50,612 nt of DNA from an uncultured Gammaproteobacteria bacterium (lineage in GTDB: Bacteria; Pseudomonadota; Gammaproteobacteria; Arenicellales; JAANXG01): positions 1 through 50,612 of the forward strand of contig CALZGZ010000182.1 of assembly GCA_945787105.1 (NCBI GenBank), in the 5' to 3' direction. Position numbers and translations under genes: made by a program. This document shows positions 1-50,612 of the stretch, in pieces (position 1 is the first letter of the stretch; each line of letters starts with the position of its first letter). The notes under the pieces are model-generated. The model did no database searches. It saw only the letters and a program-made list of their open reading frames with translations, and was not told where the DNA came from.

Positions 1-1704
1 ATTATTATCGCTACCTCCCAGCTGAGTAAGATATTCGGCGTGTTTGCCGACAAGGGCGATTACTACTTCGAGACCATCTGGAATGTCATTCGCGCGGCGT
101 TCACCGATACCCACTGGCCGACCCTGGCGATCGCCGTGCTGGCATTCGCCATCATGATCGGTATCCGGCGTTTTAATCCACGCCTGCCCAATGTCCTGAT
201 CGCGGTGGCCGTGACTACGTTCGTCGCATACTATATCGAATTCGAACGCGCCGACGTCATCAAGCCTGCGCAGTTCGTCAATACCACCGTGCGATTGCTG
301 GTGGCGGAACAACTATCGGCCCGAGATCAATTGGCCACGGTTGATCGCGCGATCGCCGCCGCCAACGACAGATTCGTCGAGGTGCAAAAAACACTGGGCA
401 AGGATGATCCGAAGTTCCTCGATGCCCGCCATCAGCTGGACTCCCTTCGCTTGCACAAAGAACGTCGCCAGAAGACCATCAAGCTAGATCAAAGCGAGAT
501 CAAGGAGCTTCGCTTCCGTCGGGTGACGCAAAAAGGTGGCGACCCGGCACGTTTTTATCTTGCGGGTGAATTGCCGACGGGCATCCCCCATGACGGACAC
601 CTATGGCGAGTGGTCAAGTTCACCGATGACGGCGCCCTCGAAATAAGTGGTGGGGGCGCGGTGGTCGGCACTATTCCCCGGGGTCTGCCGGCGCTCAAGG
701 CGCCGAGTATCGACTTGGGCGTGGTGGCACAATTGTTACCGGCAGCGATTACCATCGCCCTACTCGGCTTCATGGAGGCGATCTCCATTGCCAAAGCAAT
801 GGCGACGCGCACCAAGCAGCGTGTCGACGCCAATCAAGAACTCATCGGTCAGGGTTTGGGGAATATCGTTGGCGGCCTGTTTCAAAGCTACCCGGTATCC
901 GGATCATTTTCCCGCTCGGCGGTCAATATCGAAGCGGGTGCATTGACCGGATTTTCTTCCGTGGTCACCAGCCTGATCGTCGTGATTGTGTTGTTGTGGC
1001 TGACACCCTTGCTGTACCACTTACCGCAGGCAACGCTGGCGGCGGTGATCATGATGGCCGTGTTCGGGTTGATCAATCTGGGCATCTTCAAGCATATCTG
1101 GAAGACGCAGCGCAGTGACGGCATCGTGGCAGTGATCACCTTCTTCTTGACCCTGACACTGGCACCGCACCTGGATTACGGCATTCTCATGGGTGCGGCC
1201 ATGGCCCTGGGGCTATACCTGTTGCGTACCATGCATCCGCGGGTGGTGGTGTTGGGTCGGTTCTGGGACGGCACGCTGCGCGATGCAGAGCTGTATACGC
1301 TCGAGACCTGTCCCAATATCTCGATGATACGTTTCGACGGCTCGCTGTATTTCGCCAATACCAGCTACTTTGAAGACAAGATCCTAGAACGCAGCTCACA
1401 AAAACCGGATCTGAAATATGTCATCGTCGACGGCGAGGGTATCAACGAGATCGATGCATCCGGCGAGGAAATGCTGTCGTCGATGGTAGAACGCCTGGAC
1501 GGGATCGGGGTGAAAGTGATCTTTACCCAGTTCAAACGCCAGGCCTACGATGTACTGAAGCGCTCCGGCTTCATCGACAAGGTCGGTGAGGAATGCTTTT
1601 TTCGTCACGTGGAGCACGCCCTGCGTCACGTCTGGCAGGAACTGGGCGACGATCATGTCGATAGCTGCTCCCTCAACCCGCTACGCCAGGCGGCGAAGGG
1701 TTGA
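1..1704 (+). CDS. SulP-family anion transporter with C-terminal STAS domain; 5' end runs off the window
   Basis: Frame open from base 1 (IIIATSQLSKIFGVFADKGDYY...); SulP core motifs (LLGFMEAISIAKAMA, NQELIGQGLGNIVGGLFQSYPVSGSFSRSAVN) and a C-terminal STAS domain. Confidence 0.93.
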   Translation: MIIATSQLSKIFGVFADKGDYYFETIWNVIRAAFTDTHWPTLAIAVLAFAIMIGIRRFNPRLPNVLIAVAVTTFVAYYIEFERADVIKPAQFVNTTVRLLVAEQLSARDQLATVDRAIAAANDRFVEVQKTLGKDDPKFLDARHQLDSLRLHKERRQKTIKLDQSEIKELRFRRVTQKGGDPARFYLAGELPTGIPHDGHLWRVVKFTDDGALEISGGGAVVGTIPRGLPALKAPSIDLGVVAQLLPAAITIALLGFMEAISIAKAMATRTKQRVDANQELIGQGLGNIVGGLFQSYPVSGSFSRSAVNIEAGALTGFSSVVTSLIVVIVLLWLTPLLYHLPQATLAAVIMMAVFGLINLGIFKHIWKTQRSDGIVAVITFFLTLTLAPHLDYGILMGAAMALGLYLLRTMHPRVVVLGRFWDGTLRDAELYTLETCPNISMIRFDGSLYFANTSYFEDKILERSSQKPDLKYVIVDGEGINEIDASGEEMLSSMVERLDGIGVKVIFTQFKRQAYDVLKRSGFIDKVGEECFFRHVEHALRHVWQELGDDHVDSCSLNPLRQAAKG

Positions 1705-1984
1705 ACCACATATTGCACCAAGGCGCCCCGCCCCTATTCTCGCCTTACAACCTGGAGCATCGAATATCACCATTTCCTGGAAAAAATGAGGGTCAGAGTC
1801 ACACACTCCAACCTATCGTTCATTATCGCAGCGCAGAGCCCAATTAACCGACCGTGCGCTTGGCCCCGCCTTGTCCCTGCCTTGTCCCCGCACAGCAGGG
1901 GAACAGCAGGGGAACAACCGGGGCACTACGCGCAGGACAAGTCCCTTCACCATCACCCTGGATCCTTGACGCAATATGCGCATT
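1704..1984. repeat. MITE-like repeat copy abutting the SulP stop codon
   Basis: Left end AACCACATATTGCACCAAGGCGCCCCGCCCCTATTC; right end GATCCTTGACGCAATATGCGCATT; internal CTTGTCCCCGCACAGCAGGGGAACAGCAGGGGAAC identical to the 31499 copy. Confidence 0.75.
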
Positions 1985-2102
1985 AAGAAGCACGTTTTTC
2001 GCCTGTGGGCTTGAATTTGCGTCGCAAATTCCCTAGCCCAGCCTTTCCGTTTGTAGCAGAAAGTGCTAAGAAACCAGGAACAAAGCAGCCGCCAAATAAC
2101 TT

Positions 2103-2978
2103 GTGACATCCTACCTAATCGTGAACGCCGATGATTTTGGATATGCCCCCGGCATCAATCAAGGCATTGTAGAAGCCGCCACCAAGGGTGTCGTAACCGC
2201 CACTGGCGTGCTCGCGAACTGTACCGATTTCGAACCACAACTAAACGTACTTAAAACCTCGGAACAATTGGATATCGGAGTGCATCTCAACCTGACACAC
2301 GGTGACCCGCTGACGCCAGACATGCAAGCACTGGTGCAAAAATGGAAGGGCCGGTTTCCGGATAAATTTACGCTTATACGCCAACTGGCGCTAAACAGAA
2401 TAAATATGGCCGCGGTAGAGGGAGAGTGGCGTACCCAGCTTGAGCGCTGTATATCGCAAGGGATCAAGGTATATTTTTTGAATTCACACGAGCACGTACA
2501 CATGCTCCCGGGTCTGTTTTCAATGGTCGGGCGTCTGGCTCGTGATTACTCGATTCCTCACATCCGGGTTGTAGTCAGCGAATGGCACACCAAGAACAAG
2601 ATTGGTGCTGGCGCGAAAAACCTAATTATGGAAATTTTGGGTCGCTGCGCACCGTCTGAGTATCGAACAAGGTCACCGGTTATGTTGGGGCTGGCGCAAA
2701 GCGGGAAACTTGATCAATCCTACCTGGCGAGAACACTGCCGTCTCTAAAACCGGACAAAGTGTATGAGCTAATGTGTCATCCTGGCTATTACCGGCCAGG
2801 GGAGATTGTCGATCCAGCGCTACTGCGCTACCACAAATGGGATCAGGAACGGGAGCTTTTGTGCAGTGAATACGTCAAGCAACTGTGCCACAGGCACGCG
2901 GTACAACTCATCGGTTATCGTCATCTCGAGATTCTTGGTGATCGACTCACAGTAGCGCGGCACATGACTTTGGGTTGA
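2103..2978 (+). CDS. ChbG/HpnK (YdjC-like) carbohydrate deacetylase
   Basis: N-terminus YLIVNADDFGYAPGINQGIVEA; downstream HVHMLPG and MCHPGY motifs typical of the YdjC family. Confidence 0.9.
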   Translation: MTSYLIVNADDFGYAPGINQGIVEAATKGVVTATGVLANCTDFEPQLNVLKTSEQLDIGVHLNLTHGDPLTPDMQALVQKWKGRFPDKFTLIRQLALNRINMAAVEGEWRTQLERCISQGIKVYFLNSHEHVHMLPGLFSMVGRLARDYSIPHIRVVVSEWHTKNKIGAGAKNLIMEILGRCAPSEYRTRSPVMLGLAQSGKLDQSYLARTLPSLKPDKVYELMCHPGYYRPGEIVDPALLRYHKWDQERELLCSEYVKQLCHRHAVQLIGYRHLEILGDRLTVARHMTLG

Positions 2979-3001
2979 GTCTCTTACAGTGTTGACCAGT
3001 G

Positions 3002-4012
3002 TTAACCAAAACTGGTCTGTGATCCACTGTTTTTATCAAACCCGCATGTCGACTCGACGACATAAGGCGGCCTGTCTTTGACCTCTGCGTATATCTTGGC
3101 GATGTATTCGCCGATGATGCCCAGGCTGATCATGATAAAACTTCCGATCAGCAGCAGGGTGATGATAATCGTAACGAACCCGGAAACCGCGTAACCGCGA
3201 AACCATGACCATAACGCTTCCACCGACACGATGATCCCGAAAACCAGGGTCGCCGCACCCAATATCGTGATCACACGAAGCGGCGCGGAAGTGAACGACG
3301 TGATAGCGGTAAGGGCCAAGTCGAACAAGGCAAAGCCTGACCACTTCCCACTACCGGTATCACGTTCAACGACGTCGAACGGTACGCTTGACTGTTCAAA
3401 CCCAGCCCAGCCCGCCAAGCCCCGGTAAAATCGGCCACGCTCAGGCAATTCATGTACCAGCAGGTCAATCACAGTGCGATCCAGCAACTTGAAATCAGAT
3501 GCGCCCTGCATGTTCAGACCACTGGTCAAGGAGAGAAGCTTGTTGAACAATGCAACACTTGATCGCGTGAGCCAACCATCGATCTGGCGGTCCCGTTTTA
3601 CGGCATGGACCACCTTGGCGCCGTCGCGCCACTTTTTTAGCATTTGTGGGATCAGTTCGGGTGGGTGCTGCAGATCAGCGTCCATGGTAATGGACACGGC
3701 TCCATCGGCAGCCCTTAGCCCGGCCAGAAGAGCCGATTCTTTACCGAACTTACGGCTCAGGCGGATACCCTTGATGTTTACGTCGATGGCGTTTAAGCGC
3801 GCAATTTCCTCAAAGGTCCCATCGCTACTGCCGTCATCCACGACAATGATTTCGTATGTTAACTCCAAAGAATGTATTACTTTAAGGATACTCTTCACAG
3901 CGGCGCCCAGACCCGAGGCCTCGTTGTGCGCGGGCAGCACAATGCTGACCACAAGCGATGAACCGGCTGTTGTGACCGTACCGCCACTATGCTCGGTGTT
4001 CACCGTATTCAT
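3002..4012 (-). CDS. Family 2 glycosyltransferase, polyprenyl-phosphate hexose synthase type (DPM1/GtrB/ArnC-like) with C-terminal TM helices
   Basis: VVSIVLPAHNEASGLGAAV, EIIVVDDGSSDGTFEEI, MDADLQHPPELIP; two C-terminal hydrophobic segments. ORF extends to 4084 but the likely start is MNTVNTEHSGG at 4012. Confidence 0.9.
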   Translation of the reverse strand: MNTVNTEHSGGTVTTAGSSLVVSIVLPAHNEASGLGAAVKSILKVIHSLELTYEIIVVDDGSSDGTFEEIARLNAIDVNIKGIRLSRKFGKESALLAGLRAADGAVSITMDADLQHPPELIPQMLKKWRDGAKVVHAVKRDRQIDGWLTRSSVALFNKLLSLTSGLNMQGASDFKLLDRTVIDLLVHELPERGRFYRGLAGWAGFEQSSVPFDVVERDTGSGKWSGFALFDLALTAITSFTSAPLRVITILGAATLVFGIIVSVEALWSWFRGYAVSGFVTIIITLLLIGSFIMISLGIIGEYIAKIYAEVKDRPPYVVESTCGFDKNSGSQTSFG

Positions 4013-5303
4013 CTCCCCGGTTACGATTGAATTTGTCCCATTCACCCAACGAGCGATGAATGGCGGCCGCAAGCAGCACCGCACCCAGTGGGATCAGTCC
4101 CACTGATTGGAACGTTTGCACCCACGTGCGTGGCCAGAATATCGGACTGGTCCCCGCCAACAGGATCAAAGAGGCCACGACAAACCCGCGGAACACGCCG
4201 TCTTTGTATTGCCGTACATACCAGATGTAAAGCACATACACGAGTGCCGGCAAGATGACCACGAAGTAATGTTTCTGTGCGGTGGTCGTCGTTGCCGCGA
4301 TCAGGGCGAAGATGAACGACGCTACGGCGGGTTGCATCCAAGGTTGCGACGGTCGCCCGAATTTGTAACTGACATAAGCAACCCATAGGAACATGATCAC
4401 AAACACGATCCACGCCATGATTTGTACCATAGAGTCTGGCAGCGATAACAGCGAGACGGTGCTACTCGTACCGCCGAGGTGATGGACCTCCATGTCGGTA
4501 AGTACCCGGCGCAGACTGACATACAGTGAAACGTTATTTGAGGCAGACCATACACCTTGTGGCGTAGCCTGCTCCATCATATGCTGTACCCAACTGTGCA
4601 AGTAGAGCCAATTCTTGTTCACCCCAACCAGCGTCGCCGGTATCGCTGCGCCCGCAACCACCCCAATTGCTGCGGCGGCGACCACCGTCAGACGAGCGGA
4701 TACCGCATACCACACTAAAAAAGGGACAGCGAACGGTTTCAGCAACAGCGAACACCCCATGACCAGACCGCCCAGAATAGTACGGCGATTCGCAACCAGC
4801 AGGTAGCCGGCGACTAATACCGCCAGTAACAACAGATTCGCCTGCCCATAGTACAGGTGTGACAACAGATAACGCAGCAGTACGAGCAAACTGATCCCTG
4901 CCACCAGTAACTGGGTAGCCGGCGGTTCATCAAGAAACTTACGGCCTGCGACCAGGTGGTACCAATTCAAAAAGACAATACAGACCAACGCAATACTGAA
5001 TGTTGTCCAACTCAGAACGGCCCAGTTGAAGGGCAGAATTGCCAACGGTGTGCATATAAATGCGAACAGCGGTGGATAACGATAGAACTTTCCAGCGTCG
5101 CTGGCGATGGTATACAGATTCTCCTCCGCCAGCATGGTGCGTGCCGCATGCAGATAAACAGCGAGGTCACTACCGAATGGGTCGTTAATCTGTCTGCGGG
5201 AAGCAAGCGCAATAAGCAACACACCACAAAGCGCGAAAAGTGCCCACACAATTCGATTGAGCGAGCACCATGGTCTAATCAAACTCATTGCGAAAATTCT
5301 CAA
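3987..5303 (-). CDS. GT87-like (DUF2029) polytopic glycosyltransferase
   Basis: Multi-TM protein with FGSDLAVYLHAARTMLAEENLYT near the N-terminus and the repeated hydrophobic layout of GT-C/GT87 enzymes; overlaps the GT2 start by a few codons. Confidence 0.8.
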   Translation of the reverse strand: MRIFAMSLIRPWCSLNRIVWALFALCGVLLIALASRRQINDPFGSDLAVYLHAARTMLAEENLYTIASDAGKFYRYPPLFAFICTPLAILPFNWAVLSWTTFSIALVCIVFLNWYHLVAGRKFLDEPPATQLLVAGISLLVLLRYLLSHLYYGQANLLLLAVLVAGYLLVANRRTILGGLVMGCSLLLKPFAVPFLVWYAVSARLTVVAAAAIGVVAGAAIPATLVGVNKNWLYLHSWVQHMMEQATPQGVWSASNNVSLYVSLRRVLTDMEVHHLGGTSSTVSLLSLPDSMVQIMAWIVFVIMFLWVAYVSYKFGRPSQPWMQPAVASFIFALIAATTTTAQKHYFVVILPALVYVLYIWYVRQYKDGVFRGFVVASLILLAGTSPIFWPRTWVQTFQSVGLIPLGAVLLAAAIHRSLGEWDKFNRNRGDEYGEHRA

Positions 5304-5325
5304 TCAATCGTGTCCCTCAATCTCA

Positions 5326-6060
5326 TCACATCCATATCATAATATGAGAACGGTTGTCATTAACGGTCAGGCGCTTGACAATCAATTCGCTCTCGAGATT
5401 TTCATCTCGCGCCATCTCGCTTAATTCCTCTCCACTGAAGTTGAGCAAGCCCATTTTGCGTCTGAGGTCCGCGTATTGTCCAAATTGTGCTCGCCAGAGA
5501 AACTTAACTGTTTGCAAGAACATATGTTCTCGAAACGTGGTGCGGAGAACGCTGTAGACATCCTCCAGCAAGCCGGTATCAACCAGAATATCGGCGATCA
5601 AAAACCGTGACTTAGGTTCCGCGACGCGCTTGACGGCCGCCATCAAACGCCGCACGTCGTTTTTCTCCTGGTAGTATTGGATCACGCTCAGACAGATTAT
5701 TTTGGTGAATCGTTGCTCGCCGAGAATCGATAGGTCTGTATAGTCCTCGCCAAGTTGCTCAACCTGGGCGTTGCGGAAGCCGGCTAAACGTGAACGACAT
5801 TGCCGAACGTACTTGGAAGACACATCCACACCGCACACTTTGTCTACTTTGGGAGCCAATGCCTCCAGCAAGTGCCCGGGTCCGCAACCGATATCCAAAA
5901 TTCTGTCCTCTGCGGAATAGTCCATAAGCCCCGCACTGTTTTCGAGAAACACGTTTACATTGTGGCGGAGAAACTCATCATCAAACGTAGATTGATCAGA
6001 CCAGAAACGAGCCCATACGGAGTTATCCGAAAACTTGCCGGGTGTCGTAGTCACAATCAA
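5326..6060 (-). CDS. Class I SAM-dependent methyltransferase
   Basis: ILDIGCGPGHLLEALAPKVDKVCGVDVSSKYV motif I and motif II layout. Confidence 0.88.
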   Translation of the reverse strand: MIVTTTPGKFSDNSVWARFWSDQSTFDDEFLRHNVNVFLENSAGLMDYSAEDRILDIGCGPGHLLEALAPKVDKVCGVDVSSKYVRQCRSRLAGFRNAQVEQLGEDYTDLSILGEQRFTKIICLSVIQYYQEKNDVRRLMAAVKRVAEPKSRFLIADILVDTGLLEDVYSVLRTTFREHMFLQTVKFLWRAQFGQYADLRRKMGLLNFSGEELSEMARDENLESELIVKRLTVNDNRSHIMIWM

Positions 6061-6313
6061 TATGGTGCGGGAGAGTGGTTAGTTACACAAATTTAGTCGC
6101 AAATCGTTGCCGCATGTCAAGGGACCTGCGGCGCCCCAGTGTAGGGCCCGGCGTCACGTCTTGGAATCCGACATTATATTTGATGGTGGCGTATCACTAT
6201 ATCGGCTGATGTTTTTATCTTAACTCCAGCTCATTGCCCATATGGCGACGCAAGACTTGGCCCCTTTGGAGACCTTATAATGGCAGGTCAATGAACGAAT
6301 CATCGGGGTAAAG

Positions 6314-7453
6314 GTGTTTTCAACACGTTCCAATCTGCAGGCAGTGGTGGGTGACTTTCGCATCGATGAGATGATGCGCTATAGCCTGTTTGTGCCGCGG
6401 CTCTACAACCTATGCAAGTCGCTGGGGTTTGAGCCGGGAAATATCATGCCTTCCCGGGCGTTCTGTTCCGACGAGAATCAGGGCTATCCGATTATCCTGA
6501 TTACGAAACATTTCGGCACCTTCCCCTTCAACCATGGTATCGTCGGCGGCATCGTTGCCACAGACCGCCATGGCCCGCATGCCAGTCACGGCAAGGACCT
6601 GGTGATCATCCAGGCCAGTCACGTTGGTTATGATCCGGATACCAAAACCTTTGGTACCTATCGACGTATCCAAACAGCGAACGATGCCACCACGATGAGC
6701 TGCGGCAAGGTTGCTTCCGTAATTGAGTGGTACCAGGGCGAATACCGTTTCGCCCAAGAGAATATCTATCTGCGCCGACAAGGAGAGACCTATCTGGTCA
6801 CCATCGATAATCAATTGCTAAACGACGACCGCGATGAGGGGTTGTTTCTGCAACTGGATCGCATGGTCGAGCTCGACGGTGGCAGTACGGTACCAGTGCA
6901 GATGCACAGCACCTCTCGCACCTACCGGGCCAGTTCCGGTTTCCACGCGGCGTTGCCGGCGGAAGTCTGGCCACACGACGGCCGGATGAAAATCGGGCGC
7001 TATCTCGGCCCGGAACTGTTCACCTTCCGCCGCGTCATCAAGGGGGATATCGAGGGCCGCAGTCACCTGGAACAGAATCTGATTCATCCAATGCCTTGGA
7101 TCGTGACCTCGGCCGAGCCGATGTTGGTTGCGGCCCAAGTCAACACCCAGGCGGAATTCGATCGTACGTTTCGCACCATCGTCAGGGAGAAGCACTATCA
7201 AAATAAAAAGGTCCTATTCATCTCCTGTATCAGCATCGATATCTCGCCGCGGGAGGGACAGCTATTCCCTCTTACCAAAGGCGTACCCTGGGCGGCGTAT
7301 ATACAAGATGGTGCGGGTGGCTCGCGTACCCTGGAACAGGATGAGATTATCGGCCTCCTGCAAGAGCAGAGTGCGGACAATCCTGACCAGATCGATCTCG
7401 AAGACGCCATCGACGACATGGAGCAGGCGCAGGAGATCAAGATTGAGGTTTAA
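6314..7453 (+). CDS. LCIB-like (theta-type carbonic anhydrase fold) protein
   Basis: PSRAFCSDENQGY, FPFNHGIVGGIVATDRHGPHASHGKDLVIIQASHVGYDP and TTMSCGKV resemble the LCIB C/H/C zinc-site layout (C51, H103, C130). Confidence 0.68.
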   Translation: MFSTRSNLQAVVGDFRIDEMMRYSLFVPRLYNLCKSLGFEPGNIMPSRAFCSDENQGYPIILITKHFGTFPFNHGIVGGIVATDRHGPHASHGKDLVIIQASHVGYDPDTKTFGTYRRIQTANDATTMSCGKVASVIEWYQGEYRFAQENIYLRRQGETYLVTIDNQLLNDDRDEGLFLQLDRMVELDGGSTVPVQMHSTSRTYRASSGFHAALPAEVWPHDGRMKIGRYLGPELFTFRRVIKGDIEGRSHLEQNLIHPMPWIVTSAEPMLVAAQVNTQAEFDRTFRTIVREKHYQNKKVLFISCISIDISPREGQLFPLTKGVPWAAYIQDGAGGSRTLEQDEIIGLLQEQSADNPDQIDLEDAIDDMEQAQEIKIEV

Positions 7454-7683
7454 CGCCCCCAGCTATCTCAGGTGCTGGCCGAGTATTTCCGTGCCCTGAG
7501 CCTGGACCTAAGGTCAGCGTTCAGAAAAATCGGGTTTGGAGTCACTGACGCCGACCCCTATTTTTTACGCCAATCACGTCGAAAACCCCCCAATCCGGGC
7601 GCCAACGATATAACCGCACCCAAAACAACCTAAGTATTCAGTAGCACCATTCGATAGCTGAATTCGTAACAGACATCAAGGAT

Positions 7684-8217
7684 ATGCAGAAAATCGTATT
7701 TGGGCTGCGTTTCAATAACATTCGCGGCGATATCTATGGGGGGATAACCGCAGCGGTTGTGGCGTTACCGCTCACCCTGGCGTTCGGCGTTTCATCTGAC
7801 ACCGGGCCGCACCCGGAAGCGCAGCTCTCTAAACAAGAAGAGGAACTCATGCGCGAAGCGGGCGGTCGATTACTGCTATTTCACCTCAGCGGACCAATGA
7901 GCTTCGGCGCCGCTAAGGGCACTACGCGCCGCCTGGCCGGGTTCGATCAATACCACATCCTGCTCATCGATCTAACCGATGTGCCACAGGTCGATTTTAC
8001 ATCTTCCCGCGCCATCGACGATATGGTGCATGACGCAGTGGGCAGAGGCGGGCATGCTTTTCTGGTCGGTGCACACCCGCTAGTGGTCTCCATGCTGACT
8101 CGGCAAGGTGCCCTGCGGTTCGTGCCCGAGGATCACCGTTACCAGGATCGATTACCCGCGCTGCGGCACGCCGTGAAACTGATCCAGGAAAAGGCCGCCG
8201 GTGAAGAAGAATCGTAA
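7684..8217 (+). CDS. Internally deleted SulP protein: N-terminal SulP segment joined to C-terminal STAS domain
   Basis: MQKIVFGLRFNNIRGDIYGGITAAVVALPLTLAFGVSS is the normal SulP start; it continues directly into EAQLSKQEEELMREAGGRLLLFHLSGPMSFGAAKG...(STAS). The permease core is absent. Confidence 0.82.
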   Translation: MQKIVFGLRFNNIRGDIYGGITAAVVALPLTLAFGVSSDTGPHPEAQLSKQEEELMREAGGRLLLFHLSGPMSFGAAKGTTRRLAGFDQYHILLIDLTDVPQVDFTSSRAIDDMVHDAVGRGGHAFLVGAHPLVVSMLTRQGALRFVPEDHRYQDRLPALRHAVKLIQEKAAGEEES

Positions 8218-8283
8218 CCAACGCGTTTCCCCGGCGATACCATAGAATATCGCATAGCCAACCCCCGGTTTGGCGAAACCATT

Positions 8284-8515
8284 AGCCCGTACATTGCACT
8301 GAGTCGCCGCGGGTTCGGTCTCGAACACCTGAAATTGCGGTGCACTTAAGAGAAGAATTGGAGTCGGAGTTACAGACTTCGATCCCAATTTTTTATCGCC
8401 CCAGCGCGGTGTCAAGCCGCCCTACCCTGCAACTACGCGCAGGACTTGTCCTGCGCGTAGTTGCAGGGCAAGTCCCTCCCCCACCATCCAGGGACTTGTT
8501 TTAATATACCGGTTA
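8284..8515. repeat. MITE-like repeat copy, diverged
   Basis: Left end AGCCCGTACATTGCACTGAG and right end ACTTGTTTTAATATACCGGTT resemble the inverted termini of the 31499 copy; shares the ACTACGCGCAGGACTTGTC segment. Confidence 0.55.
8425..8468. repeat. Perfect 21-bp inverted repeat with 2-nt loop
   Basis: CCCTGCAACTACGCGCAGGAC-TT-GTCCTGCGCGTAGTTGCAGGG. Confidence 0.95.
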
Positions 8516-8598
8516 GTCCAAAGCAATCTTGGTTTTTTCAATCGGCCGCTGGCACCGATGTTGGCGCGGCTATTCCAACTTGGGATTGGTTACGGGTA

Positions 8599-9213
8599 GT
8601 GTCTCCATTCTTATGCATTCGATACTCCGTTGTTATTGCGGTTCTCGCCGCTGTGACCGCTTGCGCCGGCGCCGGTAAGGGGGCAGTGCAAGGTGCGGCA
8701 GGTGGCGCCGTCGCAGGCGCCGCCGGCGGCTTGATATCTTCGTTGATCTTTGGCGGTGATCCTGGCGAAGGGGCACTACGCGGCGCGGCGGTCGGGGCAA
8801 CCGTCGGTGGCGTCAGCGGCGCTATCAAGGGCTCACAGGAGGCGAAAGCCCAGAAACAGAAAAAATATGCTGCGCGTGAACGCGACATAGAGCAGTATCG
8901 GCGTGACATCGGCGACGATGCATTCAACGGCGCCGTTGCACTTGCCGAGTGCAAGCACGAGGTAGCGATTGCCAATGCGAATATAGCGAGCCAATCGACT
9001 AATTCAAATCATGCGCTGTCCGGCTTGTGGCTCAAGGCATTGACATACGCCGATCAGGGTAACAACGCGGCGACACGCGCCATGTATCCGGAAATCATCA
9101 GATGGGATCGCGCCGTCGATTCCGAAGCCGAGACCGAAGCCACGCTTCAGAACGTACTGCGCGAATTGAAGCAGATTCGTGTAGAGTACCGCCTGCCAAA
9201 AATCTGCAATTAA
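8599..9213 (+). CDS. Glycine-zipper lipoprotein
   Basis: Lipobox-like VIAVLAAVTAC followed by GKGAVQGAAGGAVAGAAGGLISSL and GALRGAAVGATVGGVSGAIKG. ORF opens at 8461; a GTG at 8599 is the more plausible start. Confidence 0.75.
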   Translation: MSPFLCIRYSVVIAVLAAVTACAGAGKGAVQGAAGGAVAGAAGGLISSLIFGGDPGEGALRGAAVGATVGGVSGAIKGSQEAKAQKQKKYAARERDIEQYRRDIGDDAFNGAVALAECKHEVAIANANIASQSTNSNHALSGLWLKALTYADQGNNAATRAMYPEIIRWDRAVDSEAETEATLQNVLRELKQIRVEYRLPKICN

Positions 9214-9240
9214 CGCCGACGGGATCTCGCTTAGCGCCGC

Positions 9241-9951
9241 CTATTCAGCGAACAGAAAGCGATCGAAGAACTCCAGTGTTCTCGTCCACGAGACTGAAGC
9301 AGCGTCCTCGCGAAACCGCTCGGCACTGAGAAAGTTCATAAACGCATGACCCGCACCGGCATAGGTGTAAAATTCGTGGGGTTTGTGATGGCGGGTGAGT
9401 TCGTCGTCGAGTTGACGCATATCATCAGGCGAGGGATTCGTGTCCTCGGCACCAAAGTGAAACATGAGCGGGCATTGAATCGCACCAGTGCGGGCAAAAG
9501 GCGCCTCGACGTCAACACCCCATGGCACCATTATATTACCGCCGTAGTAGGCGACCGCGGCTCGAAAATTAGGATTCACCGCGGCCGTGAGATACGCCAC
9601 ACGGCCCCCCATGCAAAAACCGATAATGCCAAGCCGCGTGGGTTGGACCACCGCGTGACGCTGTAGAAAATCGACACTGGCATTCACATCGGCAATAATT
9701 TCGCGATCATCAAGTTGCTTCCTCTTGTCGACGCCGTCCAGCATCGGATCGAGACGATGATATAAATCCGGCGCCGCCGCCGTGAAACCGGCCTCCGTCA
9801 GCCGATGCACCATGGCATGCACAAACCCATCCACGCCAGGCGCGTGTTGAATCACTACAATTGCAGGAAACGGCCCATCCCCCTCAGGTAGAGCGGCATA
9901 AAGCGCCATACCGTGTCCATCCACATCAACCGTCACAGTCGCCGCTTGCAT
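9241..9951 (-). CDS. Dienelactone hydrolase family protein
   Basis: GIIGFCMGGRVAYL nucleophile elbow, AAVAYYGGNI, and GAGHAFMN catalytic His region. Confidence 0.93.
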   Translation of the reverse strand: MQAATVTVDVDGHGMALYAALPEGDGPFPAIVVIQHAPGVDGFVHAMVHRLTEAGFTAAAPDLYHRLDPMLDGVDKRKQLDDREIIADVNASVDFLQRHAVVQPTRLGIIGFCMGGRVAYLTAAVNPNFRAAVAYYGGNIMVPWGVDVEAPFARTGAIQCPLMFHFGAEDTNPSPDDMRQLDDELTRHHKPHEFYTYAGAGHAFMNFLSAERFREDAASVSWTRTLEFFDRFLFAE

Positions 9952-10335
9952 CGCGCTTTCTCGTATCTTTTTAGTTTACCGTACTCCGGCGTTCATGGCC
10001 CGAGGGATCGCTTAGCCGGAACGGTACTTGGCAGCGTAGTGTTTGCCCAACACCTTGCGCGTCTGTGCGTTCAGTCTTGCGTTGGATGTGCGAGTCGATG
10101 CCTGCCTTTTGTTAGGCGTCGGCTTGGTCTGCACGCGGATGGATTTGGTCATGGTGTTTGCGGGGCTAATCCGGTCAGGCTTTTTTAGTGAGCAAACACT
10201 GGTCATAGCTGCAAGAGATAAATCAAGCCCACGATGGTACTAGGGATGACGTATCATGACGCTTTGTTCATATCTCTGCAAACCTTTACTCAACATCAAC
10301 ATGACTCAAGCCGTAAACGTCATTAGAACTGCCGA

Positions 10336-11280
10336 TTGAATACCGTTATTAACATCGCCGGCCCCATCTTTGGCATGGGTCTACTAGGCTATATTGCCGC
10401 CCGGCGGGGCTGGTTCTCGGAGAAGGCTGCCGAGGGATTGGCGCTTTTCGTATTTGATTGGGCAGTACCGATCATGCTGGTGCGCGTGTTTGCCTCCGCG
10501 CCCTTACCAGATACTTTTCCCTGGAAATTACTGGCTGCCTTCTATGTGCCGGCCTGTTTCTTCTATGCCTTGGGCATATTTGTCGCAAAAAAATACTTTG
10601 GTCGTCACTACCTCGAACAAGTTATCACTGGGTTTGCCTATACGTTCGGAAATTCGGTATTGCTTGGCTTACCGTTGATACTGCTGACATTCGGTGAGGC
10701 GGGAACGGTTCCGTTCTTCATCTTGTTGTCTCTGCATGGATTATCGTATTTGTCCGCAACAACCATCTTGATGGAATTAGGCCGCAGCCGTGCGCAATCG
10801 GTTCCCAAGTTGATCGCCGAGACCATGAAAGGATTCATCCGCAATCCAATCATCCTTGGCCTGGTCACAGGCCTGATCCTCAATCAGCTGCAGATAACAC
10901 TACCCGGCCCCCTCGACAAGATCGCCGAATACATGCAGATGGCGGTCATGCCCTGCGCATTATTCTCGCTGGGTGCCGCATTGAATGCCTACGGCATCGT
11001 GGGTCAGTTGCGCCAATCCATGGTTGCGGTTGTGGTCAAAAACATCGCTTTTCCCGCGCTCGTATGGGCGCTGTCGGTGTATTTTCTCGAACTGCCGACG
11101 CTATGGGCAATGATCGCAACACTGCTGGCGGCGCAGCCCGCCGGGGTAAATATTTATTTGTTTGCGCAGCGCTATCAGGTCGCCCAGGCCTTGGCGACCA
11201 CCACGGTCTTTCTGTCCAACCTGGTGGGCATCGCGACGCTTACGGTGTTGCTTCTAATATTCGAGCAGATCGGTTGGTAG
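10336..11280 (+). CDS. AEC family transporter (auxin efflux carrier-like)
   Basis: Ten-TM pattern; FGNSVLLGLPL, NPIILGLVTGLILN, MPCALFSLGAAL motifs. Confidence 0.92.
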   Translation: MNTVINIAGPIFGMGLLGYIAARRGWFSEKAAEGLALFVFDWAVPIMLVRVFASAPLPDTFPWKLLAAFYVPACFFYALGIFVAKKYFGRHYLEQVITGFAYTFGNSVLLGLPLILLTFGEAGTVPFFILLSLHGLSYLSATTILMELGRSRAQSVPKLIAETMKGFIRNPIILGLVTGLILNQLQITLPGPLDKIAEYMQMAVMPCALFSLGAALNAYGIVGQLRQSMVAVVVKNIAFPALVWALSVYFLELPTLWAMIATLLAAQPAGVNIYLFAQRYQVAQALATTTVFLSNLVGIATLTVLLLIFEQIGW

Positions 11281-11323
11281 ACAAAGTAACGACACATCAC
11301 TTGCATCGCGTTTACGCCGCGTT

Positions 11324-12643
11324 TCATAACAACCAGGTATAGAGATGCAGCAACACGGCGCCGAGCGCCAACATGAACAAACAATAACTCAGGTTCCAGC
11401 GAAAAAACCGCCAACTCTCGATGCCGTAACGCCCCTGTATCGTGAGATGGGTGGCGGACAGAGGACTGCTGGCGACGCCTATCCCCCAAGTCATGAGAAA
11501 CACCATCGCCAATAGCGTCGGATCCGGATGGATGGGCGCCAACCATGTGGCCACGACCGTCACCGAGATGATTGGGTGTATACCAACCGCCGCCAAGCCG
11601 ACCATCACTACCAGGATCATGGACGCAGTGGTTCCCGTGAAGTCCGCAAAGGGCAGCCACTCATCAAAACTGGCAACAACACTCGCGAGTCCGACGGCCA
11701 GCACCCCGGCGGCAAGAAACAAGAGTAACTCCCCTGACATCTCCGGGAGGCGCAGGTTAACGTGCCGCCACACTTCCGCGACGGCCCGGCGGCAACCGCG
11801 GCGGCGCCCCAGAACGATAAACGTAAGCACGGGGGCCAGCAGACTGATGACCGTCAATACCGACCAATGCGGTAGAAAAATGTGGGTAACTAACACGCAA
11901 GCCGCCAACAACCCAGGTATCCAAAGGCTTTTAAAATGGATCGGATAGCCGCTAAATGCCGCCAAACGCGACGGGTCCGTAACCAACGCTTCAGCGTAGG
12001 TGTAAGCCAGACCCGCCACCGCCAAGGGTAGACCGACGGCGATCAGAATCGGCAACTCCGCCCCCGGCGAGTAGGCCAATACCACAGCCATACCGGCGAA
12101 GAACGTTGACCATAGGGCCGCAGAAGAAAAGCCGCGAGAGATTAGAATCGCCGTACGCTTGTCGAACGTGCCTTGCCGGGCAAGACGATCACCGATGATC
12201 ACCACCGCGGAAAGATTGATAGCGGCTCCAAACAGATGCATCCCAACGAGCGTGCGCAGGTAGGCGTGTCCACCGCCGGGAAGCGTCTCGTCTTCACTGG
12301 CATCGGGCATACTCACTAGGCGTAGGAAGCTCACCGCGGCCAACATCGACAGTAGCGCGTGGTTCTGATCGATCAGTGCTGCGGTGTCCATCGGTCCGCC
12401 ATTGTGCCAACCCCAGAAAAGACCCGCCAAGCCCAAGACCGCGAGGACCCCGACTTGAACGCGTTGCCGGCGCGGCGTACGTGACCAAAGCAACACGCCC
12501 GCCAGCCACGCCGACAGTCCGGACGGCCAGGTTGGGAACAGGGGCCACACGCCATGAATGACCGCAAATATAATCATCAACGCCAGCAACGGGCCGGCCA
12601 GGACCGTAGCGACTTGGCCGGGATGACGGGGATACGGCTTCAT
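11324..12643 (-). CDS. Polytopic membrane protein, probable transporter, family not resolved
   Basis: Long ORF with about 10-12 hydrophobic segments. Confidence 0.75.
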   Translation of the reverse strand: MKPYPRHPGQVATVLAGPLLALMIIFAVIHGVWPLFPTWPSGLSAWLAGVLLWSRTPRRQRVQVGVLAVLGLAGLFWGWHNGGPMDTAALIDQNHALLSMLAAVSFLRLVSMPDASEDETLPGGGHAYLRTLVGMHLFGAAINLSAVVIIGDRLARQGTFDKRTAILISRGFSSAALWSTFFAGMAVVLAYSPGAELPILIAVGLPLAVAGLAYTYAEALVTDPSRLAAFSGYPIHFKSLWIPGLLAACVLVTHIFLPHWSVLTVISLLAPVLTFIVLGRRRGCRRAVAEVWRHVNLRLPEMSGELLLFLAAGVLAVGLASVVASFDEWLPFADFTGTTASMILVVMVGLAAVGIHPIISVTVVATWLAPIHPDPTLLAMVFLMTWGIGVASSPLSATHLTIQGRYGIESWRFFRWNLSYCLFMLALGAVLLHLYTWLL

Positions 12644-12667
12644 AGCGGAGGGGTTAGGTCAGCGAGA

Positions 12668-13213
12668 TTACAATCTCTCTGATCCGAGCTTACACTCACT
12701 CCCATCTCCGGTGTCCGGCCTGCGCTCCGCGCCACCCTGAGCAAACTTCAGCAACACCGGCTGCAGCACACGCAGCATGTCGGCGGTGCACATGGAAATA
12801 ATGTAACCCCGGCTGCCGCCGTTGACATAAATCGTAGGCAGATCGGCAATGCTGGCCTGACAATACACCCACATCTTGCGTCGGGTTCCGAACGGCGACG
12901 TGCCGCCCACCTGGTAACCGGAGTGCTTGTTGGCAACCAGGGGATCACAGGGATAAATATGCTTGACACCCAGGTGGCGTGCCAGCGTCTTAGTGGACAC
13001 TTGCCGGTCACCGTGCATCAACACGATGAGCGGATTGTGACCGTCGTCTTCCATGATCAACGTCTTGATGGTTAGATGCTCATCAACACCCATCTCGCGT
13101 GCAAACTGCGCGGTGCCACCGCCGGGTATATAAGTATACGGGTGGTCATCGAACGCGACCTTGGCGCGGCGCAAAACACGTACCGCTTGCGTCACCGGTG
13201 CGTTAACCCGCAT
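12668..13213 (-). CDS. ybaK: YbaK/EbsC-type Cys-tRNA(Pro) deacylase
   Basis: LIVLMHGDRQVSTKTLARHLGVK and YQVGGTSPFGTRRKMWVY are YbaK signatures. Confidence 0.9.
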   Translation of the reverse strand: MRVNAPVTQAVRVLRRAKVAFDDHPYTYIPGGGTAQFAREMGVDEHLTIKTLIMEDDGHNPLIVLMHGDRQVSTKTLARHLGVKHIYPCDPLVANKHSGYQVGGTSPFGTRRKMWVYCQASIADLPTIYVNGGSRGYIISMCTADMLRVLQPVLLKFAQGGAERRPDTGDGSECKLGSERL

Positions 13214-13228
13214 AGCGCAAATCGTGCC

Positions 13229-14161
13229 TCACACCGATTCGTAATAAGCAATCATCTCTTGGCGTGTCGCCGCATCCGGCAAGCGGCCGAATCCGGCGCC
13301 CATGTTGTCGATCATGTGGCGTAACTTAGAAGTCGCCGGGATGGCGCAGGTTGCTGCGGGATGGGAGACCGCGAATTTCAAAAAGAACTGGCCCCAGCTT
13401 GCGCAGTCAAAATCCGCTGCCCACGGCGGCAACGGTTTGCCCTTGACGCGGCGGAACAGGCCACCGCCCTGATAGGGGCGATTGATCAACGTGGCGATAC
13501 CGCGATCGGCGGCCAGCGGCAACAGGCGCTTCTCGGCGTCGCGATTGGCAATACTGTAGGTAAACTGCACGAAATCGAACGGTTCGTTCTGCAGTATCTT
13601 TTCGAGCTCACCATGGGCGCGACCATGTGAGGTGGTGATGCCGATATAGCGCACCTTGCCTTCCGCCTTCCACGTCTTCAAGGTCTCGAGATGGGTCTCC
13701 CAATCGACCAGATTGTGGATCTGCATGAGGTCAAATACCTCGACACCCATCCGCCGCATTGACGTTTGCATCTGTGCAATGCCTCGTTTCCGACCCCGCG
13801 TCCACACCTTGGTCGCCGCGAACAACGCTTTCTTGTTACTCACTTTTTTCAATAAATCGCCGATGACTTGCTCGGACGAACCGTACATGGGCGACGAGTC
13901 GACTACCGCGCCGCCGCCATCGAAGAACGCTTGTAGTACCTCGCGCAAATTTGCCCGCTCCCGTGCACCATCACCCACGTCAAAAGTCTGCCATGACCCC
14001 ATGCCGATCACCGGCAGCGCTTCGCCCGAGGATGGTATCCTTTTTTTAATCGCTGACTGCTCCGTGGCCAACACAAGTTTTGGCATCAGCGCCAGGGTGG
14101 ACCCCAGTCCAAGTATGAATTTTAGAAATGATCGTCGATCAACATTTTGTTTTTCAATCAT
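13229..14161 (-). CDS. Aldo/keto reductase with Tat-like signal
   Basis: DRRSFLKFILGLGSTLAL Tat-like leader; VVDSSPMYGSSEQVIGDLL, FAATKVWT, DLMQIHNLVDWETHLETLKTWKAEGKVRYIGITTS. Confidence 0.92.
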   Translation of the reverse strand: MIEKQNVDRRSFLKFILGLGSTLALMPKLVLATEQSAIKKRIPSSGEALPVIGMGSWQTFDVGDGARERANLREVLQAFFDGGGAVVDSSPMYGSSEQVIGDLLKKVSNKKALFAATKVWTRGRKRGIAQMQTSMRRMGVEVFDLMQIHNLVDWETHLETLKTWKAEGKVRYIGITTSHGRAHGELEKILQNEPFDFVQFTYSIANRDAEKRLLPLAADRGIATLINRPYQGGGLFRRVKGKPLPPWAADFDCASWGQFFLKFAVSHPAATCAIPATSKLRHMIDNMGAGFGRLPDAATRQEMIAYYESV

Positions 14162-14267
14162 AAGCTCTAACCGGTATATTGCACCAAAGCGGGTATACAG
14201 ACGACAGGCGAGTTGATCAACAATGCCAGGTTTCGGTAACTAGCGACCAATTTCCATTTTGTAAACT

Positions 14268-15137
14268 TCAGCCACCGGTTGCTTGCCGGTCGTAAAGCGC
14301 CCGGCATTCAGCCTCGCGGCCACGTACCACGCGCCGCCCGATCAGCGCACCACGGGTCTCGGTGACTATGGTGTGCTGTCCTTCCTGGTGGTGATCATCG
14401 TAGAAATATACCACCACCCAGTCGTGGGTACGTTCCAACTCATGCGCCCGCGCGGTGTTGGAGAATAACACGGTAAAGTGCCACGCATCGCGCTGGGTGT
14501 GCAAAATCGGCAGCCACGCCTCGCCGCGTGGGTTGAAGCGCTTGGGGGCGATGGTGGGCAACTTAGCCTGTGCCGACTTCGTGCGGTACTCGTGATCGAC
14601 ATCAAGCAGCATCTCGACAGCGGGGCCATGAACCTCGGCGCGTGGCCGCACCCCGCGCACCCGGCCGAGCATACTCTCGAGGGTGGCGCGGATCGCCATC
14701 GCGCGCCGGGGTCCGACACCGGTGAGCGATTCGAGGCGGCCGTCATGGGCAGCCAACTCCAGGGCCTCCAGGGTGTCGACGTGTAATGCATCGTGTATCC
14801 GCTGCGCGAGTCGCGGGCCGATCCCCGGAACCGATTGCAACAGCTTTTCGGGATCGAGCACACCACGCAGCCGCTCGAGTTGCACCCAACGCCCGGTGCG
14901 CAGGATCTCGTCGATGGCGGTGGCCATCCCGCGGCCGACGTTGGGCAGTGCCAACAGGCCATCCATGCCTTGGCGCTGTACGAGCGCGCGCAGTTCGTCG
15001 TCGAGCCTGGCGATGGTATCCGCGGCGCGCCGGTAGGCGTTGACACGGAAGGGGTTGGCGCCTTGCTGGTGCAAAAGGTCGGCGGCCTCACGCAGCTTGC
15101 CGGCCACCTGTTGGTTGATCGCGGCGTCGGTAGGCAT
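14268..15137 (-). CDS. Helix-hairpin-helix protein resembling the DNA polymerase X N-terminal region, with an additional C-terminal domain
   Basis: NQQVAGKLREAADLLHQQGANPFRVNAYRRAADTI and SVPGIGPRLAQRIHD / LTGVGPRRAMAI HhH motifs; no polymerase palm motif. Confidence 0.82.
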   Translation of the reverse strand: MPTDAAINQQVAGKLREAADLLHQQGANPFRVNAYRRAADTIARLDDELRALVQRQGMDGLLALPNVGRGMATAIDEILRTGRWVQLERLRGVLDPEKLLQSVPGIGPRLAQRIHDALHVDTLEALELAAHDGRLESLTGVGPRRAMAIRATLESMLGRVRGVRPRAEVHGPAVEMLLDVDHEYRTKSAQAKLPTIAPKRFNPRGEAWLPILHTQRDAWHFTVLFSNTARAHELERTHDWVVVYFYDDHHQEGQHTIVTETRGALIGRRVVRGREAECRALYDRQATGG

Positions 15138-15198
15138 TGGGGGCAGATCTACTTAACGAGACGCAGCTTAGAGTGTATCAACATGGCCCGATTCCCGA

Positions 15199-15792
15199 TC
15201 ACCCTAGTTTGCGCGCCACAAAGTCAAGGCGGTCTTGCCCCCAGAAAAGCTCATCATCGATGACATAGGTCGGCACGCCGAACACGCCGCGCTGGATCCC
15301 GCGTTGGGTATCACGTTCGTACTCCGCGGCAATATCCGCTTGGGTAGAAAAATCCGCTAACTCCTTGCCATTCATTCCCACGTCGTTTGTCAGCGCAATG
15401 ATGGTGTCAAGATCGGCGATGTTGGCCTCCTCCGCCCACACGGCACGCAACAGTCTTTGTGCCAAGCTTAGCGCGTCCAGACTTTGCCGGCGCGCGGCGA
15501 TGATCATCAACGATGCGGGATTAGCGTCTACCGGAAAGTACTTGGGCTCGAGCACCAGCGGCATGTCGAGATAATCACGCCAGCGGCGCAGCTCAAGCAG
15601 GCGATAGGCCTGACGCTCGGGGGCCCGCTGCTTGAGTGGCAATCCACCGGTGGCCGGAAACACCTTGGTCAGGTCAACGGGAAGCACGTTCACCGTAGCA
15701 TTGGCCTCGCGGGTGATGTTGGCGAAACGTTCGCCACCTAGATAACTATATGGTGAGACGGGACTTAAGTAATAATCGACAACTCGAGCCAT
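15199..15792 (-). CDS. DsbA-family / 2-hydroxychromene-2-carboxylate isomerase-like protein
   Basis: VVDYYLSPVSPYSYLGGERF N-terminus and GVFGVPTYVIDDELFWGQDRLDFV C-terminus. Confidence 0.88.
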   Translation of the reverse strand: MARVVDYYLSPVSPYSYLGGERFANITREANATVNVLPVDLTKVFPATGGLPLKQRAPERQAYRLLELRRWRDYLDMPLVLEPKYFPVDANPASLMIIAARRQSLDALSLAQRLLRAVWAEEANIADLDTIIALTNDVGMNGKELADFSTQADIAAEYERDTQRGIQRGVFGVPTYVIDDELFWGQDRLDFVARKLG

Positions 15793-15923
15793 GGCAAATG
15801 ATCTCCACTATTGAAAAACGGAAAAAGGGGTAGGTGACGATTGATAGTAAAACTCTTTACAATCATTACACTACACGATGCTTATAGGTTAACCGATGAA
15901 CCGTGATATGAGTTAAACAGCTT

Positions 15924-17306
15924 ATGAAACATGTCGTGCACAGATTAGCGTTCGTCGCCGCGTTGTGTCTACTGGCGCTAATACCGTTAACGCCGGGAAT
16001 TGTCCAAGCCGAGAACGGCGCCGAGCGGAAAAACATGGCGCTGGTGGGACATCACGCCCTCCATGGCCGCAGCGCGTATCAACCGGTCATCCACGAGCAC
16101 GCGGGGCGTTGGATCGCCTACGTCGGTCACCACCGGGGCACCGCCCGCAACCCACTCACCGGTAAGCGCGAATCCAATGGCACATCGATCGTGGATGTGT
16201 CCGATCCGATGCGTCCGGTTTATCTCCACCACATACCGGGCGCGGGCGCGCAGATGGCCCAAACCTGCCGCGGAAGGGATCTCCCCATCAACGATGCCAA
16301 GGTCTACCTGCTGCGCTCGAACGGCGACGTGTCTCATGAGGTGTGGGACGTTACCGCCCCGCGCGCCCCGAGTCTAATCAGCACGCCGCTGACAGGAGGC
16401 AACGCCACGCACAAAAATTGGTGGGATTGTACGACCGGCATCGCCTACCTGGTTTACGATGGCCGGCAACTGGGATGGAAGACACGCCGTCTGTTATGGA
16501 TCGTCGACCTTGGCGACCCCACCAATCCTCGGATCATCCGCCAGTTTGGACTGCCCGGCCAGCAACCGGCGCAACAGATATTCGGGGTGCCACCGGGTGC
16601 CCACGAGGCCACGCTGTCCCCCGATGGAAAGCGTCTTTTTATTGCCTACGGCACCGGCCATCAGGGCATCATGCAGATTGTGGATGTGCGCAAGCTGCTG
16701 AACTGTCGACCGACCTGCCCTGCCAACCCCACGGTTGAGGAACTGCTCGATCCCCAGGTGGGACGGCTGGACATGCCGCACTTTTGGGGCGCGCATACCG
16801 CGTGGCCGGTGATGGGGATACCCGTCCCGGAACAGGCAAAATTCATCAACGCCAGCCCACGCGACTTCGTGATGCTGGTGTCCGAGTCATTCGCCACCGA
16901 GTGTCAAGAAGACGCACACGACATGGTATTTCTGGTTGACATCAGCGACGAGAGCCGGCCGTTCCCGGTGGCGAACTACCAGGTCCGCGAATCCCAGGGC
17001 GCGTTTTGCGATCGCGGTGGGCGTTTCGGCGCCCACTCAATGAACTGGTCTTATCATCCCGCGTTTTACAAGAAACTGATCGTTGTTTCGTACTTCAACG
17101 CTGGGGTGCGCGCGGTGGATATTCGCGATCCATTTCATCCTAAGGAAGCGGGCTTTTATATCCCGGCAACCAAGAACAATGTCGTCGCACAAACCAACAA
17201 CGTCGAGATCGACGGCCGAGGATTGATCTACCTGGCCGACCGCGCCGGCGCCGGACTGCACATCGTGAAACTCAGCGGAACCGCGGCGCAAATCGTGCAA
17301 CAATAA
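15924..17306 (+). CDS. Secreted LVIVD-repeat / beta-propeller-like protein
   Basis: Signal peptide; repeated GTSIVDVSDPMRPVYL, LLWIVDLGDPTNPRII, MVFLVDISDESRPFPV, GVRAVDIRDPFHPKEAG units. Confidence 0.85.
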   Translation: MKHVVHRLAFVAALCLLALIPLTPGIVQAENGAERKNMALVGHHALHGRSAYQPVIHEHAGRWIAYVGHHRGTARNPLTGKRESNGTSIVDVSDPMRPVYLHHIPGAGAQMAQTCRGRDLPINDAKVYLLRSNGDVSHEVWDVTAPRAPSLISTPLTGGNATHKNWWDCTTGIAYLVYDGRQLGWKTRRLLWIVDLGDPTNPRIIRQFGLPGQQPAQQIFGVPPGAHEATLSPDGKRLFIAYGTGHQGIMQIVDVRKLLNCRPTCPANPTVEELLDPQVGRLDMPHFWGAHTAWPVMGIPVPEQAKFINASPRDFVMLVSESFATECQEDAHDMVFLVDISDESRPFPVANYQVRESQGAFCDRGGRFGAHSMNWSYHPAFYKKLIVVSYFNAGVRAVDIRDPFHPKEAGFYIPATKNNVVAQTNNVEIDGRGLIYLADRAGAGLHIVKLSGTAAQIVQQ

Positions 17307-17307
17307 G

Positions 17308-17350
17308 AACATGAGGCCGGTGGGAACCGGCCTCATGTTATCCTTTTTTA
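17308..17350 (+). terminator. Rho-independent terminator, possibly bidirectional between convergent genes
   Basis: AACATGAGGCCGGT-GGGA-ACCGGCCTCATGTT perfect 14-bp stem followed by ATCCTTTTTT. Confidence 0.9.
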
Positions 17351-17371
17351 CACGGCTCTTCTTACCACGCC

Positions 17372-18316
17372 TCAAAACGCCGCCTGTTCGGCCTCCAAAA
17401 CTGCCAGGCTCACCTGCTTGCCGAAATCCTCCGCGAACAACGGCCACTTCCTGTATTTGTCCATGAGCGGCATAAGCTTCGCTTTGATTTCATAGGGCGC
17501 AAGACCCTCCTCGCTGTATTTCACTGCCGCATCGTAGACCATCTTCAGGTATTGGCGGAATGCGTCACCCGCCTCGGGACCACCAGACGGCCCATGGCCA
17601 GGCACATAGTGTTTGAGGTTGAGAGTCAGGGCACGATCCAGCGCCGCGATGTTGCCCCGAAACGAACCGTCGTCCATCCGCCCCATGCGTTGATACACAC
17701 CGATGTCGCCGAGGAACATCAACGAATCCTCCACCACCTCGATCATCGCGTCAGTCCTGGTATGCGCGTGCTCCGACAGGTAGGCCCGAAAGGTGAGCCC
17801 GCCGACGGCGATCTCCTGACCATCCTGCAACAACTCAGTCGGAAGCTCGGCGCGGGTGCCATCGGTAGCGCCATTGGTAAGCCTGCTCAGAAAATCGAGC
17901 CACACCTGTGCCCCGCCTCCTTTGGCCGCTGCGATCATTTGCGGATGGGCATAGATCTTCACCCGTGGGTAAGCGTGCTTGATGGCCGCACTTCCCAGCC
18001 AATGATCCCCATGTATGTGTGATACGAAAACGTGACTGACCGGCCTGTCGGTGACCTTGCGGACTTGCCGCACCACCATCTCTCCAATATGTACGCTGGA
18101 CCCGGGGTCCACGACAACGACGCTTTGATCGGTAATTACAAACGCCGGATTGTTCATAAAACCTCGATTTGTGGGATTGGGGATTTCCCGCGGACCATGG
18201 ATTACATAGACGTGTTTGCTGACCCGTTGCACCGGATAATCCGGGATCTCCTGCCCGGCCGATACCGCGGAGATTGAAGCAAACAAAAATACAAAAACAC
18301 TAGTAGATGCTCTCAT
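17372..18316 (-). CDS. Periplasmic metallo-beta-lactamase-fold hydrolase
   Basis: Signal peptide; VFVSHIHGDHWLGSAAIKHAYP, YVPGHGPSG motifs. Confidence 0.93.
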   Translation of the reverse strand: MRASTSVFVFLFASISAVSAGQEIPDYPVQRVSKHVYVIHGPREIPNPTNRGFMNNPAFVITDQSVVVVDPGSSVHIGEMVVRQVRKVTDRPVSHVFVSHIHGDHWLGSAAIKHAYPRVKIYAHPQMIAAAKGGGAQVWLDFLSRLTNGATDGTRAELPTELLQDGQEIAVGGLTFRAYLSEHAHTRTDAMIEVVEDSLMFLGDIGVYQRMGRMDDGSFRGNIAALDRALTLNLKHYVPGHGPSGGPEAGDAFRQYLKMVYDAAVKYSEEGLAPYEIKAKLMPLMDKYRKWPLFAEDFGKQVSLAVLEAEQAAF

Positions 18317-18725
18317 CTTTTTCCGTCATATTGGCAAAAACACATCAATCAAATTATTAAACACCGACAAACCGCGTCAGAGCAAAAAATAGCCGATTTA
18401 AAGTCAAAACACTTAAAGTTCCCGCAACAAAGCGTCAACTCATCATTATCAACTGGTATTTCAAAGCATCAAATAGGCTTTGCCATACCCACAGTCAAAA
18501 CTACACGGTGAGATACACACCGCTTTCGCGTCCCCAAACATAAGGGACCGGAATCAGTTACTCCGACTCCATTTTTGCTGTCTCGTGAAGGCCAAGCGCA
18601 GATGTGCGAGCACCGGCCAGGGCCGGGACAGGCGTAACTGCACTAGCACCCGGTGTCGTAACTTCGGGTAGCTGCCTTGAGTTTTGTCACGGACTCAGGG
18701 TTTGACGCCGGCTGGGAAATGCGGG

Positions 18726-18974
18726 CTAGTGTTTTATTCCAACCATGTCCAGAGCTTGGTGTAACACATCGAGAGATTGGCCGTGTTTACCGTCCTTATG
18801 TAGCTGTTCACCCTCATCCCGCAGCTTCTTGACCTCGGCCAGCTGTTCGGCATTCAAACTCGTGCCTTGGTCCAACGCGGCATCGATCGCCTTGACATCC
18901 TTGGGACAGTGACCAGCAAAGGCCGGTGACGCAATCGCCAGCAACATCGCCGTAGCAAAAAGTTTCTTGAACAT
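18726..18974 (-). CDS. Small exported helical protein, uncharacterised
   Basis: MFKKLFATAMLLAIASPAFAGHCPKDVKAIDAALD with clear signal peptide; RBS-like AAGGAGT upstream on the minus strand. Confidence 0.75.
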   Translation of the reverse strand: MFKKLFATAMLLAIASPAFAGHCPKDVKAIDAALDQGTSLNAEQLAEVKKLRDEGEQLHKDGKHGQSLDVLHQALDMVGIKH

Positions 18975-19368
18975 AACTCGACTCCTTTTTTCGTGATTGT
19001 TAAGCGGGGCCCCCTGCCGAGGAGAATGAATCTCTCCGACCGGGACATCCCGACTGAGGTTTGCGGTAGAGCAGATTTAGAGCCTGATTCTGTCATATGG
19101 TTCCGGGGCCGATACGGCACCGGGGTCCGATTCCCGCCGTCCCGGGGACACCGCTGCGTCGCTGGTCAGATGCCACACCATTTCCCCACACCATGCACAC
19201 CTTTGGATGCCCCCTCGACATCACACGCTTTGATCTGTGCTCACTAACCGTATGAAAAAACGCGTCTTTTCTTGCCAAGCGGGTTGGCACGGGTCTTGGA
19301 AGACCTCAGGTACCGCCCCAATGGGTGCCTGTAGGTGCCCGGGTTAACCGTTTCTAAGGAGGCTAGAC

Positions 19369-19965
19369 ATGATTTGCACCATTCCCAACGTCTTATCGCT
19401 TGCCAGGCTACTGATCTTTCTCCCGATTCTTTGGCTCCTGGCCATATATGGGCAACTGGTTTGGCTCGGCGCGGTGCTGGCGGGGGCGTTGCTCACCGAC
19501 GTCCTCGATGGACAACTCGCGAGACGGCTGAACCAGGTAACCGCACTGGGCTCACGGTTGGATTCAATTGCCGACAACACTCTGCTAGTGAGCGCAGTTG
19601 TCTGGTTGCTAATGCTCAGACCCGAGGTAATACACGGCCGGCATGGCGTGGTTCTGGCGTTATCGGTCGCACTATGGGCAGTGTCGATTATCATCGGCTG
19701 GGTTCGCTTTCACCGATTCGCGGATCTTCATCTGTATTCGGACAAGACCGCCGCGGTGGTCGGAGGCGTATTTCTTGTCACCTGTTTTATGTTCGGATTT
19801 CACGCGTGGATATTTTATCTGGCCGCAGGTATCTCGGCACTGGCAAACATCGAAGGCATCGTGTTGTTGATCACACGGGACGAAGTGAACGAGCACATGG
19901 GCTCGATCTTTTGCACCGCAGGGAAAAGCGAACACATCCATGCCAGCCGTGTTACAGCCCTATGA
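19369..19965 (+). CDS. CDP-alcohol phosphatidyltransferase family protein
   Basis: NVLSLARLLIFLPILWLLA; DVLDGQLARRLNQVTALGSRLDSIADN fits the DGx2ARx8Gx3Dx3D motif; AAGGAGG upstream of ATG. Confidence 0.92.
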   Translation: MICTIPNVLSLARLLIFLPILWLLAIYGQLVWLGAVLAGALLTDVLDGQLARRLNQVTALGSRLDSIADNTLLVSAVVWLLMLRPEVIHGRHGVVLALSVALWAVSIIIGWVRFHRFADLHLYSDKTAAVVGGVFLVTCFMFGFHAWIFYLAAGISALANIEGIVLLITRDEVNEHMGSIFCTAGKSEHIHASRVTAL

Positions 19966-20035
19966 CGGAGGAACAAGCGATGTGCATCTACGAGTTAATA
20001 AGGGCGCACCAATACCATCCAACCGGTGAGCAAGC

Positions 20036-20227
20036 TCAGCCGTTGTTTTTTCCGTTGTCTTGCTGTGCTTGCTGTTGCCACTGGGCGTAGCACTCGAGTC
20101 CGCAGAAGTGCAACACATACTCTTCGCCCTCAAAAGACTTTGCAACATCCTTCGGGATCTGCTTCATGCAAACCGCGCAAGCCACGTGCTCTGGTTCTAC
20201 GGGAACAATGTTCTCAGACATGCCCAA
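20036..20227 (-). CDS. DUF3330-like small zinc-ribbon-type protein
   Basis: CAVCMKQIPKDVAKSFEGEEYVLHFCGLECYAQW. Confidence 0.75.
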   Translation of the reverse strand: MGMSENIVPVEPEHVACAVCMKQIPKDVAKSFEGEEYVLHFCGLECYAQWQQQAQQDNGKNNG

Positions 20228-20279
20228 CCACCTATGAAATAAAGAATATAAAGTCTTGAGTTAATCGATCTTCAAGCAT

Positions 20280-20594
20280 CTACGTTGAACCAGCTGGAAC
20301 ATCGGTTTCAACCTCGCCATTTGCCGATGGCCAGTCTGAAAATGGAAACGGCATGTCCTCTGAATTAAACGTAACATATTGAAGAATCTGATAAATGAAC
20401 TTACTCAAGCTTGCGCCGAAATCGAGTAATTTTTGATTGCGGTCACCGGAAATGAGTACAAAGCCGAACTGCACTACCACGACCGCGACAATGACGATCT
20501 CGGTAACACTATAAATCAACGTAAATAGAATCACATAAAGCGCGCGAATCCAAGTTGCACGCCGCGATGGTTTTGATGTCAATTCTTCTACCAT
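20280..20594 (-). CDS. DUF4389 family membrane protein
   Basis: RALYVILFTLIYSVTEIVIVAVVVVQFGFVLISGDRNQKLLDFGASLSKFIYQILQYVTFNSEDMPFPFSDWP. Confidence 0.85.
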   Translation of the reverse strand: MVEELTSKPSRRATWIRALYVILFTLIYSVTEIVIVAVVVVQFGFVLISGDRNQKLLDFGASLSKFIYQILQYVTFNSEDMPFPFSDWPSANGEVETDVPAGST

Positions 20595-21097
20595 GGGGTT
20601 GATCTCCTAATTTGGAATTTGACCGAATATAAGTCCACGCAAATGAATCTTACTGTATCTGGATTTTAACCTCTCTTTTTATAACTCTTCTAATACTCCT
20701 TGTGCCTGTTCAGACTGTGTTCCCGTTCGCGTCCATTGCTGTACTTATCGGCCCGATAATGACCATATGGCCTGTATTTCCGCCGATGTATATCGTGTTT
20801 GAGATAGGGTTTATCAGCGTCTATCCATAGGCGTACCCGATCCCTACGATCCAGGTACAAACGCGGCGGAAAATGCCGCGAGCGAAGCCACCTCGTGCAC
20901 GATGCGGGCTAACTCTGAGTAGAGTACTTTTACCCTGGTATGCCGAAGCTTGCGTTGATACGGATCAATGCGATGGAATGATTTAGAGCCCGCTGCAGGG
21001 AGTATCGACGAGGTAGACGTGAGAGTATCTACAGAGCATCTGCCAGAATTGGCCGCGCCTGGAACGGCGGCAAGACTACCTTATGCTTCGGTTTATA

Positions 21098-21394
21098 TTA
21101 TTTAACAAGCGGGTGATCCTTGGGCAATTGCTTGACGTACCACATGGCAAGCTTGTGCCTCATGGATTTTTGCGAGACCTGATTTTCGGGCAAAGGTTGA
21201 ATTAATTTTTCGTGTACCAACAGCCGGTAGATGTACAGGATCTTCTCGCTCTGAGAATCAGTTGGTTCAAATTCGACGGCGCCGCGGTCCTCCCCATACT
21301 TCATGCCGGCGAGTATAGCTGCCTTAACCAAGGCTGCTTCATTTTTGAGTTTCTTCATGACACCAGTCAGAGTCAGGTCTTGAACCTTACACAT
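21098..21394 (-). CDS. Hypothetical protein
   Basis: Charged helical protein; alternative start MKKLKNEAALVKAA at 21358. Confidence 0.6.
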   Translation of the reverse strand: MCKVQDLTLTGVMKKLKNEAALVKAAILAGMKYGEDRGAVEFEPTDSQSEKILYIYRLLVHEKLIQPLPENQVSQKSMRHKLAMWYVKQLPKDHPLVK

Positions 21395-21458
21395 TGCGAC
21401 AAGACCTGACCCAACTCCTTATTTCCGCACCGGTCCCTATGAACCGGAGATCGTATAG

Positions 21459-21935
21459 CTACTTCGGGGGCGCGGCCTGGGGGGCGGCACCCTTAGCGGT
21501 CTCCGTCATCTGGTTGTACCAGTTTTCATAGTTTTTGGGGTCCATGGCCTTAGTCATATCCTCGAACCACTTTGTGTAGCTCTGCGGGTCCATGAGTTTG
21601 CCGGCCTGGCCCATTCCCTGCATGTAGGCGTTTGGGTTCATGAGTTGCATGTAGGGCGATGGATTCATCCACTGCGTATACATCCCCGGGTTCATGTACT
21701 GCATGTAAGGTGCGGGATTCATCATCCCCATGTAGGTATTCGGATTCATCCACATGCCCGGATTCATGCCCATCAGCATTGGATTCATCATCGTCGCCGG
21801 GTTCATCATGACATTGGGATTCATCATCATGCCCATCAGCTGATGCGGATTGGGTTGTTGGGCCTGGGCTGCAGTTGTGGCGTGCATGCCGGCAACCAAG
21901 GCCAGCGCACCGATTGTGGTTGTAAGTCTTTTCAT
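21459..21935 (-). CDS. Exported Met/Asn/Pro-rich repeat protein
   Basis: Signal peptide (MKRLTTTIGALALVAGMHATTAAQA) then many MNP motifs, including five consecutive 9-residue units MNPxxYMQx. Confidence 0.85.
   Translation of the reverse strand: MKRLTTTIGALALVAGMHATTAAQAQQPNPHQLMGMMMNPNVMMNPATMMNPMLMGMNPGMWMNPNTYMGMMNPAPYMQYMNPGMYTQWMNPSPYMQLMNPNAYMQGMGQAGKLMDPQSYTKWFEDMTKAMDPKNYENWYNQMTETAKGAAPQAAPPK
21615..21749 (-). repeat. Five tandem 27-nt units encoding MNP-x2-Y-x3
   Basis: MNPNTYMGM / MNPAPYMQY / MNPGMYTQW / MNPSPYMQL / MNPNAYMQG. Confidence 0.9.
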
Positions 21936-22281
21936 TAATGTATCCTCTTTGATGTTGAACTCACCCGGAAAGCCGGGCCGTACTCGAAGGTTCGGTTGAT
22001 CTGATATAACCAGCTGTATTGTAAGTCAATCGCCGCTTCGCGGGGGGCAAGCTTGGTCCATCCCAACCCTCAATAGACTGCGATTATAAACTTAACCCAT
22101 GCAAAGACCAGAAAAATCCTCTCGGCACCGAATCACTAAGGAGTCAAAGACAGGAGGCCGAAATTCGTGAGGATTACTCTTGGTTTATCCAGCAACACAT
22201 ATTGAGGCTTTATAAAAAATTCGGCACACGCGATAAAATGAATGCATTGACCCCTGTTTCATTCTTGTTCGTCACTTGAGT

Positions 22282-22716
22282 TCAGCCCTCGTCATCAGAC
22301 CCGTCAACGGCCTTGACAAAATCAGCCTCGGTAATGATTCCCACCAACTTGCCTTCCACGACCACCGGCAAGCACCCTACCTTGTTCTCGATCATCACGT
22401 GTGCGGCTTCGCGGGCGGGGGTCTCAGGGGAAGTCGTCAACACATCGCTCGTCATCGCTTCCTTGACTGGCAACGACTCATATATCTTGTCGGCTATCCG
22501 CGATCCGTAACCCAACGCGCGCAGCAATGTACCGCGAAACAGGTCCCGCTGCGTGACGATGCCACACAGTAGGCCATCGTCATCCAATACGAGAAGGTGA
22601 CGGATACGTTCTTGTTCCAGTAGGCTATTGGCCACCGAGAGCCGATCATTACGTCCCAGCGTAACCACCTGGTTAGTCATCAGATCCCGTACCAGTGTCA
22701 CTGGTTTACTCGTCAT
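22282..22716 (-). CDS. CBS-domain pair protein
   Basis: Two CBS units: VRDLMTNQVVTLGRNDRLSVANSLLEQERIRHLLVLDDDGLLCGIVTQRDL and VKEAMTSDVLTTSPETPAREAAHVMIENKVGCLPVVVEGKLVGIITEADFV; GGAGGGG upstream of ATG 22716. Confidence 0.93.
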   Translation of the reverse strand: MTSKPVTLVRDLMTNQVVTLGRNDRLSVANSLLEQERIRHLLVLDDDGLLCGIVTQRDLFRGTLLRALGYGSRIADKIYESLPVKEAMTSDVLTTSPETPAREAAHVMIENKVGCLPVVVEGKLVGIITEADFVKAVDGSDDEG

Positions 22717-22805
22717 GAGCCCCTCCACATTCGACCCGCTAACGCTCGTCGCCACCAAGTATAACTGATGTCTTCCCTACAACCTGGCCCGATCGATTCC
22801 CGGGA

Positions 22806-23012
22806 TTAAAGCTTCACCCAACGGTCGCCCCTCTTTTCATACTTCTTTTTTACTGCGGACCAGGCGACTCTATGCGCGATCGACTCACGGTTTTTACGAT
22901 CGGCATATTGCTCCCAGGCATTGTTATATGCCCGTTTGTAGATTTCCTGGCCACGTTTGGGCAAGTACTCTTGTACCGCCGAGGGCAAATCTTTAAGACT
23001 CGTGTACGGCAT
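22806..23012 (-). CDS. ChaB family protein
   Basis: MPYTSLKDLPSAVQEYLPKRGQEIYKRAYNNAWEQYADRKNRESIAHRVAWSAVKKKY. Confidence 0.9.
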   Translation of the reverse strand: MPYTSLKDLPSAVQEYLPKRGQEIYKRAYNNAWEQYADRKNRESIAHRVAWSAVKKKYEKRGDRWVKL

Positions 23013-23295
23013 TATGATTCATCTTTCGAATATCCAGGCCCGACCCAATTTTGCAAGGCACCAGCAATTATTGCCATGCGTCAGATCAACACAACTCGGG
23101 GCCGGAGGCTGGATTTATCGTTTGCCCGTTTCAACCCCATCAATCCTTTTCGTTGACCCGCATCAAGGACTCCTTAGTTCCAGTATGGATAATTTCAGTG
23201 AGTTAGACATTTGCAATACCCATCGCCATGTAAACAACACACACGGTTGACAAAATACCGGGTATCCTTGGCGACTATGATTTGGAGGGTTTAAA

Positions 23296-23682
23296 ATGCG
23301 ATACACGCCGAAAGTATTACTTTCGATAGCGGTTGTTGCTGCGGCGAACGTTGTTTGGGTACACATTGTTAACGCGCAGTCGGGAATGACCATCTCGGCC
23401 GATGTGCTGACTCGTTACACCGTGGTCGAAGGTGATAATTTATCAAGAATTGCCGAGCAAAATGCAGTCTATAGTGATGGATACTTGTGGCCACTTATTT
23501 TCAAGGCCAACACCGACAAACTCAGTGATCCGGACAAACTGCAACCAGGCATGGTTCTGGTAATTCCCCGCAACATGTCGCAAGCGGAATTCGATGCGGC
23601 CTCGAGCTACGCGAAACAGCGGGCACGAGTAGCATCCGATCGTGTCAAGGAACTCGACCTTGAGTACTTGCAAGGCGATTAA
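23296..23682 (+). CDS. LysM-domain protein
   Basis: Signal-like N-terminus; YTVVEGDNLSRIAEQNAVYSDGYLWPLIFKANTDKLSDPDKLQPGMVLVIP. Confidence 0.9.
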   Translation: MRYTPKVLLSIAVVAAANVVWVHIVNAQSGMTISADVLTRYTVVEGDNLSRIAEQNAVYSDGYLWPLIFKANTDKLSDPDKLQPGMVLVIPRNMSQAEFDAASSYAKQRARVASDRVKELDLEYLQGD

Positions 23683-23905
23683 TCCGGTAACACGTTGAGT
23701 GGGCGGCCGGGCACCGCCGCCAGTTAGTCATTTGCACCTTGAAATTTTGGTGAATAGGTTCCATCATATAGGCACAATCTACGTTCTGGTCTGCCTTCAG
23801 CTACCCGCCCGTTCCGGGCGGTCGTTACAAGTCACCCTCGACAATTAGGTTGTTCGACACGCGCCCGATTTGCGCGCGGATTTTTTAGTTTATACGGAGG
23901 CCAGA

Positions 23906-24109
23906 ATGGCTATTGGTACTGTAAAGTGGTTTAACCCCGTCAAGGGCTTCGGTTTTATCAAGCCGGAGAGTGGTTCACGCGACGTGTTTGTGCATATTAG
24001 CGCAGTGGAGCGCTCGGGGCTCGGAACGCTGACCGAAGGTCAGCGGCTGAGCTACGACATTGTCAAAGAGCGCGGCAAAGAAGCCGCTGACAATCTCAAG
24101 ACGGCTTAA
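23906..24109 (+). CDS. Cold-shock domain protein (CspA family)
   Basis: MAIGTVKWFNPVKGFGFIKPESGSRDVFVHISAVERSGL; GGAGG before the ATG; ORF track start at 23870 is upstream of the real ATG. Confidence 0.96.
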   Translation: MAIGTVKWFNPVKGFGFIKPESGSRDVFVHISAVERSGLGTLTEGQRLSYDIVKERGKEAADNLKTA

Positions 24110-24152
24110 CCGGAAAGCGTTAGACGTCCTCGCGGCGTCTGGCTTTTGAAGC

Positions 24153-24185
24153 AAAAGGCAGCCCTAAATGGGCTGCCTTTTTTTT
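24153..24185 (+). terminator. Rho-independent terminator after the cold-shock gene
   Basis: AAAAGGCAGCCC-TAAAT-GGGCTGCCTTTT followed by TTTT. Confidence 0.95.
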
Positions 24186-24247
24186 AACACCAAAATCACA
24201 TAGTGACCAAAGCGCCGGTTTTCATTGCAATCGACGACCAAACATCG

Positions 24248-24551
24248 AGCCCGCATTTCGCACCCGGCGCCCCGCGACTATTCTCCCCAAATAAACTGGA
24301 AACTCGTATGTTGCCATTGCATCGAAGTGACCCTGCGGAGCTCTCAGCTGGCTACTATGAATAGTCGCGGGGTTATCCCGGCCCGTGGCTGGTTCTCGCG
24401 CATCTGTGCTTGCCCTTCACTCGACCCATAGCCCGTTAATGAGTCCCGCTCCAGGCGCGGCGCTTGTCCCCGCCTTGTGCCCGCACAGCAGGGGGCTCAG
24501 CTGCACGAGTCCTGCGCCGGCATCCGATATCCTGGCGAGAAATGCGTGCCT
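24248..24551. repeat. MITE-like repeat copy, diverged
   Basis: Left end AGCCCGCATTTCGCACCCGGCGCCCCGCGACTATTC; right end ATCCTGGCGAGAAATGCGTGCCT; internal GGCGCTTGTCCCCGCCTTGTGCCCGCACAGCAGGGG shared with the copies at 1704 and 31499. Confidence 0.7.
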
Positions 24552-24587
24552 AGTTTCCTCGATTTGTATCGCGGAGCTGATCGGCTG

Positions 24588-25250
24588 TTAATAACTGAAG
24601 CGCACGCCGAGTAGCACATTATTGGATTGATACTCGATCTCCGTGGATACACCGCCGGTGGCAGCCGATGTCTGCACTTTGGGATCATCGGTGGCGAAGT
24701 AGCGATATTCACCGAAGATCTCGGTGCTCTGCGAAATATCCCAGCTGGCCCCAACAATGACCTGGAACGCCAACACCGACTCACCTTCAGAGACCACGTT
24801 TGGTATCGCAGTTACGCCGAACCCATCTGCCTCGATATGTGCGATTCCTAAGCCGCCCCCTAGGTACGGACTAAAGCTCGACTGCTCGCTGAAATCCACC
24901 AGTACATTCACCATCGCGGCGGTACTCTCGATATCGCCGGCTGAGCCTGCCAAGGCGCCACCGTTGAGTTTGTGCGTGTCCACGTCATTGGATCGGTAAC
25001 TGACTTCGGCTTCGGCACGAAGACGATTACCGGTGCCGACCTCGCGCAGTCGCCAACCAATTGCTGCGCCGAATCCATAGCCGTTATCGAAGTCGGTATT
25101 GATCGTGCCTGTCGCAACCTGAAAGTCGAAATCTTTGACGTCGGTGTACGCACCCCACAAAGAGAAATAATTGTCCGCAAGTGCCGCCGGGGCAACGCCT
25201 GCAGTGACCACACTGATTGCACCGACGATCATTGATCTACGCAGAATCAT
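24588..25250 (-). CDS. Outer-membrane beta-barrel protein (porin/opacity-like)
   Basis: Signal peptide, alternating beta-strand pattern (FSPYLGGGLGIAHIEADGFG, SWDISQSTEIFGEYRYF), terminal ...LLGVRFSY; GGAGG upstream. Confidence 0.88.
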   Translation of the reverse strand: MILRRSMIVGAISVVTAGVAPAALADNYFSLWGAYTDVKDFDFQVATGTINTDFDNGYGFGAAIGWRLREVGTGNRLRAEAEVSYRSNDVDTHKLNGGALAGSAGDIESTAAMVNVLVDFSEQSSFSPYLGGGLGIAHIEADGFGVTAIPNVVSEGESVLAFQVIVGASWDISQSTEIFGEYRYFATDDPKVQTSAATGGVSTEIEYQSNNVLLGVRFSY

Positions 25251-25460
25251 GGTTAGACCTCCAAAAAAGTGAGTGATTTAGGCGAAATAAATCAACGCCT
25301 ACCTTGTGAGCGAAAAAAATACTTTCATTGCTAGTCTACCAAGTTTCAATGAATACGCGGCAAATGAAGCAATATTTAATAAATGAAAGAGGCCAACAAC
25401 TAGAATGAGTTCGCACATTGTGCGATAGAGCGGCATACCTGGGCCTTGCCTCGGTCTCCA

Positions 25461-26903
25461 TCACTGACGCTCGAAATACTCTTTAATTGCTATCATCGCC
25501 CGGCAGTCGTCTTCATTGTATTCAAGAATACGTTGCAGTCTATCTTTACGCGATGGGGCCTGAAGGTACTCGTTATACCAAACGATCGAGTTTGCACCGC
25601 TGGGGTCTGGATCGCGCCAAGAGAAACCGATCTGCTTGGCGATGCTCTTGATGCCATAGGTATAGCTCGGCCAGTCAGAATACTTGACTACCAAATCGGT
25701 ATATAGATCGTATTCACACCCAACATACTGGTCATACACCGTGGGATCGAGGCCGTAGCGCTCCATCAGCCGGCGCAGGGATGAACGTTCCTTTGAGGAA
25801 TAGACATAAAACACGGCATCGCTGGCCTGTGAGACATAGTCCCAGAATTCTCTCACGGTTTTCTCCTCATCGTCCGGTGATTCCGCTAGAAAGTAATGGT
25901 ATCGCCAGTCACCATGACCATCCGCTTCGATCATGCCATAGAGATACGTGAGATCCCGTGTGGGATCATCCTCGATATCGAAATAGATTTCGAATTTACC
26001 GGTTGGCAACTCGAAGCCGTGATGGACAATCGGCTCACCGGACAGAACCACTTCGGCGCGTTGTTTCATCCTCGACAGATTTGTCTTACCCATGCGTGGA
26101 ATCTTATTGGCCGGTTTTAGGTACTTTGAAACATCCATTCCGGCAATATCCGCGACAGTCCTGAGTCCAACCTGCTTCAATTGAAACTTATTCTGACCCA
26201 CAAAAAACAGCAAGGTTGGATCTTGATTGCGTTCCACCCAGCGTCGGCATTTACGATACCACGCACACTGGTGGCAGGTACTGCAGAGAACGGGCTCCGA
26301 TGCGTCTTGCCCACCAACCAGCTGCTTTACTTCGTTAAAAGCGGCGTCGAATTCCGTGGCAAAGTCCGCTGGATCGAATTCCTCAATCTCTTTGTCGACG
26401 TTGATGATATGTGCTACAGGGGGGACATAACCTTGCAACTCAGCGAGGATGGTTCGATAAAAAATAACCTGAAAAGCGTAGTGTGTTTTGAATTTGGTCC
26501 GCTTGCCGTTCCGCAGTTGCCAGCCCCGGCCTGCCTTGATATCGATAGGTTCATAGTAGTAGCCGCCGAAATTGGAGCCGGCATCTGTCCGCTTGAGCAA
26601 CAGATCGGGACGCCCAATCAGATCGTCCGACTGAATGACGCCCTGATAAATCAGCGCCACGCCCTGTTTCATCAAATCGACGGTCCGCGCTGCGGCTTGG
26701 TCAATTGAAAGGGTTTCGAGGTTTTCGAATTCTAGATCTCCCAATGTCCGCAAATACTCTGTTTCCGTTTGCAGCCCCATCTCCCAAAGCATCTGGATGA
26801 AGGCGCTGACTTCCCCGCGCTGTGCTGGATCGCCGTTGGCGTCGAGATATACCCGGTGTTTGCACTTCGTGTAGTTGTACAAGTCCTGGGCTGTAATACG
26901 CAT
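25461..26903 (-). CDS. TM0106-type RecB-like putative nuclease with RNase H-like C-terminal domain
   Basis: ITAQDLYNYTKCKHRVYLDANGD, CSTCHQCAWYRKCRRW Cys cluster, KFEIYFDIEDDPTRDLTYLYGMI exonuclease-like motif, RILEYNEDDCRAMIAIKEYF. Confidence 0.85.
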   Translation of the reverse strand: MRITAQDLYNYTKCKHRVYLDANGDPAQRGEVSAFIQMLWEMGLQTETEYLRTLGDLEFENLETLSIDQAAARTVDLMKQGVALIYQGVIQSDDLIGRPDLLLKRTDAGSNFGGYYYEPIDIKAGRGWQLRNGKRTKFKTHYAFQVIFYRTILAELQGYVPPVAHIINVDKEIEEFDPADFATEFDAAFNEVKQLVGGQDASEPVLCSTCHQCAWYRKCRRWVERNQDPTLLFFVGQNKFQLKQVGLRTVADIAGMDVSKYLKPANKIPRMGKTNLSRMKQRAEVVLSGEPIVHHGFELPTGKFEIYFDIEDDPTRDLTYLYGMIEADGHGDWRYHYFLAESPDDEEKTVREFWDYVSQASDAVFYVYSSKERSSLRRLMERYGLDPTVYDQYVGCEYDLYTDLVVKYSDWPSYTYGIKSIAKQIGFSWRDPDPSGANSIVWYNEYLQAPSRKDRLQRILEYNEDDCRAMIAIKEYFERQ

Positions 26904-27006
26904 TGACGGTCGCCTATATCAGTAGTTGACCCGTGTATTGCACCGCGGCGCAACATAAATCCCGGGTCGTTGCCGATGATGCTGCCCACGAGAACAATAT
27001 CCGAGA

Positions 27007-28209
27007 TTAATCTTTAGCTCTGGGTTTAACTTTCGTCCCATCTTCAATCGTGTCATCAGGATGGGTGATGACTATTTCACCTTCGTTTAGACCCTTGATG
27101 ACCTGTGACATTAGTCCGTTGTTGCGGCCCACTTCCACGACACGGCGACGCGCCACTGATTCATCAATGACGAACACCGCCCACTCGTTTCGGCCGTATC
27201 GGAATAGTGCGCTGGCCGGAATTTGTAACACATCGTCTTCCTGCCAGACGAGAAAACTCGCTTCGAGACGATAGCCATCGCCAAGACGAACCCATTTTTC
27301 CGGCGGTGAAGTGATATCCGAGATCACCCATACCCTTTGCTCTTCAATGCCCAGTGCCGATATCTTGGTAAATCCCGTCGGCTCAACTATGCGCACCACG
27401 CCTTTCAAAAGACCTTCACCTCCCCAGCGATCGAATAACACCTGCGTGCCAGTTTCGACGCGCACGGCATCCGCCGACAGCAAATCCACCACCACCTCTA
27501 ATGCGCGCGGGTCGCCAACTTCGACCAGTGCCTGTCCGGCTCGGACTACCCCTTCGCTCTTTTGGCGCAACTTGAGGACCGTGCCGGCCACCGGCGACCG
27601 GACTTGGACCCATTCACCATTGCCCTCGACCTGCGCCGCGGAATAGGCCAAAGCGGTGCGCGCCGCCTCCAACTCGTGACGGGCCACATCCACCGCAAAT
27701 TGTGCCGAGCGCAGATCCGCGGCGGTGCGTTGCTTCTGGTTTCGCGCCGCTTCCAGGGCTTCTTGTGAAATCGTCCGGCTCTTCCACAAACGCTGTTTGC
27801 GTTCGTATTCTCGAGCTGCGTACTCAGCATCGGCCCTGGCTGCACGTGACTTCGCCTCGGCAGCATCCAGCGAGGCGTCGGCAGCAGCCACCTGCGCCCG
27901 GGCCTCCGCGCGGCGCCGCGGGTCCAACACGTCAGACCGCAATGGTTCCAGTTCCACGGCAGCCTGCCCCTGTTGCACGCGATCTCCGACATCGAGTTGG
28001 ATACGGCGCGCATAACCGGCAACCGGCGCCGACACCACGTAGCGATCGATGACCCGGGTCTTACCCTCCTCATCCACGGTCACCGAAAGGGTGTCTCGCT
28101 TGACCGGCGCAGCATCCACCAACACCGCGCGCGGCCAGTAGCCCCAAATAATGGCCGCCACGATGGCCGCGGACAATAAGATCAGTCGCAATCGGCGTCC
28201 CCAAGACAT
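27007..28209 (-). CDS. HlyD/RND-type periplasmic adaptor subunit
   Basis: VTVDEEGKTRVIDRYVVSAPVAGYARRIQLDVGDRVQQGQAAVELEPL; long coiled coil; ORF opens at 28395 but MSWGRRLRLILLSAAIVAAIIWGYWP at 28209 is the likely start. Confidence 0.92.
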   Translation of the reverse strand: MSWGRRLRLILLSAAIVAAIIWGYWPRAVLVDAAPVKRDTLSVTVDEEGKTRVIDRYVVSAPVAGYARRIQLDVGDRVQQGQAAVELEPLRSDVLDPRRRAEARAQVAAADASLDAAEAKSRAARADAEYAAREYERKQRLWKSRTISQEALEAARNQKQRTAADLRSAQFAVDVARHELEAARTALAYSAAQVEGNGEWVQVRSPVAGTVLKLRQKSEGVVRAGQALVEVGDPRALEVVVDLLSADAVRVETGTQVLFDRWGGEGLLKGVVRIVEPTGFTKISALGIEEQRVWVISDITSPPEKWVRLGDGYRLEASFLVWQEDDVLQIPASALFRYGRNEWAVFVIDESVARRRVVEVGRNNGLMSQVIKGLNEGEIVITHPDDTIEDGTKVKPRAKD

Positions 28210-28214
28210 TTTGC

Positions 28215-30650
28215 TTACTCCCTGGTCTTCAATACGGCGATCAAATCCAAACGGCACAACCGGCGCCAAACCAAGTACCCAGAGATGATAGCCGAAACGA
28301 GAATTACTACCGTCGCGAATGAATACGCGTCGGGTTCCAGTATTAGGGGAATTCGATATAGATCCGATGCGAACTGTGACACCATGTACGCGCATAGTGC
28401 GCGCCCAAACATAAATCCCAACGGCAGTGCCATCAGCGTCAACACCGCGAGTTCACCGAGCAAGATGTATGCGATCTCACCTACCGTGAACCCGAGCACA
28501 CGCAGACTGGCCAGTTCTCGGCCGCGCTCCGACAACGCAATTCGCGCACTGTTGTAGACGACTCCAAATGCGATCACCGCCCCCAGGGTCGCCGACACCA
28601 TGGTAAAAAATAAGATTGTCTGTTCCATAGTCTGGTTGAATTGCGCAATCGCAGCTTCGCGGACCACCGTGCCGGACACCCGCGGCATCTCCTTGAGCCG
28701 CGTGTAGACCTCGCTTTGGTAGCGGCTGTCGGTAGCGATGTAGGCACCATTGATCACATTACCCTCTTCGAGCAGCCGGTTGAGCGCGTTTCGTTGTAGA
28801 TAGGCAGATACACCAAGATATTGCTTCGTGGTGGCGACCAGCGGTACACGTAACGCAGGTTGGCTTGCCGCCAGTACATCTGCGAATTGAAACGTCTTTG
28901 GACGCGCAAATCCTGCAGCGCGCAATACCGGCTCACTGTCTTCCAGCACTTCCACGGTCACCCAGTCTCCGGTCCTCATGCCCAGAATCTTGGCAAGGTA
29001 GTCGGTCATCACCACACCCGCCGCAGGAAGTTTGATGCGTTTGAGGTCCTTATCCAAGACGCGATGTAGATCCCCACCGGGCTCAATGCCTTGGAGCGCA
29101 GTGCGAAAACTTCGGTGCTCGAAATGTAGGCGCACCGGCACACTCCGGAAACCCTCGACATGCGCGACACCAGTCAAGCCTTGAAGGGAATGCAGCGCCC
29201 GCGCCGAAGTCGGCTCGACGAAACTGACCGACAAGTCCTCACGCGAACTCATTCCATACTGGACATCGATCATGTAATGAATTGCGTCCTCCTGAAAGTT
29301 GGATACCATGACCACGCCGCAGGCGCTGGCAATCCCAAGCACCGTCAGCAACGCACGCAATGGACGGCGTTCAATGTGACGCATGATCATACGCGTCGGT
29401 TGTGCGAACCATCGCTGCAGCCCGACCCGTTCGACGAGCGTGGCACGGTATTCGGTCGGCGTCTCCGGCCGCATACCCTCGGCGGGCGGCAGGCGTACCG
29501 CGCGGGCTACGGAAAATAAAGTACCTGCGAGTCCGGCCGCCACAGCCACCAATGCCGCATTGATAACCACGCTCGGTTTTAACTCGTACTGCAAAAAAGG
29601 AAACCGGTAGAAATCCTGGTATACGGCAGACATGCCCTTGCCCAAAAAGATGCCGACCACCACGCCACCGACCAAACCGATGGCCACGATCATGAGCGCG
29701 AGCTTGGTGTAGTGCCAACCGATCTCAGCATTCGTATAGCCGAACGCCTTGAGGATGGCGATCTGATCGCGCTCGGTATTGATCAGACGGCCGATCACCA
29801 CATTCAAAAGAAAAGCAGCGACACCGAGAAAAATCATCGGAAATACCGTGGCCATGGTTTCGAGTTGGTTAAATTCCTCGGCGAGGAATTTATGCGACAG
29901 TTGATCTTCGCGCCCGTAGGCACCACGCCCGCCATATGGCCTAAGAAACTCGTCCAGCCGGTCGACGACGTCGTCGACATTGGCGTTCGCGGTCAGCGAC
30001 AGCGCGATATCGTTGAATGCCCCCTCCATATCATAGGCCGCCGCCAGCGGCGCCCGTGCCATCCATAATATGCCGAAGCGTTGATAGTCGGGGAACACCG
30101 CACCCGGTTGAATCTCGTAGATATACTCGGGAGACAGGACGATGCCGACGATGGTTAACTCCTTGCGCCGGCCATTGATGGTGGCGGAGAGGGTGTCGCC
30201 CAATTCAAACCCGTGCGCATTGGCAAATGATTCGCTGATCACCACCTCGTCATCACTTGCGGGATCCACCATCCGTCCACGGCGAAGATACACACCGTTG
30301 AACACCGGCTCGCCTCGATCGGGTACCGACACGAGTTGTCCCGACGCCGGATCACCGAACCCGGGGATGTCGAGGTTGACCGCGGCGACCACCCGGGTTT
30401 CGACTTTGTCGACGCCTTGAATATGAACAATACGTCGCGCCAGGGTTTCCGGCGCACGCTTCAGGCTCGCGAACACCTGCGCGAAACGGTAATCGCGATA
30501 ATACTTGGCCTGGGTAAGCAACAGGGAATCGTAGGTCGATAAAGACATGATGAACGTAGACACGCCGCCAACCAGAACTAGCGCAATCGCCAACACGACG
30601 CCGCGCAGCCGCATCACGTCCCGCAGCAATTTTTTGTCGAGGGCACGCAT
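28215..30650 (-). CDS. FtsX/MacB-type ABC transporter permease
   Basis: Start MRALDKKLLRDVMRLRGVVLAIALVLVGGVSTFI at 30650; two FtsX regions; ORF track extension to 30872 overlaps the ATPase gene. Confidence 0.92.
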   Translation of the reverse strand: MRALDKKLLRDVMRLRGVVLAIALVLVGGVSTFIMSLSTYDSLLLTQAKYYRDYRFAQVFASLKRAPETLARRIVHIQGVDKVETRVVAAVNLDIPGFGDPASGQLVSVPDRGEPVFNGVYLRRGRMVDPASDDEVVISESFANAHGFELGDTLSATINGRRKELTIVGIVLSPEYIYEIQPGAVFPDYQRFGILWMARAPLAAAYDMEGAFNDIALSLTANANVDDVVDRLDEFLRPYGGRGAYGREDQLSHKFLAEEFNQLETMATVFPMIFLGVAAFLLNVVIGRLINTERDQIAILKAFGYTNAEIGWHYTKLALMIVAIGLVGGVVVGIFLGKGMSAVYQDFYRFPFLQYELKPSVVINAALVAVAAGLAGTLFSVARAVRLPPAEGMRPETPTEYRATLVERVGLQRWFAQPTRMIMRHIERRPLRALLTVLGIASACGVVMVSNFQEDAIHYMIDVQYGMSSREDLSVSFVEPTSARALHSLQGLTGVAHVEGFRSVPVRLHFEHRSFRTALQGIEPGGDLHRVLDKDLKRIKLPAAGVVMTDYLAKILGMRTGDWVTVEVLEDSEPVLRAAGFARPKTFQFADVLAASQPALRVPLVATTKQYLGVSAYLQRNALNRLLEEGNVINGAYIATDSRYQSEVYTRLKEMPRVSGTVVREAAIAQFNQTMEQTILFFTMVSATLGAVIAFGVVYNSARIALSERGRELASLRVLGFTVGEIAYILLGELAVLTLMALPLGFMFGRALCAYMVSQFASDLYRIPLILEPDAYSFATVVILVSAIISGYLVWRRLCRLDLIAVLKTRE

Positions 30651-30652
30651 GT

Positions 30653-31375
30653 TTACCAGCGCAGCTCCCTGGCAGGCTTCTTTTCGATGTTGCGGTGGAC
30701 ATCGACGATGCTGCCGTCGGCCAAGCGCATTACCCGGTCCGCCATGGCTGCGATGTCGGCGTTGTGGGTGATCAGAGCCGTAGTGGTGCCAAGTTCTCGA
30801 TTGACCCGCTCCAACACCTCCAACACCACGATACCGGTGGTCGAATCCAAGGCGCCGGTCGGCTCGTCGCATAACAACACCGATGGCCGCTTGGCGATCG
30901 CCCGGGCGATGGCGACGCGTTGCTGTTCACCTCCCGACAATTGCGCTGGAAAGTGATCGATACGCTCACCCAAGCCCACCAATGCCAATGCCTCTTCCGG
31001 CACCATTGCATCGCGAGCGATCTCGGTAACCGCGGCAACATTTTCGCGAGCGGTGAGGCTGGGGATTAGATTGTAAAACTGGAACACAAAGCCGACATGA
31101 TAACGGCGGTATTCGGTCAGTTCGGAATCGCTCGCCGCGGTCAATTCGCGGTCACGATAGATCACGTGTCCCGCCGTCGCATGGTCCAAACCGCCCAGGA
31201 TATTGAGCAATGTCGACTTACCGCTACCCGATGGACCAAGCAGGACCAGTAATTCGCCACTGTAAAGATCGATATCAACCCCGCGCAAGGCGTGAACCTG
31301 AACCTCACCCATATCGTAGACCTTGGTCAGCCCGCGCGCCTGGAATACGACCCCGTTTACCTCGGTTGTGAACAT
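30653..31375 (-). CDS. ABC transporter ATP-binding protein (LolD/MacB class)
   Basis: [20 protein letters not shown] Walker [33 protein letters not shown] signature and Walker B. Confidence 0.97.
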
Positions 31376-31498
31376 GGTTTTAATCGCCGTGGGTTAGTAC
31401 CACCTGAGGCATCGCATATAACGACCTGATCGCAACAGCAATAGGGGATCATCGTCCTTCCGCAGGCCAATCGCAACCCTGGGCACCAGGCGGCCTTC

Positions 31499-31817
31499 AA
31501 CCCGCATATTGCGCCAAGGTGCCCCGCCCCTATGCATAGTACGCACAGTAAACACCCGCAGCGACTCGTCCGAGAAATGACTACATTCGACGCTCTCGGT
31601 TGCTTGGCAACAATTGGAGTGGGACTACCCCGACCCGGACTCGGTCTCGAACGTCTGAAACGAGGGGTCGGAGTCACAGACTCCGACCCCCTTTTCATGG
31701 TTCCAGCACGGCGCTTGTCCCCGCCTTGTCCCCGCACAGCAGGGGAACAGCAGGGGAACTACGCGCAGGACTTGTCTCTTCGCCATCATCCGCAATCCTT
31801 AGTGCAATACGCGGGTT
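31499..31817. repeat. MITE-like repeat, best-preserved copy
   Basis: AACCCGCATATTGCGCCAAGG at the left end; CCTTAGTGCAATACGCGGGTT at the right end (reverse complement AACCCGCGTATTGCACTAAGG). No transposase ORF inside. Confidence 0.8.
31664..31695. terminator. Perfect 12-bp hairpin plus T-run inside the repeat
   Basis: GGGGTCGGAGTC-ACA-GACTCCGACCCC followed by CTTTT. Confidence 0.7.
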
Positions 31818-31961
31818 AACATCGTTGCCGTTTTTTGACTACAGGGGTGCGCACCGCGGCGGTAATTAGTGCCAAAAGAGAAATTGTGGTCTGCGCGCCA
31901 ATTCTAGATAATCATGCCTGGGCAATGTGTGCCCGTATCTAAGTGATTGGGAGTCAGAACA

Positions 31962-32534
31962 ATGGGAATATTAATAATCGGACTGGTGCTGTTCTTTGCC
32001 ATCCATTCGGTAGCCATCGTTAATCCGGCATGGCGGGACCGCATGGTGGACCGGATGGGGGAATGGCCGTGGAAAGGACTGTATTCGCTGATCGCGCTTG
32101 CCGGGTTCGCGCTCATTGTTTGGGGCTACGCGCTCGCCAAGCAGATTCCGTCCATTGTCTACTTACCACCGGTGTGGCTGCGCCATGGGTCGCTTGTGTT
32201 GTTGGTGTTTGTGTTTCCACTGTTGCTCGCCACTTATCTCCCTGGACGTATCAAGGCAGTCACCAAGCATCCGATGCTGGCGGCCACCAAGATCTGGGCG
32301 TTCGCCCACCTGCTGTCGAACGGTACACTGGCCGACGTCGTCCTGTTCGGTTCGTTCCTCGCCTGGGCGGTGGTGGACCGGATCTCCATGAAGCGGCGCA
32401 CGCAAAGTCCGGTGTTGACAGCGCCGCCGTCCAAATTCAACGACGCGATAGCTGTTGTCTTGGGCCTGATGCTTTATGTGGCCTTTGTCCTGTGGTGGCA
32501 TGACTGGCTGTTCGGAGTGTCACCTTTCGGCTGA
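31962..32534 (+). CDS. NnrU family membrane protein
   Basis: MGILIIGLVLFFAIHSVAIVNPAWRDRMVDRMGEWPWKGLYSLIALAGFALIVWGY, VTKHPMLAATKIWAFAHLLSNGTLADVVLFGSFLAWAVVDRIS; ORF opens at 31947. Confidence 0.92.
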   Translation: MGILIIGLVLFFAIHSVAIVNPAWRDRMVDRMGEWPWKGLYSLIALAGFALIVWGYALAKQIPSIVYLPPVWLRHGSLVLLVFVFPLLLATYLPGRIKAVTKHPMLAATKIWAFAHLLSNGTLADVVLFGSFLAWAVVDRISMKRRTQSPVLTAPPSKFNDAIAVVLGLMLYVAFVLWWHDWLFGVSPFG

Positions 32535-32772
32535 TGACAACAAAGATGCCAGGGCAAACTGTCTCCGATCATTGCGATTAGGTCTCTCGTGCCGGAACAG
32601 ATATGAAAGTATCGAGGTAACGCTCAATGTATTGAAGGGAGCGGACCGCAACTAAGCCCTACACTATCTCCGCCCCCGGAATGGGACGCTACACTCGTTC
32701 TCAGCACCAAGACGTTTTTTTGTCTACCCCAACGCTATGTGTATTGCGCAGAGATGGTCCGCGTCTGCACCA

Positions 32773-32988
32773 CTACATCTCTTGCGCTTCCCCGGTTGTC
32801 TTGTTGTAAACGTCGAGAAGCACAGTCTCGGGGGTTTTGGCCTCAATCTCCAGGTAACTGGCCTTATTCGCTTGCGACTCGAAATAAATCTTTAGCGCGT
32901 CCGCGCCACTGCCCTCCATAACATATGGGGCATTCGAAACATCGGGTACTTCGTTCCCTGAGATAGGATCAACTGTAGTGATTCTCAT
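32773..32988 (-). CDS. Small hypothetical protein, DPISGN paralog A
   Basis: MRITTVDPISGNEVPDVSNAPYVMEGSGADALKIYFESQANKASYLEIEAKTPETVLLDVYNKTTGEAQEM; GAGGTG upstream of the start at 32988. Confidence 0.72.
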   Translation of the reverse strand: MRITTVDPISGNEVPDVSNAPYVMEGSGADALKIYFESQANKASYLEIEAKTPETVLLDVYNKTTGEAQEM

Positions 32989-33110
32989 CGAATACACCTC
33001 AACAAATAGTGAAACAGGTTTGCTACGGACTATGCCTGATTTGTGATCGATACAGCCTGTTGCAGCCTCACGGCTCACATTCGCCTGTCTGTCGTAACGC
33101 AGCCTCTGGG

Positions 33111-33332
33111 CTAGTCCCAAAGGATGTCTTCATCGTCTTCAATTTGTTTGTAAAGCGCAAGTGAACACGCATCGGGTTGCCGCGGGGTTATTCTTATGTA
33201 CTCTTTTCTGTTTTGTTCAGACTCGAAGTATATTGTTAGCGCCCCGCCGCCTTTGCCTTCGATTACGAATGGTGCATCCACCCGCTCAACAACATCGTTT
33301 CCGCTGATCGGGTCACGGGTGGTTGCTCGCAT
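33111..33332 (-). CDS. Small hypothetical protein, DPISGN paralog B
   Basis: MRATTRDPISGNDVVERVDAPFVIEGKGGGALTIYFESEQNRKEYIRITPRQPDACSLALYKQIEDDEDILWD aligns along its length with the neighbour. Confidence 0.75.
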   Translation of the reverse strand: MRATTRDPISGNDVVERVDAPFVIEGKGGGALTIYFESEQNRKEYIRITPRQPDACSLALYKQIEDDEDILWD

Positions 33333-33638
33333 TAGCTAATTTCTCAGTTGATTGATGCCACATTCATTATGCCGTACGACTTAACCGTGATTCACTCGAG
33401 CAGCCTGCAACTGACGGACCTGGGTCTTGGATGTCTGTTTGTACAGTCTACGAATCAAGCGTGAATGTAGCGTGAAGGGCGCGAAATCCCACACCAGTAC
33501 TCGCCCGGTGCCTTGCGCAGCGAGCACGGGTTTTGCTCTCCAGCCGTTGGGGAAACAGCACATCACGGTGCTCGGATACAAGGTGGTTCAAGACCTCGAT
33601 ACTAAACGCAATCGAACAGAGAATACGCGTGACGCCGT

Positions 33639-34602
33639 CTAGCCTGCCTGCTTTAATTTCTCATACAAGCCGCGTTGCTCAGCGCTGATCGCTTCGGAAA
33701 TATGGACTTGTATGCGCAGATTGAGGTCACCACGGCCGCTGCCACCGTAGCGCGGTGGGCCTTATCCCCTCAGACGCAGTACTTCGTCCGGTTGCGTACC
33801 CGCGGGGATGTTGACCTTCACGCGAGATCCCAACGTGGGCACCTTGACGGTGGTACCAAGCACCGCATCCGCCACGTCTATAGTCTCGGATCGCCATAGA
33901 TCGGCCCCCGTGCGTTGAAATCGGGCATCCTGTTTCGTATACACCGCTACCTGTAGATCGCGCGGAGGGAGGCCAGGCGCATCGCCGGGCAGTCCAAGCT
34001 TGGGGATGCGAAGCAGCATTCCGTCCTCAATACCGGGAGGGATGGTGACTTGATCGTCTCTTCTTTTTCCACTTGTCCATAGCCGCCGCAGGCGCGGCAA
34101 GGTTCGCTGATCTCGGTTGCACGTCCGTGACAAACCGGACAAATCGTAAATTGTTGAATCTTGACCTGTTGTGCGTGTCGTTGCTCTTGACGTACATCGA
34201 CCTTACGCCCCGATCCTTGACAGTACGCACCCGGAGGTCTTTGCCATGTGCCGGCCGCGCTCTGCGATGACCGAACATCCTATCGAAGATACCAACGCCG
34301 CCAAAGTCAAAACCCATATCACCGAACAAGTCGCCGAAGTCGAGCCCTCCAAACAGATCCTCGGGCGTGTAATGTGCCACCCCCTCCATGCCCAGGGCAT
34401 CGTATTGCGCACGCTTCTTAGGGTCCTTGAGGATGGCGTAAGCCTTGGCAATGTGCTTGAACCGTTCCTCAGCCTCGGGGTTCTTGTTTCGATCAGGATG
34501 CCATTTCATGGCGAGTGTGTGATACGCCTGTTTAATGGTCTTCACATCGGCGTCCCGAGGAACACCCAGCACTTGGTAGTAATCTTGTTCTGAGTACGGC
34601 AT
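33639..34602 (-). pseudogene. Decayed dnaJ: J-domain intact, middle deleted, frameshifts, in-frame stop near the C-terminus
   Basis: J-domain YYQVLGVPRDADVKTIKQAYHTLAMKWHPDRNKNPEAEERF; zinc-finger half ICPVCHGRATEISEPCRACGGYGQVEKEETIK in another frame; VTIPPGIEDGMLLRI... in a third; stop in VLRLRG*GPPRYGGSGRGDLNLRIQV. Confidence 0.85.
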
Positions 34603-34755
34603 GAGATAAACGCTCGCCTATGTGTGAACGACATCCACGCAGCGATAGAGGATCTGCAACCTTATGGATTTGAAATTATCATTGTATTTTCCACAACCCG
34701 CGGTGTCTGCGCCGACGACCTCGCTAACGTATCTGTGCAACGCCAGGCACAATGG

Positions 34756-36060
34756 TTAGCCTACACCTTTTTTCTGTGCCTTGAATAAACGTTCTGACTG
34801 GATGATCAGAAAACTAATTGCGATCGCCGTGATCAAAATCGCCACCGCAATCACGACGTTGTTCAAAAGCTCCGGGGCCAACAGTAAGGTTACCCCCAGT
34901 CCGAGCATCATAAGACCCGAGACCAACTTCAGGATTCTTCCTTCTCTCTCACCGAGCTTCCTTGATCCCAATGTCAAGCTGAAGACAACGACAATGATTG
35001 CGAGCGGAGTTACGTAAATTAGGTTATACATAGCCAAATGAAGATAATAAGTTCCCGGCGTCAAGTCATTCAAAGTGAGCACACGTGTGTAGACCATTGG
35101 AAAACCGGCGGTGCACAATAACTCGTAGGTATTGGCCGCAATAGCCAGGGCCACGGTGCCGAGCAACATCGGCGTTATGCTCCGGGCTTGGGTCAAATCC
35201 CGCATGCGCTTGAATAAGCCGGGTTTGGCAGACTCCGGAATGGTTAGCGAAACACCCTTTTGAAACCAGAAATAATCTTTTATGTTCACGACCGCCATCG
35301 ACAAAGCGATAAGGCCGGCGACGATTGTTATGACGCGAAGTTCCCCTATCCACAGGAACACGTTCAGCCACGCAGTCATAAAGGCAAAATAGATCAGACC
35401 TGAAAACAAAACGAAAGTACCGCCGATGAACAGCATCCGCGAACGGTTCTTGGCGTGTACCAGCAAGCTCAACAAAAACAATAACACGAAGAACGCGCAC
35501 GGGTTAAATGCATCCATCCCGGCAATAACCAGTGTCAACACAGGCAGAGACAGACCAGTGATATCGATATCACCGAAAAAAGGTGCGTGAATCGAACTGG
35601 GTGTTTCCACATTGAGCGCCGACCGTCCACCAGGCAATAAGTCTTGCGCATCGGCCGACCGGCATTGCTGTAACATGCGAATCAAGGCCTCACCCGTGGT
35701 CTCCTCGTTGCCATAGCCGGTCGTGAGTGTTTTACAAAAGATAAATCCAGGCACCGATGAGGCCTCTGTTCCCAAGTATTTCGCCACCTCGAGATAGAGC
35801 TGAACGTTTTCGCGATTTTTCGTTAGCTCGTAACTATGAACAACGAGCCACGGAAACTTTTTCGGTAGCTCTTCAACAAACGGCCGCGCACGTACGCAAT
35901 GCGGACAGCGAAGCGACCAGAAAAAATGTAAATGAACCACGACTTGTTGTTGCTCATTGAATGTATACCAGAATGAATCGTCAAAAGTTTGACTGGACTG
36001 TGCGGCTCCCGGCAAAAACCATAACGCCGCGATAAGGAATAGATTCGTCCAAGATCTCAT
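34756..36060 (-). CDS. Thioredoxin-fold domain (CPHC) fused to a DsbD/CcdA-like membrane domain
   Basis: Signal peptide; HLHFFWSLRCPHCVRARPFVEELPKKFP; then polytopic region with GMDAFNPCAFFVLLFLLSLL and YELLCTAGFPMVYTRVL. Confidence 0.82.
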   Translation of the reverse strand: MRSWTNLFLIAALWFLPGAAQSSQTFDDSFWYTFNEQQQVVVHLHFFWSLRCPHCVRARPFVEELPKKFPWLVVHSYELTKNRENVQLYLEVAKYLGTEASSVPGFIFCKTLTTGYGNEETTGEALIRMLQQCRSADAQDLLPGGRSALNVETPSSIHAPFFGDIDITGLSLPVLTLVIAGMDAFNPCAFFVLLFLLSLLVHAKNRSRMLFIGGTFVLFSGLIYFAFMTAWLNVFLWIGELRVITIVAGLIALSMAVVNIKDYFWFQKGVSLTIPESAKPGLFKRMRDLTQARSITPMLLGTVALAIAANTYELLCTAGFPMVYTRVLTLNDLTPGTYYLHLAMYNLIYVTPLAIIVVVFSLTLGSRKLGEREGRILKLVSGLMMLGLGVTLLLAPELLNNVVIAVAILITAIAISFLIIQSERLFKAQKKGVG

Positions 36061-36380
36061 GTGCAAAACCGTAGCAACCAAGAAATTTGACCTGTATCTG
36101 ACTATCCGCAAGTCAAGCCGACTTTGCTATGACGCGGGTCAATCAATATCAACACTGGGGTAATGGTTGTGACTTTCAACAACCCAATGGGTACTTTTTG
36201 TCTAGAGGAGACGAGCGGTATCTACGACAATTAGCGCGTCGCTGACAATGTTCCCGAACCCACACCAAGCCGCCGGCCAATGCCGTGGGGGGAGATAGGG
36301 ATGTCCATCGACAATTTGCCGCCGGTTGTGCATAGGCGCTACCATATCTATCCAAGACGTTACCGCCTTCACGAGAAATC

Positions 36381-36746
36381 ATGCAGCCGCAGATCAGACG
36401 CTTTAACGATCACACCTCTCCCGGAGTTCGTCATCTTGTTGAGTGTGCGGAGATCCTGCAGGTTCCCGAGGCCGATATCTTCCGGCTCGCCTACCGGCAC
36501 TGGTACGAACGGGAACTCAATGAGCCCTTGCTCGACGAACTGTTCGCCGGTTATTTATTGCGTCAAGAGCTGCCGGGTTGGGTGCGCAGTTACTGCGTCA
36601 GGGTCCTCAATCTTGCCGCTGTGGGACAGCTCGACCCCCGCGATTTTGGCGTCGACCGCCCTCGGATGAAGAGGTTTTCCGATCATCAGTTTGCGTCACT
36701 GTTGACCTTTGGTGGTTTCGTCCTCTACTGGTTTTTCTTTGCATAA
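36381..36746 (+). CDS. Hypothetical protein with C-terminal TM tail
   Basis: Soluble N-terminal ~100 aa then FASLLTFGGFVLYWFFFA. Confidence 0.55.
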   Translation: MQPQIRRFNDHTSPGVRHLVECAEILQVPEADIFRLAYRHWYERELNEPLLDELFAGYLLRQELPGWVRSYCVRVLNLAAVGQLDPRDFGVDRPRMKRFSDHQFASLLTFGGFVLYWFFFA

Positions 36747-36875
36747 AGCCAGGCCACGTCACCGTTCGTGGTAGCAGCGACAAACACCGGCCAATAGCTG
36801 TAACTATTCACCGCACTCGGCTAACTAAATGCATTCCCCCCCGATTTTTAGTAAATCTGTCCCGGTTTTTGCGGT

Positions 36876-38903
36876 TCAGAATATTAGATTCATCATTCCC
36901 AGCATTACCACCAAAAACAAGATGGTCATAATGCCGCCGGCACGCATGTAATCGGGTACGCGATAACCCCCGGGCCCCATGATTAAAGCGTTTACCTGGT
37001 GTGTTGGAATTAGAAACGAATTCGAGGTTGCCAGCGCGACCGTCAACGCAAATACCGCTGGATCGGCGCCCACGCCCACGGCGATGTTGACCGCCAGCGG
37101 CACCAGTAGCACCGTGGCACCGACGTTGGACATCACCAGCGTAAAGAACGTGCTCAAGATCGCGATCGCTGCCTGCAGCACCCACACAGGCACGCTGCCA
37201 AGCCACGATAAGGTCTGCTGGGCGATCCAGGCGGCGGTGCCGCTGGTCTCCACCGCAATACCCAGGGGAATGAGACTGGCAAGCAAGAAAACCGTTTTCC
37301 AACTCACCGATTCGTAGGCTTCTTCGATGGACAGGACACCGGACAGGATCATGCCCATGGCGCCGGTCAGCAGGGCCACGGACAAACGAAGGTCGGTGAA
37401 CAACACCAAAAACAGCGCGACACCGAAAAACAGGGCAGCCCAGCCGACCTTGTTGGGACGCTGCTCCTCGTGAGGAAATTCCGTGGTCACCACCACGAAA
37501 TTACGGTCCTTTTCCACGCGAGCCAGCGCGTCCCAAGTCGTATGTACCACCATGGTGTCGCCGGCCTGTAACGGCAGATCACGGATCCCCTCGCCTTCGC
37601 GCAGGGTTTCACCGTTGCGGTAAAGCGCTACCATGGCCAGCCCGGTGGTCTTGCGCAGCCACACATCACGGGCACTCTTGCCCACCATTTGCGAGCCGGG
37701 TGGTATGACTATTTCCGCGATCCCCGCTTTGGTTGCAGCGAGGGATTCGGCAAACACCTTCAACGTGTTGCGCTGTACTAACTTATAGGTCTCGACAAAC
37801 AATTTCAGATGTAGCGGAGATGCCACAATTCCGAGCACCATGCCCGCCTCGAAACCCACATCTCGCGCCAACGCACCCGGACCGACGCGGATTTCGCCAC
37901 CACTGCGACGGGTAGCGATCACGCGGATGCGAGACTTGACTTCTACCTCGTCTACCAGCTTGTCAACCAAGGGACTCGACGCGGGCACGAACACCTCGAA
38001 CAGGGCATAGTCGATCCCATACACCTCCTGGAAATAGGCCATGGCATTTGAACCGGTAGCGCCTTCCGTTTTGCGGACAGGCAACACGAAACGACCGGCC
38101 ACAACAAAATACAAGATGCCAGTGGCCACGAGAGCCAGACCGATCGGCGTCACCGAAAACAAGGACCACATGTCCATCTGTTGTTCAGCGGCAAGCGCCC
38201 GATTCGAATTGCGTATCAAGTCATTGAGCAATATCAACGGACTGGACCCCACCATCGTAATTGTGCCACCGAGGATGGCGCAAAAACCCATCGGCATCAG
38301 CAGCCTCGACATGGATATCCCTGAGCGCGCCGAAATACGCGACACAACGGGCAGAAACAACGCCGCGGCGCCCACATTTTGCATAAACGACGAGATGATA
38401 CCGACGGTGCCGGATATGATCGGGATAATCCGGCCCTCGGCGGTTCCTCCGATATGCAGAATAAACGCCGCTACTCGACTCATGACACCGGTCTTATCTA
38501 AGCCTGCACCGATAATCATTACCGCGATGATCGAGATCACCGCGTTGCTGGAGAAACCATCGAACAGGTGCGCAGTAGGAACCAGTGCTTTTTCGAGACC
38601 CATCACCGGCGCCAACAGACTGGTAAGCCCCAACAACACCATGATGGTGGCCGCGGCCACATCCACGCCGACGATCTCGAACGCGAACATATAGATGGTG
38701 AACAACAAAATTGCGACAACCCAAGCGATTTCCACGGTGGGAACCGTGAAGGCCATGAAGCTAGCGGCTAATCCAAAGATAGCAACTGCGATGATCTGTT
38801 TGGGAAACGTGGCGGTGCCGTCAGACGTTGTTGTTGCACGTGGGGAGCTTTTGAGACCCAGGGATAAGGACGCCTCGAGCGGTGGGTTTGTCTGCTTGCT
38901 CAT
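36876..38903 (-). CDS. SLC13/DASS-type permease with central TrkA-C (RCK_C) domains
   Basis: TM half, then two RCK_C-like units (GSQMVGKSARDVWLRKTTGLAMVALYRNGETLREGEGIRDLPLQAGDTMVVHTTWDAL), then TM half with VMSNVGATVLLVPLAVNIA and NSFLIPTHQVNALIMGPGGY. Confidence 0.94.
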   Translation of the reverse strand: MSKQTNPPLEASLSLGLKSSPRATTTSDGTATFPKQIIAVAIFGLAASFMAFTVPTVEIAWVVAILLFTIYMFAFEIVGVDVAAATIMVLLGLTSLLAPVMGLEKALVPTAHLFDGFSSNAVISIIAVMIIGAGLDKTGVMSRVAAFILHIGGTAEGRIIPIISGTVGIISSFMQNVGAAALFLPVVSRISARSGISMSRLLMPMGFCAILGGTITMVGSSPLILLNDLIRNSNRALAAEQQMDMWSLFSVTPIGLALVATGILYFVVAGRFVLPVRKTEGATGSNAMAYFQEVYGIDYALFEVFVPASSPLVDKLVDEVEVKSRIRVIATRRSGGEIRVGPGALARDVGFEAGMVLGIVASPLHLKLFVETYKLVQRNTLKVFAESLAATKAGIAEIVIPPGSQMVGKSARDVWLRKTTGLAMVALYRNGETLREGEGIRDLPLQAGDTMVVHTTWDALARVEKDRNFVVVTTEFPHEEQRPNKVGWAALFFGVALFLVLFTDLRLSVALLTGAMGMILSGVLSIEEAYESVSWKTVFLLASLIPLGIAVETSGTAAWIAQQTLSWLGSVPVWVLQAAIAILSTFFTLVMSNVGATVLLVPLAVNIAVGVGADPAVFALTVALATSNSFLIPTHQVNALIMGPGGYRVPDYMRAGGIMTILFLVVMLGMMNLIF

Positions 38904-39414
38904 TTATAATTACGGCTCATGACACTCGTATCTTTGGTCGTCAAAAGGCATGCCCGATGTTATCGCCTGCCAACCCAGTACTTGAGACGTAGTCGCCTCA
39001 ACCGGGGCTTCCTGACCTATGTAGGAGCGGATTTTCGTTGGTCTCGCACTGCGTGCGGTGCCAAGAATTCGGCCAGACCAAGAATGGCGATCCCTCTAAA
39101 CCTTCACAGCAGCTAATGGCGTGCTCGCACGCACTATCAACTTTTTGGTGTGCAAAGTGATTGTTACCTCCGCTTCACGAGGTAGAGCTCATTAATGTGC
39201 GTGAGCCGCACGAGAGCGTAAAGACTGCGTCAATTCAAGTTAACAACGAATGAATTTAGCGGAGCTCAACGAAAAATAGTATATCAGAGTTTCATAAAAT
39301 ATCAAAACGCGATGAGCCCAAATCTAATTCTTCACCATCGCTGTTCGGTATCCGCGATTACATACGCGCTAAAATAATAGACCATTCACACGGAAGGCTT
39401 TCGCGCCTTTCTTG

Positions 39415-40629
39415 TCACTGTTGCAAGACCTGTAACACGTGATTGATATCTTTCTCGGTGTGATTTGCGCACACTTGCAACCTTATCTCTTCTTCCCCTT
39501 TCGGGACTACGGGATAATTAAGGCCGGCAACGAGTATGTCGTGGTCGAATAGACGCTGCACCAACGCCGCGGTTTTGGCCGTGTCGCGAACCAAGACCGG
39601 TACGATCGGATGTTCTCCCTTAATCGTTTCAAACCCCAACGACTCGAGCCCAGCCCGCAATCTGGCGGCAAGACTGCGTATGTCGTCCAGTAACTGGCGG
39701 CCTGCTGGGCTCGCCAGGGTGTTCAGTGCTTCCGCTGCGGCGGCAGCTTCTGCCGGCGTAATCGGATTGGAGTATATGTAAAACGGCGCCGTTTCCCGCA
39801 GATAGTCAATCACCGACCTGTTTGACACCACGTAACCGCCATTCACACCTAATGCCTTGCCCAAGGTGGCGACCAGCAAGTCCGACTGGGTATCGGTATA
39901 TTCCTCGGTGCCGCGCCCGCTTTGACCAAAGGCGCCCACACCGTGGGAGTCATCCACCACAGTGAGTATCCCCTCGTCATACGCCTGTTCATGGCGCTCA
40001 CAGATCGCCTTTATCTCGTCCAGCGGCGCATGATCGCCGCGCATGCTGAAGATGCCATCGGTGACCACGCACACCCGTTTAGCCTGACCGGCATTTGATG
40101 CGAGGATATGGTCCAGTTCGGACATGTCGAGATGACCATAAACGGCCTTCTTTGCCGGGCGCGCAAGACGTATCGCGTTAATAATACAGTTGTGATTCAA
40201 CGCATCGCTGACGACTAAGGTGTGTTCGTCGATGAACTGCGGTAATACCCCCATCACCGTCGCGTACGCGGCGCTCATAAGCAACGCGGCTTCGCGACGG
40301 TGAAACGCAGCCAGCTTTCGTTCCAAGTCAATATGGGGCTGATAGGTCCCACTGATAAAGCGCACCGCACCCGGCCCGGTCCCAAACTTTTCCACCGCCC
40401 TGGTCTCGGCCGCAATCACACCTTCATGTAAGGCAAGGCCCAAGTAAGAATTAGAGTTCATCCTTAGGAAACCTCGCTCGCCGTAACCTTTAAGGGTATA
40501 CCGGGGACCGAACCCGTCTGTCCCGGGGATCACGCCGGTAACAATATGTTCCGCACCCTTGAGCGTGCCCGTCGCTTGTCGTTCGCCCAGGCTGCGTATT
40601 AACAAAGGCTCAATCTTTTCAAGCGCCAT
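39415..40629 (-). CDS. kbl: Glycine C-acetyltransferase / alpha-oxoamine synthase (Kbl-like)
   Basis: NSNSYLGLALH, VVDDSHGVGAFGQSGRGTEE, LLVATLGKALGVNGGYVVSN. Confidence 0.88.
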   Translation of the reverse strand: MALEKIEPLLIRSLGERQATGTLKGAEHIVTGVIPGTDGFGPRYTLKGYGERGFLRMNSNSYLGLALHEGVIAAETRAVEKFGTGPGAVRFISGTYQPHIDLERKLAAFHRREAALLMSAAYATVMGVLPQFIDEHTLVVSDALNHNCIINAIRLARPAKKAVYGHLDMSELDHILASNAGQAKRVCVVTDGIFSMRGDHAPLDEIKAICERHEQAYDEGILTVVDDSHGVGAFGQSGRGTEEYTDTQSDLLVATLGKALGVNGGYVVSNRSVIDYLRETAPFYIYSNPITPAEAAAAAEALNTLASPAGRQLLDDIRSLAARLRAGLESLGFETIKGEHPIVPVLVRDTAKTAALVQRLFDHDILVAGLNYPVVPKGEEEIRLQVCANHTEKDINHVLQVLQQ

Positions 40630-40640
40630 GGTCTATTAAT

Positions 40641-41600
40641 TCAAGGTGCGGTTAATCTGCTAGATAGGTGTCTGATCATATCCTCAACCATCGCCGGTAA
40701 ATCAAACTGGGGCTTCCAGCCCCACTCGTTTCGCGCCACGCTGTCATCCATATGCCGGGGCCATGATTCTGCGATCCCCTGGCGTACCGGATCGATTCGA
40801 TAGCCGACGGTAAAATCCGGGAGACGCTTTTTGATTTCTCGCGCAATATCCGCCGGAGAAACACTCATTGCCGTAACATTGTATCCATTACGGTGGATCA
40901 ACCGCTTGCCATCAAACTCCATTAATCGGATTGCCGCATCGATGGCATCCGGCATATACATCATATCGAGCCGGGTATCGGCCTTTAAGAAGCAATCGTA
41001 ATGGCGATTTTTTAACGCGGCATAGAATATCTCCACGGCATAATCGGTTGTGCCGCCACCGGGTGGGGTTCGGTACGAGATCAGTCCCGGATATCGTACC
41101 CCTCGTGTGTCTACGCCGAAATGTTTTTGATAATAGCCACACAGTAGTTCTCCACACACCTTGGTGATGCCATACATCGTAGTAGGGTGCTGGATCGTAT
41201 CCTGCGGCGTATCGTCCGCCGGCGTAAGCGGTCCGAACGCCCCGATGGAACTGGGGAAAAACACCGAGCAGTTCCGCGTCCGGGCTGTTTCCAACACATT
41301 GATCAAGCCGTTGACATTGATATCCCAAGCGTGCTGTGGTTTCTGCTCAGCCACCGCGGAGAGCAGCGACGCAAGATGAAAAATCGTATCAATCCCGTGC
41401 TTGGCCACCACCGCTTCTACCGCCGGGGCGACTCGAACATCCAAGCTGCAAAATGGGCCTGACTCGGTCAGCTCCGCGTCCGGCTCGCGTCGATGACCTG
41501 CGGCAATTACATTTTGATTCCCGTATTTAGCGCGTAGCACCGGCGTTAGTTCGGAGCCGATTTGCCCGGTGGCACCGGTGATAAGGATTTTCTTCATCAA
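40641..41600 (-). CDS. NAD-dependent epimerase/dehydratase-type (SDR) L-threonine 3-dehydrogenase
   Basis: ILITGATGQIGSELTPVLRAKYG; YGITKVCGELL; adjacency to kbl. Confidence 0.85.
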   Translation of the reverse strand: MMKKILITGATGQIGSELTPVLRAKYGNQNVIAAGHRREPDAELTESGPFCSLDVRVAPAVEAVVAKHGIDTIFHLASLLSAVAEQKPQHAWDINVNGLINVLETARTRNCSVFFPSSIGAFGPLTPADDTPQDTIQHPTTMYGITKVCGELLCGYYQKHFGVDTRGVRYPGLISYRTPPGGGTTDYAVEIFYAALKNRHYDCFLKADTRLDMMYMPDAIDAAIRLMEFDGKRLIHRNGYNVTAMSVSPADIAREIKKRLPDFTVGYRIDPVRQGIAESWPRHMDDSVARNEWGWKPQFDLPAMVEDMIRHLSSRLTAP

Positions 41601-41624
41601 TGTAGCTGCATTGTCCTGTGCCTT

Positions 41625-42092
41625 CTATTGGATGCGTATGACCATCGGCTCGATCTCCTTGTAGATGATGCGCAACGGTGCCTGCGTTGAGATGGTCACA
41701 AATCGCGTCCCCGACGGGTACGTTAAATGATAGGTCAGGTACAAATGCAACGCCTGGCTAACTGTAAAGGTATGCAGCAATACGCTTAAATATTTCTGCA
41801 CGTCATGGCTGTCTATATCAAATGCGGTCGCACCAAGTTCGAAATGGGAATCCGAGACGGTCAGCACCGCGGTCTTGGCCTTTGTCCCCAGAATCTGTCT
41901 GTAGACTTCCCTGCGCAGCTGATCCGGCAGGATGAGGCCCACCTGATCTTCGGCAAGCAGCCACGTAATCCCGTTCGCCCCCTCATGCTCGTTATCGATT
42001 TCACCAAAAGCCTGGCACCAACCGCGGAAATAGGCCGCATAGCGTTTCAACTCGCATTCAAAGGACATAAACGACGTATCATGCTCAACCAA
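41625..42092 (-). CDS. Hypothetical protein
   Basis: Open 155-aa frame, no family recognised; possible start MSFECELKRYAAYF. Confidence 0.6.
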   Translation of the reverse strand: MVEHDTSFMSFECELKRYAAYFRGWCQAFGEIDNEHEGANGITWLLAEDQVGLILPDQLRREVYRQILGTKAKTAVLTVSDSHFELGATAFDIDSHDVQKYLSVLLHTFTVSQALHLYLTYHLTYPSGTRFVTISTQAPLRIIYKEIEPMVIRIQ

Positions 42093-42468
42093 AACATACC
42101 AGACACGTTACGTTATCAAGAAAAGCAGGCACAACCCAGCACTACATGAACTGTCACCGCACGACGGAGGCTGCGACGTAGAGTGGATGATCGATTCTCT
42201 AGGGGTGTCACCTCGGCCAGCGGGCGATTGGCGCCTGCCACAGTGAAAACATCGCAGCGGACCAAAAACACGATCAGGCAGCGGTTTGAGTCAGACCTAA
42301 CTAATATGCCGCTTCCCAATAAAGGTGGCGGCTTGGCCACCGCCCGCCGCCACCTGAAGCAAACCAAATCATCTGCGAACTAAGCCATGAACTCCTTCGC
42401 TCCCTCCTCACCGCATTCGACGGATTAGCGCGCAAACAGCCGGCATTATGACGATCGGTAACACCTGT

Positions 42469-42765
42469 TTAACACCCCACCAACCTGGCGTCGGCCCCCA
42501 GGGCCCGGACTGTATTCACGATATCCAACGGCTTGGTGTGTGTGACATCGTAAGTGACAATCAATAGTGATGGTTCTTTGGTAGAAAACCGTGCGGAACG
42601 GACGCCGTGATTCTTTTGTACTTCGATCAGGAACACGTTTTGAAGACTTTTTGGAAATCTATCCTTCAACCACACGATAGAAATACACGAGGTTTCATGT
42701 GATGTCGGCCGCGGTCCGAAAAAGCCAGAGGTCGCAGTGGTTTGGTCTTGAGTTCGCGCTTGCAT
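42469..42765 (-). CDS. Hypothetical protein with HMA-like (ferredoxin-fold) pattern lacking CxxC
   Basis: VQKNHGVRSARFSTKEPSLLIVTYDVTHTKPLDIVNTVRALGADARLVGC. Confidence 0.55.
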   Translation of the reverse strand: MQARTQDQTTATSGFFGPRPTSHETSCISIVWLKDRFPKSLQNVFLIEVQKNHGVRSARFSTKEPSLLIVTYDVTHTKPLDIVNTVRALGADARLVGC

Positions 42766-43074
42766 CGTGATGTCCTCCAGTGTGTGCTAGACCAGGGTTT
42801 CCACACTAGAGGACACACGGGATTTTCGCTGTGTACGCGCGCACGCAAAACCTGTGAAGTATTACCGGAAAAAACTCAAGGCATTAGTGGGTTGCTCCCC
42901 CCCTGGTTTATCGAAACGGCCGCCCAAAGGTTGGAGTACAGGCTTGGCGAGTAGGGCTTCCATCCCCTTTCCTCGCCGGTTGTGCATCTCATGCCGCAAC
43001 CCGCTCATTGCACTTTGTGGTGTCGGCCTCATTCGTCAAACGGGACCCTGAGCTAGCGGCCACGCAAAACTACT

Positions 43075-43446
43075 CTAGTAACATCGCCACACATATGTCC
43101 CACCAACACGCCATCTATAGCAGGGATCCGCACCGTCACTCAGAAAATCAATGTTTATTGCTTTTCTCACTGGGAGCTGAGGTTGAGCTTTATCAGAGTC
43201 TCCAGGTCTGTTGCGGCAAAGTCTTGAGTATCTGACGAAACCGCCTTCATAGAAATAAAGCACGGCCACTGGCTTATCCGGCCCACCAGGCGGACAGGGC
43301 AGTGGAAGTTCGCCACCTGCCTTGGGGTTGGATGGCGTACCTGGCTTCATGCCTGCGTGGTGCGAGTATTTTGTGGAAGCGCATCCTGCAGTGACGGCCA
43401 GCAATGACAACATCATCACTAATACCGTTTGTTTAAGGTCTCTCAT
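43075..43446 (-). CDS. Putative lipoprotein
   Basis: MMLSLLAVTAGCAS lipobox. Confidence 0.6.
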   Translation of the reverse strand: MRDLKQTVLVMMLSLLAVTAGCASTKYSHHAGMKPGTPSNPKAGGELPLPCPPGGPDKPVAVLYFYEGGFVRYSRLCRNRPGDSDKAQPQLPVRKAINIDFLSDGADPCYRWRVGGTYVWRCY

Positions 43447-43507
43447 CTTGTTTACCTCGCTTTTGTTGGTGGACGAACCATTAAACCGCGATAGTCAAGC
43501 GGCGCCT

Positions 43508-46500
43508 CTAGAAACTTAAAGTTACACGTACCACCGCGCTTGTGTCCGGAACAAATCGCGGGTTACTCGGCACCGCAGATTGAATGTTCTGATCTTGAAA
43601 CCGAAACTCCTCATCGAACACATTTCTTACCTCAAGACTTAACACTCCCCTTCGTTTCGGCAGCCGATATCCGACCGCCACGTCCAAGATTACTGCATTG
43701 TCGTCACCTGTCTGCGTCGCGAAGGGAAGAACGTTCCGGATGTCCTGATCGATGTAGCTCGCACGAACACCGGCGAACAGGCCGGAGGGAGAAAAATATC
43801 GAACGGTCAGCGGTGCGATCAGTGTATCGACCTGTCGCAGTGGATCAACAACCAGAGGATCTTCGCGCTCGAAATCCTCGAGCAGCATCTCTCCCGTTAC
43901 AGCCCAATTATTCCCCAGGGTTGCATAGGCATACGCCCGCAGCATTTCCTCTTTCTGCTCTTCCTCAACTACTCCGCCTTCACTGCCACGTTGAGGCAAC
44001 CTCAGATCACGGCGGAGGTATTCGACACCGACAAACAGACGTTTATTGACTTCCCAGTCGATCCCGATACCTGCGGACTCACTCTCCGTCCCATCGAAAT
44101 CGTCAAAAAGCTGATTGAAACCCGCCACCTGAGTTGGCTCTATCGTTTGCTTGGTCAAGAGGGTCGTACGCAGATTTTCGAAGTACGCAGCCCGCAACGT
44201 AGCGTTCTGTGTGAGGTCCCACTGTACACCGATTTTAGGATTCACTTCGTCAACATCGAGTGGGGCGCTCTCGAAACGTTCATAGCTCAACCCGAATGTC
44301 CACCTGAGTTCGTCGGAGGTGGTCACATTGCTGTAAACGTAGGCATTATCTTGCTCCACCGGATCGTTGATTTTGTCAATCAGAATACAGTCGCCGAAAA
44401 ACGGCGGACCCGGAGGACATATCCCACCAGGGAAATCAGCACTCGCATCAAAGATGGAGATCTCAGTGCGATCTATTTCCGCAGTCCCGAGTCCTACTAC
44501 CAGATTCCATCGATCCCGGCGAAGAAGATACTGCGCTTCGTAGTTGTCCGCTTCGCTTGATAAATCTACATCAACGTTGGGTCCAGGGGAGCCGAGAAAC
44601 TGTATCGATGCCTCGTCGCGTTCAGTGTGAATCCAAGACAATAGAAGCTCAGAACTCGAAGAAGGGGACAGGCGCAACCCAAGCCTGGGGGTTTCGCTCT
44701 CTATCGTGAGTCGATCAAGGGGAGAAAAATCATCGGGATCGAAGTTCAGACTGACGTCGCCACGGTCGGACTTACGGTTCCTGTATTCGAACTGCAAGTT
44801 GGCAAAAGGGGTCATCGCCACCTGTGCAAAAACATTGTAAATGTCATGCTCGAGGTCGTTGTTTTCACGTAAGCCATCGGTTTCGTAATGATACTGCCCG
44901 ACACTGTAGGCAAACTTGTCTTGAATTCCATTGACGACGACCTCGTCACCGAACGTGCCGTTATTGCCGCCAACGCCCGTTAGCAGCAAGCGTGGACGGT
45001 CTGTAACAAACAATGGTGTAAATTCGTTGAAAGCAACCTGAGCAGGTCCTGCGCCGGAAATGACGTTTAGGTCGGTTTCGACCAGTGCGGGCTGCACGGG
45101 ATACAGATTCAGTGGTTGCAACATTTGGGACTGCAGTAACTCGCTGGCACGCGCAACTTCGTGGCGCGGTATCGCTGCAAAAGTATCTGACAGAAATCGA
45201 TGTGCAGAATGATTGGATGGGTCGAGGGCCAGGGATTTGCTTGCCTCAATCAGTCCAAGTCGCTCAAATCCCAGTGTGTCATACACGCGTGCCAGGCTGG
45301 TGCCCCGGCTGGCCAAATCGCCGTCTAATAGCAGCCGTGAACGGTAAACGGCACGATTATCGTTCAGTTCGATCGACGTCTGCAGGTCTCGCAGCGCTTC
45401 GACCGGCCGATTGATCGTTTGCTTCCGAATCGCATCATATAACCAAGGCGTCGGGTCCCTGGGATCGAGCTGTTTAGCGATTGCATACTGTTTACCGTCC
45501 AACGAATCACGTTTTTCTTCAAAGTATGCCTTACCAAGATAACTGCGAATAAGTGAGCTGTTGGGATCCAGGGCGGCGGCTATCTCGATATCCCGTCGTC
45601 CGCCACCGAGATCTCCGTTCCGGATTGTTGCCAGTCCGAGCCCAAGGCGCGGCAGTGGGTCTTCGGAATTGAGTGCTATGGCTTTGTTGAAGGCCTCTTT
45701 AGCCTTGGCGGTTTCAATGCGGGTTAAGTGAATGAAACCCAACACAGTTTGGGTACGGGATATGGTCGGGTCAATGGCGACGGCCTGTCGGGCGCTTTCC
45801 AGCGATGCTCTCAGATCGCCTTTGGATGACTGCAGTTCGGCCAGGCGGGCCAAAGCGTAGGCGTTGTTCGGGTCTCTTTTGACGGCTTGCAGAGCACTTT
45901 CGAGCGCGCCGTCGATATTGAATTGGGATTGCTGCACATAGGAGAGCGCGGTATAAGCCGTGCTTGACCCTTGGTCGATAGCGACTGCTTGCTGCGCTAG
46001 CTGTGTGGCTTCCTCACTACGGTTTTGTGCAACAGCGATTACCGCTTGCAATGCGACCGCAACAGCGTCGTTTGGATTCTCTTTTCTAGCCTGATCTAGA
46101 AGTGTCGTTGCTTCGTCTACTCGCCCGACAATCAGAAGATCGGTCGCTTCGCGTGTCATGGGCGAAACTTTCTCACTCACGCCAATCGTCGGATAGTGGA
46201 GCGACCACTGAACTGCATCACGAGGACGGACAACGATGCGTGGCTCGGGCGCCTTGCCAGCGCGCGCCACTGCGGATTGACCGCTGTGCAGAGTCAAGCT
46301 GCCAAAATCGTTGGATGCCGTCACGCGTCCTTCGAAAACGCTGATGACAGTACGATCCGCTTCGACGCGCATGTAAAACTCGGTGCCCTCCACCGCGGCG
46401 TTGACCACCGGGGTTTTGATCTCCAGGGACCGCGGCGCCGGCGTCAACAGATTGATCGCGCCGCGCAGCAGATCGAGAAGAGAGACACCCTCCGGAGAGA

Positions 46501-46783
46501 CGCTGCGCATGCGCAGTTCCGTATCCTGATCGATACGCAACACCGTGTCGGTCTCCAGAATGACGATGGCCGCACGGCTGCGCGGGCCTACTTTGACGAC
46601 ATCACCGGGACAAATCACATCGGCGAGCTTTGCCGGGGCTTTGTTGAGTTCGAGATTGCCTTGTGCGGAAACGATCTCGGCAATAGGGTTGGCACACAGC
46701 GCGCTAGCCAGCGACGGCCACGACACAAGGCACACGGCAAAAATACAAACAACGCCTACCAGGTTTGTCGGCAATTTTGTCAT
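43508..46783 (-). CDS. FecR domain + TPR array + outer-membrane beta-barrel fusion
   Basis: Signal peptide at 46783; FecR region VVKVGPRSRAAIVILETDTVLRIDQDTELRM...EIKTPVVNAAVEGTEFYMRVEADRTVISVFEGRV; multiple TPRs; C-terminal barrel ending AVVRVTLSF. Confidence 0.9.
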   Translation of the reverse strand: MTKLPTNLVGVVCIFAVCLVSWPSLASALCANPIAEIVSAQGNLELNKAPAKLADVICPGDVVKVGPRSRAAIVILETDTVLRIDQDTELRMRSVSPEGVSLLDLLRGAINLLTPAPRSLEIKTPVVNAAVEGTEFYMRVEADRTVISVFEGRVTASNDFGSLTLHSGQSAVARAGKAPEPRIVVRPRDAVQWSLHYPTIGVSEKVSPMTREATDLLIVGRVDEATTLLDQARKENPNDAVAVALQAVIAVAQNRSEEATQLAQQAVAIDQGSSTAYTALSYVQQSQFNIDGALESALQAVKRDPNNAYALARLAELQSSKGDLRASLESARQAVAIDPTISRTQTVLGFIHLTRIETAKAKEAFNKAIALNSEDPLPRLGLGLATIRNGDLGGGRRDIEIAAALDPNSSLIRSYLGKAYFEEKRDSLDGKQYAIAKQLDPRDPTPWLYDAIRKQTINRPVEALRDLQTSIELNDNRAVYRSRLLLDGDLASRGTSLARVYDTLGFERLGLIEASKSLALDPSNHSAHRFLSDTFAAIPRHEVARASELLQSQMLQPLNLYPVQPALVETDLNVISGAGPAQVAFNEFTPLFVTDRPRLLLTGVGGNNGTFGDEVVVNGIQDKFAYSVGQYHYETDGLRENNDLEHDIYNVFAQVAMTPFANLQFEYRNRKSDRGDVSLNFDPDDFSPLDRLTIESETPRLGLRLSPSSSSELLLSWIHTERDEASIQFLGSPGPNVDVDLSSEADNYEAQYLLRRDRWNLVVGLGTAEIDRTEISIFDASADFPGGICPPGPPFFGDCILIDKINDPVEQDNAYVYSNVTTSDELRWTFGLSYERFESAPLDVDEVNPKIGVQWDLTQNATLRAAYFENLRTTLLTKQTIEPTQVAGFNQLFDDFDGTESESAGIGIDWEVNKRLFVGVEYLRRDLRLPQRGSEGGVVEEEQKEEMLRAYAYATLGNNWAVTGEMLLEDFEREDPLVVDPLRQVDTLIAPLTVRYFSPSGLFAGVRASYIDQDIRNVLPFATQTGDDNAVILDVAVGYRLPKRRGVLSLEVRNVFDEEFRFQDQNIQSAVPSNPRFVPDTSAVVRVTLSF

Positions 46784-46971
46784 TGTTTTTCCCTGTAACT
46801 CGCAGTGTGGACACTTCAACCGAGCGTCATAAAGCGACAGCTGTTGCCGATGCGGCTGGTTTCTCCAAACAACCGCACAGATTCGGAAACAATCATTACC
46901 ACTGTTCCCGGTATTAATCAATAATCGGGTTCACAATCGGCTCGTGTCCGATGACCAAGCGTATTGGTGTA

Positions 46972-49179
46972 CTATTTAGTTTCGATGCGAATAGTCGTGC
47001 TCGCATCTTCCGCGCGCTTCGCCGTGGCGCACTGTCGGCACCGGTCGCGATAAAACCGCGACGGACCATCGTCGGGGTGCTGTGTGAGGACTTGTTTAAA
47101 ATCCCGCTCGGCAGCCCACCACTGCCTGTCCTTGAAAATATTCAGAGCGGTTTCGAACGCCGCGCAGAGTTGCTGCTGATGCCGGGTTGCGGTTTCCTGT
47201 CGGCAGAGAATTTCGTAAATGGTTAATGCATCGTGCTTACCCTTAAGTACGAACGCCCCCACCCGGCGCACTAACAATTCGTCGAGATCCCGAACCACCG
47301 ATTCCTCTGCCAGCAACCGGGTGTGTAAAAGCTTGCTCAAACCTTCGATGCGGGAGGCGGTGTTCATGATGTCACCCCGTGCGACGTAGCTGTAGTGACC
47401 GCCACCGCCGACGTTGCCCAACACCACCGAGCCGGCGTGTAAGCCGATACGGGTGTGGAACGGCTGATCGGGGTGCTTGTTGTTGAAATCTTCGACATCC
47501 TCGAGGATATCCAGCGCGGCGCAACACGCACGCAACCGCGCAGTCTTGGCGGGTTGCGCTTCGGTCCACAGGCCAACCATGCCGTCGCCGCCGAATCCCA
47601 TCATCTCCCCCTGCCACTGCCCAAGCCGGTCACCCAACAGCGCAAAGTATTCGTTTGATAGTTTCGCCAACTCCGCCGGCGAGACCTCCTCTGTCAGCGT
47701 CGTATAACCGCTCACATCGGTGAACAGGCAAACGCCGTAATCGATGTCCACCGCGGTGCTCGGCTGTCCTTCCTCGACTAGGCGTTCTGCCGCTCTGCGC
47801 GGCATGTAATAATGGATTGCCCGCGTAACCTTCTCGCTGGTGTGCCGTGCGCCGAGGAATTGCCACCAAAGACCGAGCGTCAGGGCCAGCGGTAACTGCA
47901 CAACGAGGGGGAGAAAAGTCGGCATCCACAGAGAGTGGTTGGCGAAAACAAGCGCGGCTGTAAATAGGTAACCCGCCCCCAGAACCACAATCGCGATCGC
48001 TGCCCGTACGCCGGATAATCGGTACCCCAACCAGCCGCCCAGGATCCCCAGCAAAAATAATATAATGCTGCCTGCCCACTTTCCTACGGGGCGCAGTGCA
48101 CGATCATCCAACAGGTTGGCGAACGCGGTGGCGGCAATCTCCACCCCGGTCAGGTCAATCCCGTCCTCGGTAGAAAAGACGGTGTGGAAATCGTCCACTC
48201 GGTCGGTAAGCGACACATGCGTGGCACCCACAAACACCGCCTTGCCGGTGAGGTCCGGGAGGACGGCAGAATCAGCGCGTTCATCCCAAAGCGCACGGTA
48301 CGGAATTGTGGTAATAGTCCCAGCGGGACCATAATAATTCAAAAAATAGCTATCGCCCTGCGCGTACATCTTCGCCACCGCGGTAAGAATCCCTTTGTTG
48401 TCGGGAGAGAGTCCCAGCGACTTGTCTAATTGCTTGATAAAGCCCTGTGCAAAGCCGGGCCCACTGCGGAATCCACCGCGCAACACATCGATCAGCGCGC
48501 GTAAGTCCTGCGCCGATTCGGGTTCAGATGGAAGCGCCTCCGTCGATGGGAAGCCGGCTTGCTGCAAATGAGCGATGAAGTTGGCGTATCCGAGCCGTTG
48601 CAGGGTGTAGATTTGCAGCGCCACGATGGGTAACGTCGCCACATTGCCCACCGCATGATAGAACGCCCACACCTGATTCACGCGATTGGGAACCTTGGGA
48701 AGAGGAAAAGGCCCGAGCCCGGCAGCTGCGGCGGTCAATACCGGTGTTGGTGTGACCAAACTGTCCATCGTGAGCGCCGGGGTTCGTTCGCGCTCAACGC
48801 GTTGGAACAGCGCCACCCGTTTGCTCCGTTGCATGGCCAGCGCCAAAGCGCGATCACCGCCGGTATCGCGGCTTGCTTCGAAAAACACATCAAATACGAT
48901 AACCGCGGCGCCACGCTGGGTCAGCCTGTCGATAAGCTCGGCGTGTAGAGACCGCGCCCAGTTGCGAATTTTCTCCGGTTGCTCAAACCGCGCCGCAGAC
49001 TCCTTATCCAAGACGACAACTACGGTATCCGCCGGTGCCGCTACCTTTCCGCGTAACGTGAACAACCAACTCAGTCCGACCTCTTGCTCTAAAGACCAAC
49101 CTGGCGATGTCAGCGATGCCATACTCCCGACCAATCCCACCAGCAAACCCAATACCATGGCTTTTCCAAAATGAGACAT
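46972..49179 (-). CDS. CHASE2-domain adenylate/guanylate cyclase
   Basis: N-terminal CHASE2 (VVVVLDKESAARFEQPEKIRNWARSLHAELIDRLTQRGAAVIVFDVFF), three TMs, class III cyclase catalytic domain (CLFTDVSGYTTLTEEVSPAELAKLSNEYF, GDGMVGLW, HTRIGLHAGSVVLGNVGGGGHYSYVARGDIMNTASRIE). Confidence 0.96.
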   Translation of the reverse strand: MSHFGKAMVLGLLVGLVGSMASLTSPGWSLEQEVGLSWLFTLRGKVAAPADTVVVVLDKESAARFEQPEKIRNWARSLHAELIDRLTQRGAAVIVFDVFFEASRDTGGDRALALAMQRSKRVALFQRVERERTPALTMDSLVTPTPVLTAAAAGLGPFPLPKVPNRVNQVWAFYHAVGNVATLPIVALQIYTLQRLGYANFIAHLQQAGFPSTEALPSEPESAQDLRALIDVLRGGFRSGPGFAQGFIKQLDKSLGLSPDNKGILTAVAKMYAQGDSYFLNYYGPAGTITTIPYRALWDERADSAVLPDLTGKAVFVGATHVSLTDRVDDFHTVFSTEDGIDLTGVEIAATAFANLLDDRALRPVGKWAGSIILFLLGILGGWLGYRLSGVRAAIAIVVLGAGYLFTAALVFANHSLWMPTFLPLVVQLPLALTLGLWWQFLGARHTSEKVTRAIHYYMPRRAAERLVEEGQPSTAVDIDYGVCLFTDVSGYTTLTEEVSPAELAKLSNEYFALLGDRLGQWQGEMMGFGGDGMVGLWTEAQPAKTARLRACCAALDILEDVEDFNNKHPDQPFHTRIGLHAGSVVLGNVGGGGHYSYVARGDIMNTASRIEGLSKLLHTRLLAEESVVRDLDELLVRRVGAFVLKGKHDALTIYEILCRQETATRHQQQLCAAFETALNIFKDRQWWAAERDFKQVLTQHPDDGPSRFYRDRCRQCATAKRAEDASTTIRIETK

Positions 49180-49452
49180 TTTGTTACTTCACGGCAACGG
49201 CACCCGCGTGGGGACTTCCAAGGCACAAGCCCGGTGCCCGGTGATGAAAAGATCCTTTGAAGGTCTTTTTCCGGTAACTACGATTTTCGCCCGTATACAT
49301 CAATACGATGTATTGTGAGTCTTGAGGCAACATCGAAGCGTATTCTACGTGTATTATTAGGGGTCTACCGGTTGCTCGAACTCCAAACAATGTCATTCTA
49401 TGAAAGGTCATAGTATGATTTGCGTGATCCCAAGCTTGCGAACACCGACTCT

Positions 49453-50112
49453 ATGGACGCACACAAGACGTTGGAGAACATCCCGCTTTTTTCCGGTCTC
49501 AAGAAATCGGACTTGAAGACGATTTCTAGCCACGCCATTACCCGCAACTATCCCAAAAACACAATCGTGATCACGGAGGGAGATATCACAAATACTTTGT
49601 ACATTATTCATTCAGGCAAGGTAAAGGTATTTCTAAATGATGAGCATGGGAAAGAGATCATTCTCGCCAGATTGGGATCCAACGAGTACTTTGGCGAGCT
49701 GTCAATGCTTGACGGCGAAGCCCGTTCCGCTTCGGTCATGACCGTGGAACCCACGACCGTAGCGTTGATCTCAAAAGCGGACTTCGATGCGTATCTCATC
49801 AACAATCCATGTGTTGCGCTAACGCTGTTGGAGACCCTCACGAAAAGAATCCGGCAGCTGACAGAGAACGTCAGAAGCCTGGCGTTACTAGACGTCTATG
49901 GCCGGGTTGCGAGGGTATTGCTAGACATGGCAAAAGAAACGAACGGCAAATTAGTAATCGATGAAAAACTCTCGCAGCAGGAAATTGCAAAAATGGTGGG
50001 CGCCTCCCGCGAGATGGTGAGCCGAATTCTCAAGGACTTGTCAACGGGTGGATATATCGACGTCAAGAGGGACCAGATCGTCATCCACCAAAAACTCCCC
50101 CCCGCATGGTGA
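49453..50112 (+). CDS. Crp/Fnr family transcriptional regulator
   Basis: cNMP-binding domain (YFGELSMLDGEARSASVMTVEPTTVALI) and HTH (LSQQEIAKMVGASREMVSRILKDLSTGGYI). Confidence 0.96.
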   Translation: MDAHKTLENIPLFSGLKKSDLKTISSHAITRNYPKNTIVITEGDITNTLYIIHSGKVKVFLNDEHGKEIILARLGSNEYFGELSMLDGEARSASVMTVEPTTVALISKADFDAYLINNPCVALTLLETLTKRIRQLTENVRSLALLDVYGRVARVLLDMAKETNGKLVIDEKLSQQEIAKMVGASREMVSRILKDLSTGGYIDVKRDQIVIHQKLPPAW

Positions 50113-50131
50113 TCCAGCTGTAAGCTGCGAG

Positions 50132-50146
50132 TGTGAATATTTCACA
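50132..50146. promoter_or_regulatory. CRP/FNR-like palindrome
   Basis: TGTGAA-TAT-TTCACA, exact 6-bp arms, between the Crp-family gene and the downstream small ORF. Confidence 0.5.
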
Positions 50147-50242
50147 AACTTTTCTGTAATCTCGCACAGACTATCCGCCCCCAATTCATTACCCTTTCCT
50201 CCACAGACTACCGGCATTCCGGTGACAACTTGGGAGGAAGTC

Positions 50243-50359
50243 ATGTTTGATTATCGACCAGAAGACCACATCGCACCTGGACGGTATGTTGCATGTAGTT
50301 GGTGTCTCGCGGCAGCGGTTCTAATCGCGTTAGTCGTGATTTCCGTATCTGTGGTCTGA
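50243..50359 (+). CDS. 38-aa single-pass membrane peptide
   Basis: MFDYRPEDHIAPGRYVACSWCLAAAVLIALVVISVSVV; strong SD GGGAGGAAG just upstream of the ATG. Confidence 0.6.
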   Translation: MFDYRPEDHIAPGRYVACSWCLAAAVLIALVVISVSVV

Positions 50360-50371
50360 CCCGAGTAAGAC

Positions 50372-50460
50372 CGGGGATCGAAGAACGGCGATCCAGGGAA
50401 CGGGATCATACGTGGTGAAAGGCCCTCTTAGGGTCAATGATCCCTGGTTAGCTGATCCCC
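50372..50460. repeat. Nested inverted-repeat region
   Basis: GGGGATC...GATCCCC outer arms; CCAGGGaacGGATCAT / ATGATCCCTGG inner arms. Confidence 0.5.
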
Positions 50461-50612
50461 GCCAAGCAGGGCTAAAGTCATCTCCGCAGAACTAGCCCGC
50501 ATTTCTCACCAGGATCCCGGATGATGGCGCAGGACAGGTGCGGCTGAACGCCGGGCTGGAATGAGATGCATAGCCGTAGCTATGGATCGAGTGAAGCCCA
50601 AGTTCAGGCGCG

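Follow-up and report, generated by a model that had tools for sequence, protein, structure and literature searches.

The LCIB family is known from algal CO2-concentrating systems. The activity of algal LCIB/LCIC is itself unconfirmed (PMC10096703), although PtLCIB3 and PtLCIB4 seem to be constitutively active (PMC9614477). Reviews list theta-type carbonic anhydrases (CAs) for diatoms and green algae (PMC7215798, Table 1) or describe them as highly restricted (PMC13098186), and a survey includes theta-type genes in its prokaryotic counts (PMC10880623). The solved chains, 198-248 aa long, are those of PtLCIB4 (5B5Y, 5B5Z, and 5B60), 6KFS, CrLCIB (5K5W), and CrLCIC (5B5X). DAB, composed of DabA (PF10070) and DabB, likewise combines beta-CA-type chemistry with NuoL-like proteins in chemoautotrophs, and CsoSCA, the alpha-carboxysomal carbonic anhydrase, is likewise beta-CA-like and serves RuBisCO; DabA and CsoSCA each belong to a family other than LCIB. 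BicA is a SulP bicarbonate transporter (6KI1 and 6KI2).

The window, the whole 50,612-nucleotide stretch analyzed here from an uncultured gammaproteobacterium, encodes a 379-aa LCIB-family protein (theta-type, beta-like CA fold) at 6314-7453 (+). The protein shares with algal LCIB/LCIC the PF18599 domain, the whole-chain fold, a Cys/His/Cys motif, conserved Asp and Arg residues, and an apparent role in carbon supply. Unlike the algal proteins, it is bacterial, presumably cytosolic (there being no plastid), longer than the solved chains, and of a kind linked to BicA, DAB, and Mrp genes, and its locus has no LCIC-like second gene.

Results

Identity and conservation of the LCIB-family gene

The open reading frame (ORF) opens with a GTG codon, and its relatives start at the same position, mostly with ATG. 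The preliminary description had read from the sequence an LCIB-like protein with C51 (SRAFCSDE), H103 (QASHVGYD), and C130 (MSCGKV); all three residues are present as described and, together with R48, D53, H66, H86, H92, and D165, are invariant in an alignment of 61 relatives. H103 and C130 are invariant in 67 sequences, which include paralogs ~30% identical to LCIB; both divergent paralogs at that distance retain the two residues. The full-length paralog at locus L037 (3384-4490, −), near the main LCIB copy, keeps C51, D53, H103, and C130, lacks R48 and H86, and has no Pfam match.

Membership in the LCIB/LCIC (theta-type CA) family is supported by several lines of evidence. The Pfam model PF18599 (LCIB_C_CA), proposed earlier as a check on the assignment, aligns to residues 26-135 with 27.0 bits (cut-off, 25), a marginal match that falls to 22 bits, under the cut-off, in a six-frame scan of the whole genome. 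The same model matches 59 of the 61 relatives at E ≤ 0.001. With these matches, and with confident fold matches confined to the LCIB family, a chance motif is ruled out. None of the NCBIfam models scanned matches the protein, and PDB sequence searches with the protein and with the 61-member profile found no LCIB. Since its identity to the solved LCIB chains is 10-13% and these profile searches were null, the family assignment relies on the Pfam model together with the fold and the motif.

The gene is under purifying selection, with a dN/dS of 0.165 against the sister genome. Promoter and terminator scans returned chance-level signals only. That the protein is a non-catalytic or conditionally active structural or regulatory component of a carbon-uptake system is very unlikely, given that the predicted ligand and dyad residues are all invariant in the 61 relatives; the retention of H103 and C130 in the distant paralogs also suggests selection for catalysis.

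Predicted fold and candidate zinc site

Two AlphaFold models, built from two overlapping alignments of which the first was smaller, reached pLDDT values of 82 and 84 and a pTM of 0.83. A PDB fold search with model 2 placed all eight LCIB-family chains (PtLCIB4 wild type and mutants, 6KFS, CrLCIB, and CrLCIC) in the top eight positions at probabilities of 0.99-1.00, with every following match below 0.2; model 1 likewise put the LCIB family on top. The whole-chain match to LCIB structures reaches a TM score of up to 0.72 (by target). At the level of the overall fold, these matches agree with the assignment made in the preliminary description.

In model 2, C51 comes directly after the strand formed by residues 44-50, H103 lies within strand 95-107, and C130 sits at the N-terminal edge of helix 131-150, which we take to be the layout that a zinc site of the beta-CA type should show. 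The codons of R48, C51, and D53 fall within 6455-6472 (+), that of H103 at 6620-6622 (+), and that of C130 at 6701-6703 (+). C51, H103, and C130 are called candidate zinc ligands by motif and topology rather than by residue-level superposition, and local confidence in the model is lower at residues 51-60 (pLDDT ~60) and 72-87 (below 50).

SulP genes of the window

The LCIB gene is solitary, preceded by a divergent methyltransferase gene (5326-6060, −). It had been described as flanked by SulP genes, one about 4.6 kb upstream and another about 230 bp downstream. The upstream gene, a SulP/STAS transporter (1-1704, +; PF00916 and STAS), lies at that distance and runs off the start of the contig, which cuts its 5' end; the 5' part is seen at the end of a contig (G001:C158) of the sister genome. 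Its best NCBIfam model is TIGR00815, the general sulP type, not BicA, and a search of the window genome found no SulP transport domain besides the one it carries. A long insert, at about residues 93-218, separates the halves of the transport domain.

The downstream ORF (7684-8217, +) does begin 230 bp after LCIB, so the context is real, but it is no working SulP: Pfam finds only STAS, and the transport core is missing. What is left is a BicA-type SulP remnant in which 41 residues of the N-terminus run in frame into a BicA-like STAS domain. The NCBIfam BicA model matches it in two separate stretches, residues 7-41 match the start of BicA (chain 6ki1), and residues 36-167 match its STAS domain (6ki2); examined for a complete BicA transport domain, the ORF yields only its first 41 residues and STAS. 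Relocation of the BicA core elsewhere in the genome is not supported, as the genome search found no second SulP transport domain. At the sister locus L002, whose LCIB is the closest relative (91% identical), the SulP remnant is truncated differently, possibly reflecting decay, or misassembly in both genomes. The STAS part has no stops and a dN/dS of 0.30 against the sister genome, a value compatible with constraint and equally with recent loss. Comparison with the lower value for LCIB indicates that LCIB is maintained despite its broken SulP neighbor.

Locus L113 holds another decayed SulP, a fragment (6673-6990, −) directly downstream of an intact LCIB. Elsewhere in the window, the gene at 36876-38903 (−) is related to a CitMHS/SLC13-like transporter cluster also seen near LCIB at several loci (for example, L005, L074, L077, and L079).

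Gene neighborhoods of relatives

GTDB representative genomes hold 151 loci that encode an LCIB relative, and neighborhoods were counted in the best 80 of these, which come largely from chemoautotrophic Gammaproteobacteria and Nitrospirota. Carriers include Thioalkalivibrio paradoxus, Nitrospirota, and Nitrospinota; no relatives were found in viral contigs or plasmids. Many carriers, T. paradoxus among them, are sulfur oxidizers, and some beta-CA-fold enzymes of sulfur oxidizers act on COS or CS2, as does the COS hydrolase of Thiobacillus thioparus, a member of beta-CA clade D (PMC13098186). It is nevertheless highly improbable that LCIB is a COS or CS2 hydrolase instead of a CO2 enzyme: Nitrospirota and Nitrospinota are also carriers, the neighboring genes are those of bicarbonate/CO2 uptake, and the window protein belongs to a different CA family from that hydrolase.

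Within 5 kb of LCIB, SulP occurs at 19 of the best 80 loci, a Proton_antipo_M protein (NuoL/Mrp/DabB type) at 11, and DabA at 5 (L003, L030, L034, L047, and L070); at least one of the three is present at 27. Approximately two thirds of these loci have no such neighbor within that distance, many of them being short contigs. A survey of LCIB-SulP adjacency across bacterial genomes, one of the checks proposed beforehand, covered 50 of the genomes behind these loci: 14 have a SulP no more than 5 kb from LCIB, where 0.55 would be expected (P about 2e-15). Full-length SulP neighbors are present at 13 loci, and BicA is the best NCBIfam model at nine of them. These nine score 386-853 bits, in every case short of the strict NCBIfam cut-off of 880, with the highest values (846-853 bits) at L037, L049, and L051; the SulPs beside LCIB in relatives are thus BicA-like, not certified BicA. 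BicA is the best match both of the window remnant and of most adjacent full-length SulPs.

The general sulP type of the window's upstream gene, and the presence of that type alone at L022, L071, L074, and L077, would fit a coincidental adjacency in which SulP serves sulfate. The excess of observed over expected neighbors and the predominance of BicA as best model, at loci that include Nitrospirota and Nitrospinota, leave this explanation with a very small probability. Gene orders and orientations in the LCIB-SulP/Dab/Mrp association vary between loci. On the LCIB tree, adjacency to SulP is gained or lost at least 14 times and adjacency to Dab/Mrp at least eight times, so the association recurs rather than descending as one inherited block.

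A clear case is L029, in which MnhB, MnhC, three antiporter-type subunits, LCIB, and a BicA-like SulP lie on one strand with short gaps. At L030, L033, and L034, LCIB follows NuoL-like genes by 89-97 bp. Both arrangements, and the five loci with DabA, could be accommodated by an energy-coupled one-way CO2 hydrator, in which LCIB would dock on Mrp/NuoL-type or SulP membrane proteins and trap CO2 in the form of bicarbonate, by analogy with DabA on DabB and CupA on NDH-1. We consider this rather unlikely: alongside DabA, LCIB would be a supplementary CA instead of the subunit that performs the hydration; membrane proteins are missing from the vicinity of LCIB at many loci; and the window genome has neither DabA nor an intact BicA. 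Also unlikely is a reading for which L029 is the best example: LCIB would hydrate CO2 as a subunit, or work as a close partner, of a membrane CO2 trap made of Mrp/NuoL-type antiporter subunits and a BicA-type transporter. Such a trap would be a third kind of energy-coupled CO2 uptake besides NDH-1/Cup and DAB, used mainly by non-carboxysomal autotrophs.

Several loci carry further genes near LCIB. A 121-155-aa protein is encoded a few kilobases from LCIB at L030 (7773-8198), L034 (7659-8021), and L070 (9519-9986), all of which also have DabA; the L034 copy matches CaMKII_AD (PF08332), a Pfam family that also holds iota-type carbonic anhydrases. Another small protein lies between LCIB and the BicA-type SulP at L037 (7157-7642) and L049 (7224-7649); PF00101, the RuBisCO small-subunit domain, matches the L049 copy at 41.5 bits. 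LysR-type regulators occur near LCIB at L005, L027, L049, and L051, adjoining the BicA-type SulP at L049 and L051. At L122, L123, and L124 (genomes G410, G314, and G228), LCIB has internal deletions or lacks its N-terminal part; no RuBisCO was found in these three genomes, of which G228 is just 72% complete.

Co-occurrence with RuBisCO and carboxysomes

A six-frame search of 399 genomes of the phylum with PF18599 found the window genome alone. Because this model is too weak for the bacterial LCIB clade in six-frame scans, the clade's own profile was used, revealing bacterial LCIB in 25 of 369 genomes sampled across the class, the window genome counted. Of the 25 carriers, 20 have RuBisCO, compared with 166 of 344 non-carriers, counts that ignore relatedness. 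Among genomes at least 90% complete, the figures are 18/20 and 147/294 (P = 3e-4, again ignoring relatedness).

RuBisCO also occurs in 35 of 50 GTDB carriers tested; those without it include records of Nitrospirales, Nitrospina, and Desulfobacteraceae, as well as some incomplete MAGs. Nitrospirales and Nitrospina are known for the reductive TCA cycle. In three genomes (G340, G393, and G359), LCIB and RuBisCO or CsoSCA genes are found on the same contig, separated by about 8-12 kb.

CsoSCA is present in only 3 of the 20 RuBisCO-positive carriers versus up to 64 of 166 RuBisCO-positive non-carriers (P = 0.048, ignoring relatedness). LCIB co-occurs with RuBisCO mostly without carboxysomes. A carboxysome component was considered and rejected, as CsoSCA is infrequent among carriers and BMC shell proteins (PF00936) are absent from the window genome.

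The window genome, at 4.8 Mb and 97% completeness, encodes one RuBisCO large subunit with a small-subunit-like ORF alongside, which indicates form I. Inspection of translations by eye, the basis for calling the small-subunit-like ORF as well, placed CbbQ/CbbO-like ORFs and a LysR gene next to it. One beta-CA is also encoded, so LCIB is not the only candidate CA of this genome. A search for DabA (PF10070) found none, leaving the genome with no DAB complex by this measure.

Discussion

We regard the window protein as probably an LCIB/theta-family zinc carbonic anhydrase, soluble and located in the cytoplasm, that helps to supply an autotrophic bacterium with inorganic carbon. Zn2+ would be held by C51, H103, and C130, with D53 and R48 near, and would accelerate the interconversion of CO2 and bicarbonate. 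Judged by the BicA-type, DAB-like, or Mrp-like genes beside LCIB in relatives, its most likely task would be the equilibration of imported inorganic carbon near the point of entry, for fixation. The inorganic-carbon handling unit that the preliminary description had put forward gains support from these recurrent neighbors and from the co-occurrence with RuBisCO, although the window's own downstream SulP has lost its transport domain.

The direction of the proposed reaction may depend on the host. Where there is no carboxysome, RuBisCO would depend on cytosolic dehydration of imported bicarbonate, and a CA free in the cytosol would have no carboxysome to short-circuit. From the form I RuBisCO, the CbbQ/CbbO-like genes, and the lack of a carboxysome, we infer that bicarbonate-to-CO2 conversion would be the most useful direction in the window genome. 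In carboxysome-bearing relatives, LCIB could recapture CO2 instead.

The LCIB family and prokaryotic theta-type genes were already known. In the literature searched, which did not cover the primary LCIB structure paper, we found no description of bacterial LCIB beside BicA, DAB, or Mrp genes, suggesting that its tie to carbon-uptake genes is apparently new. The analysis thus describes a conserved bacterial LCIB clade that spans chemoautotrophic lineages and is physically tied to genes of bicarbonate/CO2 uptake. If active, bacterial LCIB would extend the inorganic-carbon toolkit of autotrophs that lack carboxysomes by one carbonic anhydrase, could supply parts for engineering carbon supply, and would offer simple bacterial systems in which to probe LCIB function, a matter unsettled in Chlamydomonas.
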